In this document: one piece after another, positions 1-43,264 of the stretch
Numbering within the stretch: the stretch's first letter is position 1
Layout: every line of letters starts with the position of its first letter
Virus record (IMG/VR): IMGVR_UViG_3300020020_000082
Coordinates: 1 to 43,264 of that record
Reading direction: 5' to 3' (one strand)
DNA: 43,264 nucleotides
Source: a virus
Notes under the pieces: generated by a model
Databases searched by the model: none
Told to the model about the DNA's origin: nothing
Seen by the model: only the letters and a program-made list of their open reading frames with translations
Made by a program: the position numbers and the translations under genes

Positions 1-1
1 T

Positions 2-110
2 GAGTCCCTTGCCTCGCAGTCGAGCTCGACTTCTGGTTCCGATCCTGCGCGCGTCACGTTTTTCGGTCACACGCCCCAGCACCCACCGAGCGTCAGCGGA
101 TTGACGCGCC
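2..110. repeat. 109-bp direct terminal repeat, left copy
   Basis: Bases 2-110 are identical to 43156-43264; base 1 (T) differs from base 43155 (G), so the identity is exactly 109 bp and runs to the right end of the window. Such an overlap is what an assembler leaves on a circular or circularly permuted molecule, so the two ends are probably one locus. It contains GTCGAGCTCGAC (20-31) and the start of a GCGTCAGCG (90-98) / CGCTGACGC (132-140) inverted pair. A real short terminal repeat cannot be excluded from sequence alone. Confidence 0.9.
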
Positions 111-205
111 AATGCGTTGACACCGTCAGTACGCTGACGCCCAGGGATTCCATGGGGTGAAACCAGGTAGTTCGCGAGCTCCACCAGGGCGCGGAGAACC
201 TAGGC

Positions 206-450
206 GCCTGGGCGAGAGGCAGCCGGCGTGCCTCGCCCTGGGCGCGGTCACGAGCTCCAGGGCGCCGGCTCCAGGCTGCCGCCTGGGCGCGGCGGTCGAG
301 CTCTCCAGGCACGCCACGAGCTCTCCAGGCACGCCGGCTGCCGGCGCCTGGGGCTGGCCTTGTCGGGCGCGGCGGTCGTGCCTAGGCGAGGCTCCAGGCG
401 CGCGCCTGGGCGTGCCTGGGCGAGAGGCGTCGAGCTCGCCGGCCTGGGCG
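206..450 (+). repeat. Cluster of GCCTGGGCG words
   Basis: The nonamer GCCTGGGCG occurs at 206-214, 281-289, 404-412, 414-422 and 442-450, with related CCAGGGCG or CGCCCTGGGCG at about 184, 234 and 255. The 23-bp stretch 428-450 recurs exactly at 1566-1588, in the 3' end of the 1513-2448 gene. The same word recurs through the genome with a strong bias to this strand (see findings). Confidence 0.75.
297..336. repeat. Tandem 20-bp direct repeat
   Basis: Two adjacent 20-bp units, 297-316 and 317-336, match at 19 of 20 positions (CGAGCTCTCCAGGCACGCC plus A or G). Each carries a GAGCTC palindrome. Adjacent iteron-like units in a non-coding region are typical of origin or protein-binding sites; no binding protein can be assigned. 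Confidence 0.8.
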
Positions 451-474
451 AGGCGAGGCTAGCTCAGGGGTAGA

Positions 475-662
475 TGCTGCCTGGGTGGTGAGGCAGCAGG
501 GAGGCAGCAGGGAGGCAGCAAAAGCGGCCTTTCGCCGTGCTGCCCGGTAGGGGGTTGCTGCCTTCCTGCAACCCCTATAGGGCAGCAAAGGCAGCAAGGC
601 AGCTGAGTCGGGTCGGCTCAACTTGTTTCGCCCCTTCTGGCGTAGGGTTTTTGGAGGCAGCA
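475..662. repeat. GGCAGCA iteron cluster
   Basis: Ten copies of GGCAGCA or its complement lie in 188 bp. Direct copies are at 492, 503 and 514 (an 11-bp period, about one helical turn), at 581 and 590 with a variant at 599 (9-bp period), and at 656. Inverted copies TGCTGCC are at 475, 538 and 556. Facing pairs can form hairpins (475-481 with 492-498; 514-520 with 538-544). The helical phasing and mixed orientation suggest cooperative protein binding, for example an origin, partition-like or terminase recognition site. Confidence 0.75.
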
Positions 663-666
663 AATG

Positions 667-701
667 AAAACGGCCGGCGCCCAGGGCGGGCAGCCGGCCG
701 T
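667..701 (-). terminator. Intrinsic terminator of the leftward early operon
   Basis: Arms ACGGCCGGC (670-678) and GCCGGCCGT (693-701) form a perfect 9-bp GC-rich stem. Read leftward it is followed by TTTTCATTT. It lies 20 bp past the stop of the last leftward gene (722-928), where a rho-independent terminator is expected. Confidence 0.75.
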
Positions 702-721
702 GCGGGGGGACCAGGGCGCGG

Positions 722-928
722 TCAGTAGTCGCGGTAGTCGGAGCAGTCGCCGTCGAGGTCGCGCCTGGACAGGCGGCGTTGGCAGGGAAGGCAGATGCTC
801 GACCGGGCGGAGCGGTGGAGGCGTACCGAGCACTCGACGCACCGCGCCAGGATGCGGCCGGCGCGGTCGCGGTCGGGGCAGGGGTCGCCGGCCGTATGGC
901 CGCAGCAGGGGTAATCCTCGCACCTCAT
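722..928 (-). CDS. Small zinc-ribbon-like protein, 68 aa
   Basis: Last gene of the leftward early operon. The start is the ATG at 928, which overlaps the stop of the upstream gene (ATGA), indicating translational coupling; a longer frame back to 1054 exists but would read through the neighbour. It encodes 68 residues with paired cysteines: CEDYPCC near residue 3, CVEC near 30 and CLPC near 46, with several acidic and tyrosine residues at the C terminus. The spacing is typical of small phage zinc-finger proteins that bind nucleic acid or host proteins. No specific family or function is recognised. Confidence 0.7.
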   Translation of the reverse strand: MRCEDYPCCGHTAGDPCPDRDRAGRILARCVECSVRLHRSARSSICLPCQRRLSRRDLDGDCSDYRDY

Positions 929-1131
929 CGCGTCACCGCCTGGGCGGGCAGCCGGTAGTCGAGCAGCCAGCGGGGGCCGAGCTCGTTGCGGAGCGCCTGG
1001 AGCTCGCCAGGGCGGCGGGCGTAGTACCAATCCTCCGACAGGGCCGACTTCCATTTGCGGCCCTTTTCGGCGGCGTACGCCTGGAGGGCGGCGAGCTCAG
1101 CCGGCGTCAGGTCCCGATAGCGGCGGGTCAC
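925..1131 (-). CDS. Conserved small phage protein, 68 aa
   Basis: Starts at GTG 1131, whose last bases form the stop of the upstream gene (GTGA), and ends by overlapping the next start (ATGA), so it sits in a translationally coupled chain. The product resembles a common small phage protein type with a helical N terminus (LTPAELAALQAYAAEKG), a WK...L..DW core and an ELQALRNELGPRWL segment. That RN-GP-WL signature recurs in uncharacterised early proteins of many phages. No catalytic residues are evident and its function is unknown. Confidence 0.75.
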   Translation of the reverse strand: MTRRYRDLTPAELAALQAYAAEKGRKWKSALSEDWYYARRPGELQALRNELGPRWLLDYRLPAQAVTR

Positions 1132-1361
1132 AGGCCACCATCCAAGCGCGAAGCCAGCGCGTGCGCGTGCGCGGTGAGCAGGTCGGCGGCGCCCTGGTAG
1201 TCCCGCGCCGGCAGGGGCCGCGTGCGGCCCAGGATGGTCGCCGCCGTCCGCAGCATGTTGGCCGGTGTATACGCGCGGTTGGCCTTGATCCCCGTCCGGG
1301 CATACAGGCGTAGCGCCGAGGCTATCGCCAGGGCGCGGTAAATCTCAACCGACAGTGACAT
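1128..1361 (-). CDS. Hypothetical early protein, 77 aa
   Basis: The ATG at 1361 is preceded by a strong Shine-Dalgarno, GGAGGT, 4 bases upstream, better supported than an in-frame start at 1385. First gene of the three-gene coupled set 1361-722. The protein is helical and Ala/Leu/Arg-rich (IYRALAIASALRLYART) without cysteine motifs or membrane segments. The upstream region carries an operator-like palindrome at 1430-1449. No function is recognised. Confidence 0.7.
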   Translation of the reverse strand: MSLSVEIYRALAIASALRLYARTGIKANRAYTPANMLRTAATILGRTRPLPARDYQGAADLLTAHAHALASRLDGGL

Positions 1362-1429
1362 TGAAACCTCCAACCCCAGCCCCATGCCGGGGAATTACGC
1401 TCATATCCTAGCGCCCCAGGATGCCAGCC

Positions 1430-1449
1430 GCACTAGGTAAACCCTAGGA
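1430..1449. promoter_or_regulatory. Operator-like site 1 of a three-site family
   Basis: GCACTAGGTAAACCCTAGGA contains the palindrome CTAGG-N5-CCTAG and matches the two sites at 3097-3116 and 3131-3150 (consensus GCWCTAGGWAAAMCCYRGGA). As at 3117-3130, it is followed by an AT-rich tract (GAAAATATATTTTTA, 1452-1466), remarkable in a GC-rich genome. It lies 69-88 bp upstream of the leftward gene starting at 1361. The ATCCTAGCGCCC sequence at 1405-1416 also has a near copy (3079-3090) in front of the other leftward early gene. The binding protein is unknown. Confidence 0.65.
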
Positions 1450-1470
1450 TTGAAAATATATTTTTAGGGT

Positions 1471-1494
1471 GCCGCCTGGGCGAACCCAGGCGGC
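1471..1494 (-). terminator. UUCG-loop hairpin, probable terminator of the 1513-2448 gene
   Basis: Perfect 10-bp stem GCCGCCTGGG (1471-1480) / CCCAGGCGGC (1485-1494). Read leftward the tetraloop is TTCG, a stabilising RNA loop. It follows the stop at 1513 by 18 bp and is followed leftward by CACCCTAAAAATATATTTT rather than a clean U tract, so termination may be partial. The left arm is itself a GCCTGGGCG word. Confidence 0.6.
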
Positions 1495-1512
1495 TAGCTC
1501 GAGATGGGCGGG

Positions 1513-2448
1513 TTAGCGGTAGAGGCCAGGGCGGGCAGCGCGGTGCTCGGCGGCGTCGAGGGAGCCGTCGAGCTCGCCGGCCTGGGCGGGCGCCGGCCTG
1601 GGCGCGGCGTCGCGGACGAGGTGCGGCCGCTTGCCGAAGGCGAACGAGGGATCATCCTTCGACGGTTCAAAGGTCGCGGTGATCGTCACGGTGTCGCCGC
1701 GCTCGGCGGTCATCGCGCCAGGGCGGGACAGCCAGACCTTGGCGCGGGACGGGGTGAGCTCTAACAGCATTTTGTCCACGTCCCCGTACGCGCCTTCAAT
1801 CGTCTTGAAGGCCAGCACGGTGCCCGTGACCGTCTGCCGGCCGCTGGGCGCCTTGCCACGGGGGATCTCGGCGTCGGCCTGGGCGCGGGCCGCGCGCTCG
1901 ACATCGCGCGCCAGCGAGGCGGTGAGGGCCTCCACTTGCCGCACGCTGAGCGAGCCGAAGCGATCCAGCTTGGCGATCACGTCCTGGGCGAACGAGTTCC
2001 GCGCATGGACGGGCGCCGTCTTGGCGTGCTCGATCAGGGCCTCTAGCCCTTGGTGCGCGGCCAGGAAGGCGCAGCGCTGGCGCCAGATCTTGAGACGGGC
2101 GTGGCCGGCTTCGGCGCGGGCCTTGATCTGGGCCAGCTTGAAGGCGTGCCGGTCCTCGAAACCTAAGCGGGCGGTGCAATCGGCCCCGAATACCACCCGG
2201 TCGCCGGTCGGGCGGTGGAGGGCCACCGTGACCCAGCGGATCGAGCCGTTGCCGCAGTGGACGCAACGCCCCTTGAGCCGGCGCCAGTCTGGCCCTAGCG
2301 CCCGCTCGAAATCAGCCGCCCAGAATTCGCGCTCCGCGTCGAAGCCGGCGACGGGCCCGCCGCAGTACTCCGGCGGGCGGTTGTCCAGATAGTCCTCCAC
2401 CTCGTAATCAGACGGCTCGAAATTGCTTGGATTGTGAATCGTGCTCAT
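1513..2448 (-). CDS. Early zinc-binding protein with OB-like C terminus, 311 aa
   Basis: Starts at ATG 2448 after AAGGAG. The first third carries a GRCVHCGNG zinc-knuckle (about residues 60-68) and a second half with GADCTARLGF. The middle (about 100-200) is helical and Ala/Arg-rich. The C-terminal part (TVTGTVLAFKTIEGAYGD ... GDTVTITATFEPSKDD) looks like a small beta-barrel of OB type. Proteins with this layout occur among uncharacterised phage and plasmid early proteins and are plausibly nucleic-acid binding. The 3' end overlaps a copy of the 23-bp repeat seen at 428-450. Function not assigned. Confidence 0.75.
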   Translation of the reverse strand: MSTIHNPSNFEPSDYEVEDYLDNRPPEYCGGPVAGFDAEREFWAADFERALGPDWRRLKGRCVHCGNGSIRWVTVALHRPTGDRVVFGADCTARLGFEDRHAFKLAQIKARAEAGHARLKIWRQRCAFLAAHQGLEALIEHAKTAPVHARNSFAQDVIAKLDRFGSLSVRQVEALTASLARDVERAARAQADAEIPRGKAPSGRQTVTGTVLAFKTIEGAYGDVDKMLLELTPSRAKVWLSRPGAMTAERGDTVTITATFEPSKDDPSFAFGKRPHLVRDAAPRPAPAQAGELDGSLDAAEHRAARPGLYR

Positions 2449-2490
2449 GTTGGGGCTCCTTTCAGCCGCCCTTACCTTAAAGCCAGCCGC

Positions 2491-2730
2491 CTAGGATGTC
2501 AACGTCGAAATACAGCCCGCCGGCCGGGCGTCGAGCTCAACCCGATCTGCACAGGCGCGGAACGTCGGCGCGTCCCAGGCACCAGGGGAACAGGGCAGGG
2601 GCATCGACAGCGCCAGGGCGCCGAGTTGGCGCGCCCGCTGGCGTGCCACGCGCCCGCTCCGGGACAAGGCCCACATGGGCCGGCCTGTCTCGGGATGCGT
2701 CCAGAACAAACCGTATAACCGGTGCCTCAT
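2491..2730 (-). CDS. Hypothetical early protein, 79 aa
   Basis: Start ATG 2730 overlaps the upstream stop (ATGA), showing coupling to the 2727-3065 gene. The product begins MRHRLYGLFWTHPETGRPMW, a pattern resembling small beta-structured phage proteins, with a basic middle and two cysteines near the C terminus. No family recognised. Confidence 0.6.
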   Translation of the reverse strand: MRHRLYGLFWTHPETGRPMWALSRSGRVARQRARQLGALALSMPLPCSPGAWDAPTFRACADRVELDARPAGCISTLTS

Positions 2731-3065
2731 GGCTTCCTGCCTTCCAATGTCGCCAGGGCGCCGCGTAGCGCCTGGGCCGCGTATCCCCGAATCCGAACCG
2801 AATCATCCGACGCCACCCGTAGCAGGTCTGCCGCGCGCCGTTCCGCCTGGGCGATCACTTCCCGCCCGCGCTCCTGGGCGCCGTCGATCAGTTGGCGCGC
2901 CGTTTCCTCCGAGTGACTCGGCACCGGCCACCATGCCCCGCCATCCGCCGCCATGATCGAGGCGACCTCCTCACGCACCGACGCCAGCCACGGCCCCAGG
3001 TAGGACGCATCGCCCAGGGCGGCTATCGCCCGATCCAATACTGCAAGTTCCTCGCGTTTAGTCAT
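2727..3065 (-). CDS. Hypothetical early protein, 112 aa, first gene of the leftward operon
   Basis: The preferred start is ATG 3065 (MTKREEL); ATG 3080 is in frame but no better supported. There is no Shine-Dalgarno. A CATAAT hexamer (complement of 3072-3077) sits so that transcription would begin about at the start codon, suggesting a leaderless message. The protein is mostly alpha-helical (ERGREVIAQAERRAADLLR) with a coiled-coil-like C-terminal half. It is divergent from 3182 across the operator pair and is the promoter-proximal gene. No function is recognised. Confidence 0.65.
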   Translation of the reverse strand: MTKREELAVLDRAIAALGDASYLGPWLASVREEVASIMAADGGAWWPVPSHSEETARQLIDGAQERGREVIAQAERRAADLLRVASDDSVRIRGYAAQALRGALATLEGRKP

Positions 3066-3096
3066 GGCTGGATTATGCAACCTAGCGCCCTTGGTT

Positions 3097-3150
3097 GCTC
3101 TAGGAAAAACCTGGGAAAGAATATTTATTTTCCCAGGTTTTTCCTAGTGC
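3097..3150. promoter_or_regulatory. Divergent early control region with perfect 19-bp inverted repeat
   Basis: Arms 3100-3118 and 3129-3147 are exact reverse complements (CTAGGAAAAACCTGGGAAA), separated by 10 AT-rich bases. Each arm is a 20-bp site (3097-3116 and, inverted, 3131-3150) of the family also found at 1430-1449. It lies between divergent genes starting at 3065 and 3182, so one dimer or tetramer could control both directions. A second imperfect inverted pair GCAACC/GGTTGC (3077-3082, 3093-3098) lies toward the leftward gene. Putative -10 elements are CATAAT (leftward) and TAGGAT (3170-3175, rightward). Confidence 0.75.
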
Positions 3151-3181
3151 GTGCGATAACCTACCTGTGTAGGATAACGCC

Positions 3182-3541
3182 ATGCGTAAACTCCCATCAG
3201 TGCTCTCGCTCCAGGCCGACCTTGGCCGCGAGCGGGAGATATCCCACGTGCTGTCGCTGGCCGTCACGGAGACGGCTGACGCGACGTACCGCCACCGTGT
3301 CGGCCGCGAGGTCTACCGCTGGACGGCGTACCGCCTCGCCGGCCCTGCGGGCGGCTACCTGCTCGCGACGTTCGATTGCCCCAGCAATCGCCGGCCGCAC
3401 GTTCACTACACCGCCCGCTTGGACGACGCCGCCTCTATGGTGCGTCTCCGCGCGGATTATCAGGACGGCATGGCTGAGGCCGTGTCCAAATTCCTAACTG
3501 CCAGGGATGCAATGATTGAGAGGCACTATGGCGTTGAGTAA
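3182..3541 (+). CDS. Hypothetical early protein, 119 aa
   Basis: First gene of the rightward early operon. It starts at ATG 3182 without a clear Shine-Dalgarno; TAGGAT at 3170-3175 would start transcription at about the ATG, so the message may be leaderless. The product combines a beta-rich centre (VYRWTAYRLAGPAGGYLLATFDC) with an alpha-helical C terminus (MAEAVSKFLTARDAMIERHYG). No catalytic motif or membrane segment. It overlaps the next gene by 14 bases. Confidence 0.7.
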   Translation: MRKLPSVLSLQADLGREREISHVLSLAVTETADATYRHRVGREVYRWTAYRLAGPAGGYLLATFDCPSNRRPHVHYTARLDDAASMVRLRADYQDGMAEAVSKFLTARDAMIERHYGVE

Positions 3542-3782
3542 GCGTAAGACGAAGGCGCCCCAGGCGCCACCGCTGCCGAAGCCGGCGAAGTTCGATAGCC
3601 GGATCTGTTTTTCGATTGCCTACTTCACGACCGAGGGCGAGGCCCAGGCGTACGCCGCCGACGTGGCGCGGCGGGGTTGCACCTACAACGGCGGCTGGTT
3701 CCACGGGATGCCCTGCGGCCGCGACACGCAATGGGACCACCGCGATCCGGCTCTCGGGATGCTGTACGCGGTGACGGAATAG
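3528..3782 (+). CDS. Hypothetical early protein, 84 aa
   Basis: The chosen start is ATG 3528 behind GAGAGG; an in-frame codon at 3516 would read four more residues. Lys/Pro-rich N terminus (MALSKRKTKAPQAPPLPKP), then a compact segment with ICFSIAYFTTEGEAQAYAAD and a GCTYNGGWFHGMPCGRD loop with two cysteines. Probably a small alpha/beta phage protein; function unknown. Confidence 0.65.
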   Translation: MALSKRKTKAPQAPPLPKPAKFDSRICFSIAYFTTEGEAQAYAADVARRGCTYNGGWFHGMPCGRDTQWDHRDPALGMLYAVTE

Positions 3783-3784
3783 GC

Positions 3785-3916
3785 ATGGGCCGCGCGCTCG
3801 TGCTGCTGCTCGCGTTCGTGCTGCTCGTGGCCTTGGTGGGCTTCTGGCCCGCCGTGGGCTGGGCGGTCCTAGGATTCGTCGCGCTCGCCTTCGTGGTGGA
3901 CGCGCGGGGGTACTGA
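3785..3916 (+). CDS. Small two-segment membrane protein, 43 aa
   Basis: ATG 3785 follows the preceding stop by two bases, and its TGA overlaps the next ATG (TGATG, 3914-3918). It encodes 43 residues, nearly all hydrophobic, in two spans (LVLLLAFVLLVALVGFW and WAVLGFVALAFVV) joined by a PAVG turn and ending DARGY. Likely a small inner-membrane protein of the early operon, possibly acting on superinfection or membrane state. Function unknown. Confidence 0.6.
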   Translation: MGRALVLLLAFVLLVALVGFWPAVGWAVLGFVALAFVVDARGY

Positions 3917-4110
3917 TGGCGAACTTCCTCGACCCGCAACCACCCAACCAGGGCGTGATCCGCGCCTATGTCCACCCGGCGCGGAAGGATGGCCGGCATC
4001 CGGTGACGTTCGTTTACCCGGTGTCAGGGCGCCGGATCAGGAAGCTGATCCCGGCTGACCGCCTCGACGCCATGACGCGCGGGTACGTGGTGATCCACGT
4101 TCCCGCCTAA
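3916..4110 (+). CDS. Hypothetical early protein, 64 aa
   Basis: Coupled to the membrane peptide by the TGATG overlap. Begins MANFLDPQPPNQGVIRAYV and continues as a basic beta-rich protein (PVTFVYPVSGRRIRKLIPADRL), suggesting a small OB- or SH3-like fold. No known family recognised. Confidence 0.6.
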   Translation: MANFLDPQPPNQGVIRAYVHPARKDGRHPVTFVYPVSGRRIRKLIPADRLDAMTRGYVVIHVPA

Positions 4111-4129
4111 CCCGAAGGAGATCAACCCA

Positions 4130-4864
4130 ATGACCGAGACACGCACGATCCAGACATGGCCGGGAGGCCAGTCGTTTGAGTACCGAGGCGACCCGTTCGG
4201 GCCGGCCGATCAACGCACGTTGCGCGCCGGCCATCGCTCGCACGAAGAGCGGGAAGCGTGGCGCCCAGGCACCGCCGACGAGTGGCGCACGATTCGGATC
4301 GAGCTCCGCGCGGAGCGGTACGCGGATCGGGAGGTGCTCGCGTGCCAGTCGTCCCTTGTGGACGACCTGATCAAGGAGGACCGCGACGGCTTCACCGTGG
4401 ACGACCTGATCAACCTGACGACGGACGCCAGCGACTGGGACGCGGATCGGTGCCGGTCCTGGCTCGGGGATCGGGGGATCGAATGGCCCGACCGGCCCGA
4501 GGAGGATACGCCCTATGTGGTGCGCGCTCTCGCAGAGCCCAGCTACGCCGCCGCGCTAGAGGCCGATCCTGACTCGCACGAGGGCCAATGCTGGGCGGCA
4601 TACCGCGAGGCCGATGACGACGACAGCCCGCGCGGCCACCTGACGGCGCTCCGCGACACTGTCAACGGCGAGAGCGAACAAGCCGAGGTGTACGAGTGGT
4701 GGCTGGTGTCCTCGTGGCTGTGCGGCCAGTTGAAGCAGTCCGGTGAGGTCGTGATCGATAACGACTACGGCTATTGGTGGGGACGGACCTGCACCGGGCA
4801 GGGCTTCATCATGGACGGCACCTTACAGGACATCGCCGCCCGCTACGAACAGGGCGAAGCGTGA
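4130..4864 (+). CDS. Acidic hypothetical protein, 244 aa
   Basis: ATG 4130 is preceded by GAAGGAGA at good spacing. The 244-residue protein is strongly acidic (about residues 140-165 rich in Asp/Glu) and tryptophan-rich near the C terminus (VYEWWLVSSWLCGQL ... YGYWWGR). It opens MTETRTI, like the 5786 gene. No catalytic signature is clear. Acidic early proteins often mimic DNA to block host enzymes, but nothing here proves that. Confidence 0.7.
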   Translation: MTETRTIQTWPGGQSFEYRGDPFGPADQRTLRAGHRSHEEREAWRPGTADEWRTIRIELRAERYADREVLACQSSLVDDLIKEDRDGFTVDDLINLTTDASDWDADRCRSWLGDRGIEWPDRPEEDTPYVVRALAEPSYAAALEADPDSHEGQCWAAYREADDDDSPRGHLTALRDTVNGESEQAEVYEWWLVSSWLCGQLKQSGEVVIDNDYGYWWGRTCTGQGFIMDGTLQDIAARYEQGEA

Positions 4865-5076
4865 CACGGCTGATCGCCGTGCCTGTCGGCGCCCAGGTCG
4901 TCTTTACCTTTCCCGGTCACGTCCTGTTAGGGGACGTGACCGGCTACGTGATCACGCCGCACGGCGCTGTGTATCTGCGCGTGCGGCACTTCAACGGCGA
5001 GCCGTGGCCGGTGTCGCCACGCGCGGCCGCTGTTGAAGTCCTTGAACGCACCTACGAAGGAGGCACGATCCAATGA
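4861..5076 (+). CDS. Small beta-rich protein, 71 aa
   Basis: The start is GTG 4861, overlapping the upstream stop as GTGA. It reads TRLIAVPVGAQVVFTFPGHV, then GDVTGYVITPHGAVYLRVRHF, consistent with a small beta-barrel. The next gene overlaps its stop (ATGA at 5073). Function unknown. Confidence 0.65.
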   Translation: MTRLIAVPVGAQVVFTFPGHVLLGDVTGYVITPHGAVYLRVRHFNGEPWPVSPRAAAVEVLERTYEGGTIQ

Positions 5077-5294
5077 CACGCAAAGACCGCACGAAGCCGA
5101 AACACCCTGCCGCCGTGGAGCTCGGGCGCCTGGGCGGCATCACCAAGAGCCCCAAGCGCGCCGCCGCCAGCCGGCGTAACGGGCACCTGGGCGGAAGGCC
5201 GCGCCAGGACGGGCAACCGCCGCAGCCGCGCGAGAAGCAGATCGCCGCGCGGAAACGCGCGCCGAAACGGCCGGCGTACGACTATGAGTTCTGA
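5073..5294 (+). CDS. Small basic DNA-binding-like protein, 73 aa
   Basis: Coupled by ATGA overlap. It is highly basic and Gly-rich: AAVELGRLGG, SPKRAAASRRNGHLGGRPRQ, then a Lys/Arg tail. The repeated G-x-x-GG / RNGHLGGRPR pattern is seen in many small phage and plasmid proteins presumed to bind nucleic acid. Ten codons overlap the following resolvase gene. No defined role. Confidence 0.65.
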   Translation: MTRKDRTKPKHPAAVELGRLGGITKSPKRAAASRRNGHLGGRPRQDGQPPQPREKQIAARKRAPKRPAYDYEF

Positions 5295-5775
5295 GGCTGG
5301 ATTGATCCTCGCCATCGACCCAGGCCCCACGTACTCGGCGCTCGTGCTCTACGACCGCCGCGCGGGCCTGTGCTCGCACTACGTCACCTTGAACGATTGG
5401 ATCCTGTCCTTCCTGCGCCAGTACGACGCGCACCCGGACGACATGCTCGTCATCGAGCGCATTGCGTCGATGGGTATGGCAGTCGGAGACGAGGTATTTG
5501 AGACGTGCGTGTGGACTGGGCGCTTCTGGCAGGAGTGGCGCCGTCGCGGGCTGCACGTCGCGCGGATGAAACGGATCGACGTGAAGCTGGCCATCTGCGG
5601 CCAGTCGCGCGCCAAGGATGCCAACGTCCGCAAGGCCCTAATCGACCGCTTCGGCGGGCCGACCGCGATCAAGAAAGGCGGGCCGCTCTACAAAGTCTCG
5701 GGTGACGCCTGGGCGGCGCTCGCCGTCGCCGTCGCCTACACCGAACCACACCCACGCGAACTGTCCGAACCGTAA
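5284..5775 (+). CDS. RuvC-like Holliday junction resolvase, 163 aa
   Basis: RNase H-fold endonuclease expected to cleave four-way or branched DNA intermediates in a Mg-dependent way before packaging. Motifs: LAIDPGPTYSALVLYD at the N terminus with D12; MLVIERIASMG with E58; KRIDVKLAICGQSRAKDANV in the middle; GDAWAALAVA with D141. These match the acidic triad of the RuvC family; its length is close to that of bacterial RuvC. Start ATG 5284 overlaps the preceding gene by 11 bases. It fits the replication/recombination set with the primase-helicase and the exonuclease-annealase. Confidence 0.88.
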   Translation: MSSEAGLILAIDPGPTYSALVLYDRRAGLCSHYVTLNDWILSFLRQYDAHPDDMLVIERIASMGMAVGDEVFETCVWTGRFWQEWRRRGLHVARMKRIDVKLAICGQSRAKDANVRKALIDRFGGPTAIKKGGPLYKVSGDAWAALAVAVAYTEPHPRELSEP

Positions 5776-5785
5776 AGGAGCCCCA

Positions 5786-6292
5786 ATGACCGAGACATTC
5801 ACACACCGAGGCCGCACGTTCCACTTGCGCGTTGAGCGCGACGACGCCATGGGCGAGCCGTGGAGGGAACACGACGGCCACGGGATCGTCAGCGACTGGA
5901 CGACCCGCGCCAAGAAAGCCGGCGAGCGCATCCTTGTCGAGGACCGCGCGCAGTGCCGCTACTACGACGTGGCCGGCACCCAGGAGCGCGCGCTCAAGGA
6001 CGGGTGGGGCTGTAGCCATCCCGACCACACGCACGCCACCACCAAGGAAACCGCCGCGTGTGCGGTGGAGCGTGACTTTCAGCACCTCCGGGGCTGGTGC
6101 CACGACGATTGGTTCTTCGCCGTCCTGGGCGTGCGCCTCGACGGAGAAGGTGTGTCCCAGACCAACTATCTCGGCGGCGTCGAGTACGGCCTTGATAACG
6201 CCTACGTGCTGGAGACGGCGCGCGAGCTCGCTGACGAAATCATGGCGCGCGTCGAGGTCGATGAGCCCGACGTGCAACTGTCCGAAAACTAA
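5786..6292 (+). CDS. Conserved phage protein of unknown function, 168 aa
   Basis: ATG 5786 follows AAAGGAGCC. The sequence has a widely distributed phage layout: FTHRGRTFHLRVERDD, then GEPWREHDGHGIVSDW, AGERIL, and DGWGC. The C-terminal half contains LGVRLDGEGVSQTNYLGGVEY and a helix. Proteins with the PWxEHDGHGxVSDW signature are common in phage early regions, but I know of no established function. Not membrane-associated. Confidence 0.75.
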   Translation: MTETFTHRGRTFHLRVERDDAMGEPWREHDGHGIVSDWTTRAKKAGERILVEDRAQCRYYDVAGTQERALKDGWGCSHPDHTHATTKETAACAVERDFQHLRGWCHDDWFFAVLGVRLDGEGVSQTNYLGGVEYGLDNAYVLETARELADEIMARVEVDEPDVQLSEN

Positions 6293-6311
6293 CCGACAAG
6301 GAGCCCCATCC

Positions 6312-6572
6312 ATGCCGACTATTGCACTCGTCTCGTCCCAAGATCGCGGCCACCGCACGCCCGACGTGCGCCGCTCCGGTGTCCGCATTCAGCCGCCGCT
6401 GTTCATTGCCGGCAAGCGCACCGCCCGTATCCCGCAACACTCGCGGTTCCATCCAGCGATTGAGGCCCGCATCAAGGCCGACATCAAGCGGTTCAACATC
6501 TCGCGCAGCTTCGCCGTCGCGTGGCACGTCGCGCACTCGATGGGGCTGTTGCCCTTGGTGGCGAAACGGTGA
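6312..6572 (+). CDS. Small basic protein, possible DNA-binding, 86 aa
   Basis: ATG 6312 is preceded by CAAGGAGCC. It encodes 86 residues with high Arg/His content and a C-terminal region (ARIKADIKRFNISRSFAVAW) consistent with a ribbon-helix-helix or short HTH. No family assigned. Last well-supported gene before the 6644 terminator. Confidence 0.6.
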   Translation: MPTIALVSSQDRGHRTPDVRRSGVRIQPPLFIAGKRTARIPQHSRFHPAIEARIKADIKRFNISRSFAVAWHVAHSMGLLPLVAKR

Positions 6573-6634
6573 CGCGGCTGATCGAGTTCGTCGTCGCGCT
6601 CGTCCTCGCCGCGCTCGATCTGCGGCGGCGCTAG
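6569..6634 (+). CDS. Possible 21-aa membrane peptide
   Basis: GTG 6569 overlaps the upstream stop as GTGA and opens with the same codons for TRLI as the 4861 gene. It encodes a short hydrophobic peptide (TRLIEFVVALVLAALDLRRR) ending ten bases before the terminator stem. The size makes it uncertain; it may be a small toxic or membrane peptide or only a chance frame. Confidence 0.3.
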   Translation: MTRLIEFVVALVLAALDLRRR

Positions 6635-6643
6635 GTTGATTCG

Positions 6644-6689
6644 GCCGGCATACCCCCACATCTCGCGGGGGTACGCCGGCTGTTTTTTT
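6644..6689 (+). terminator. Strong rho-independent terminator
   Basis: Arms GCCGGCATACCCCC (from 6644) and GGGGGTACGCCGGC (ending 6680) pair over 14 positions with one internal A/C mismatch, followed by TGTTTTTTT. It closes the 3182-6634 rightward operon. Confidence 0.9.
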
Positions 6690-6805
6690 GACATAGGATG
6701 GGCCGGCTACCGGGCGCGATGGCCATCGTTGCCCCCAGCACAGCGCGGCGCCTTTCCGCCACGCTGGCCCGGTAGTTTCACCGCGCCTCTGAAGGAGAGG
6801 CATCA
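6690..6805 (+). promoter_or_regulatory. Leader region upstream of primase-helicase
   Basis: About 115 bp without a gene. TTGACA at 6687-6692 could be a -35 element, but no convincing -10 is placed 16-18 bp later. Perfect 9-bp inverted arms CTACCGGGC (6707-6715) and GCCCGGTAG (6767-6775) could fold the leader RNA. A strong ribosome binding site (GAAGGAGAGG) precedes ATG 6806. Confidence 0.4.
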
Positions 6806-8548
6806 ATGCCCTTGAGTTTTCACGAGGTACTGACCCGGTTCGGCCCCTACAAACAGACAGGCAAGGAATACCGCGTCCGGTGCCCCGTGCACGGGGACGA
6901 CACGCCGAGTCTGGACATTGCCGAGGGCAACGTCGGCCCCCTGTTCCAGTGCCGCAGCGCCGGCTGTCAATCCGGCGATATCCTGGCCGCTGTCGGCCTG
7001 ACCTGGGCCGACGTGCTGCCGCAGCACAACGGGCACGTCGAGCACTGGGATCACGTCCACGAGTACCACCGCCGCGACGGGACGCTGATCTACCGCGTCT
7101 ACCGACGCGGCACCGGCAAATCGAAGGTCATTCGCCAGCAAGCCGCCAACGGCGCCTGGACCCTCAAGGGTATCAACCCCGTGCCCTACCGGCTGCCGCA
7201 CCTCCACGGCCCCGTGATCCTCGTGGTCGAAGGCGAGAAGGCCGCAGACGCGCTCTGGCAGCTTGGCTACGAGGCGACGTGCAATTCCGGCGGCGCCGGC
7301 AAGTGGCGCGAATCTGATACCGCCGCACTCAAGGCGGCTGGTATTTCCGGCGTGGTGATTCTCCCCGACAATGACGAGGCCGGGACGGCGCACGCGGCGC
7401 TAGTCGAGGCCAGCGCCAAGGCCGCAGGGCTGACGACCCGCCGCGCCATCCTCCCTGGCTTGCCGCCGTCTGGGGACGCCCACGACTGGCTCCAGGCGCA
7501 CACCGCCGACGACTTTGCCGCCGCCCTGAAGCCGGCGGCGCCCGCCATCCTGCCGGACCTCGCGGACGCCGTAGACGTGGTGGCCGAGGGGCAACACATC
7601 GCCGCGACCGGCATTCAGTACGTGATCGAGGGCATCATCCCTGAATACGGGATGCTCGGGTTCCTCGTCGCCGCCGCGAAGGTGGGCAAGACGACGCTGG
7701 GCCACGCCCTGGCGGCAGCCGTGGCGAACGGTGAGACGTTCCTGGGCCGCGCCGTCACGCAACGCCGCGTCCTGGTGATCGCCGCCGAAGATCCCCCGGA
7801 ATACACCGCCTACCTCGCGCGACATCTCAACGTCCAGCCGGGGCAGATGACGTTCAGCCGCGCGCCGCTCCAGTTGAACGCCGAGGGCCTGGAGCGCATC
7901 TGCAACACCGTGAGGCATGGCGGCTACGGGCTCGTCCTGATCGCGTCCTGGCAAGCCGTGATCCTGGGGCTGGTGAAGGACGAGAACGACAACGCCGGGT
8001 CCGTGGTGGTGGTCGAGCGCGTGAAGCAGGCGACCCGCACGACGGCGATCCCGTGGCTCATCGACGCGCACGCCGGCAAGCGCGAGGATCAAGGCGACGA
8101 GGCCGATCCAACCAAGGCGTTGCGCGGCGCGTCAGCGGCAGCCGGCGCGGCCGATTACCTGCTCAGCCTCCGGTATGCCGATGGGCCGTTCTCCACCAAG
8201 CGGCGGCTCTCTGGGAAGGGGCGGTTCGTCAACCTGGAGCCCATTGGGATCGGCTACGACCTCGCCACAGGCCACTACGACCTGGACGACTCGCTAGACA
8301 AGAAAACGCCCATGATCGAAACGACGTGGCGGCTGATTGTCGAAACTGGCGCGCTGGCGCAGGATTGGGCCGGCGTTGGCGTGATCGCGGTGCGCGCGGG
8401 GCTCTGCGACGACTCGCACAAGCTCACGGGCGGGATTCGGAAAAAGGTGGTCGAGGCCCTGCGCGGGCGCCCAGGCGTGCAGCAGTGGAAGAACGAGGCA
8501 GGGCGCTGGGTCTATCGGGTTGGGGTGGATGACGCGCCGGGTATCTAA
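6806..8548 (+). CDS. Primase-helicase (CHC2 zinc finger, TOPRIM, RecA-like ATPase), 580 aa
   Basis: Bifunctional replication protein that primes and unwinds DNA at the phage fork. The N terminus has a CHC2 zinc finger (C26, H29, C49, C54). The TOPRIM core follows: VILVVEGEKAAD with E142/E144 and VVILPDNDEAG with D188/D190. After a linker, a RecA/RepA-type ATPase has a P-loop-like AAAKVGKTTL (K295), a second block VLVIAAED and a Walker B-like GLVLIASWQ. The C-terminal 100 residues may be a winged-helix region. It resembles primase-AAA fusions in many phages and plasmids. The gene stands alone after a terminator with a strong ribosome binding site. Confidence 0.9.
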   Translation: MPLSFHEVLTRFGPYKQTGKEYRVRCPVHGDDTPSLDIAEGNVGPLFQCRSAGCQSGDILAAVGLTWADVLPQHNGHVEHWDHVHEYHRRDGTLIYRVYRRGTGKSKVIRQQAANGAWTLKGINPVPYRLPHLHGPVILVVEGEKAADALWQLGYEATCNSGGAGKWRESDTAALKAAGISGVVILPDNDEAGTAHAALVEASAKAAGLTTRRAILPGLPPSGDAHDWLQAHTADDFAAALKPAAPAILPDLADAVDVVAEGQHIAATGIQYVIEGIIPEYGMLGFLVAAAKVGKTTLGHALAAAVANGETFLGRAVTQRRVLVIAAEDPPEYTAYLARHLNVQPGQMTFSRAPLQLNAEGLERICNTVRHGGYGLVLIASWQAVILGLVKDENDNAGSVVVVERVKQATRTTAIPWLIDAHAGKREDQGDEADPTKALRGASAAAGAADYLLSLRYADGPFSTKRRLSGKGRFVNLEPIGIGYDLATGHYDLDDSLDKKTPMIETTWRLIVETGALAQDWAGVGVIAVRAGLCDDSHKLTGGIRKKVVEALRGRPGVQQWKNEAGRWVYRVGVDDAPGI

Positions 8549-8762
8549 TCTCGCGGCCTGGATCAAGTGCCCGCTCTGTGACGACTACCTCTGCACGATC
8601 CACCACATGCACGCGCACGACTGCCCGTGCCCAGCGGTCGAGGACTGGCCCGAGCCAGGGCCGTACGTGCCTACAGGAGCCGTGCCTGCACCGGCGGCGC
8701 CCGCCACAACAGGCCGGCGACGCGGTCGAGCGCCCGCCCGTCGAGCACCTCGTCAGCCGTGA
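8529..8762 (+). CDS. Small zinc-binding phage protein, 77 aa
   Basis: ATG 8529 lies inside the end of the primase-helicase gene behind GGGG; a TTG at 8520 is possible. The conserved core WIKCPLCDDYLCTIHHMHAH then DCPCPAVEDW holds many Cys/His ligands and is a recurrent early phage protein type, probably a zinc finger. The C-terminal 30 residues are Pro/Ala/Arg-rich. Its 3' end overlaps the convergent gene 8671-8946. Function unknown. Confidence 0.7.
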   Translation: MTRRVSNLAAWIKCPLCDDYLCTIHHMHAHDCPCPAVEDWPEPGPYVPTGAVPAPAAPATTGRRRGRAPARRAPRQP

Positions 8763-8946
8763 CCTTCTCGGTGCGCCAGCCGGCCTTCTGCGCCTGGGCG
8801 CAAGGCTCGCATTTCTTCGCGCCGCACAGATGCACGAACAACTGCCCGCGCTGAAACACCCAGCCGTCACGGTGGATCTTCGGCGGCTCGATGCCCACTG
8901 CCGCCAACTGATCGAGGAAACTCCACGGATCGCGCTTTCCGATCAT
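8671..8946 (-). CDS. Hypothetical protein with CxxxxCxxC motif, 91 aa
   Basis: Last gene of the leftward mini-operon; the start overlaps the upstream stop (ATGA at 8943-8946). It reads KRDPWSFLDQLAAVGIEPP, GWVFQRGQLFVHL, and CGAKKCEPCAQAQ, suggesting a small zinc-binding domain. Its last 92 bases overlap the convergent 8529-8762 gene on the other strand, an unusual but credible arrangement since both frames have coupled or conserved starts. Confidence 0.6.
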   Translation of the reverse strand: MIGKRDPWSFLDQLAAVGIEPPKIHRDGWVFQRGQLFVHLCGAKKCEPCAQAQKAGWRTEKVTADEVLDGRALDRVAGLLWRAPPVQARLL

Positions 8947-9101
8947 TGGTCAGCCTCGCTCGCTATGCGTGCGTTCCTGACCGCCTGGAGCAGTTCGCCT
9001 TTCGGCATGGTGTTGCCAGCCATCCGCGCCAGAAACACGATGTCTGCCTCTAGTGCCGCGCATCGTCCCAGATACCACTTCTCGATCTCAGCCGCCGTCA
9101 C
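8943..9101 (-). CDS. Hypothetical small helical protein, 52 aa
   Basis: The GTG 9101 start overlaps the upstream stop (GTGA). The frame could extend to 9182, but the coupled start is more credible. It encodes a helical peptide (EIEKWYLGRCAALEADIVF, then MPKGELLQAVRNARIASEAD). Function unknown. Confidence 0.55.
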   Translation of the reverse strand: MTAAEIEKWYLGRCAALEADIVFLARMAGNTMPKGELLQAVRNARIASEADQ

Positions 9102-9274
9102 TCGACGCCCATACACCGGTAGCAGCGCCACGGCAGCAACAACGGATTCGACACCTGATAGAGACGCCCACACGCCGAACAAGCGACCGACACCGGCTCC
9201 GCGTGATGCTCATCATACGAGCGCCCGTCTGTCGGCAACGCCGGAAGCTCGCGCCCTTCGCTGTCGCGGATCAC
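9098..9274 (-). CDS. Zinc-ribbon protein, 58 aa
   Basis: GTG 9274 start overlaps the stop of the gene before it (GTGA). The C terminus carries CSACGRLYQV ... PWRCYRCMG, a CxxC-x(14)-CxxC ribbon typical of small transcription- or nucleic-acid-binding proteins. The N-terminal half is polar. Third gene of the repressor mini-operon. Confidence 0.6.
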   Translation of the reverse strand: MIRDSEGRELPALPTDGRSYDEHHAEPVSVACSACGRLYQVSNPLLLPWRCYRCMGVE

Positions 9275-9522
9275 AGCTTCACCGGGATGCCGAACAGGCG
9301 CAGGAATCCATCGCCAGGAATGGCGACGATGTAGTGCCCCAGGACGTTCGCGGTCCTGCACGCCGCCAAGTCGAGAGGGGGGACCAACACGTTGATGAAG
9401 TTCACGCCGCCAGGGTAATCCGTGGGCCATCGCGAGGCCCGGTCGCGCTCGCGGCGCTCCAGTTCGATGCACCGCTTTTTGTACATCCGCGCGTCACGCT
9501 GGGAGATGGTTCGCGCAGGCAT
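9271..9522 (-). CDS. Hypothetical protein, 83 aa
   Basis: ATG 9522 abuts the stop of the HTH gene (9523-9525). It begins with a coiled N-terminal helix (RDARMYKKRCIELERRERDRA), followed by WPTDYPGGVNFINVLVPP and a beta-rich C terminus. The helix plus DYPGG arrangement recurs in uncharacterised phage proteins. Function unknown. Confidence 0.65.
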   Translation of the reverse strand: MPARTISQRDARMYKKRCIELERRERDRASRWPTDYPGGVNFINVLVPPLDLAACRTANVLGHYIVAIPGDGFLRLFGIPVKL

Positions 9523-9753
9523 CTATTCCGCCGGCTTCTGGATCTTGATCCGCTTCCACGGCGACGGGCCCTGCACCTTCACGCGCACGTCGAGCAACGC
9601 CTGGACGGTGCGCGGCCGGGGCGTCGTGTTGCTCTGGAACCAGCGCCACACGGTGATGTAGTTCACCTCCGCGAGCGCGCACAGCTGCCGCAGGGTCAGC
9701 TTCTGTTTCACCGCGTGTCGCTGGATCGCCGTCAGGGCTTCCGATTTAGTCAT
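9523..9753 (-). CDS. Cro/CI-type HTH regulator, 76 aa
   Basis: The start is taken as ATG 9753 (MTKSEALTAIQ); a frame back to 9798 would run through the operator. Helices LTLRQLCALAEVNYITVWRW form a helix-turn-helix (about residues 19-39), followed by a Pro/Arg/Lys-rich C terminus. It most likely binds the palindrome at 9781-9799 and controls both its own operon and the rightward recombination operon. There is no ribosome binding site; the promoter places transcription start at about the ATG. With no integrase visible, it is better viewed as a timing switch than as proof of lysogeny. Confidence 0.75.
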   Translation of the reverse strand: MTKSEALTAIQRHAVKQKLTLRQLCALAEVNYITVWRWFQSNTTPRPRTVQALLDVRVKVQGPSPWKRIKIQKPAE

Positions 9754-9827
9754 GGAGCGAGGGTAGGGGACGGGGCGGCGATTGTCAACGATTGACAATG
9801 CAATCGCGTGGCGGTAATCTCGGCGCC
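9754..9827. promoter_or_regulatory. Divergent promoters with symmetric operator
   Basis: ATTGTCAA (9781-9788), CGA, TTGACAAT (9792-9799) is a perfect 8-bp inverted repeat. Rightward, TTGACA (9792-9797), a 17-bp spacer and TAATCT (9815-9820) predict a start at about 9827, with ATG at 9828. Leftward, TTGACA (complement of 9783-9788), a 17-bp spacer and TACCCT (complement of 9760-9765) predict a start at about 9754, with ATG at 9753. Both genes would be leaderless, and a dimer on the palindrome would cover both -35 elements. Confidence 0.8.
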
Positions 9828-10100
9828 ATGACCCCTCCCCACACCGTTGGCTCGATCCTGCACCAGTGGGACGGCTTCGACACCGAGATCAGCGTGTCCG
9901 CCGGGCAAGTGGAAGGCACGATGGAATTGCGGCTGGCGTCCACCGAGGACGGCATCCGCGCCGCGCTCGTGATCATTCTTACCGGCGAACAGTGCCGAGA
10001 CTTGGCCGGCATCTTCAGTACCGCTGCCGCCGTGATTTACCTCTACACCATGCGGAAGCGCGCCCCCGCGCCTCCCGACGACCAGGAGCATCATCAATGA
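9828..10100 (+). CDS. Hypothetical protein, 90 aa, first of recombination operon
   Basis: ATG 9828 is chosen because it coincides with the predicted transcription start; an upstream frame to 9792 would begin inside the operator. The protein has a beta-rich N-terminal half (DTEISVSAGQVEGTMELRL) and a helix (TGEQCRDLAGIFSTAAAVIYL), then a charged tail. Its stop overlaps the start of the exonuclease-annealase gene, so the two are coupled. Function unknown, possibly a partner of that protein. Confidence 0.65.
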   Translation: MTPPHTVGSILHQWDGFDTEISVSAGQVEGTMELRLASTEDGIRAALVIILTGEQCRDLAGIFSTAAAVIYLYTMRKRAPAPPDDQEHHQ

Positions 10101-11791
10101 CGAACGTGTTACTCATCGACCTGCCGAGCATCGTCTACCCGGCGTGGCACATGGCCGCGTCCGATCCGAATCCGAACGCCACCTCCGTCCAGAGCCTCGA
10201 CCGCATTCGTGGGCTGGCGCACGGGCAGACGCACGTCGCCATCGCCTGCGATAGCAAGCGCAGTGTGCGCCGGGACAAAGACCCGACCTACAAGGCGAAC
10301 CGCAAGGTCGAGGACCGCGCGCCGCTCTACCACCAGATGGATCTGGTGACGGACGCGCTCAAGGCGGAAGGCTTCCCGATCTGGAGCATCGAGGGATTCG
10401 AGGCCGATGACATCATCGCGTCAGCGGTGCGGCGGGCGCTCCTGGCGCCGAACGTCACGGTGCAGATCGTGAGCGCCGACAAGGATCTGCTCGCCCTGGT
10501 GAACGAGCGCGTGACGCTGAAGTCGCTGAAGGATGGCTCGACCATCGACGCGGCGGTCGTGCTGCAAAAGTTCGGCGTGCGGCCCGATCAGATTCCCGAC
10601 TACCTGTGCCTCGTGGGCGACGCCTCCGACAACATCAAGGGCGCCGACAAGATCGGCCCCGTGACCGCCGTGAAGCTCCTGGGTACCTACGGCAGCCTGG
10701 ACGGGGTCTACACCGCCTGGGGCGCCGACGCCGGCCAGTTCGCCCCGGCCGTGTCCGCGTCCCTGGGCGCCTTCCTGTCGCGGGCGGATGACGTGATGGA
10801 ATTGATTCGCCTGCGCGCGGATCTCCCGATTCCTTTCGAGGACATTGCCGTGGAACGACCGCAACCGCTGTTTGACGTGCCCGCCGATTCGGGCTTCGCG
10901 TTCGATGCCGATCCGACCGGCCTGCCGGCGCCGGCCACGCCGCCGGCCACCGACGCGGAGCTCGCGCCGTATCGCGCCCAGATCGAGAAGTCTGCGGAAG
11001 CCGCGCACGCGGTGCCGCTCCTGCCCGAGGCGCCCCCGCCGGCCCCTGCACGCCGCGTGCGTCAGCCGAAGCCGCCGGCCGTGGAGTCCACGCCGCGCGT
11101 CACGGTGGAGGAAATGAAGGCGATGCAGGCCGAGGCCGCGAAGCCTGCGCCCGTGCCCGAGAGCCATCCGGCGCCACAGAAGCCTATCGAGGTGATCGTG
11201 GACGAGGCCGCGAAGCGGCTGGAGGCGAAGCCTGCGCCCGAGGAACAGCGCCGGAAGCAGCCCGAGCCGACGACGGCGCTGGTGCCCCAGGTGATCGACG
11301 CGGACTACTCGCGGCAGTTGGAGCCGCGCTCGATCTCTGAGGCGCAAACGATCTCCAAGTGGGCGCTCGACTCGCACCTGTTCGGTTCCTACGGGAGCGC
11401 GCAGGCGATCATGATGACGATCATGGCGGGCCGCGAGATGGGCATGGCGACCATGCACAGCCTCCGCGCCTTCCACGTCATCGACAGCAAGCCGGTCCTG
11501 GCGGCTGACGCGATCCGCGCGCTCGTGATGCGCTCCGGGTTGGTGGAGTATCTGCGCTGCACCGAGCGCACAAACAAGATCGCCACGTTCGCCATCAAGC
11601 GCAAGGGTGACCCGGAAGTGACGCTCTCCTACACCATCGAAGAGGCCCAGGCCGCAGGGCTGGTGCGGCCGGGCAGCGGCTGGGTCAAGAATCCGGCCGA
11701 CCTGCTAGTCGCCCGCGCCGGGGCGAAGATTTGCCGCCTCGTCTGCCCCGATGTGATTCACGGCATCTACGCGCCAGAGGAAATGGAGTAG
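10097..11791 (+). CDS. FEN-type 5'-3' exonuclease fused to RecT-like annealing protein, 564 aa
   Basis: Residues 1 to about 280 match the 5'-nuclease family (T5 FEN, Pol I N-domain): LLIDLPSIVY with D8; CDSKRSVRRDKDPTYKANR with D52; SIEGFEADDIIA with E102/D104/D105; IVSADKDLLALV with D128/D130; LVGDASDNIKGADKIGPVTA with D175/D178 and the helix-hairpin-helix. A Pro/Ala-rich linker (about 285-397) leads to a C-terminal domain (398-564) resembling phage RecT annealing proteins: AQAIMMTIMAGREMGM, VIDSKPVLAADAIRALV, EEAQAAGLV, and GIYAPEEME. The frame is uninterrupted. One chain would supply both resection and annealing, normally two proteins (Exo/Beta, RecE/RecT). Start ATG 10097 overlaps the previous stop. 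Confidence 0.85.
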   Translation: MTNVLLIDLPSIVYPAWHMAASDPNPNATSVQSLDRIRGLAHGQTHVAIACDSKRSVRRDKDPTYKANRKVEDRAPLYHQMDLVTDALKAEGFPIWSIEGFEADDIIASAVRRALLAPNVTVQIVSADKDLLALVNERVTLKSLKDGSTIDAAVVLQKFGVRPDQIPDYLCLVGDASDNIKGADKIGPVTAVKLLGTYGSLDGVYTAWGADAGQFAPAVSASLGAFLSRADDVMELIRLRADLPIPFEDIAVERPQPLFDVPADSGFAFDADPTGLPAPATPPATDAELAPYRAQIEKSAEAAHAVPLLPEAPPPAPARRVRQPKPPAVESTPRVTVEEMKAMQAEAAKPAPVPESHPAPQKPIEVIVDEAAKRLEAKPAPEEQRRKQPEPTTALVPQVIDADYSRQLEPRSISEAQTISKWALDSHLFGSYGSAQAIMMTIMAGREMGMATMHSLRAFHVIDSKPVLAADAIRALVMRSGLVEYLRCTERTNKIATFAIKRKGDPEVTLSYTIEEAQAAGLVRPGSGWVKNPADLLVARAGAKICRLVCPDVIHGIYAPEEME

Positions 11792-11793
11792 CG

Positions 11794-12318
11794 ATGGCCA
11801 CCGGAGACGACGCAATCCGCCTGCTGCAACAGATCGACGCAAAACTCGGCATCCTGGTGGGCCTGCTGTCGATGCAGCAGGCCCACCCGGTTCCGGCGCC
11901 GCCGCCGAACCCGTGGAATGGCCCGCCGGTGTCGCCGCACACGCCGAGGCAGGCACAGCCCGAGCCGCCGCGCGTGGCGTCAGACTTCGACCTGGACGGG
12001 AAGTTTGGCGACCCGGAAGTGCGGGCGAAGTCGCCGCGCGACTGGACCGGGCCGACGATGGCCGGCAAGCACTTCAGCGAGTGCCCGCCGGAATACCTCG
12101 ACCTTGTCGCGGAGCGCCTGGAGTATTTCGCCGGCCAGAACGACCTGGACCCCAGCCAGGAGATGAAGGACAAGGCCCGGTGGAACCGCCTGGACGCGAG
12201 CCGCGCCAGGGGCTGGGCCGCGCGCATTCGCGCCGGCTACACGCCGAGGCCGCGCCAGGACGCGGCGCCGATGGAGGCGGGCGACCCTGGGCCGTTCACG
12301 GACGAGATCCCTTTCTGA
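11794..12318 (+). CDS. Conserved recombination-region protein, 174 aa
   Basis: ATG 11794 lies two bases after the upstream stop and is preceded by GGAG. After a helical start (DDAIRLLQQIDAKLGIL) and a Pro-rich stretch, it contains DGKFGDPEVRAKSPRDW, GPTMAGKHFSECPPEYLD, and DASRARGWAARIRAGY, a signature I recognise from uncharacterised phage proteins often near recombination genes. It is possibly single-strand DNA-associated, given the acidic C-terminal tail ending DEIPF (as in SSB tails, DxxIPF). That resemblance is inference only. Confidence 0.75.
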   Translation: MATGDDAIRLLQQIDAKLGILVGLLSMQQAHPVPAPPPNPWNGPPVSPHTPRQAQPEPPRVASDFDLDGKFGDPEVRAKSPRDWTGPTMAGKHFSECPPEYLDLVAERLEYFAGQNDLDPSQEMKDKARWNRLDASRARGWAARIRAGYTPRPRQDAAPMEAGDPGPFTDEIPF

Positions 12319-12329
12319 CGGAGGCATCA

Positions 12330-12581
12330 ATGCGCGGATCTGCATGGAGGCGGCGTCGAGAGGCCCAACAGGAGGCCCGCCGCAACGAGGCCATCGAGGA
12401 GTTCTTCGGGCTCAAGCTCCAGAATGGCGCACTCGGCCAGGACGGCTACACCGCGTATCACGCTGGCTGTGCGCCGCCCAGGGCGCGCGACGGCTACGGC
12501 TGGGCACCTGAGGACGCCCGGCCCTGCGCGGGCTGTGGCGGGCCGATAGGCCAGCCGCCGCGCCAGGAGGCAGGACAGTGA
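12330..12581 (+). CDS. Small Cys-containing protein, 83 aa
   Basis: ATG 12330 follows GGAGGCATCA. Arg-rich N terminus (RGSAWRRRREAQQEARR), then NEAIEEFFGLKL and, near the end, ARPCAGCGGPIG, a single CxxC knuckle with another cysteine at HAGCAPP. The C-terminal GQPPRQE is echoed at the end of the next protein (GQPPRQKD), hinting at shared ancestry or a linker motif. Confidence 0.55.
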   Translation: MRGSAWRRRREAQQEARRNEAIEEFFGLKLQNGALGQDGYTAYHAGCAPPRARDGYGWAPEDARPCAGCGGPIGQPPRQEAGQ

Positions 12582-12742
12582 GCCAGCCACAGAGAGCACT
12601 GCCCATTGTTCCCTGCCCGTGCGGCTCGTCAGAGCCTTACTGGCACGGGCCAGAGCACGGCACGCGCGAGTACTGCTGTGACGCCTGCTGGGCGAAGCGG
12701 CAAGGCCAGCCGCCGCGCCAGAAGGACGGAGCCGGGGCATGA
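12578..12742 (+). CDS. Zinc-ribbon protein, 54 aa
   Basis: GTG 12578 overlaps the preceding stop (GTGA). The short protein has CPCGSSEPYWHG and EYCCDACWAKRQG, a four-cysteine ribbon, ending GQPPRQKDGAGA. Its stop overlaps the next ATG (ATGA). Function unknown. Confidence 0.6.
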   Translation: MSQPQRALPIVPCPCGSSEPYWHGPEHGTREYCCDACWAKRQGQPPRQKDGAGA

Positions 12743-12921
12743 AACACAGGTTCGACTGGCGCTTCCCAGACCGTGTCGCGCAGATGCGGTCCTTCCTCGA
12801 TCCGCCGAAGCCGCCGCCGGGGCGCTCGTTTGCTGACGCGGTCCTGAACGCGGTCGTGTTCGTCGCGCTCGTCGCGGGCGTGGTGTTCGTGGTCGCCGTC
12901 CTGATCGGGTTGGTCGGATGA
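12739..12921 (+). CDS. Single-span membrane protein, 60 aa
   Basis: ATGA-coupled start. A basic/aromatic N terminus (MKHRFDWRFPDRVAQMRSF), a Pro-rich stretch, then one hydrophobic span (residues about 36-58, rich in Val/Ala). Probably N-in inner membrane protein. It could be holin-like by size, but there is no lytic partner beside it. Confidence 0.6.
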   Translation: MKHRFDWRFPDRVAQMRSFLDPPKPPPGRSFADAVLNAVVFVALVAGVVFVVAVLIGLVG

Positions 12922-13160
12922 AGATGTGCGACGTAGCGTGGTGTCTCTCGCAGGCCCCGTGCCCGACCCACAAGCACGCGGTCCCGCCTGCCGACCGCTG
13001 CACCGACTGCCGAGGGACCTGCACGCGCGTGGTCGCCGGTGCGCCGGTGCCGTGCGAGGCGTGCAAGGGCTCCGGCCGCAAGCGCCGCGCCCCCAAGCGC
13101 AAGGGCGAGAAGCTCGCCGTCGATGACCGCGCCCTGATGTCGAAGATGCGGCCGACGTGA
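12918..13160 (+). CDS. DnaJ-type zinc-finger protein, 80 aa
   Basis: ATGA-coupled start. Carries CTDCRGTC ... CEACKGSG (about residues 28-52), the CxxCxGxC/CxxCxGxG pattern of one DnaJ cysteine-rich module, plus an N-terminal CDVAWCLSQAPC cluster. No J domain is present. The C-terminal 30 residues are Lys/Arg-rich. Free-standing DnaJ-like zinc fingers are frequent in phage early operons; the target is unknown. Confidence 0.7.
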   Translation: MKMCDVAWCLSQAPCPTHKHAVPPADRCTDCRGTCTRVVAGAPVPCEACKGSGRKRRAPKRKGEKLAVDDRALMSKMRPT

Positions 13161-13393
13161 GCTACGCCCTGGTGATGTTCGGCGCGACCGTCGAGGACGA
13201 CTCGCTGCTGCTGACGGACGGCACCTGGGAGTCGTTCCCCCGGCTGCTCGTCAAGCGCCCGCCGCGCCGCCCCGACGTGTGGCTGTTCCGCTCCGAGGAC
13301 GCGGCGATGCGCGTGCGGATGTCCTGGCACCGGCCCGACCTGGGTGTCGTCGCCGTGCGCCCGACGCTGCGGCAGGGAGGGCTCTTTGGCTGA
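13157..13393 (+). CDS. Hypothetical protein, 78 aa
   Basis: GTG 13157 overlaps the stop of the zinc-finger gene. Beta-strand-rich (SYALVMFGATVEDDSLLL), then RPDVWLFRSEDAAMRVRMSW and LGVVAVRPTL. No family recognised. Confidence 0.55.
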   Translation: MSYALVMFGATVEDDSLLLTDGTWESFPRLLVKRPPRRPDVWLFRSEDAAMRVRMSWHRPDLGVVAVRPTLRQGGLFG

Positions 13394-13472
13394 CTGCGGC
13401 AACTGCTGCGCGCGGTCGTGGTGCCAGCGGTATCACCACTGCTGGCGAACCATTCCAGAAGGAGCCGAGGCG

Positions 13473-13712
13473 ATGGACACGGCGAGCGCGGCGCTGCTGT
13501 ATGGGGCGCTGTGTGACTTCGCCAGCTACCTCTCTGGCGGCGACATGCGGGACGAGCGGTGGATGGTCATGCAGCCGACCGAAGCGGCTGAAGCACTCAA
13601 GGCGTTTGCGCTCTCCAGGGGGCTCGACTTCTACAGCGTGCATCCAGACAACAAGTGGGCTAACAAGGTGGCTTCGCTGCCCGCCCCAGCGGCCCCAGAG
13701 GAGGAGAAGTAG
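13473..13712 (+). CDS. Hypothetical protein of the repeat-sharing set, 79 aa
   Basis: ATG 13473 has AAGGAG at good spacing and is preferred. A TTG at 13386 would add a Cys/His-rich N terminus (ADCGNCCARSWCQRYHHC) overlapping the previous gene and cannot be excluded. The first codons (GGACACGGCGAGCGCGGCGC, 13475 onward) recur at 13928. The last codons encode ASLPAPAAPEEE, shared with two later genes. The centre (DERWMVMQPTEAAEALKAFA) is not recognised. Confidence 0.55.
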   Translation: MDTASAALLYGALCDFASYLSGGDMRDERWMVMQPTEAAEALKAFALSRGLDFYSVHPDNKWANKVASLPAPAAPEEEK

Positions 13713-14916
13713 ATGGGCAAGGACGACTGGTCGGTGTATTTCGAGGTCTCCCACTACATCAAGGGAGATGGCTTCACCTGTGGGCGCGAGCTCGATCGGT
13801 CGCATTACTGTGGGTCGCTATCGAAAGAGCAGGCCGAGCAAGTATTCGACGCCGTAGAGGTCTTCCTCTGCGAAGAGATTGAACGCGCCTTGCGCCCCCC
13901 AGGAGCCGAGATGACCCATCAGGCGACGGACACGGCGAGCGCGGCGCTGACGCTGCGAGAGTGGATGGAATCAACAGCGATGGCGCTCCGTCGCCTTGAG
14001 CACGAGAACGCCCAGGCGGCGAGGCTCCCAGCGCAGGGCGAAATATCGCGCCGCTACGACGCCGTCTCTGCCGCGTTCAAGATGGCGGCTGACGACATCG
14101 AAAGGGCGCTGGCCAGCACGGCTTCATCGGCAGCGGCGCTGCGGAAGCGAAAATCGCCGCCAAACCTAATGGGGCTGTATGCCGCCACGGTGGCGATAGT
14201 GCGGAGGCGTGGGCCTGGATTCACCGCGCTAGACGCCGAAGTGGAAATCGGAAAGGCATTTGACAAGTCCACTGCTCAATGGCTGGCTTCGCTGCCCGCC
14301 CCAGCGGCCCCAGAGAAGCCAAATCCAAAGGACTGCGGCGCAACAGACTACCCGGTGTGGGGCGACGGCTCACACGACACCGTGACGTGCGCTCGACCGG
14401 CAGGGCACGAAGGCCCACACACTGGACTCATTGGAGCGCACCGATGGACGTGGTGATGGCGGCGCTGCTGAAGGATGTCGCGGAAGAGATGCGGCACCGG
14501 GCCGAGGAAGGCTGCACGGGCACGCACGACGTAACGTGCTGCGGCGAGGACTCTGACATCCACCCCGAAGAGTGGTGTAACCGCTGCCTCATGGGCGTGG
14601 CTGTGAAGGCGCTGGCTTCGCTGCACGCCCCAGCGTTGGCAAATCGACTGAGCGACCTCGCCCTGTTCTGCAACTGCGTCCGCGACGAGATGGTCTGCTT
14701 CGAGCGTTGGCCTGGGGATGCCCGGATGTGGTGCCGAGACTGCGCCATTCAACGCGCATCGACCATCTTGGCTTCGCTGCCCGCCCCAGCGGCCCCATGC
14801 GCGAACTGCGGCCACGTCGAGTCGCACAATGGCCCGGCCGGTGACATCGCTGACGGCTGCACACACGCAGGGTGCAACTGCGGGTTCGATAGTCGCCCAG
14901 CGGCCCCAGAGGAGGA
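13669..14916 (+). repeat. Dispersed 29-32 bp repeat encoding LASLPAPAAPE
   Basis: TGGCTTCGCTGCCCGCCCCA plus GCGGCCCCA(GAG) occurs at 13669-13700, 14284-14315 and 14769-14797, with a degenerate partial copy at 14613-14635 and a right-half copy from about 14894. All copies are in the same reading phase near domain or gene ends. A second repeat (22 bp) links 13475-13496 and 13928-13949. Confidence 0.85.
13713..14456 (+). CDS. Composite hypothetical protein of the repeat-sharing set, 247 aa
   Basis: ATG 13713 follows the previous stop directly. Residues 1-66 (DDWSVYFEVSHYIKGDGF ...) form one small domain. At 13902-13912 there is an internal AGGAG and ATG (residue 67) leading into DTASAALTLREWM, which shares 22 exact bases with the start of the 13473 gene. 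A LASLPAPAAPE segment near residue 200 is followed by a different C terminus with GHEGPHTG. It looks like two genes joined in frame by recombination at the shared repeats. Function unknown. Confidence 0.6.
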   Translation: MGKDDWSVYFEVSHYIKGDGFTCGRELDRSHYCGSLSKEQAEQVFDAVEVFLCEEIERALRPPGAEMTHQATDTASAALTLREWMESTAMALRRLEHENAQAARLPAQGEISRRYDAVSAAFKMAADDIERALASTASSAAALRKRKSPPNLMGLYAATVAIVRRRGPGFTALDAEVEIGKAFDKSTAQWLASLPAPAAPEKPNPKDCGATDYPVWGDGSHDTVTCARPAGHEGPHTGLIGAHRWTW

Positions 14917-14923
14917 GCAGTAG
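14444..14923 (+). CDS. Cys-rich hypothetical protein of the repeat-sharing set, 159 aa
   Basis: ATG 14444 has TTGGAG 7 bases upstream; ATG 14456, overlapping the previous stop as TGATG, is an alternative. It contains many cysteines in pairs (CTGTHDVTCC, CNRCLMG, CNCVRDE, CRDCAIQ, CANCGHVES, CTHAGCNCG), so several zinc sites are likely. It carries two LPAPAAP-type repeat copies and ends RPAAPEEEQ. Function unknown; probably assembled from shuffled modules. Confidence 0.6.
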   Translation: MDVVMAALLKDVAEEMRHRAEEGCTGTHDVTCCGEDSDIHPEEWCNRCLMGVAVKALASLHAPALANRLSDLALFCNCVRDEMVCFERWPGDARMWCRDCAIQRASTILASLPAPAAPCANCGHVESHNGPAGDIADGCTHAGCNCGFDSRPAAPEEEQ

Positions 14924-14976
14924 AATCGCAAACCGCCTGACCCGCTTCCCCCACGTTTGCAACAAGGAGTTTTGAT

Positions 14977-15600
14977 ATGCACAGATTTGTCGTCCCCGCC
15001 CTGCTCGTCTTTCTCGCCCTGACCGGCCGCGCGCAGGCCGCGCCGGTGTTCGTGACCGGCAACGAGTGCCCGTCCGATGCCCAGATGGGCGGGCTCACCC
15101 GGCAGTACTACGTGACCGAGGCCACGCACTGCCTCTACGACGGCGACCAGAACCTGACCGGCACCCAGGCCGACGCCGACGAGTTCCTGAACGACGCCAG
15201 CGGCGTGCCTGCGGCCTGGGGTGATGAGTGGACGGGGCTCAACGAGAGCCCGGCGGGCTTCTCGTTCACGACCGACGCGGGCAACGATGACGGCACGTTC
15301 ACCATCAGCGCCGCGCTGGCGGGGATGTATGACCAGTTCGCGGTGGGTATCAAGGACGGAGCCACGCCGAAGTGGGCGCTGTTCCTGCTGCCCGAGGGCA
15401 CGACGTTCGGACACTGGGGCTTCAGCACGAACGGCGGCGACCTGTCGCACTTCTTCGTGTTCGGCCACGACACCGACAATCCACCCCCGCCGCCTCCGCC
15501 TCCGCCGCCTCCCCCGCCGCCGCCGGGCGTGCCGGAACCGTTCTCGCTGTCGCTCCTGGGCCTGGGGCTCGCGGGCCTCGCGTATCGTCGTCGCCGTTAA
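14977..15600 (+). CDS. Secreted PEP-CTERM protein, 207 aa
   Basis: Has a Sec signal peptide (MHRFVVPALLVFLALTGRAQA, cleavage after about residue 21) and an extracellular domain (about 22-168) rich in Asp, Gly and aromatics with two cysteines near the N terminus. There follow a run of 15 prolines (169-183) and a canonical PEP-CTERM tail: VPEP (185-188), a hydrophobic span (SLSLLGLGLAGLA) and terminal RRRR. In bacteria, exosortase cleaves this tail and delivers the protein to the cell surface or exopolysaccharide matrix. No exosortase is present here, so the host would supply it. ATG 14977 follows AAGGAG. It sits at the end of the rightward operon, not with virion genes, so it probably remodels the infected cell surface. 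Confidence 0.88.
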   Translation: MHRFVVPALLVFLALTGRAQAAPVFVTGNECPSDAQMGGLTRQYYVTEATHCLYDGDQNLTGTQADADEFLNDASGVPAAWGDEWTGLNESPAGFSFTTDAGNDDGTFTISAALAGMYDQFAVGIKDGATPKWALFLLPEGTTFGHWGFSTNGGDLSHFFVFGHDTDNPPPPPPPPPPPPPPPGVPEPFSLSLLGLGLAGLAYRRRR

Positions 15601-15607
15601 CCTCGAC

Positions 15608-15636
15608 CGCCCGCTGGCTCTCCGAGTCGGCGGGCG
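15608..15636 (+). terminator. Weak hairpin after the PEP-CTERM gene
   Basis: CGCCCGC (15608-15614) and GCGGGCG (15630-15636) form a 7-bp stem, extendable by a G-U and a G-C pair, followed by CTTTGC. It could be a partial terminator that also shields the downstream ribosome binding site. Confidence 0.4.
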
Positions 15637-15806
15637 CTTTGCTGTACAGGAGAGGGACGATGCGGCGCTTGTGCAAATGCTGTTTCGGAGAGATCGATAC
15701 CGAAGGGTTCTCGGTGCATGGCGGGCAAGATGTCGCCAGCCGGATCAGGGAATCGACCGAAAAGATAAAAGCTAGCGCCTTTCAACCCATTGGAAAGGAT
15801 GCATCC

Positions 15807-16268
15807 ATGTCGATCAACTTCTCCGACCCGAACCAGACCCAGCACGACGGGAAGATCAACCCCATCAGCAACAAGGAATTGTTCGACGCAGGGCTGGAGG
15901 TCATGCAGAAGCTCTACGCCTTCTTCCGCGTGCCGTGGGGCGACGAGGCGCTGAAAGCCTACGAGGCCGACGTGTCGAAGGGGCTGACGCTGCGGGCGAT
16001 TCTGGAGCGCGCCCTGGACGACTACGGCCTGCGGCTGGAGAACATCCCTTCCGGCGCGAACCCGCCGGTGCCGTTCCCGCCCCAGCCCGACCAGCCGAAG
16101 GAGCCGCACGCCAAGCCCGCGAAGCAGGTAGACCCGGATGGCCGCGAGGAGCGCGCCGACAACGGGAAGGAGAAGGGCAAGCACGTCCGCACGGAGCCAC
16201 ACGCGGATGCGCCCGCGCACCGACCGGCGGATCGGCCTGGGCGACCGGGCGCGGCCGAGCGCGCCTAG
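15807..16268 (+). CDS. Hypothetical protein, 153 aa (possible longer form from 15660)
   Basis: ATG 15807 (MSINFSDPNQTQHDGK) follows GGAAAGGA. An in-frame ATG at 15660 behind AGGAGAGG would add 49 residues beginning MRRLCKCCFGEID; both are supported by ribosome binding sites, so two forms are possible. The helical centre (ELFDAGLEVMQKLYAFFRVPW, then TLRAILERALDDYGLRL) is followed by a Pro/Lys/Arg-rich, apparently disordered tail. Last gene of the rightward operon, converging on the tail fibre gene. Not recognised. Confidence 0.55.
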   Translation: MSINFSDPNQTQHDGKINPISNKELFDAGLEVMQKLYAFFRVPWGDEALKAYEADVSKGLTLRAILERALDDYGLRLENIPSGANPPVPFPPQPDQPKEPHAKPAKQVDPDGREERADNGKEKGKHVRTEPHADAPAHRPADRPGRPGAAERA

Positions 16269-16282
16269 CCCGTACAGACAAC

Positions 16283-16313
16283 GGGCCGGTTGCCCGCCAC
16301 AGACAACCGGCCC
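16283..16313. terminator. Bidirectional hairpin between convergent operons
   Basis: GGGCCGGTTG (16283-16292) and CAACCGGCCC (16304-16313) form a perfect 10-bp stem with an 11-base loop. It lies between the rightward operon end (16268) and the leftward fibre gene end (16425). No U tract on either side, so termination efficiency is uncertain. The remaining 110 bp of this gap hold only short, doubtful frames. Confidence 0.6.
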
Positions 16314-16424
16314 ACCCCGAGGGACTGATGTGCCCCGATTCTACCCGTACGCACGTCGAGCCGGAAAGCGCTGGCCCACCCAAACGCCCCGGCTCGACGC
16401 GGCCAGTTTAGAGCAGGCAGGATC

Positions 16425-18785
16425 CTACGACACCTTGGCCCAGCGCATGAAGCCCAGCAGGTTCAGCTGCGTGCCCGAGTTCTGCATCGCCACCACATCG
16501 AGATACTCGCCGACGTTCATGTAGACGACGGAGGACACGTTCACGTAGGTGGGGCTGATCGGCGCGGCCCGCGTGATCGAGGTGCCGACATAATCCCCCG
16601 TGCTCTTGCGGATCGTGACCTGCCGGTCGCCGTTCGCGTTCGCCGCCCAGTTGATTTCGGCCGTGACGACATACGTGCCCGCCACGTTCGCCGTGAACCG
16701 ATTGTCCACGCCGGGGCCGTTGTTCCAGCACCCGCCGATGTTGACGACAATCGAGTCCCAGTAAACGGTGTAGATCTCCGTCGAGTTGGGAGCATTGGGG
16801 TTGATCTTCCGCGCGTGCGTGACGGGCTGCCCAACCATCGTCACGACGCCTTGGCGGTCGAGGGAGATCCCTGGATAGGCGACCGTCTCCGCGTCGTTGA
16901 TGGCTTCCAGATTGAGCTTGCCGCCCGTGTTCATCACGCGGAACGGCTTCTGATCCACCCCCGCCGACGTGTCTCGGAGGATCAGGCGCGGCACGCCCGC
17001 CGCCGCGACGGTCGCGGTCCCCGTTGCCTGGAGCGTGCCCGCCACCGTGGCGTTCCCCGCGCGCGTGATCCCGAGCAGGTTCGCGACGAACGTGCCGTTG
17101 TCGAGCGCGGCCTGGAGAAAGATTTCGCCGTTGAAGTTGATCAGCCGCACGACGCGCGCATTGGCGGGCGCGCTGGTGTCGCTCATGTTGAGCGAGGGGA
17201 AGGTCTTGACGATGCCCTGGTCCCCGGTGAAGTTGTTCGCCGCGTTCCGTAGCGCGACGTTCGCCGACAGCGCCGCATCGGGCACCGACCCCACCGCGAG
17301 GTTCGACCCGTTGAGCGGCGTCGTGCCGAGGCCGTTCGGCGCGGTGAGTGAGGAGACGGACACATTCCCAAGGCGGTCGAGCGTCAGCGCCCCTTGCTGC
17401 GTGACCTCGTCATCGGTCGTGCTTTGCAGGATGAGCGTCGCGCCGTTCGACACGATGCGGAACTTCTGCGCGTTCGCGGCGGCGCTGGTGCCGCGCAGGA
17501 CGATGCCCGCTAAGGCGTTGGCGAACTGCTGGAGCGGCACAAAGACGTTCTGGATGTTCTCCAGCGCCACGTTGCTCGACAGCTTCGCGTCGGGAATCGG
17601 CGCGGAGAGGCTGTTGGAATTAAGCGGCGTAATCCCCAGCGTCGTCGCCACGAGCGAGCCGTTGACGGTGACGTTCCCAGCGCGGTCGATGACAAGGGCG
17701 TTCGCGGCGACCGTCTCCGCGTCGTTGATCGCCCCGATGACCAGCGCCTGCCCGGTGCCGTAAATGCGGAACGCGCGCAGGTCCGCAGGCTGGTCCGTGT
17801 CGGAGATCCTGAGCCGGGGGAACTGGGCGCTGATGGTCTGCGGAGACGCCGAGAACACATTCGCCGCGTTCTTCAGCGGGACGTTCGTGCTGAGCCGCGC
17901 GTCCGCGACGGTGCCGGTGGTGATGACCGCGCCCGAGAGCGCGACGATGGCGTCGGCGCCGCCCGTCTCGTGCGTCGCGTGGTGCGCGGAGGCCGTGCCC
18001 GGCGCACCGGTGTCGCCCTTATCACCCTTCTCGCCCTGCGGCCCTTGCGGGCCTATCGGCCCTTGTTCCCCCGTGCCTGTCTCGCCAGGGTCGCCCTTCT
18101 CGCCCTGGAGGCCCTGGTCACCCTGCGGCCCTGGCGGGCCTGTCAGCCCTATCGGCCCGGTGTCGCCCTGTGGTCCCATCGGGCCAATCGGCCCCGGCTC
18201 ACCGGTGTCCCCCTTCGGCCCCTGCACGCCAATCTCGCCCTGGATGCCCTGGTCGCCTTGCGGACCCGGAGGCCCCTGGATGCCCTGCTCGCCCTGTGGC
18301 CCCACCGGGCCGGTCATACCGGGCGGGCCTTGCACCGCGCCGACATCGACCCAGATGCCGTTGATGTCGTCCCAGATCCAGAGGTGCCCGTCGTCGGTCG
18401 AGATGAAGGCGTCGCCCGGCTCGCCGGTCGCGGGCAGGTCGCCTTCGCCGGGCACGCTGCCGCTGACGTTGACCTTGCCGCCGTGCCCGCTGACGTTGTC
18501 CTGCGTCTTGATGATCGCGCCGGTCAGGTTGATCGAGCCGATTTTCGGCTGGTGCAGGACGAACTTGTAGTTGACCTCCGGTAGGATGAACAGTCCGCCG
18601 GGAATCCGCCCCGCGCTGTCGAGCGTGATCGGCCACGGGTGCGGGACGGCCGCCAACAGATCGGTATAGACCGTGACCTTGGTGGACGTGCCCGCTTCGT
18701 AGATCGCAAGCTGCCCGTTCGGGACAGGGTTGCCGTCATCGTCCAAAAGGACGAGCCACGGCTGCGGCGAAATGACGAGTGCCAT
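16425..18785 (-). CDS. Tail fibre with collagen-like stalk and C1q-like tip, 786 aa
   Basis: Receptor-binding fibre. The N terminus (1 to about 98) is a virion-anchor domain (PQPWLVLLDDDGNPVPNGQL ... YKFVLHQPK ... GAIIKTQDN), homologous to that of the neighbouring fibre. Then a DAFISTDDGHLWIWDDINGIW module (about 126-147), a collagen-like Gly-X-Y stalk (about 153-263), and four degenerate repeats of about 60 residues (approximately 330, 435, 545 and 625), each with an RISDTDQPAD-like strand and an A-LVIDRAGNVTVNGSL-like end. The C-terminal domain (about 690-786) has the aromatic beta-sandwich look of C1q/TNF-like tips (FTANVAGTYVVTAEINWAAN). Starts at ATG 18785, 3 bp after the upstream stop. 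Last gene of the late region. Confidence 0.85.
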   Translation of the reverse strand: MALVISPQPWLVLLDDDGNPVPNGQLAIYEAGTSTKVTVYTDLLAAVPHPWPITLDSAGRIPGGLFILPEVNYKFVLHQPKIGSINLTGAIIKTQDNVSGHGGKVNVSGSVPGEGDLPATGEPGDAFISTDDGHLWIWDDINGIWVDVGAVQGPPGMTGPVGPQGEQGIQGPPGPQGDQGIQGEIGVQGPKGDTGEPGPIGPMGPQGDTGPIGLTGPPGPQGDQGLQGEKGDPGETGTGEQGPIGPQGPQGEKGDKGDTGAPGTASAHHATHETGGADAIVALSGAVITTGTVADARLSTNVPLKNAANVFSASPQTISAQFPRLRISDTDQPADLRAFRIYGTGQALVIGAINDAETVAANALVIDRAGNVTVNGSLVATTLGITPLNSNSLSAPIPDAKLSSNVALENIQNVFVPLQQFANALAGIVLRGTSAAANAQKFRIVSNGATLILQSTTDDEVTQQGALTLDRLGNVSVSSLTAPNGLGTTPLNGSNLAVGSVPDAALSANVALRNAANNFTGDQGIVKTFPSLNMSDTSAPANARVVRLINFNGEIFLQAALDNGTFVANLLGITRAGNATVAGTLQATGTATVAAAGVPRLILRDTSAGVDQKPFRVMNTGGKLNLEAINDAETVAYPGISLDRQGVVTMVGQPVTHARKINPNAPNSTEIYTVYWDSIVVNIGGCWNNGPGVDNRFTANVAGTYVVTAEINWAANANGDRQVTIRKSTGDYVGTSITRAAPISPTYVNVSSVVYMNVGEYLDVVAMQNSGTQLNLLGFMRWAKVS
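17997..18329 (-). repeat. Collagen-like Gly-X-Y coding repeat
   Basis: About 36 consecutive Gly-X-Y triplets, with one interruption near GTGEQG, rich in Pro, Gln and Asp (GPQGEQGIQGPPGPQGDQG). Codon-level similarity among units makes this a likely recombination or length-variation hot spot. Collagen-like stalks trimerise and are common in phage fibres. Confidence 0.9.
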
Positions 18786-18788
18786 GGC

Positions 18789-19823
18789 CTAGTCCAGAAT
18801 CAGTTGCAGCCGCCCAACGAGGGCCGTGAGGTTGTTGCTGAGCGACCAGGGTACGAGGTGTGGGTCGCGCTCAAAGCGGACGCGAGTGTGGTCATACATC
18901 GCGGCGACGCCGAGCGTATACGGCGAGCCGTTGTCCTGCACGAGGATGCCAGAGACGGTGTTGCTCACACCGGCGGGGGTGCTAGACAGCAGCGTCCAGC
19001 CCACTGGGAGCGTGCGGAGCAGGTAGGTATCCGGCGTGCCTCCGACCGACGTGGCCTGGAAGAAGAAGCTGTAGGTGAGTTCTCGCCCGCTGATGTAGAA
19101 GTTCTCGTAGATCACATCTGACGGCTCCACGGTCCAGGTCATCCCGCCCAGGCCCCCGTAGACGGCCGGGTCGAAGTTCGGGACGATGGGCTCGCCCATC
19201 TCGAAAATCTCCATCGCCCACCAGCCCGATGCGACGTAGACGTAGCGCGCGGTGCTGCGGACCCCGGCCATCGGCATCGGGCCAAGCCGGATGAAGTTGC
19301 CGATCCGGTCCCCGAACGCCGCCGCCGGGTCGTCGTTATAGAGCCAGATCCGGCCCGCCGTCAGGTTGCGGATCAGGATCGACTGTCCGACGACGCCGCC
19401 CGTCATGCCGCGAATGAACAGGTCGCCGTTGCCGTGATACTCGATGGAACTCACGCCCTGCACGTTCAGGTTGGCGTAGTCGCCGGGGATGAAGATCTGC
19501 AACCGTGTGCTGGCGGTGCCCGGCGTGGGGCTGATGTTGTCCTGCGTCTTGATGATCGCGCCGTCCAGCGGGGCCTCGACCTTCGGCTGGTGCAGCACGA
19601 ACTTGTAGTTCAGGCCAGGGTCCAGGTAGAGCCCGCCGGGGACTCGGCCGGCACAGTCGAGCGTGATCGGGAACGGGTGCGCCACCCCGGACGAGTCCGC
19701 ATACGCGGCCACCGGCGTGGACGTGCCCGCCAGATAGATCGCCAACTGGCCGTTGGGGATGGTGCGCCCGTTGTCGTCCAGGAAGATGAGCCACGGTTGT
19801 GGAGATAAGGTATGGATTGCCAA
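18789..19823 (-). CDS. Second tail fibre / receptor-binding protein, 344 aa
   Basis: Residues 1 to about 95 repeat the anchor of the 786-aa fibre (SPQPWLIFLDDNGRTIPNGQ, YKFVLHQPK, GAIIKTQDNIS), while the remaining 250 residues are unrelated, beta-rich and aromatic. It likely attaches at the same virion site with a different receptor specificity or as an adaptor. Starts with TTG at 19823 behind an AGGTG; no ATG fits the conserved N terminus. It is separated from the upstream late genes by the inserted HNH gene. Confidence 0.78.
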   Translation of the reverse strand: MAIHTLSPQPWLIFLDDNGRTIPNGQLAIYLAGTSTPVAAYADSSGVAHPFPITLDCAGRVPGGLYLDPGLNYKFVLHQPKVEAPLDGAIIKTQDNISPTPGTASTRLQIFIPGDYANLNVQGVSSIEYHGNGDLFIRGMTGGVVGQSILIRNLTAGRIWLYNDDPAAAFGDRIGNFIRLGPMPMAGVRSTARYVYVASGWWAMEIFEMGEPIVPNFDPAVYGGLGGMTWTVEPSDVIYENFYISGRELTYSFFFQATSVGGTPDTYLLRTLPVGWTLLSSTPAGVSNTVSGILVQDNGSPYTLGVAAMYDHTRVRFERDPHLVPWSLSNNLTALVGRLQLILD

Positions 19824-19837
19824 TTTTTACACCTATG

Positions 19838-19843
19838 TATAAT
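19838..19843 (+). promoter_or_regulatory. Consensus -10 of the HNH gene
   Basis: A perfect TATAAT preceded by ATG lies 7 bases before ATG 19851, so transcription would start at about the start codon (leaderless). TTGCCA at 19817-19822 could be a -35 with a short 15-bp spacer. This would let the inserted gene be expressed against the late transcript. Confidence 0.5.
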
Positions 19844-19850
19844 CAGCCAC

Positions 19851-20405
19851 ATGGCCCACAAGAACGCGCATCCCTCCGAGTACGGCACATGGCGCGAGAT
19901 GAAGCGGCGATGCTACTCCGTTACCTGCAAGCACTACCCCTATTGGGGCGGCAGGGGCATTCGTGTCTGTGAGGCGTGGCGCACCGACTTCTGGGCATTC
20001 CTGCGCGACATGGGGCCACGTCCAAGCGCAAAGCACTCGATTGAGCGCCGCGACAATAACGGACACTACGGCCCGTCGAACTGTTACTGGGCGACCGCCA
20101 CCGAACAGAACAACAACAAGAGATCGATCCGGCGCTTCACGTTCAATGGAGAAACGCTGACGCTGACCGCCTGGGCGCGACGAACGGGCCTTCCCAGGCT
20201 GTGCTTGTTCCTGCGTGTATATAGACTTGGCTGGCCCATCGAGCGCGCCCTGACGGAGCCGCGCTACAACGCGCGTGAGTTTCACGGCGAGCGCAAGCCG
20301 CTCCGCGTACTGGCACGCGAGCACGGAATCAACAGCACGACTGTCCACCAACGCCTGCGCCGGGGGATGACCCTGGAACAGGCGCTCACGACGCCGCTGC
20401 GCTGA
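19851..20405 (+). CDS. HNH-type homing endonuclease, 184 aa
   Basis: The only rightward gene inside the 26-kb leftward late region. N-terminal motif EYGTWREMKRRC, PYWGGRGIRVCEAW, FLRDMGPRPS, SIERRDNNGHYGPSNCYWAT and EQNNNKR match the phage HNH/AP2-like free-standing homing endonucleases. The C terminus has two HTH-like repeats of about 35 residues (LTLTAWARRTGLP ... GWPIERALTEP and LRVLAREHGINSTTVHQRLR ... EQALTTP), of the NUMOD kind that add DNA contact. Start ATG 19851; a frame to 19812 is less likely. It cuts DNA lacking the insertion and spreads its own gene by repair. Confidence 0.85.
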   Translation: MAHKNAHPSEYGTWREMKRRCYSVTCKHYPYWGGRGIRVCEAWRTDFWAFLRDMGPRPSAKHSIERRDNNGHYGPSNCYWATATEQNNNKRSIRRFTFNGETLTLTAWARRTGLPRLCLFLRVYRLGWPIERALTEPRYNAREFHGERKPLRVLAREHGINSTTVHQRLRRGMTLEQALTTPLR

Positions 20406-20428
20406 CGCGACGAGTGTGTAGATCGCCA

Positions 20429-23400
20429 TCAGTCCTTCTTCTTCGGAGGTTTCGGCAGTTCCCTGTGTGAGCGATCCAGGCGCCAATCAAGCTCTCGCAT
20501 CCGCACCAGTAGCGCCTTCGCGTCATCGAGTGACTCAACGACCGTGGCGGCAATCTCCGCGTGCTCGCGCGTGACTGCGTTGGCCTCACTGTCACTCATC
20601 CCGCGCGCCTTCAGGTCCGCGATTCGACTCGTGGCGCGATCCAGCTTGGAGGCGACATTGCCGACGTAGTTCTTGATCGTCACGCCACCCTGGACGTTGG
20701 GATCCTTAAGCGTATTCGGAGACAGCGGCGCCTGCGCGATCGGCCGGTTGCCGAACAGGTCTTGCGCCGTCCCCTGCGGGCGCTCGCTCACGCCGCCCGA
20801 GAGGCTGAACGGCAGGTCGATCTCTGGTGTCTTGATGTTCTGGTCGCGCACGTCGCCGGCTCCTGGCAGGCGCGGCTGCTCCTCGCCGGTGTCGAGGATG
20901 TCCACCTTCTCGCCACCGGACTGCTGTTGCCGTTCTTCCCGGAACCGTTGCGCCGCCTCGTTCCTCGCCTTCATGTTTTCGGCAATGTCCTCCTCTGACC
21001 ATCCCCTCCGCCGTAGCGCGTCGATCAGGCGCTGGAAGTACGGATCGTTTTCACCTTCCAGGAGCCCTTCCGATGGCGCTGGTCCACCGTCCTCCGGGTT
21101 GGCGAAGAAATCTCCGAGTTCGTCCAAGGCGTCTCCGTCGTCGGCATCGGTCGGCGGCTTCTCGGCGCTGCGCCACCAGGGGCGGTCGAGCTCCACACCC
21201 ATGTCGCGGAGCTTGTCGCTGCCCGGCAGCACGCCCTCCTCGTACTTCGGCGGGTTCGCGCCGGCCCAGTCGAGCAACTCCGCGAGCTTGCCGCCCTGTT
21301 CCTCCAGGTGCGCGAACGTGTTGTCCAAGCCCCGGATGCCCTCGCGGGTCAGGTCCGTCGCGATGTCGGAGATGCTCTTGCCGCCCTTGCGGAACACGCC
21401 CTCGACACCGCCGAACCGTCCGAACTTCACACCCTCCAGGAGCCGCTTGACCTCGCCGGGGAACGTCGAGTCCTCGGTGTTGATGCCGCCCTTGCGCGCA
21501 ATCTCCTTGAGCAATAGTTGCGGGTTGTCGGGGCTTTCCAGGTACTGGCTGACCAGTTCCTCGTAGTGCTTCACGCGGTCATCGAGCGCGGCCTGGAGCG
21601 TCTCCAGGTTTACGTCGGGATCGACCTGTTTCGCGTGCGCGGCGACTAGGTCGAACAGTTCGCGGTAGTGGTCGATGTAGCGCGCATTGAACGCGGCGCG
21701 CTTGGCGTCCCGGCGCCGCTTCGTCAGCGCCTGGGGCGACTCATTGGGCAGTCTCCGCAGATGCGTGCCGGCGTTCACTTCCATCCCGGCCGGCCGGCTG
21801 TCGGCTAGGGCATTTGCGTCGGCGGCGCCGCCGGCCAGGAGGCGGTTGGTGTCGGGGACATCCGCGCCCTGCATGACGGCCGTCACGGCGTCCTCGCGTG
21901 TCGCGCCCGCGCGCAACAGCGCCTGCACGCGCTCCACTTGCGGGATCGACAGGGTCACGCCCTCGATGTACAGCCGCGTCTGGAGCTCGCCGGGCGTCAA
22001 CTCGTGATCCTCCCGGTTCGGCCTGCGCCGCCTACCTTCGGCTACCGGATCTTTTTTTTTACCCGCTGGCGGGCGCGGGTTCGTCGTCGGCCCGGTCAGG
22101 TCGCTGCCGATGGGCTCGTCAATCACCGACTGCCCCAAGTCCACCGGTGCCGGCGCCGCCGGCTGTTCCACGATCCCGCCCAGGTTGCGGGGGGCCGGTT
22201 CCGCCTGGGCGCGCTGGATCTCCAGGAACTCATCAAGCATCCGCTGCGCCTGCTCGTCCGACATCTCGCTGACGATGCGGACAATGTCGTCGGCCGGCAA
22301 CGATCCTCGGCTCATCGCCGCGTCCGCGAGTTGCCGATGCACGGGCGACAGGGCGGTGCCAGAGCGCGCGACGGCGGCGTCGATGGTGTTCTCGGCCGGC
22401 CTGGGCGCGGCCGGCGCCGGGCGCACGGGCGCCTCACCTCGCTGGATCCGGGGCACATTGCTGCCCTCGGGGGACGGCGCCGGCTCCGGGTTGACGATGG
22501 GCCGCTCACGCTGGGCGCGCTCCCACGCGACGTTGGGGTCTGTCTCGATCCCCTTCGCGAGAAGCTCCTTCGCGTAGTCCATCTGGTCTTTGGGCGTGAC
22601 GCGCCCAGGTGTTGCGCTAGGCGAAACACCACCAGAAACACCACCGGCCGGCGGCGCCCCTCCCGGTCGAGGCGGCGCACCGCCCCCGCGGGGCACGACG
22701 GACCCCGGCGGGTTGAACGGCCCCATTGGACCCGGCCCGAGCGGGGGCGCTCCAGGCGGCGCGGCGCCCGGCGGCGGGTTGAACGGGCCTTGTGGTCCGC
22801 GCGGCGGGAACGGCACATCGACCGCGTTCGGGTCGCCCGAGAATTGGGTCGGACGCCCCCAGGCATCGCGCGCCGCGACGGCGCCCGGCGTGACACGGGT
22901 ACCGGGCGGCTGCGGTGTCGGCGCGGGCGGCGGTGTCGTCAGGACGCGACCCGGCGCCGGCAACTGCCGTTGCACCGGCGGCGCGGTCGCCAGTTGCGGC
23001 GCCTTCTGGAGGACGGTCAGGATGGCCTGCTGCGGGTCGCGGGCGTACTTCCGCATCAGGACATCCGCCAGGGCTAACTGCTCGTCGTTCAGCCAGACGC
23101 CCATCCGGCGCGCTTCCGCGTCGAGCGGCGACCCCGCCCAGCGCGACCCAGCTTGTGCGCCGGTCGGCCTGGGCGGGCGCTGCTGCGTCGGCGGCATCGG
23201 GCGCCCGAGCCCCGGCACATTCGGCGGCGGCACCGGTGGCGCCGGGGGCGCGGCGGGCGGGGGCGGGGGCGGCGCCGGCCGGCCGACTCCAGGCACCATC
23301 GGGCCCGCCGGCCTGGGAGCGGGCCGGCCGGCTCCAGGCACGGTCAGGCCGGCGCTGGCCGGCGTCGCCATCGCGGTAGCCGGCGGGCGGAAGGGCTGCG

Positions 23401-25081
23401 TAGCCGGCGGCACGGCCATAGCGGGCGCCGCTGCCGCAGGGGCTGCGGCCGGCGCGGCCGGCAGGTTCGGGTACGTCGGGCGCGCGCCGGGCGTCTTGGC
23501 GCGCTCGCGGAACACCCGCGCGAGCATCTCGTTGCGCTTGTTCTTGCCGGCGATGATGTTGGCGGCAGACGCCAGCGCGCGGTTGCCGCGCAGTGGCAAG
23601 GTTGGGTTCGCCAGGATGGCTTGGTTCACGCCCCTTGGGAGCCCGGTGCCAGGGATCTTGTTCCCGCCTAGGTGGGCGTACTGTCCCAGCACGTCCCGAA
23701 ACTCGATCACGTCGCCTTCGGCCCGCCGCATCGCCGCGACACCGGGAATACCAGCGTCCTCCAGGCCCCCGTAGACGCCTTCGCGGAGCGCAATCATGGC
23801 CTGCTCGTCGGCGGCGAACTCCGCGTTCGTCGCGCGCAGGTTGCCGATGTCCCACTTGTTTTCGCGGAGCGCCGCGCGGTTCCGCTGTGAGAGCTCCCAG
23901 CGGATCCGATCCGCGCGCTTGAGCGACAGCTTCTCCGGGGTCCGCAGGATCGGGTACCGCTCCAGGAGCGACGCCACGCCCTTCCCCAGGAACGTCTGAT
24001 CCTCGTGCTGGGCCAGCCGCGACTCGGCCTTCGACAGCGGATCGGTCTTGAGCCGCGCGTTCGGGGTCGCGTCGATCAACTGCGCCGACCGCTCGTGCAT
24101 GAACTTCACGGCGTTGTCGGCCGAGTCGATGGCGACATCGAACGTGTTCTCGCCGGTCGTCAGGTCGCCGGTCGCGTGCGCCTCGATGTGCGGCAGGGCG
24201 CTGTCCGGTAACTCCTTCTTGTAGTTGATCTTCTTCGTCGGCGGCGCGGCGACAATCAGGTCGTCAAACCAGCGGCCGGCTTTCTTCGCGGCCTTCTGCG
24301 CCCGCACGTAGGCGCCGTGCGTGTAGGGCGCGCTCGCCGTGGGCGCCAGCGACACACCAGGACCGCCCGGCCAGTTCGACACACCGCCGGCTGGGCGAGT
24401 GGGCGGGATGGCGGTCATCGACGCCATCGTCACGCCGGGAGGCGCACTCGGCGGCGGTGGGGGCGGGGGCGTGCCGCCGCCTGGGCGCCAGCCCAGGCGT
24501 GCCGCGCCCTGCTCGACCGCCGACAGCACGCGCGGCGTGCCGTAGACGGACGCCGGAATGCCGACCCCGAACGAGGCAATGTCGGCCGCGAGCCCGGCCT
24601 GATCAGGGTTCGCGCCCATCATGCGCGCGGTGGGCTCCACGATCTTGTGCGTGCCGACACCGGCGGCGGTGCCCACGGCGATGTCGGCGGCGGTCGCCAG
24701 CGGCGCGGCGACAGCGGCAGAGGCGAGGTAGGGCGCGGCGGCAATCCCGGCGGTGACGCCCAGGCCCTGGACGGCCTGCCGGCCACCCCGCGAGTAATTG
24801 GCGTCCTTGAACTCCTTGGTCGCCGCCTCGTTGAACATGTCGTCCAGGCCGCGCTGGACCGCGATGGGTCCGTTCTTCAGCGCCCAGTCGATGGCCTCGG
24901 CCACCGCCATCGTGCCGCGCGTCAGCGGCTCACCCTTCTCGTCCTCGGGCTTGACGTTGAACACGCGGCGCACTGCCGCCGCCAGCATCTTCTTGTCGTC
25001 GTCGGCCGGGTCGTCCACGCGAGCGCGCGGCGGCGGCTTCGGGTCGGGCGTGGACTTCCGAATCGTGAGCGGGCCGGCCAC
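20429..25081 (-). CDS. Giant internal virion / ejection-type protein, 1550 aa
   Basis: Starts with GTG at 25081, overlapping the stop of the preceding gene by one base; begins MAGPLT, as does that upstream protein. The N-terminal 100 residues are charged/helical, then a glycine/alanine-rich hydrophobic region (about 104-170) suited to membrane insertion, a helical part to about 520, a long Pro/Gly/Ala-rich region (about 540-880), and charged helical segments to the C terminus (SELDWRLDRSHRELPKPPK-like end). Position after the neck genes and length suggest an ejected inner-virion protein that helps DNA cross the envelope. No lytic domain is recognisable. An A9 run lies at codons 1008-1010. No close family is named. 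Confidence 0.7.
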   Translation of the reverse strand: MAGPLTIRKSTPDPKPPPRARVDDPADDDKKMLAAAVRRVFNVKPEDEKGEPLTRGTMAVAEAIDWALKNGPIAVQRGLDDMFNEAATKEFKDANYSRGGRQAVQGLGVTAGIAAAPYLASAAVAAPLATAADIAVGTAAGVGTHKIVEPTARMMGANPDQAGLAADIASFGVGIPASVYGTPRVLSAVEQGAARLGWRPGGGTPPPPPPPSAPPGVTMASMTAIPPTRPAGGVSNWPGGPGVSLAPTASAPYTHGAYVRAQKAAKKAGRWFDDLIVAAPPTKKINYKKELPDSALPHIEAHATGDLTTGENTFDVAIDSADNAVKFMHERSAQLIDATPNARLKTDPLSKAESRLAQHEDQTFLGKGVASLLERYPILRTPEKLSLKRADRIRWELSQRNRAALRENKWDIGNLRATNAEFAADEQAMIALREGVYGGLEDAGIPGVAAMRRAEGDVIEFRDVLGQYAHLGGNKIPGTGLPRGVNQAILANPTLPLRGNRALASAANIIAGKNKRNEMLARVFRERAKTPGARPTYPNLPAAPAAAPAAAAPAMAVPPATQPFRPPATAMATPASAGLTVPGAGRPAPRPAGPMVPGVGRPAPPPPPPAAPPAPPVPPPNVPGLGRPMPPTQQRPPRPTGAQAGSRWAGSPLDAEARRMGVWLNDEQLALADVLMRKYARDPQQAILTVLQKAPQLATAPPVQRQLPAPGRVLTTPPPAPTPQPPGTRVTPGAVAARDAWGRPTQFSGDPNAVDVPFPPRGPQGPFNPPPGAAPPGAPPLGPGPMGPFNPPGSVVPRGGGAPPRPGGAPPAGGVSGGVSPSATPGRVTPKDQMDYAKELLAKGIETDPNVAWERAQRERPIVNPEPAPSPEGSNVPRIQRGEAPVRPAPAAPRPAENTIDAAVARSGTALSPVHRQLADAAMSRGSLPADDIVRIVSEMSDEQAQRMLDEFLEIQRAQAEPAPRNLGGIVEQPAAPAPVDLGQSVIDEPIGSDLTGPTTNPRPPAGKKKDPVAEGRRRRPNREDHELTPGELQTRLYIEGVTLSIPQVERVQALLRAGATREDAVTAVMQGADVPDTNRLLAGGAADANALADSRPAGMEVNAGTHLRRLPNESPQALTKRRRDAKRAAFNARYIDHYRELFDLVAAHAKQVDPDVNLETLQAALDDRVKHYEELVSQYLESPDNPQLLLKEIARKGGINTEDSTFPGEVKRLLEGVKFGRFGGVEGVFRKGGKSISDIATDLTREGIRGLDNTFAHLEEQGGKLAELLDWAGANPPKYEEGVLPGSDKLRDMGVELDRPWWRSAEKPPTDADDGDALDELGDFFANPEDGGPAPSEGLLEGENDPYFQRLIDALRRRGWSEEDIAENMKARNEAAQRFREERQQQSGGEKVDILDTGEEQPRLPGAGDVRDQNIKTPEIDLPFSLSGGVSERPQGTAQDLFGNRPIAQAPLSPNTLKDPNVQGGVTIKNYVGNVASKLDRATSRIADLKARGMSDSEANAVTREHAEIAATVVESLDDAKALLVRMRELDWRLDRSHRELPKPPKKKD
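22052..22060 (-). other. A9 slippery run in the giant protein gene
   Basis: On the coding strand GGT AAA AAA AAA GAT encodes G-K-K-K-D at residues 1007-1011. Nine consecutive A residues are exceptional in this GC-rich genome. Slippage by polymerase or ribosome would give stops within a few codons in both alternative frames (TAG after about 9 codons or after about 2), producing a form of about 1010-1017 residues. Confidence 0.6.
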
Positions 25082-26838
25082 TACTTCAGCCTCATCAGCG
25101 TGCCGTTCGGCATCTTGCGCCAGACGGACCCGTCCGAGAGCTCGTGGACCCCAGGCGGCTGATCCGCCAGTAGGGCCGCGACTTCAGGCGGGGGCGGGAT
25201 CGGCGCCACCGGCGGTGCCACGGGCGCCTGGACTCGCCGGCCCTGAGCATCCACCGGCGGCAACTGCGCCGGGGCCGGCGTATCGTACGACCGATTGAAG
25301 CCCTCGCGCGGCGGGGCGACGGGGGCCGGCGGTGCCGCCTGGGGGGCGACGAGCGCCCCCACGGTGGGCGGCGGTGGAGCCGGCGCGACCGGCACGGCAA
25401 CGGGTGGAACGCTGCCACGACGCCTGGGTTCATTGCCGCGTCGAGTGCGCGTCCCGAAGGTGCCGGCGCCACGGTTGACGGCCCCCGGCGCCGGGGGCGG
25501 GGGCGGCGCGGCCGTGCCAGCGGGGAGCGCGGCACGGCGCGCGTGCTCCGCGATGATGCGTTGGACTTCGGCCTCGTCGCCCACGTCGTTCAGGAGCGCG
25601 GGGCCAGCCTGCTTCGCCAGTTCCGCCAGGACGCCGTAGCGCGCCCGAATTTTCTGGTCGATGGTGGTGTCGGCGTCACCGGTGTCGATGAAGAAGTTCG
25701 CGCGGCCGCTCTGTTCCTCGTCCTTGCGGATCGTCATGCCCGATTCCTTCCGCAACCGGGCTTCGTTGAAGATTTGCGAGGCGTTGTTGTACGCCTGGAG
25801 GTCGTCGGGCTGGAGGAAGTTCCAGGCGTTGTTCATCCACGCCTGTCCCACGATGCCCATGCCCCGGATCTTGGTTTCGATCCGGTCGAGCTCCGCTGCC
25901 GCCTGGGCGGCGCGATGGTAGAACCCGAGCGCCCGCGCTTGCTCGCCGGTTGGCGGCTTGGCCGCTTTCGGCGGGCGCATCAGTTCCAGGGCCTTCTCTG
26001 CCTCCTTGTCTCCGCGCGCCGCCGCCAGCGCCAGCGACGCCTCGGTCGGATTCGACGGGCTCCCGCCGCGTCGGAGCATCTCCAGCGCCTTCGCGGCGGC
26101 GGCGTTGCCATTGGCCGCGTCGAGCGCGAGCGAGGCTTCGGTCGGGTTCCGCCCGCCGTCCTTCTGCTCGCGCAGGAGCTTTAGCGCCTGTGCCGCTTGC
26201 GCGTCGCCCTGCGCGGCGCGCATCGCCAGGGCGACTTCGTTCGGCGTCTCCGGGTTCATCGACGTGGGGTATGCCTTCCCCACTTCCCGGAAATACTGGC
26301 TCTGCACGTCGGAAGGGTTGGCGCCAGACCGGAGCGCCTCGTCGGCCCAGGTCCGCATCTGCGTCTCGACGGTGTCGGCACGCTGGTCCGTGGCGTACTT
26401 CTCGGCTTCGCGCTGTTCCGCCGCCGTGGGTTTCTTCGCCGGCCCCGTGGCGAGAATGTTGCCCTTCGCGTCGAACCGGGTCTGCCCTTCCCCGAGCGTG
26501 AACGGCTCGCCCTCCTTCGGCAGCATGGCCGAGTAGAGCGAGTACGCCTCTTTCGTCGCCTTGATGCCGTACTTGGCGACGAGCGCCTGGGCGTCGAACG
26601 GCTGCCCAGACGTGAGGATGGCGCCGATCTCTTGCAGCGCCTTCTTCTGCTGGTTCGCCTCGATCATGCCGAACGCGGTGTCCGCGACGCCGCCGATCAG
26701 GTCCGACACGGCCATGCGCTTGTTGTACTTGCCCTGCGCCTCGATGCGGCCGGTGTCGCGGATCATGTCCGCGATGCGGAACGCATCCTGGAGCCGGCCT
26801 TCCGGCGGCGCCCACGGCGAGGTCAGCGGTCCAGCCAT
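25081..26838 (-). CDS. Internal/ejection-type virion protein, 585 aa
   Basis: ATG 26838 overlaps the upstream stop as TGATG. The N-terminal half is helical (LQDAFRIADMIRDTGRIEAQ ...). At about 200-223, 231-256 and 263-288 lie three related units (NPTEASLALAAARGDKEAEK-like), a solenoid-like array. The next part (to about 430) is helical, with a Pro/Ala-rich C terminus (about 440-560) and a short end with GVHELSDGSVWRK. Located where P22-like phages carry ejection proteins. Function by position only. Confidence 0.65.
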   Translation of the reverse strand: MAGPLTSPWAPPEGRLQDAFRIADMIRDTGRIEAQGKYNKRMAVSDLIGGVADTAFGMIEANQQKKALQEIGAILTSGQPFDAQALVAKYGIKATKEAYSLYSAMLPKEGEPFTLGEGQTRFDAKGNILATGPAKKPTAAEQREAEKYATDQRADTVETQMRTWADEALRSGANPSDVQSQYFREVGKAYPTSMNPETPNEVALAMRAAQGDAQAAQALKLLREQKDGGRNPTEASLALDAANGNAAAAKALEMLRRGGSPSNPTEASLALAAARGDKEAEKALELMRPPKAAKPPTGEQARALGFYHRAAQAAAELDRIETKIRGMGIVGQAWMNNAWNFLQPDDLQAYNNASQIFNEARLRKESGMTIRKDEEQSGRANFFIDTGDADTTIDQKIRARYGVLAELAKQAGPALLNDVGDEAEVQRIIAEHARRAALPAGTAAPPPPPAPGAVNRGAGTFGTRTRRGNEPRRRGSVPPVAVPVAPAPPPPTVGALVAPQAAPPAPVAPPREGFNRSYDTPAPAQLPPVDAQGRRVQAPVAPPVAPIPPPPEVAALLADQPPGVHELSDGSVWRKMPNGTLMRLK

Positions 26839-27884
26839 CAGTCGTTGTCCTGTTCCAGTTCCTGCGCCGCCCTGAACAACTCCTGCCACACGTTGTAGCT
26901 GGTCAGGTAGCTCTGGTACGCCGAGTCGTAAATCGGCTTGTATTCAGCCTCGGCCGAATGCACCAACGCCTCATGGGAAGCTTTGGAGGCGTTGTAGCCC
27001 TGCGTGTACTGCTCTAGCCCACCGGCGCTGTCGTAGTCGAACTTGTCTTTTTTGGCCTCGTAATCCTGATCCCAGATCGACTTCGACAGATCCTTGTTCG
27101 TTGACCACAGATCCTCCGAGCGGTTGAACACGTTGTTGTAGTTCAACTCGCCCAGGCGCTGGCCGTAGCCGATCAGATCCTTCAGCGTGCCGCCGGTGTT
27201 CAGCGTGCCTCTCGCAGAGGCGCTCTGCTCCAGTGCCCTCGCGCCTTCTTCCATCGCAAACGCATAGCCGGGCTCGTTCTTCGCTTGCTCCAGCGTCGGC
27301 GCCTCGAACTTCGCGTACGTCCAGGGATCGGGCTCCTGAAAGATCGGCGCGACGTATGCCGCCGGCTGGTTCCAGACGGGCGCGGTGTATTTCGGCGCGA
27401 CGAACGGCCCCGGAGGGTTGAGCGGCGAAGTGCCGCCACCGCCACCGCCGCCACCGCCGCCACCGCTGCCCCCGTTCCGGTTGGCCGCACCGTTCGCGGT
27501 CTGCTCATCGAGCCACTGCTCGTAGATCCGGTTGGCGTCGTGCGGGTTGCGCGCCATGAAGCTGTCGATCCAGCCTTGCGGCACGCCCTTGCCAAGCGCC
27601 TCGCTGATCCACGCGGCTTCTTGCGCTGGCCCGAAGCTGCGGCCCTCAAACCAGTCGCTGTTCCCGCCACCGCCACCGCCACCGCCACCATCACCACCAC
27701 CCGTGTTGGGCGTGGTCGTCACGGTGCCGTCAGGGGCCGTGTTGGTCGGGTTCACATTCGGCGCACCGACCGGCACGCTCCCATCAGGCGGGTTGTTGAC
27801 GGTGTCGTTGGGGAATTGGAAGTACTCGCCCGTGGTCGGATCGATCTCCCAGTGGTAGCCCTCGTCAGCAGGCGGAAGTGACAT
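26838..27884 (-). CDS. P22 gp7-like DNA transfer / virion protein, 348 aa
   Basis: The C-terminal half (about 190-348) has the signature seen in virion proteins of P22-like phages: EAPTLEQAKNEPGYAFAMEE, GARALEQSASARGTLNTGGT, LKDLIGYGQRLGELNYNN, then coiled helices. The N-terminal half is low complexity: two glycine runs (about 62-74 and 138-150) encoded by GGC/GGT repeats (27664-27700 and 27432-27470). Probably packaged and ejected with DNA. ATG 27884; the stop overlaps the next gene's start. Confidence 0.7.
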   Translation of the reverse strand: MSLPPADEGYHWEIDPTTGEYFQFPNDTVNNPPDGSVPVGAPNVNPTNTAPDGTVTTTPNTGGGDGGGGGGGGGNSDWFEGRSFGPAQEAAWISEALGKGVPQGWIDSFMARNPHDANRIYEQWLDEQTANGAANRNGGSGGGGGGGGGGGTSPLNPPGPFVAPKYTAPVWNQPAAYVAPIFQEPDPWTYAKFEAPTLEQAKNEPGYAFAMEEGARALEQSASARGTLNTGGTLKDLIGYGQRLGELNYNNVFNRSEDLWSTNKDLSKSIWDQDYEAKKDKFDYDSAGGLEQYTQGYNASKASHEALVHSAEAEYKPIYDSAYQSYLTSYNVWQELFRAAQELEQDND

Positions 27885-27886
27885 CG

Positions 27887-28807
27887 CTACACGTCCTTCT
27901 CAATGCCGAGCACGCGGCGCAGTTCCCTGAGCGCGGCGAGCGAGGCTTGTCGGTAAGGCACGCGGCGCGCCTCGTTGGCGTCCCAGCGTTCCTGCTCTTT
28001 CTTGTTCTGTTCGTCGTAGGCCCGCTTAGCAAAATCCAGCGCGTCTTTTGCGGCTTGCAACTGCGCCTCCGATGCCCCTTGTTGGGCCAGATAGTTCAGG
28101 GCCTGCTGCACCCCTGCGGCCCCCAGCTTTACCCAGTCCAGGAGGTTGCCAGGGAGACTGAGCCCGTTTGTGCCAGGGCTGTTGCCGGTGTTGGGGGTGC
28201 TTGGCGGTGGACCGAGCAGGCTATTGACAACTGGCGCCCCCTCGCCAGCGCCCGGTGTCGGCGGCAAGTTCGCCAGAAATGGACTGGCGGTATTCACAAG
28301 CGGTTCGACGTACGGCAACCCGGCCAACGCCCCCGTGACGGAAGGAATCGCGGCTTCCCCGAACGGCGCGGCGGCGGGCAGTGTGGCGGTCCAGGGCGCG
28401 GCGGTGTTCACCAGAAGCGGGGCAGCGGTGGGCGCGGCTCCAGGTGCAGCGGCAGCCGGCGCCGCCGTCCCAGGACCGAAGGCGCTCGCAATCGCCGGCC
28501 CGGCAACGAGCGCGCCCACGCCGATGTTCATGACGTTGTCCCAGTTGAACCCGCGCTCCCACTCGCCCTTCTTCGGGTCCCACACGCCGCGCTCGCGCCA
28601 CAGACTCTGTCCCGGCGACGAGCCCGTCTCCTTGGCCCACGCCGCGAGCCTGGGATCTGCCCCGTAGCGGTTCTGTGCGTGGACTTCAGTGGGCGAAATA
28701 TAGCTGACGGTTCCGGTACCTGTTGGACGCCCGCGTGAGTCCAGGTAATTGAGAACGTACGGTCGCCCCTGCGCGTCCCACTGGACACCGGTGTTTTGCG
28801 TCGCCAT
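27887..28807 (-). CDS. Virion-associated protein, 306 aa
   Basis: Starts at ATG 28807, one base upstream of the previous stop. A beta-rich N terminus (GRPYVLNYLDSRGRPTGTGT), an Ala/Pro-rich low-complexity centre with a hydrophobic stretch (about 92-120), and a coiled helical C terminus (ALDFAKRAYDEQNKKEQERW). Its place in the late operon and composition suggest an internal head or ejection component. Not assigned to a family. Confidence 0.6.
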   Translation of the reverse strand: MATQNTGVQWDAQGRPYVLNYLDSRGRPTGTGTVSYISPTEVHAQNRYGADPRLAAWAKETGSSPGQSLWRERGVWDPKKGEWERGFNWDNVMNIGVGALVAGPAIASAFGPGTAAPAAAAPGAAPTAAPLLVNTAAPWTATLPAAAPFGEAAIPSVTGALAGLPYVEPLVNTASPFLANLPPTPGAGEGAPVVNSLLGPPPSTPNTGNSPGTNGLSLPGNLLDWVKLGAAGVQQALNYLAQQGASEAQLQAAKDALDFAKRAYDEQNKKEQERWDANEARRVPYRQASLAALRELRRVLGIEKDV

Positions 28808-29287
28808 CTACTTGCCCCCCAGGCCTTCCAGCACGATCCGCAGTTCGTACGTCATCTCGTCGGCCGGAACAGAGGCATAGCCCACCGAGTAGGCAATCGC
28901 CGTGTTGTAGTCCACGCGGATCACGATGACGCCGCTCCCCACCGTCGAAGTCGTGTTGGTTGTCAGCGCCGGAATCACGCCCTGCGAGCAGGGCACCGCG
29001 CCATCGGTCCAGTGCAGATCGACCTGTCCCAGCGTCGAGGAGGTGGTCGCGCGCGTCGTGACGCGCACCGACATCGAGACGCGATAGACCCCCGGCGCGA
29101 GCAGCGTCACCGGCAGCGTGGCGAAGTTGATCAGGCCCGTCTGCGGCGGCAACTGGAGGACAGTTTCTTTCGACGGTGCGGAGGCAATCGCCGTGTTCAC
29201 TTCGCGGAAGTGGGTCTGCCAGGGCTGCGTCATGAACCGGTTTTCGTCTACCAGTTCCGAGTGCGCGAGGCCGGATGTGAGCGCCAT
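28808..29287 (-). CDS. Beta-sandwich virion protein, 159 aa
   Basis: ATG 29287 overlaps the stop of the upstream gene. Mostly beta-strand (LAPGVYRVSMSVRVTTRATT, TVGSGVIVIRVDYNTAIAYS), resembling jelly-roll-like decoration or tail components in P22-like clusters. Function unknown. Confidence 0.65.
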   Translation of the reverse strand: MALTSGLAHSELVDENRFMTQPWQTHFREVNTAIASAPSKETVLQLPPQTGLINFATLPVTLLAPGVYRVSMSVRVTTRATTSSTLGQVDLHWTDGAVPCSQGVIPALTTNTTSTVGSGVIVIRVDYNTAIAYSVGYASVPADEMTYELRIVLEGLGGK

Positions 29288-29880
29288 TACCGCTTCCTCT
29301 TAGGCAGGGCGCTATGCGTCACGGGCCGCTCCTTGAGGAACGTCTCGGCTTTTTCCGCTGTCCCCTCGTACCCGCCCGCCACATGCGCCAGTTCGTGGAT
29401 GAGCGTAGCCACGGTCAGGTAGTCGCTCATCCCAGGCTGAATCCCCACCGCGCGCGTGTTGGTGTCGTTGGGCACCACGTCCGTCACACCCGCGAGGCTG
29501 GTGCCGTCGAAGTAGTCCATCGGGAGCCCAGACTTGTCCATCAATCGCATGGACGATTCATTCGGCCCCTGCGTGATGATGCCCGCACGCGCCTTCGTCT
29601 CTGGATCAAGATCGAGAACGGCCTTGGCAACTTGCGCCAGCATGGGCGAGCCAACAACCAGGGGATCGGGCTGAAGCAACGTGCTGTTCGGCGCGGGCGG
29701 CAGGTCTGGCAACGTGTCGGGATCCCATGCCTTCTTGGGCTTGTCCCTGTCCCCGTCGAGGATCTTCTGGATTCGCTTTTCCCGGCCGCTCGTTTCCTCC
29801 AGGTGCTTCCGTAGTCCTTCCAGATCGATTTCCATCTGGCGCTCTTCCAGCAACTGCTGGATCGTTTTGCGGCGCGGCAT
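29287..29880 (-). CDS. Zincin-like protein with HELAH motif, 197 aa
   Basis: ATLIHELAHVAGGYEG (H162, E163, H166, with E172, E176 or E179 as possible third ligands) fits the HExxH zinc-protease signature. The preceding region (MDYFDGTSLAGVTDVV ... TRAVGIQPGMSDYLT) is compatible with the beta/active-site cleft of a small metalloprotease. The N terminus is a charged helix. Embedded between gp10-like and virion genes, it might process virion proteins or act on the host during entry. A structural role with dead catalysis is possible. ATG 29880 overlaps the upstream stop. Confidence 0.65.
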   Translation of the reverse strand: MPRRKTIQQLLEERQMEIDLEGLRKHLEETSGREKRIQKILDGDRDKPKKAWDPDTLPDLPPAPNSTLLQPDPLVVGSPMLAQVAKAVLDLDPETKARAGIITQGPNESSMRLMDKSGLPMDYFDGTSLAGVTDVVPNDTNTRAVGIQPGMSDYLTVATLIHELAHVAGGYEGTAEKAETFLKERPVTHSALPKRKR

Positions 29881-31370
29881 CAGGCCGCTCCCCGCTGTTG
29901 CTGCGGCGAGCGCAGGTACGCGGCGGTCACGCGCCAGTTGCGGATCGGGTCGCTGACCGTGACCTCAATCACTAGTTGCCGTGCCTGGGTGACGCGGGAC
30001 CAATACACGCGCGTCTGGTAGAAGCCCAGCGATCCCGCCGCCGCGTGCCGCTCGTCGCCCCAGGTGCGCCCGCCGTCCTTCGACAGCCGCATCATCACCG
30101 TGGGCGGCGGGCCATGCGGGGAAAGATCCTGGCCGATGCCTGTTTCCAACAGGAGCTCAAACCAGTGGTAGACGATCAACTGGTTCTCGACCTGGGCGGT
30201 CGGCGAGCGCCGCAACCGGCGAATCACGCGGTTGTCCACGTCCTTCGGAAAACGGTTGGAGAGGTGATAGACCGCACTCGTTTCCCGGTCGGCCATCAGA
30301 TGCTTGTTGAACGCGAAGCAATGGAACACCGGACGCCAGTACTTGTACGCGCCCAGTTCTGAAATCCACGTCCCGCGCTTGTGCCAGCGCCGGCCCTCGG
30401 GCGCGGACTCGTCGTAACACCACGTCACGCCAGCGGTCGGGAACGTCAACAGGTAGAACGTGTGCCCTTGCTCCGTGTAGCACTGCCCAATGGCGTCATC
30501 GAGGCGCGGGTAGCTGGCACCTTCATGCTCCATCGCGTGTGTCGAGACGCGCACCGGCTGGTAGCCCTTCGCCCGCATCACCTGGAAGCCGCCGTCTGGC
30601 GTCTTGCCGAGCCACATGATCGCGTCGCCGACCACCGCCGTGGAGAACGTCGCGCCACAGCCAAACGGCACGGAGCCCGACCGGTCTGGGGCAAACGGCG
30701 TGTTGCCGGTGCCTTCGTTGAACCACGCCTCGCCGGTCTGCGAGCCAATCAACTGCACCTGGGCGTAGGGCGTGATCACCATCGAGCGCCAGGGGTCGGC
30801 CCCGATGGTGCGCGCAATGACGTTGCTGCCGGGCCAACTCAGCACGTTCTGGAGCGAACTGAACCGCACCTGCCCGTTGACGATGTCGAACGCCAGGAAG
30901 TAGCCATCGACCCAGCCGCCCTGCGTGGCGACCAGTTCAGGAATCTCCGTCAGTACGTTGGTTGTCAGGTCGAAAACGTAGCCCTTGCCTCCTGACGTGA
31001 TGAACAGGTGCCCCAAGAGCGCGCCGTCGCCCGTGATCGTGGCGGGATGCGCGTCCACGGCGAGCGTGCCGAGAACGAGACTGGTCCCGTCCTCGAAAAT
31101 CTCCTGGAAGTTCGCCCCGAACACCGCGAATGCGCGGCCCTTATCTGACTGCACCTTCTTGGCGACCGTATTGCCCCAGTACATCGCGCGACCGCCCATC
31201 CCGACCGCCGTGGCGAAGGTCACCACCCCTGGTGTCGGATAGAGCGAGGCCACGGAGGTCGCCCCCGTGGACTCCATCGCCTCGACGTACCAGTTGATCA
31301 GTTCCTCCTGGTCGGAGACAGGCGACTGCGACCGATACGACGCGCCGATGAACGTCGAAAAGTCAGCCAT
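29880..31370 (-). CDS. Packaged-DNA stabilisation protein, P22 gp10-like, 496 aa
   Basis: Hub component closing the portal after packaging. The N-terminal FSTFIGASYRSQSPVSDQEE, LINWYVEAMES, LYPTPGVVTFA pattern, the GYFLAFDIVNGQVRFSSL core and YWRPVFHCFAFNKHLMADRE toward the C terminus match the gp10 family in P22-like phages, as does the length (near 470-500). The gene overlaps the gp4-like gene by 8 bases. ATG 31370 is the start. Confidence 0.85.
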   Translation of the reverse strand: MADFSTFIGASYRSQSPVSDQEELINWYVEAMESTGATSVASLYPTPGVVTFATAVGMGGRAMYWGNTVAKKVQSDKGRAFAVFGANFQEIFEDGTSLVLGTLAVDAHPATITGDGALLGHLFITSGGKGYVFDLTTNVLTEIPELVATQGGWVDGYFLAFDIVNGQVRFSSLQNVLSWPGSNVIARTIGADPWRSMVITPYAQVQLIGSQTGEAWFNEGTGNTPFAPDRSGSVPFGCGATFSTAVVGDAIMWLGKTPDGGFQVMRAKGYQPVRVSTHAMEHEGASYPRLDDAIGQCYTEQGHTFYLLTFPTAGVTWCYDESAPEGRRWHKRGTWISELGAYKYWRPVFHCFAFNKHLMADRETSAVYHLSNRFPKDVDNRVIRRLRRSPTAQVENQLIVYHWFELLLETGIGQDLSPHGPPPTVMMRLSKDGGRTWGDERHAAAGSLGFYQTRVYWSRVTQARQLVIEVTVSDPIRNWRVTAAYLRSPQQQRGAA

Positions 31371-32154
31371 GCCGCGTCGTGCCGCCGGTGTTGATGTCGT
31401 AGCCGGCGCCGCTGCCGAACGTGAACATCGGATCGAGCGCCACGTCGGTGAACTGGTAGTTGTTGCGCTTCATCGAGGCGAACGTGCGCGCCGCCATCAT
31501 CACGACATACGCCGGCGGCTCGACCTGGAACATCGGAGCCAGTGCCATGGTGAGGTTGTGCTGAATCGCGGCGGCGACGCCGTCAGGCACCGGGTACGAC
31601 GTGGTGAGGTTGTCGAACATCGGCAACGTGTGCTCGATGTAGAGCCTGAGCGGGTTCGCGTCAGTCGGCACCGGCCACAGAATGATCACGCCCGAGCCGA
31701 ACGTATTCGTCCCCGGCGGGGGCGGCGGGGTGGGGCCCTGTGCCGTCGCGCCGGGCACGTAGATCACATGCGTGAACATCGGACTCCGCAGCGCCTTGTT
31801 CCGAAGCCCGGCGTACTGGTCGTTGGTCATCACGCCGACTGGGATCTCGACCTGCGTCGGCTGACCCTGGTTCAAGAGCAACGCAGCGGCCACGATGGAC
31901 TGCTGCCCCACGGGGCGCGTGGTGTTGAACTCCAGCCCTGGGCCGATGGTGTAGGACGCCTTGCCGGAAATAGTCGGGAACGTCTCGCCCTGCACCCGCA
32001 CGGCGGTCAACGGATCGAGCGACCAACTGCCCACCATGACCTGGAGACGGCGCAGGCCATCCGCGACGTGCGAGCCTTCCGCTGACTCGCCCGCGCCCAG
32101 GACGCCCAGATCCTGCATCGACGTGCGGATGAGCGTGGACGCCGTGATCCCCAT
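31363..32154 (-). CDS. Head-tail adaptor, P22 gp4-like, 263 aa
   Basis: Opens MGITASTLIRTSMQDLGVLG, then GLRRLQVMVGSWSLDPL and a FPTISGKASYTIGPG block, as in tail accessory/head-completion proteins that extend the portal. The C terminus has YVVMMAARTFASMKRNNYQF. Order portal, coat, gp4-like, gp10-like is conserved with P22-type phages. ATG 32154 after GGGCAGGC. Confidence 0.82.
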   Translation of the reverse strand: MGITASTLIRTSMQDLGVLGAGESAEGSHVADGLRRLQVMVGSWSLDPLTAVRVQGETFPTISGKASYTIGPGLEFNTTRPVGQQSIVAAALLLNQGQPTQVEIPVGVMTNDQYAGLRNKALRSPMFTHVIYVPGATAQGPTPPPPPGTNTFGSGVIILWPVPTDANPLRLYIEHTLPMFDNLTTSYPVPDGVAAAIQHNLTMALAPMFQVEPPAYVVMMAARTFASMKRNNYQFTDVALDPMFTFGSGAGYDINTGGTTRHG

Positions 32155-32178
32155 GCCTGCCCTCGTGCCCCGTGGGCG

Positions 32179-32640
32179 CTATTCGATGACGCGCTTGCCG
32201 GTCTTGGGGTTCAGGCGCGGCACGTCCGCGACGTGCTGCGCGGTCGCGTCCTCAACCTCGGCCTTTTCCGCCAGCGCCTTCACGGACATCAAGCGATCCG
32301 CGAAGTTCGACTCTGCGGCCGCGCGCGCCATTGCCTGATCGCGCGCAACCTGCTTCTCGATGGCCTTTTCCTGGGACACGTCGTAACCGTCGCGCTCCGC
32401 TGCCGTGCGCTCGCTGTCGTTGCGCGCGGTGCGCGTCGAGTCGTGCAGGATCTCGATCTTGCCGGGGCGTCCCGGCGGGTGCCCGGCCAGATACAGCGAG
32501 ATCGGGTATTCCTCATGCGTCCACGTTCGTCCCGGCGGGCCGAACTGCGTGAAGGTGTGTTCCCACTTCCGCATCTCGACCGCGTAGCCGGACGCCGGGT
32601 TGATCTGGATTGCTGGCCCGTCGTAGTGCTGTTCCGCCAT
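32179..32640 (-). CDS. Late hypothetical protein, 153 aa
   Basis: Between capsid-associated and gp4-like genes. N-terminal part beta-rich with YDGPAIQINPASGYAVEMRK and YPISLYLAGHPPGRPGKIE; C-terminal half coiled helix (EKAIEKQVARDQAMARAAAE). Likely virion or assembly related. Start ATG 32640. Confidence 0.6.
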   Translation of the reverse strand: MAEQHYDGPAIQINPASGYAVEMRKWEHTFTQFGPPGRTWTHEEYPISLYLAGHPPGRPGKIEILHDSTRTARNDSERTAAERDGYDVSQEKAIEKQVARDQAMARAAAESNFADRLMSVKALAEKAEVEDATAQHVADVPRLNPKTGKRVIE

Positions 32641-32701
32641 CTGTGGAAATCCTGTGGAAAGCGCGGGAACAGGCCAGAAGCCTGCCCCCGCGTAGGTGTT
32701 A

Positions 32702-32743
32702 CTTCCGCTTTTTCGGCCTCACATGAGGCCCGAAAACCGGAAG
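32702..32743 (-). terminator. Long hairpin behind the capsid-associated gene
   Basis: Arms 32702-32720 and 32725-32743 pair over 19 positions with few mismatches around a four-base loop (ACAT). It begins directly after the stop codon at 32744. The AAAAA/TTTT tracts lie inside the stem, so it may act as an RNA-stabilising element or partial terminator that makes capsid transcripts more abundant than downstream ones. Confidence 0.65.
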
Positions 32744-33382
32744 CTAGGCGACGGTGACGCCCGCCGAGCCGCGCGCGTTCCAGAGCCCGCCCGCCGCCAC
32801 GAACGAGATGCCCGCGCCGGTGAACGCGCCGAACGTCGCCGTGTTGCCTGGAGCCGCCGTGCCGGTCGCAAGGTTGCCCGTGGACGTGATGACGTGCGCC
32901 ACTGGTGCCGCCGACGAGAACGACACCACCAGCCCATCCTGCGCGAACGTGGGCTTCGCCAGCGTGATCGCCGCCGGGGTCAGCTTGTGGAGCAGGAACG
33001 AGGCGTTCTCGCCCAGCGCCGCAATCATCTCCGACGTGATCACAAGGTCGCCCCCGATGGTCCGCAGGGTCGGATCCCAGATCGGCGGGTAGGTCAGGGA
33101 CGCCGGGGCCAGTCCGGTGACATCGAACGGCGAGCCCGAAAACACGACGCTCGCGTTGATGTCATGCGGCGCCGTTGCCGTGCCCTGGTCGCCGCGCCGC
33201 TTGACCTTGACGACCTTGTCGAACGGTTGCCCGTCCGCGAGCATCCATTCGCTGTCGATGCGGACGTGGAAGTTCTTGGTTCCCGACACGCCGATGGGCG
33301 GGAACCCGGTGCCGCTGGCGACGGCGATGGTGACATCGTCCTTCGTCATCGGAGCCGCGAGAGTTGTGGACTGCCAAGCCAT
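32744..33382 (-). CDS. Capsid-associated protein, 212 aa
   Basis: ATG 33382 after AGGAG. First half (MAWQSTTLAAPMTKDDVTIA ... FHVRIDSEWMLADG) and the second half (ITLAKPTFAQDGLVVSFSSA, GTAAPGNTATFGAF) are beta-rich with Ala/Gly/Thr. Immediately downstream of the coat gene and before a hairpin, it is likely a decoration or fibre-like head component. No named family. Confidence 0.65.
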   Translation of the reverse strand: MAWQSTTLAAPMTKDDVTIAVASGTGFPPIGVSGTKNFHVRIDSEWMLADGQPFDKVVKVKRRGDQGTATAPHDINASVVFSGSPFDVTGLAPASLTYPPIWDPTLRTIGGDLVITSEMIAALGENASFLLHKLTPAAITLAKPTFAQDGLVVSFSSAAPVAHVITSTGNLATGTAAPGNTATFGAFTGAGISFVAAGGLWNARGSAGVTVA

Positions 33383-33408
33383 ATCTGTTCTCCTGTCCTC
33401 TCTGCCGT

Positions 33409-34641
33409 TTAGGTCATGACCCGAACGGCGAAGTACGGCTGTACGGCCGCGACCCCGATCAGGATATCCACCCGCGACGGCTTCTGGTCCGTCTGGATGT
33501 TCCACTGTTCGGCCCATCGCATGGACAGCTTGACCTCGCCGTTGGTGATGACCTTCGACCGCGCGCCGGGCAGGTCCGACGAGAGCGGCGCGCTGACGAA
33601 CGCAAACGCGGCCGGGTTGAAGATGAGTTGCTGCCGCGAGGCCGTCACCGCCATGTTCGCGCCCACTGTGCCCGTCGCGCCGATGAACTGGATCGCGTCG
33701 AGGTTGTTGGGCGACCCCGTCACCGTCTGCAACTGGCCGGACGTGACGATGGGCGGGCTGATCTGGAGCGCCGCCGTGCCACTCCCCGACGCATCCGCCT
33801 GGAGCACGAACCGCTGCGGCATCCCGGTCGAGGTGTAGGCCAGCGGGTTCACGCCGTTGACCCTCGGGCCAACGATGTAGAACGCATCGCCCGCCTTCAG
33901 CGCGTAGTTGCTGCCCAGGCCCGACACGTTGAGCACGCTGCCGGTCTGGTTCGCGCCCGCGACGACGGGCGTGGCCCCTGTGAAGGTGCCGGTCGTGTGA
34001 ATCGGCAGGAGCGGATCGACATACCACTCGTCCACGCCCAGGGCCATCTCGGAGAACTGCCCCTTGCGGAAGTAGTCCTGATACTGCTTGCCGAATAAGG
34101 CAAAGTTCGCGTTCAGGAGCTCGCTCTGCTGGAGGGGGTCGATCACGGCCACGTAGCCGTCCGGGGTGCCGGTCATCGCCAGGAGCGCGACGGCATCGGT
34201 CCACACCTTGTTGCTGGTGACGGGAACGCCCGGCGTGCCGACGACGTTGTAGATCGACTTGTAGACTTCCTGCCCGGCAATCGCGTCCGTTTTGTTCGCC
34301 AGCGCCACGCCGGCCGGGCGCGTGTAGCGGTCCTGGACTTCTTCGATTTCGAGCGTGTCCTCGATGCTGCTCCAGCCCATGCCCACGTTGTACTGGTGGT
34401 TGAGCGTCAGCGGCACCGTCTGGTTCAGGATCGCCTGCTGTTGCAGCGCCTGCCCCTCGGTGACGGTCCACCGCTGCGGGGTGCGGATCTGGACGGTGTC
34501 CCCGATCTGGCTACCCTTGGGTTTGTTGTTCCACTCTTTGTTCCACTGGCGGTCGAACTGCCCGACGAGCTTGAGGTTGTTGTCCCAGAACAACGCGGTG
34601 TCTTTCGTGACCCACGTTGGAGAAATCGTGTAGTTGGCCAT
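33409..34641 (-). CDS. Major capsid protein, P22 coat-like, 410 aa
   Basis: Has the P22-type coat pattern: MANYTISPTWVTKDTALFWD, LKLVGQFDRQWNKEWNNKP, GDTVQIRTPQRWTVTEGQAL, VGMGWSSIEDTLEIEEVQDR and, in the C-terminal half, ALKAGDAFYIVGPRVNGVNP, consistent with a HK97 fold plus an insertion domain. Length is close to P22 coat (430). It follows the scaffold gene and is preceded by a weak ribosome binding site. Confidence 0.9.
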   Translation of the reverse strand: MANYTISPTWVTKDTALFWDNNLKLVGQFDRQWNKEWNNKPKGSQIGDTVQIRTPQRWTVTEGQALQQQAILNQTVPLTLNHQYNVGMGWSSIEDTLEIEEVQDRYTRPAGVALANKTDAIAGQEVYKSIYNVVGTPGVPVTSNKVWTDAVALLAMTGTPDGYVAVIDPLQQSELLNANFALFGKQYQDYFRKGQFSEMALGVDEWYVDPLLPIHTTGTFTGATPVVAGANQTGSVLNVSGLGSNYALKAGDAFYIVGPRVNGVNPLAYTSTGMPQRFVLQADASGSGTAALQISPPIVTSGQLQTVTGSPNNLDAIQFIGATGTVGANMAVTASRQQLIFNPAAFAFVSAPLSSDLPGARSKVITNGEVKLSMRWAEQWNIQTDQKPSRVDILIGVAAVQPYFAVRVMT

Positions 34642-34674
34642 GTGCCGCTCACATGACCGCCGTAGGGCCGGGGG

Positions 34675-35763
34675 CTAATCGCGCCGCAAGCGAGAACGCT
34701 GGGGTTTGTGAAACGCCGCCGCGTGCTCTGCCAGAGACGCATCATCGCCAGGGAGTGCCTTCGGCGGTGCATCTGGCGCGGTCCTCACCGGATTTGGAGG
34801 ACGAGGCGCGGGTCGTGGTGCAGGAGCAGTGGCCGATCCGGTATTTGCGGCCGAGAGCCCCAATGACTGCAAGCGGCGTTGCACAACGGCAACGAGGTCG
34901 GGTGTTGCGGGCCTATCGTAAGTCGCAAGGGTCAATTCTTCAAGCAGTCCAGGTTGACGCAGGAGCGCGAGTGTGAGCTTGGCGCTGCTGTCCCCGCTGC
35001 GGACGATGGCCTGAAGGATGGCCGGCGTGATCGGGCGCGCGTCGGCCTTGAACTGCTCGATCAGGGGCGCGTTGGCCGGATCCTTCCCCGCTTCCGCCAT
35101 CCGGGTCCAGTGCGCCTGCGTCATCGAGCGGAGCTCGCCGTTGGTCGCCTGGGCGTGGCGTTGCGCCTGCTGCTGGTACCAGCGCGTGGCCTGATCGTGC
35201 TGCTGCTCCAGGTTCGTGAACCGCGCCATCGCCTTGGTGTAGTCGCGGAGCGGGTCGGCGCTGTTGGCGAACTGCTCGTAGGTCGGTTCTTCCAGCGTGA
35301 ACGGCGGGGGCGGGGGCGGCAAGGCGGCGCGCGGCCGCGTCTGGGCTGACGGGGGCGCTGCCGCCGGCTGCGCGGACGCGGCCCGTGGAGCCCCCTCCGG
35401 GGCGGTGGTCCCTGCGGCCACCGGCGGCGCACCCCCGCCACGGAGCGTATCGCGTTCTCGCTCCGCTTCGCGGAGCTTCCGCGTGAGCTCGCGGATACGC
35501 GGCACGTCGTCGGCGCTCGCCTCCTGGGATGCGGCCCGGCGGCGGAACCCGTTTTTCTCGAAACGCCCATCGGGTCGGCGCGGCGGCTCGTTGGCCGGCG
35601 TGGGCTCGACCGACTCCAGGGTCGCCCCTGAGGCGTCGGCGCCGTTGGTACCGGTGGGGGCCGGCGTGCTGGTGTCCTGGGGGCGTTCGACGGGGGGCTG
35701 GTCGGGGGATTCGGTCCAGCCGCTGGCATCAACAGTGGTGGTGGGACGGTCAACTACTGCCAA
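34675..35763 (-). CDS. Probable scaffolding protein, 362 aa
   Basis: TTG start at 35763 behind AGGAG. Acidic/Pro-rich N terminus (PVERPQDTSTPAPTG), a coiled segment (RIRELTRKLREAERERDTLR), Pro/Ala-rich linker, helical segments (YEQFANSADPLRDYTKAMAR, NGELRSMTQAHWTRMAEAG) and a basic C-terminal end (HKPQRSRLRRD) suited to bind the coat. Position directly upstream of the coat gene supports a scaffold role. Sequence conservation is weak in this class. Confidence 0.78.
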   Translation of the reverse strand: MAVVDRPTTTVDASGWTESPDQPPVERPQDTSTPAPTGTNGADASGATLESVEPTPANEPPRRPDGRFEKNGFRRRAASQEASADDVPRIRELTRKLREAERERDTLRGGGAPPVAAGTTAPEGAPRAASAQPAAAPPSAQTRPRAALPPPPPPFTLEEPTYEQFANSADPLRDYTKAMARFTNLEQQHDQATRWYQQQAQRHAQATNGELRSMTQAHWTRMAEAGKDPANAPLIEQFKADARPITPAILQAIVRSGDSSAKLTLALLRQPGLLEELTLATYDRPATPDLVAVVQRRLQSLGLSAANTGSATAPAPRPAPRPPNPVRTAPDAPPKALPGDDASLAEHAAAFHKPQRSRLRRD

Positions 35764-35844
35764 GCTATTGCTCCTACGTCGCTACCGCGACGAAACGCCT
35801 GTTGTCTAACATATCGACTTCCCCGGCCGTATCCGGGGTTTTCC
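35764..35844 (-). other. Short gap before scaffold gene with hairpin
   Basis: CCCCGG/CCGGGG arms (around 35822-35839) form a 6-bp stem next to TTTT on the + side. TATGTT on the leftward strand could be a -10 for the scaffold/coat genes, but no -35 is convincing. Confidence 0.3.
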
Positions 35845-36096
35845 CTAGGGCGCGGCCTGTTTTTCCGCATCGCGGAACAACTTCTCCGCGATCTTGGCGT
35901 CCTCTTCGTCGGCCCACCGCTTGAACACGGCCTGGACGTGCGGCTGCGCGGCCCATTCGTCGCCGTGCTTCCGACAGAACCCGCCTTTCGGCACCTCCGT
36001 GGGCTCCTGGCACCCGGTAATCCAGCAGCACCCCTTCGGCAGGGCGGCGTCGAAGTCGAAGGGCACACTGATGTTTCTCGTCAGATCCACGTCCAT
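35845..36096 (-). CDS. Small Cys-containing protein, 83 aa
   Basis: Start ATG 36096 (AGGGG six bases before) is preferred to a GTG at 36150. CCWITGCQEP ... GGFCRKHGDEW gives a Cys/His zinc-knuckle followed by an alpha-helical charged tail (VQAVFKRWADEEDAKIAEKL). The CxxxxC-x(n)-CxxH pattern is frequent in small phage proteins. Function unknown. Confidence 0.55.
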   Translation of the reverse strand: MDVDLTRNISVPFDFDAALPKGCCWITGCQEPTEVPKGGFCRKHGDEWAAQPHVQAVFKRWADEEDAKIAEKLFRDAEKQAAP

Positions 36097-36146
36097 ATAG
36101 CCCCTAAATGCCGGTGAAACGCCGCAAAACGCCGGTGATACGTCCC

Positions 36147-36338
36147 TCACCGACGCGGAAACTTATCGGACCACTTCACACCCTGGCCCAGCATCGTGCG
36201 GCCGTAGTTGGTGCGCCACGGCTCTCCGAGAAAGCGCACCCCGGCGCGGTGTCGCACCGGCCGGGATGCCCCGAGATACCACAACCAGCCAAACCTCGGG
36301 TCGAGCCGATACGCCTGCGCGACCGTCAGTTCAGGCAT
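36147..36338 (-). CDS. Hypothetical protein, 63 aa
   Basis: ATG 36338 overlaps the end of the upstream PDNSLP gene. Basic and aromatic (MPELTVAQAYRLDPRFGWLW, RVRHRAG-like centre), ending QGVKWSDKFPRR. No family recognised; conserved only by context. Confidence 0.5.
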   Translation of the reverse strand: MPELTVAQAYRLDPRFGWLWYLGASRPVRHRAGVRFLGEPWRTNYGRTMLGQGVKWSDKFPRR

Positions 36339-36339
36339 C

Positions 36340-36795
36340 CTACCCTCCGTAGAGCTTCGGTTCCGGCGTGGGCGGCAGGCCCTGATCCGGCCGTCCCTGG
36401 AACGGCGGCAGGCCCTGGTCCGGTCGCTCGCCCCCCTGGCCCGGCAGGCTGTTGTCCGGCCGCACGGGCGCGCCCGGCAGGTCGTTGTCGGGCACCAAGA
36501 TCAACCCGTGGCAGGCCAACCACTTGACGACGTACTTCTTGCCGGGACGCGGCAGGCTGTTGTCGGGGCTGTTGCCCCCTCCGCCGGGCAGTTCGTTGTC
36601 GGGCTTCGTGGGGTCGAACGGGAACACCGGCAGCGTCGTGATGCCGCCGCCGCCCGGCAGGCTGTTGTCGGGACGGCCGCCGCCGTAGCCGGGCGGCAAG
36701 CTGTTGTCGGGACGGTTGCCGGGCGCGCCGACGCCGAAGCCGGGATCGACCGGCTGGCCGTCGAGGAACGTGATGATCGCCATGCGTGAACTCAT
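36340..36795 (-). CDS. PDNSLP-repeat protein, 151 aa
   Basis: ATG 36795 follows GGAG. The chain contains eight PD(N/Q)xLP units (for example RPDNSLP, KPDNELP, VPDNDLP, RPDQGLP) separated by Gly-rich or short linkers, interrupted once by KKYVVKWLACHGLIL. Similar repeats occur in uncharacterised phage proteins near spike-base genes and may be extended surface or adaptor strands. Sits in the accessory cluster between portal and scaffold. Confidence 0.7.
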   Translation of the reverse strand: MSSRMAIITFLDGQPVDPGFGVGAPGNRPDNSLPPGYGGGRPDNSLPGGGGITTLPVFPFDPTKPDNELPGGGGNSPDNSLPRPGKKYVVKWLACHGLILVPDNDLPGAPVRPDNSLPGQGGERPDQGLPPFQGRPDQGLPPTPEPKLYGG

Positions 36796-36849
36796 GTGTG
36801 TGGACTCCTTCGGGAAAGGTAAGCGCCTATCTTGCGCCCGTTCCGAACC

Positions 36850-36960
36850 TCAGCGCCCCTCGACCCACCAGCGCGCCAGCGTGAAGCCAGCGACCGCGAC
36901 CACCACGAACACCAGCGTCACGGCGACCGCGAACACGAGCCCGACGAGCATGTCGAGCAC
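36850..36960 (-). CDS. Small membrane protein, 33-36 aa
   Basis: GTG 36960 (36 aa) or ATG 36951 (33 aa). One long hydrophobic helix (LVGLVFAVAVTLVFVVVAVA) ending RWWVEGR. Candidate holin-like or virion membrane peptide of the accessory cluster. Confidence 0.5.
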   Translation of the reverse strand: MLDMLVGLVFAVAVTLVFVVVAVAGFTLARWWVEGR

Positions 36961-36967
36961 GGCACCC

Positions 36968-37240
36968 TTAGACCCCGACGCCCACCAACTGCTTGATCCA
37001 GGTAGACGCCTGCAACGCGGCGGTGATCGCCGGCAGGTCGCCCACAAAGAAGCCTTTAATGGCGTTGACCTGTTCCTGGGAGAGCCCCATCTCGATCAGG
37101 TCCGCATCAGGCCAGGACTCTAACTGGATGCGGAAATCCCCACCAGACTGCGTGGTGTCGAGCAGCAGCGACGCAATCGAGCCAGCGGTGCGCTTGATGT
37201 CATCGGCCGTGAATTGCTTCCCCGCTTGCGTGATCGGCAT
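36968..37240 (-). CDS. Spike-cluster hypothetical protein, 90 aa
   Basis: ATG 37240. Helical (GKQFTADDIKRTAGSIASLL; AIKGFFVGDLPAITAALQAS), no cysteines or membrane spans. It lies between the spike-base-like gene and a membrane peptide. Function unknown. Confidence 0.6.
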   Translation of the reverse strand: MPITQAGKQFTADDIKRTAGSIASLLLDTTQSGGDFRIQLESWPDADLIEMGLSQEQVNAIKGFFVGDLPAITAALQASTWIKQLVGVGV

Positions 37241-37252
37241 CGTGTCCCTCTC

Positions 37253-37486
37253 TTAGTTCTGATAGAGCGCGACGAGTCCCGTCGCGGTCGTGCCCGCCGC
37301 GTTGACCCGGCGCGCGGCAATCGGCAGCACGGTGCCCGCCGTCACGCCGGTGAACACGCCCGGCACGTTGTTCTGCATGACCGCCGCGACGTTGCCGCCG
37401 GCGCCGACGAGAATCGCATCCGTCACGCGCGGCAAATCGACGGTGTCACTGGGCGTGATCGCGCCCCAGAGATTGAAGGTGTCCAC
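37253..37486 (-). CDS. Spike base protein, RCAP_Rcc01079-like, 77 aa
   Basis: MDTFNLWGAITPSDTVDLPR, AILVGAGGNVAAVM, and FTGVTAGTVLPIAARRVNAA with TTATGLVALYQN match the short spike-base family best known from a Rhodobacter gene-transfer agent. It would form a beta-structured base for head spikes or fibres. Located between small membrane genes in the portal-scaffold interval. Confidence 0.8.
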   Translation of the reverse strand: MDTFNLWGAITPSDTVDLPRVTDAILVGAGGNVAAVMQNNVPGVFTGVTAGTVLPIAARRVNAAGTTATGLVALYQN

Positions 37487-37495
37487 AGGTTGCTC

Positions 37496-37672
37496 CTAGC
37501 GCAAGACGTTGGGAATGGCGATGAACCGCGTGAGGATGTAGAGCAACAACGCGATCAGCGACAGGACGTGAATCGCCGTCGCCCAGTGCGGCGGCATCGG
37601 GATGTAGGTGGTAATCGCCCAGATGATGAACCCGACGACCGCGATCACGATGACGAGCAGGAGCAGATCCAT
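37496..37672 (-). CDS. Two-span small membrane protein, 58 aa
   Basis: ATG 37672 overlaps the upstream stop (TGATG) and follows AAGGAGG. Two hydrophobic spans (LLLLVIVIAVVGFIIWAI; HVLSLIALLLYILTRFIA) flank TYIPMPPHW. This IPM-centred layout resembles the Thivi_2564-type small membrane proteins of phages; a holin-like role is possible. Confidence 0.65.
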   Translation of the reverse strand: MDLLLLVIVIAVVGFIIWAITTYIPMPPHWATAIHVLSLIALLLYILTRFIAIPNVLR

Positions 37673-37845
37673 CACGCCTCCTTGGAGTCAGGCGGCGGCG
37701 ATGGCCGCGCGACCTGCAACAGATCGCACGGCGGCACGCCCTCACCGTCCTGGCGCGGACACTTCGCCATCAGGACGCCGAACGTGTAATCGGGCGCGGC
37801 GTCGGCCTCGATCTCCGCGCCGCAGGTCAGGCACAGGAGGGTCAT
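37672..37845 (-). CDS. Zinc-ribbon-like protein, 57 aa
   Basis: ATG 37845 overlaps the stop of the preceding small gene (ATGA). LLCLTCGAEIEADAAPDYTF and KCPRQDGEGVPPC give CxxC and Cx(n)C pairs, likely a zinc ribbon; the C terminus is Pro/Ser-rich. Function unknown. Confidence 0.6.
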   Translation of the reverse strand: MTLLCLTCGAEIEADAAPDYTFGVLMAKCPRQDGEGVPPCDLLQVARPSPPPDSKEA

Positions 37846-38000
37846 GTGTGCGAGAAGATCCAGTGCTCCAGCATCCACTGATGCGTGCGCGACTCCAGGC
37901 GGGACGTGACCGTGTGGCCGCACACCGGGCACAACTGGATGAATACCGGCGCCGGCTGATACTCGCGCGGCGCCGAGACAATCGGGAGTTGTTTCGTCAT
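37842..38000 (-). CDS. C2H2-like zinc-finger protein, 52 aa
   Basis: ATG 38000 overlaps the portal stop (ATGA), so it is coupled to portal translation. IQLCPVCGHTVTSR ... THQWMLEHWIFSH gives CxxC followed by spaced histidines. Short proteins of this type after the portal gene are not assigned a role. Confidence 0.6.
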   Translation of the reverse strand: MTKQLPIVSAPREYQPAPVFIQLCPVCGHTVTSRLESRTHQWMLEHWIFSHT

Positions 38001-40498
38001 TCGGCCTCCGGTTCTGGCGCCAGCGCCGCCTGCTGCGCCGCGTCCTGTTCCGACTGCATCGCGGTCAACTGCGCCTGCCGCTCCGTCTGCGCGGACGCGA
38101 TGCCGGCGTCGTGGTCCGTCTGCCCGGCGCCCAGGTTTGCGTCCAGCAGCGACTGATTCGCCTGCATCGTCGCGTCGGAGCCCGCCTGCGCCATGATCAG
38201 ATCCGCTTGCTGTTCTGCCTGTTGCGCGGCCCAGTGCGCGTCGGCGCTCGCCATCCCCAGTTCGTGCGCCTGCTGATCCTCGCGGTCCAGGTTGGCCTGC
38301 GCCATCTTCAGTTTCTGGAGCTCAACCTGGAGCGCGGCGTTCACCTGGGCTTTCGCCAGATCCGCTTGCGTCTGCAATTGCTCGATGTGGATCTTGACCT
38401 GCCCGTCGTACTTCGACCGCGCATTTTCGTGCCGCTGCTTCGCCTCGTCGGACTGAATGGCCTGCCCCATCTTGTTGATCTGCGCGGTCATCGCCTCGAT
38501 CATCTTCTTCGCCTGCGCCAGTTGCTGCTGCACCTGGGGCGGGAGCGGCTCGCGACCCTCTTTCTTCGCGTTCAGGTATTCCTGCACCGGCGGCGCCAGG
38601 ACGAGTTGCATCCGCTCGGCCATTTCCTTGTGGCCGGGCCCGTCCATCGACTTGAAGAACAGGTCGCCAATGACCTGCATCAGGTTGGGGTCCGCGCCGA
38701 TGATCTGCGCGACCGACTGGTGTTCCTGCTCGCGGCGCGTGTCGTAGGTTTTCGACACCTTGATCGCCACGTTGAAGCGCGCGTGCTCCGAGAGCGTGTA
38801 TTCCTGCGTGTTCGGCGGCAGCGACATGCCGTTCGGTCCCATGACGGGCTGGGCCGGCACCGGCCGGCGCGCACGCGGGTCCATCGTGAACGGTTGGCCC
38901 ACCAGGACCGACTTGTTTTCGCCGTCGCCCGTCACGATCTGCGCGAGCCGTCCCGGCTTGCGGCCGTAGACGTGCCACAGGAGCTCGTTCGTCAAGAGCC
39001 CCTCGTAGCGCACGCTGCGCGTCAGGTTGTCGAGCGGGCCCGACGTGTTCAGGCCGGTTTCGTCGGTCAGGAGCTTGGCGTGCTTCGCGGACGTGACGTT
39101 CTTCTCGGTTTTCCCGAGCGCCACGTCGTGCGTGCCGGTCGTGTCCTGGATCGCGTCGGTGAACATCGACAGCGCGAACCCCACGGGCTCGATGGGGGCG
39201 ACGCGCGGCGGCGCGAACGGCGGCGGCGCCGGCATCCCGGCGGCATCCGTCTGGTTGAAGTGCAGCACGGGAATCGTCCGCGTCATCGCGGCCGCGTATT
39301 CCTGCTGGAAGCCTTCGTCCTGGCCGTTCGCCATCATAATCGCGGGAATCGGCGCGTAGGCGACGACCTCCACCATCTTCGACACCATCGCGTTGAAGCC
39401 CTGCTGCGGATCCCGCGCCGGCCGCACCATCCCGCTGACGCGGCGCTCCTTGTCGTAGGGCTGCACTTCCTCGCAGACGACCTTGACGATGCCGGTGTAG
39501 GGGATCGGCCACTCGGTTTCTTCCAGGACGTGGACACCGTCGATGATGCAGTGCGTGAACTTCCGCTCTGCGACCGGCCGTGAGTCCGTCGCCTCGGAGG
39601 CGATTTCCTCCGCGACTTCGTCCTTCCACGCCATCTGCCCGTCCGCGAACTCCAGGAGCGTGCGCGACTCGTACTCGCAGTAGATGTACTCGGTGACGTA
39701 GACCGCGCGAATCAGGGTGCCGTCGATGCCGGTTTCGACGCGGAACCAGTCGGGATATTCCGCCGCGAGCGACGTGAAATCCTCGTTGCTGTCGTAGCCC
39801 TTCAGGGGGTTACTGATCGTCGCACCCGCCTCAGTGGTGACCTTCGGGTACTTCGCGAGATACCGCTCAAACGGCATCCAGGCGCCGACGAAGCCCCAGT
39901 CGGCGTCGCGGCCGTCCGGTTGCTCGTGCGTCGGGTCCAATTTCACGGCGCCCTGGTTGAAAATGCGCGCGACGACGATTTCCTGCTGCATCGTGCGCCC
40001 CGGCATATACCGCGTGATCACGCGGTAGTAGCCCCGGCCGGCAATCGCGGCTCGCTGGAACGCCCAGGAGCGCGCGTCGGCCGCTTCGCTCGTCCGCTGG
40101 ATGCGCCGCACCAGCCCCTCGCGGAGCTCGATCTCTTTGTCATCAATCGGGCCGACCAATGCCTCAAAGTCATCAGCGGGCGTGATTTCGACGCCCAGGT
40201 CGCTCATGCGCTCCTGGTTCATTACCCGCAACACCGGCGCTTTGACTTTGTTGATGGTCAAGCAGGGTCGCGCGGGCACCGCCGGCTGTCCCCCTTCGGC
40301 ATTCCGGCCGGCGCGGAGCGAGCGGATGTCGGCCGGCCACTGATCGCCGTCGTAGAACTTCAGATCGTCTAGTTCGCGGTCGTCCTGGCCCTTGTCCGAC
40401 TCTTTCGCGAGCCGCAGGCGCTCGCGGGCCGTCTCCAATTTCGAGGAGGTCGAGGCGTAGGGGCGGGAAATACGGGTGCGGCGCGGACGGATGGCCAT
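37997..40498 (-). CDS. Portal protein, P22-like, 833 aa
   Basis: Forms the 12-fold DNA channel at one head vertex. LTINKVKAPVLRVMNQERMS near residue 80-100, RAAIAGRGYYRVITRYMPGR and the DWGFVGAWMPFERYLAKYP region match P22-type portals, with the same large size. The last about 200 residues are Gln/Ala-rich coiled coil (the barrel). It directly follows the stop of the 40499 gene. ATG 40498. Confidence 0.88.
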   Translation of the reverse strand: MAIRPRRTRISRPYASTSSKLETARERLRLAKESDKGQDDRELDDLKFYDGDQWPADIRSLRAGRNAEGGQPAVPARPCLTINKVKAPVLRVMNQERMSDLGVEITPADDFEALVGPIDDKEIELREGLVRRIQRTSEAADARSWAFQRAAIAGRGYYRVITRYMPGRTMQQEIVVARIFNQGAVKLDPTHEQPDGRDADWGFVGAWMPFERYLAKYPKVTTEAGATISNPLKGYDSNEDFTSLAAEYPDWFRVETGIDGTLIRAVYVTEYIYCEYESRTLLEFADGQMAWKDEVAEEIASEATDSRPVAERKFTHCIIDGVHVLEETEWPIPYTGIVKVVCEEVQPYDKERRVSGMVRPARDPQQGFNAMVSKMVEVVAYAPIPAIMMANGQDEGFQQEYAAAMTRTIPVLHFNQTDAAGMPAPPPFAPPRVAPIEPVGFALSMFTDAIQDTTGTHDVALGKTEKNVTSAKHAKLLTDETGLNTSGPLDNLTRSVRYEGLLTNELLWHVYGRKPGRLAQIVTGDGENKSVLVGQPFTMDPRARRPVPAQPVMGPNGMSLPPNTQEYTLSEHARFNVAIKVSKTYDTRREQEHQSVAQIIGADPNLMQVIGDLFFKSMDGPGHKEMAERMQLVLAPPVQEYLNAKKEGREPLPPQVQQQLAQAKKMIEAMTAQINKMGQAIQSDEAKQRHENARSKYDGQVKIHIEQLQTQADLAKAQVNAALQVELQKLKMAQANLDREDQQAHELGMASADAHWAAQQAEQQADLIMAQAGSDATMQANQSLLDANLGAGQTDHDAGIASAQTERQAQLTAMQSEQDAAQQAALAPEPEAE

Positions 40499-40777
40499 TT
40501 AGGGCTCCAAGTAGTACCGGCCGGTATCCGCGAGGCCGATGACGAACACGTAGAACAGAATCTGCCGGTCGGTGAGCGCCGCCGCGTCGAGCGGCGGCTG
40601 GTTTTTCCACACCAGATCACTCCGCGTCGGGTCGAGCGCCAACGCGGCGGTCAACCAGTGCAGCGCCAGCCGAATCGCCCGAATCTGATCGACCCGCCGC
40701 AGGTTCCCGGCCGCGACCTGCGCGGTCGTGTTCGCGGCGAGACTCTCGCGCACGTAGAGTTCGACTTGCGTGGGCAT
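40499..40777 (-). CDS. Hypothetical protein between terminase and portal, 92 aa
   Basis: ATG 40777 lies two bases past the terminase stop. Helical (QVELYVRESLAANTTAQVAA; IRAIRLALHWLTAALAL) with a C-terminal YVFVIGLADTGRYYLEP. Its stop abuts the portal start (TAAATG). Perhaps a packaging accessory; not assigned. Confidence 0.6.
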   Translation of the reverse strand: MPTQVELYVRESLAANTTAQVAAGNLRRVDQIRAIRLALHWLTAALALDPTRSDLVWKNQPPLDAAALTDRQILFYVFVIGLADTGRYYLEP

Positions 40778-40779
40778 CC

Positions 40780-42297
40780 CTAAGCCATATACCCGAGCCC
40801 AGACCCCTGGCCCGCCGCGTAATCATGGTCCGAGACGAGCCGTAACACACGCGGCGCCGTGACCGGCGCGGCAAACGTCAACGCCAGCGCATCGCCGTCG
40901 TCTGGCGAATGCCCGCCGCGCCGCTTGATGTCCGCTTTCGACTCCAGCCAGATGCGCTGCTTCGGGTCGTGCCGCGTGCCCGGCTGTTGCAGGTCTTGCA
41001 CGAGCCACCGGTCGGTCGCAATCGCCGCCGAGAGCAGCCACGCCTTCATCTTGTCCCACATGAAATCGCGGTAATACCGCGTTTTCGTCGGGTCGGGGCT
41101 GTCCGCGCCGAAATTGATCTCCTGCACGTTCCGGTGGTTCAATTCGCGCAGCCGTGCCGCAATCGGCCCCGCAATCCCCGCGCTGTCGAGAAACAACATC
41201 GCGACGCGCTGCCCGTCGTAGGTGGTCGTGAGAATGTCCGCAAGCCGGGTAATGAGAATCGCGGGGTCGCGGGTCAACGAGCCGGGAATCCGCACCGGGG
41301 GGATGCTCCGCGCATCCATGCCGCGCCGAAACCGGATGACGTTGAAGTCGCTCCCGCCCCAGGCGAGGTCGCAGCCGGCGACGAGCGGCTGGTCCGCGAG
41401 CCCGACCACCGGCCGCGTCTGCGCGGCCTCGACCCGGTCGGCGTCGATGAACTGGATGTCCCCCGCGCGCGGCGGGGTCCCCTCGACGCGGACCCGAAAC
41501 ACGTCGCTGTCCGCGCCGTAATCGTCCGCAATCTCCTGCACCCAGGCCGCGTTGTGCCCCTCGACGGTGCGGACATCAATCACCCAGGATTTGTAGCGAT
41601 GCCGCCGCTCCCCAAACACCGCCTCGTAGAAACTCCCCTGCCGCCGGGTGGGGTTCCCGAACAGGAACTGCATGGGCTCGCCCTTCGCCAGCCCGCCCTC
41701 CTGCACCTCGTGGATGACTTCGGGGACGTTACTGTCCTCGTCGTTGATATAGAACGACGTGGAGCGTTCCGAGTGCTGGCCCGCGAACGCCTCGGAGTTT
41801 TCCGGCGCACAGGTCTGCGGCGTGACCCGCCAGCTTTCCCGTGAGCCGACCCGAAACAGAATCTGCGTGTTCGCCTCAAACCAGTGGCTGGTGAGCGAGA
41901 GCTTGTTCCAGAACAGAATCGCCGCCCACGTCTTGTCGTCCAACTGCGTCGAGGTATTCGCGGTGACGGTCCCCTTCGCGTCGCGGCGCGTGGACATCAG
42001 GAAATTCACGAGCATCCCGGTGAGCGCGCCCTTGCCGGCGCCGTGCCCGCTCGACACCGCCGCCCGAATCGGCGCGACCGGCGTCAACCCGTCGAACCGT
42101 CGCGCCCGAATCTCCCCCCCGAGCCAGTCCAGAAACTCCGTCTGCCAGCGACGCGGCCCCGCATACCGCTCCAACACCGTCCCCGGCTTCCCCCACGGAA
42201 ACGCCACCCGCACATACCCCAACGGGTCGCCGTAGAACTGGCCGACAAACGCCTCCAGTTCCGCGTCCACCTCCGCGACGGTGCGCGCCTCAGGCAT
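40780..42297 (-). CDS. terL: Terminase large subunit, 505 aa
   Basis: Packaging motor: N-terminal ATPase and C-terminal RNase H-like nuclease. P-loop-like GHGAGKG at 84-90, acidic YINDEDSN with D186/E187/D188, GNPTRRQGSFY as a coupling-like segment, then nuclease residues D310 (AGCDLAWGGSD), D371 (FLDSAGI) and D466-D469 (SPDDGDA). Start ATG 42297 (MPEARTVAEVD) is taken in preference to one at 42390 with an Arg-rich extension; it overlaps the terS gene by 8 bases. A headful-type packager is expected, as in P22-like phages. Confidence 0.88.
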   Translation of the reverse strand: MPEARTVAEVDAELEAFVGQFYGDPLGYVRVAFPWGKPGTVLERYAGPRRWQTEFLDWLGGEIRARRFDGLTPVAPIRAAVSSGHGAGKGALTGMLVNFLMSTRRDAKGTVTANTSTQLDDKTWAAILFWNKLSLTSHWFEANTQILFRVGSRESWRVTPQTCAPENSEAFAGQHSERSTSFYINDEDSNVPEVIHEVQEGGLAKGEPMQFLFGNPTRRQGSFYEAVFGERRHRYKSWVIDVRTVEGHNAAWVQEIADDYGADSDVFRVRVEGTPPRAGDIQFIDADRVEAAQTRPVVGLADQPLVAGCDLAWGGSDFNVIRFRRGMDARSIPPVRIPGSLTRDPAILITRLADILTTTYDGQRVAMLFLDSAGIAGPIAARLRELNHRNVQEINFGADSPDPTKTRYYRDFMWDKMKAWLLSAAIATDRWLVQDLQQPGTRHDPKQRIWLESKADIKRRGGHSPDDGDALALTFAAPVTAPRVLRLVSDHDYAAGQGSGLGYMA

Positions 42298-42994
42298 CCC
42301 CCGGCTCCGGCAGCGCCTGCGCCTCCAGCGTCTGCAACTTCGCCCACGTCTGCCGCGCTTCGTCCAATTTCGCCCCCACCACGGTGACATTCACATTCGT
42401 TTCCGTCCGGTCCAACAACATCCCGTAATGCCGCGCCGCGAGCTCCACATACTTCTCGCGCGGCGCGAGCCGGATCTTCAACACCCGGTCTACTTGCCCG
42501 TCCCCCGCCACCGCATTCTTCATCACCACTTCAATGCTCGTAATCGACTGCGCCTGCGCCTCGGTGAGCTCGTGCATCGGCTTCAGGTCGCCGGTCTGCC
42601 ACACCCGCTTCACCTCCCCCGCCTTCCACGCGGGCGCCCAATTCCCCAGGGCATCCTCGCGGAGGGGCCCGTCCGTCCGGTAGAGCTCCTCCCCGTCCTC
42701 CGCGTAGAACAACGTCCTCGGGTCAAACAGCGCCCCCCGCGCCATCTGCTCCACCACCGCCCCCGCCGTCAACGACACCTCGGCCTGCGTCGCCCGCGCT
42801 AACGCCCGCCCCGGTAACACCCGCGCCTTCCGCTTCTTCCGCGCCGCCCCCAGCATCCGCTCCGCTCGCGCCACCACCGCCATCCGTTCCGCCACTTCCT
42901 TCCGCAACACCCGCTCCACCCCCGCCTCCACCCGCTTCCGCTGATTCGCGTCCGCCCTCGCCTTCATCGCCGCCAACTCCTGCTCGTCCCACAT
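42290..42994 (-). CDS. terS: Terminase small subunit, 234 aa
   Basis: Recognises the phage packaging site and recruits TerL. Helical N-terminal 60 residues (ADANQRKRVEAGVERVLRKE, likely DNA-binding/coiled), then LYRTDGPLREDALGNWAPAW and the family-typical C-terminal part ITSIEVVMKNAV ... KIRLAPREKYVELAARHYGM. First gene of the leftward late operon; ATG 42994. The region upstream, continuous with 1-721, is the likely place of the late promoter and packaging site. Confidence 0.78.
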   Translation of the reverse strand: MWDEQELAAMKARADANQRKRVEAGVERVLRKEVAERMAVVARAERMLGAARKKRKARVLPGRALARATQAEVSLTAGAVVEQMARGALFDPRTLFYAEDGEELYRTDGPLREDALGNWAPAWKAGEVKRVWQTGDLKPMHELTEAQAQSITSIEVVMKNAVAGDGQVDRVLKIRLAPREKYVELAARHYGMLLDRTETNVNVTVVGAKLDEARQTWAKLQTLEAQALPEPGDA

Positions 42995-43155
42995 GCCGCC
43001 TCACCCTATCCCAGCCCCCTACCACAAAACCATCCGGAAATGTCCCAATTGAGGAAAGAAAGATCCCACCCGCTTAGCCTCAACACCATGCCGCGCCGCG
43101 CCATATAGATGAGCTAAGAAGCGCCATGCCGTCGCTGGCGCCGCGAGAGGGGTAG
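42995..43155 (-). promoter_or_regulatory. Leader upstream of the late operon
   Basis: About 160 bp with no gene, joining the terminal repeat. AT-richer pieces (CATATAGATGAGCTAAGAAG near 43110; TTGAGGAAAGAAAGATC near 43050) stand out and may hold the leftward late promoter, but I cannot place a convincing -35/-10 pair. Confidence 0.35.
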
Positions 43156-43264
43156 GAGTCCCTTGCCTCGCAGTCGAGCTCGACTTCTGGTTCCGATCCT
43201 GCGCGCGTCACGTTTTTCGGTCACACGCCCCAGCACCCACCGAGCGTCAGCGGATTGACGCGCC
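43156..43264. repeat. 109-bp direct terminal repeat, right copy
   Basis: Identical to 2-110 (see left copy). It lies 162 bp upstream of the terminase small subunit start at 42994, so the joined ends place the whole 1-721 region directly upstream of the leftward late operon. Confidence 0.9.

Follow-up and report, generated by a model that had tools for sequence, protein, structure and literature searches.

Gene organisation of the locus

The window, i.e. the whole stretch of DNA that was analysed, is an IMG/VR contig of 43,264 bases. At 10097..11791, its plus strand carries a single open frame from ATG to TAG encoding a fused FEN-RecT protein of 564 aa, as assigned from Pfam and PHROG matches. 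An earlier note on this DNA had described the frame as uninterrupted and this is borne out by its codon bias, which is strong and continuous, with a GC3 of 0.88-0.90 across the FEN, linker and RecT parts. Since GC3 is unbroken across all three parts, the linker is translated sequence and not a read-through gap.

The ATG of the fusion lies in a 4-base overlap with a small upstream gene to which no family was assigned (9792..10100, plus strand), and the downstream gene starts at 11794, 2 bases past the fusion stop codon. Consequently, the fusion gene belongs to a translationally coupled operon. The downstream gene (11794..12318, plus strand) is conserved but unnamed, as its product gave no Pfam or PHROG match, and it is kept downstream of the fusion in at least 17 fused relatives. 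The C-terminus of its product (-DEIPF) has a sequence resembling an SSB tail, and the relatives' versions have acidic/aromatic C-terminal tips (e.g. -DEGQIKW). In one fused relative (L056), the slot after the fusion is occupied by a different protein, ending in DDDIPW.

The N-terminal part is a FEN nuclease domain

Residues 1-253 (10097..10855, plus strand) form a FEN / 5'-3' exonuclease domain on the basis of Pfam matches, fold and conserved residues. The profile search of the N-terminal part, for which a FEN match had been anticipated, matched residues 4-160 to 5_3_exonuc_N (PF02739, E 1.5e-26) and residues 161-253 to 5_3_exonuc (PF01367, E 3e-18), both above cut-off. AlphaFold models this part with confidence (pLDDT mostly 84-97), and the fold obtained matches those of a plastid exonuclease (Z 29) as well as E. 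coli ExoIX (Z 27.6), FenA (Z 27.0) and T5 D15 (Z 25.2); overall, Z reaches 25-29 against stand-alone FENs compared with 19-21 against PolI chains. By sequence, the closest named relatives are the 5'-nuclease domains of PolI.

The full FEN motif series proposed earlier is present in all its nine residues (D8, D52, E102, D104, D105, D128, D130, D175 and D178), which are conserved in 63-64 of the 64 aligned fused proteins. The same degree of conservation was observed for R58, Y65, K66 and R69, among which R58, K66 and R69 are basic arch residues. The scan patterns spanned EGFEADD and SADKDLL, so that invariance within those stretches is partly selected for; D8, D52, D175, D178, R58, Y65, K66 and R69 lie outside the search patterns and their conservation is therefore unbiased by retrieval. 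D130, D175 and D178 are retained in the window protein as in Taq/PolI and are absent from the aligned E. coli Xni/ExoIX. The domain belongs to the FEN / 5'-nuclease superfamily, with a PIN-like fold including an H3TH part and a full two-metal site.

A disordered linker leads to a RecT-like annealase core

The FEN domain is followed by a Pro/Ala/Glu-rich linker of low model confidence (residues 257-402, 10865..11302, plus strand), delimited by AlphaFold pLDDT and alignment. The Pro-rich linker of the earlier note is thus real, and it is predicted to be disordered, with a pLDDT below 50 at residues 256-284 and 303-404. Its length between the profile matches is highly variable among relatives, ranging from 27 to 130 aa. 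In the linkers of L011-L028, a conserved acidic motif, DEIMQDIEEAMPT, was noticed right after the FEN domain (e.g. at residue ~272 of L018), and an SD-like sequence precedes the ATG of the motif. From its sequence, this site is a possible internal start or binding motif. An internal start yielding a separate RecT protein was considered for the family as a whole and is not claimed, the in-frame ATG where the linker begins, with its SD-like sequence, being found in the L011 group and conserved family-wide neither in position nor in presence.

Residues about 403-564 (11303..11788, plus strand) correspond to a RecT/Red-beta-type annealase core. With the window sequence alone, Pfam RecT stayed below cut-off (16 vs 24 bits), hence the assignment relies on comparisons by PHROG, by profile and by fold. 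Residues 438-564 match PHROG_561 (E 1.6e-18 to 1e-19) and PHROG_4171 (E 6.8e-11), both described as 'RecT-like ssDNA annealing protein'. Pfam RecT is matched by 18 of 20 relatives at E<=0.1 (best E 9e-8), and a profile made from 24 relatives retrieves lambda Bet (7ujl) in the PDB with an E of about 3e-6. Modelled with a pLDDT of 86, the C-terminal part displays the annealase core fold, i.e. N-terminal helices, a beta-hairpin, a helix, three strands and helices. Its best match is lambda Red-beta (7ujl; Z 8.6, 134 residues), followed by Listeria RecT (LiRecT; Z 6.8, 145 residues); the Z of about 6 with human Rad52 is at a level where unrelated folds also begin. In all relatives, the core ends 0-12 residues before the C terminus. 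Sequence profile and modelled fold together place the C-terminal part in the RecT/Red-beta superfamily, in agreement with the RecT-like domain that the earlier note had drawn at residues 398-564 and contrary to the assignment to another family that it had named as grounds for refutation.

The fusion is conserved among uncultured phages

With the RecT part as query, a first scan returned 12 contigs in which a FEN domain lies in the same ORF, and family-alignment scans brought the number of distinct fused proteins to 63 (93 loci when repeats are included). Their sources are about 58 metagenomes and a single MAG contig of Acidobacteriota (Thermoanaerobaculia). In the aligned fused set, the proteins share from 62% down to about 32% identity with the window protein, and neither half is lost in any of the 63 sequences. 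Pairwise dN/dS values between near relatives are low in both halves (FEN about 0.14-0.32, RecT 0.01-0.15), indicating that both domains are under purifying selection.

An artefact, by which an assembly chimera or a frameshift would have joined two genes, was the first concern raised by such a protein, and split RecT and FEN genes do exist in two distant contigs. However, 63 distinct fused sequences from about 58 metagenomes, a codon bias continuous through the linker and purifying selection on both halves all argue against it, and the split forms have RecT followed by FEN, the opposite of the fusion order. The probability of an artefact is consequently taken as practically nil: of the split relatives and sequencing error that the earlier note had foreseen as a way to refute it, the former were found in distant relatives only and the latter is ruled out by the 63 fused sequences, which establish that the fusion in one polypeptide is real and conserved.

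The fused form was found in none of 50,697 deposited phages, where no record spans 80% of the fusion, and in none of 72,556 plasmids; likewise, window positions 1-25000 have no close DNA relatives among deposited phages. This absence from deposited phages may be why the fusion has escaped notice, and no description of a FEN-RecT fusion was found in the papers covered by the literature search. A relative of the window portal is detectable in only 7 of 25 records, window included, showing that the fusion is borne by phages with different heads. Many uncultured bacterial viruses thus encode one chain combining a DNA-end-trimming enzyme with a strand annealer, which suggests a single-chain recombination tool.

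One fused protein (L105:158-1636) lies on the contig binned as Thermoanaerobaculia (Acidobacteriota). The bin is a possible host clue, and the contig may also be a mis-binned phage contig.

Unfused relatives point to an exchanged exonuclease

In most annotated phages inspected, the nearest unfused annealases are separate genes beside a RecE/Cas4/PD-(D/E)XK gene or a plain 'exonuclease' gene. The phages examined include Thermobifida P1312, Propionibacterium B22, Gordonia KimmyK, Microbacterium Blett, Arthrobacter Mufasa8 and Glutamicibacter BIM BV-113 among others; Komagataeibacter phiKX2 and Salinibacter phages are exceptions, with no annotated exonuclease at hand beside the annealase. Metagenomic unfused relatives have a Pfam-confirmed nuclease (DUF3799 in L072 and PDDEXK_1 in L085).

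PD-(D/E)XK families were also searched for in phages with the fusion. YqaJ, PDDEXK_1 and DUF3799 (PF09588, PF12705 and PF12684) were found in 0 of 20 fused records, several of which are partial, and the recovery of PDDEXK_1 and DUF3799 in unfused relatives served as positive control. Another exonuclease of these phages could lie beyond the ends of partial records or be of another family. Because the unfused RecT relatives adjoin PD-(D/E)XK genes and the fused records are devoid of the tested families, the FEN domain appears, from gene content, to have taken the PD-(D/E)XK exonuclease slot and then to have fused to the annealase. With FEN in this slot, the resection position would have passed to another nuclease fold.

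Phylogeny and other FEN-annealase pairings

In the annealase tree, a branch supported at 98-100% separates the annealase halves of the fused proteins from the rest. As they form one clade, the fusion is probably of single origin and old. For the FEN half, a single origin is not upheld: the fused FEN halves form one clade together with L076, L228 and L234 (100/100 support), these three being nested within it, and the AU test against a strict fused-FEN clade gave a borderline p of 0.04, with long branches. In the FEN tree, L076 groups next to fused FEN-RecT proteins (97/98 support), and its nesting suggests an exchange of annealase partner, which is possible but unproven.

The L076 protein (L076:6989-8452) is itself a FEN fused to a different annealase, PHROG_3290 (E 8e-49), thus a second FEN-annealase fusion, seen in one contig only. 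Stand-alone FENs were also found next to annealase genes, either directly after an ERF-type gene (L228:3357-4723; PF04404, PHROG_155) or with a Rad52-family gene upstream (L062:3338-5328 and L063:4879-7780; PF04098, PHROG_1097). In L241 and L232, RecT and FEN are separate neighbouring genes, with RecT preceding FEN, opposite to the fusion order, and in L241 a NinB/Orf-type gene lies between them. Upstream of the split pair, L241:2872-3990 matches PHROG_10477 'exonuclease', yet its sequence is coiled-coil-like. Human fecal contigs with a FEN nearest to that of L241 were rejected as further cases, since their ORFs of about 900 aa are of PolI length and lack RecT. In L234, the FEN ORF (3980-5558) overlaps, in another frame, a PHROG_10048 ORF of unknown function; from the sequence, this arrangement has the appearance of a fusion to a third partner that has been broken or frameshifted.

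These pairings, i.e. RecT fused in 63 proteins, PHROG_3290 fused in L076 and Erf adjacent in L228, with related FENs beside RecT (L241, L232) and beside Rad52 (L062/L063), raise a broader reading that we regard as evenly balanced between true and false. In a large group of uncultured phages, annealase modules would have a distinct FEN lineage as their standard nuclease, which would replace PD-(D/E)XK and pair with several annealase types, the fused chain physically coupling resection or flap trimming to annealing.

Phage context

The window contains P22-type portal, head-closure and ejection-type proteins. The resolvase and the primase-helicase mentioned by the earlier note were both recovered, the former as a Holliday junction resolvase at 5284..5775 (plus strand; PHROG_1770, E 2.9e-17) and the latter at 6806..8548 (plus strand; PHROG_239, E 5.6e-25, and Pfam AAA_25). 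PolA and PolIII-alpha were not found, in a search that covered these two polymerase types. Temperate phages of lambda/P22 type are ordinarily without a polymerase and use that of the host. Polymerase absence being ordinary for phages of such build, to which the P22-type portal points, it is uninformative on the replication mode, and the recombination-driven replication deduced from it earlier is unsupported. Elsewhere in the window, the 207-aa phage protein encoded by 14977-15600 carries a PEP-CTERM sorting signal at its C terminus (PF07589, 24.2 bits, above cut-off). This signal, unusual in a phage, is a sequence-based hint of a Gram-negative exosortase host.

Proposed function

Exonuclease and annealase are co-encoded in the same ORF, as befits a two-component Exo+SSAP system, and the nuclease has a FEN fold instead of the PD-(D/E)XK fold of the lambda Exo/RecE type. 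Since the nuclease is of FEN fold and the PD-(D/E)XK families tested are absent, the fusion would work like that type without being a member of it. From sequence and structural models, we hold with moderate confidence that the fused gene encodes a single-chain, two-component single-strand-annealing recombinase, in which FEN would resect and the RecT core would anneal. We infer catalysis, end resection and annealing, and the coupling of both, for the fused protein as follows. At phage DNA ends, the FEN domain would digest the 5' strand; it could also cut 5' flaps, and the flexible linker would tether it to the annealase. The RecT-like core would then coat the exposed 3' strand and anneal the complementary strand, leading to concatemers, break repair and phage genome recombination. 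The earlier note's idea of one polypeptide generating 3' tails and pairing them is plausible. Being covalently joined to the nuclease, the annealase would find itself at the very strand that the nuclease exposes. Against this reading, rings or filaments might be impeded or changed in their formation if each annealase subunit bears a FEN. By descent, the protein would be an annealase module whose PD-(D/E)XK exonuclease was replaced by FEN, later fused.

Also against the recombinase reading, PolI-type FEN domains work best on nicks and flaps, and resection of free duplex ends has been shown for some phage FEN relatives (T7 gp6), outside the lineage of the window. In the main alternative, which is rather unlikely, the protein would be an annealing-coupled flap trimmer, whose RecT part would anneal strands (or, at the fork, a fragment resembling an oligonucleotide) and whose FEN part would remove 5' flaps or RNA primers as host PolI does after Red, resection being left to another host or phage nuclease. 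The PolI 5'-nuclease domains as closest named relatives and a complete metal site, as flap endonuclease activity would need, are consistent with such a role, as is the Red model, in which post-annealing flap removal is assigned to the PolI flap endonuclease (PMC7496540). On the other hand, FEN occupies the slot where the relatives have a resecting PD-(D/E)XK enzyme, the tested families being found in 0 of 20 fused records. The recombinase reading also has a parallel in lambda, where resection is the task of Exo and binding of the 3' strand that of Red-beta, and where the two proteins form a complex and act in tandem (PMC7496540).

It is improbable, finally, that two unrelated functions share one chain, with FEN serving replication (primer removal, host DNA degradation), RecT serving recombination and the fusion fixing only their co-expression. 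The long, variable and disordered linker, and hence the lack of a conserved rigid interface, would fit this, but there is one fused clade with neither half lost among 63 sequences, FEN is repeatedly paired with other annealase families, and the exonuclease slot appears to have been swapped, all of which speaks for a task shared by the two halves.

If the fused protein is a single-chain recombinase as proposed, a natural exonuclease-annealase in one chain makes the role of physical coupling between resection and annealing directly testable, a question which likewise concerns lambda Exo/Red-beta and RecE/RecT. Recombineering rests on phage recombinases, and the fused protein could supply a one-gene tool for dsDNA recombineering.

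Comparison with known systems

To our knowledge, the exonuclease and annealing jobs are nearly always split between two proteins in other phages. Lambda Red (Exo + Red-beta) and Rac RecE/RecT likewise combine a 5'-3' exonuclease with a RecT/Red-beta annealase, and the Red-beta core has the same fold. These systems, however, consist of two proteins with a PD-(D/E)XK nuclease, lambda Exo being a toroidal trimer, whereas here a nuclease of FEN fold is N-terminal to the annealase in one chain. The nearest unfused annealase relatives, the PHROG_561/4171 proteins of actinophages and Salinibacter phages (29-39% identity), are separate genes with a C-terminal extension, usually beside a PD-(D/E)XK/Cas4/RecE-type exonuclease, whereas the fusion ends near the core.

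On the nuclease side, T5 D15, E. coli ExoIX/Xni, mycobacterial FenA and the PolI 5'-nuclease domain have the same FEN fold, none of them being joined to an annealase, and Xni is without equivalents of D130, D175 and D178, all three of which are present in the window FEN. The fusion would work like the T7 gene 6 exonuclease, a FEN-family 5' exonuclease annotated as required for recombination, whose partner in T7 is a separate OB-fold protein, gp2.5, and not a RecT domain. By analogy, this enzyme is a precedent for a FEN-type resector. The earlier note had stated that known systems keep the two parts separate and use other nuclease folds; FEN 5'-exonucleases in phage recombination are already known from T7 gene 6, and what is new here is the fusion and the pairing of FEN with RecT.
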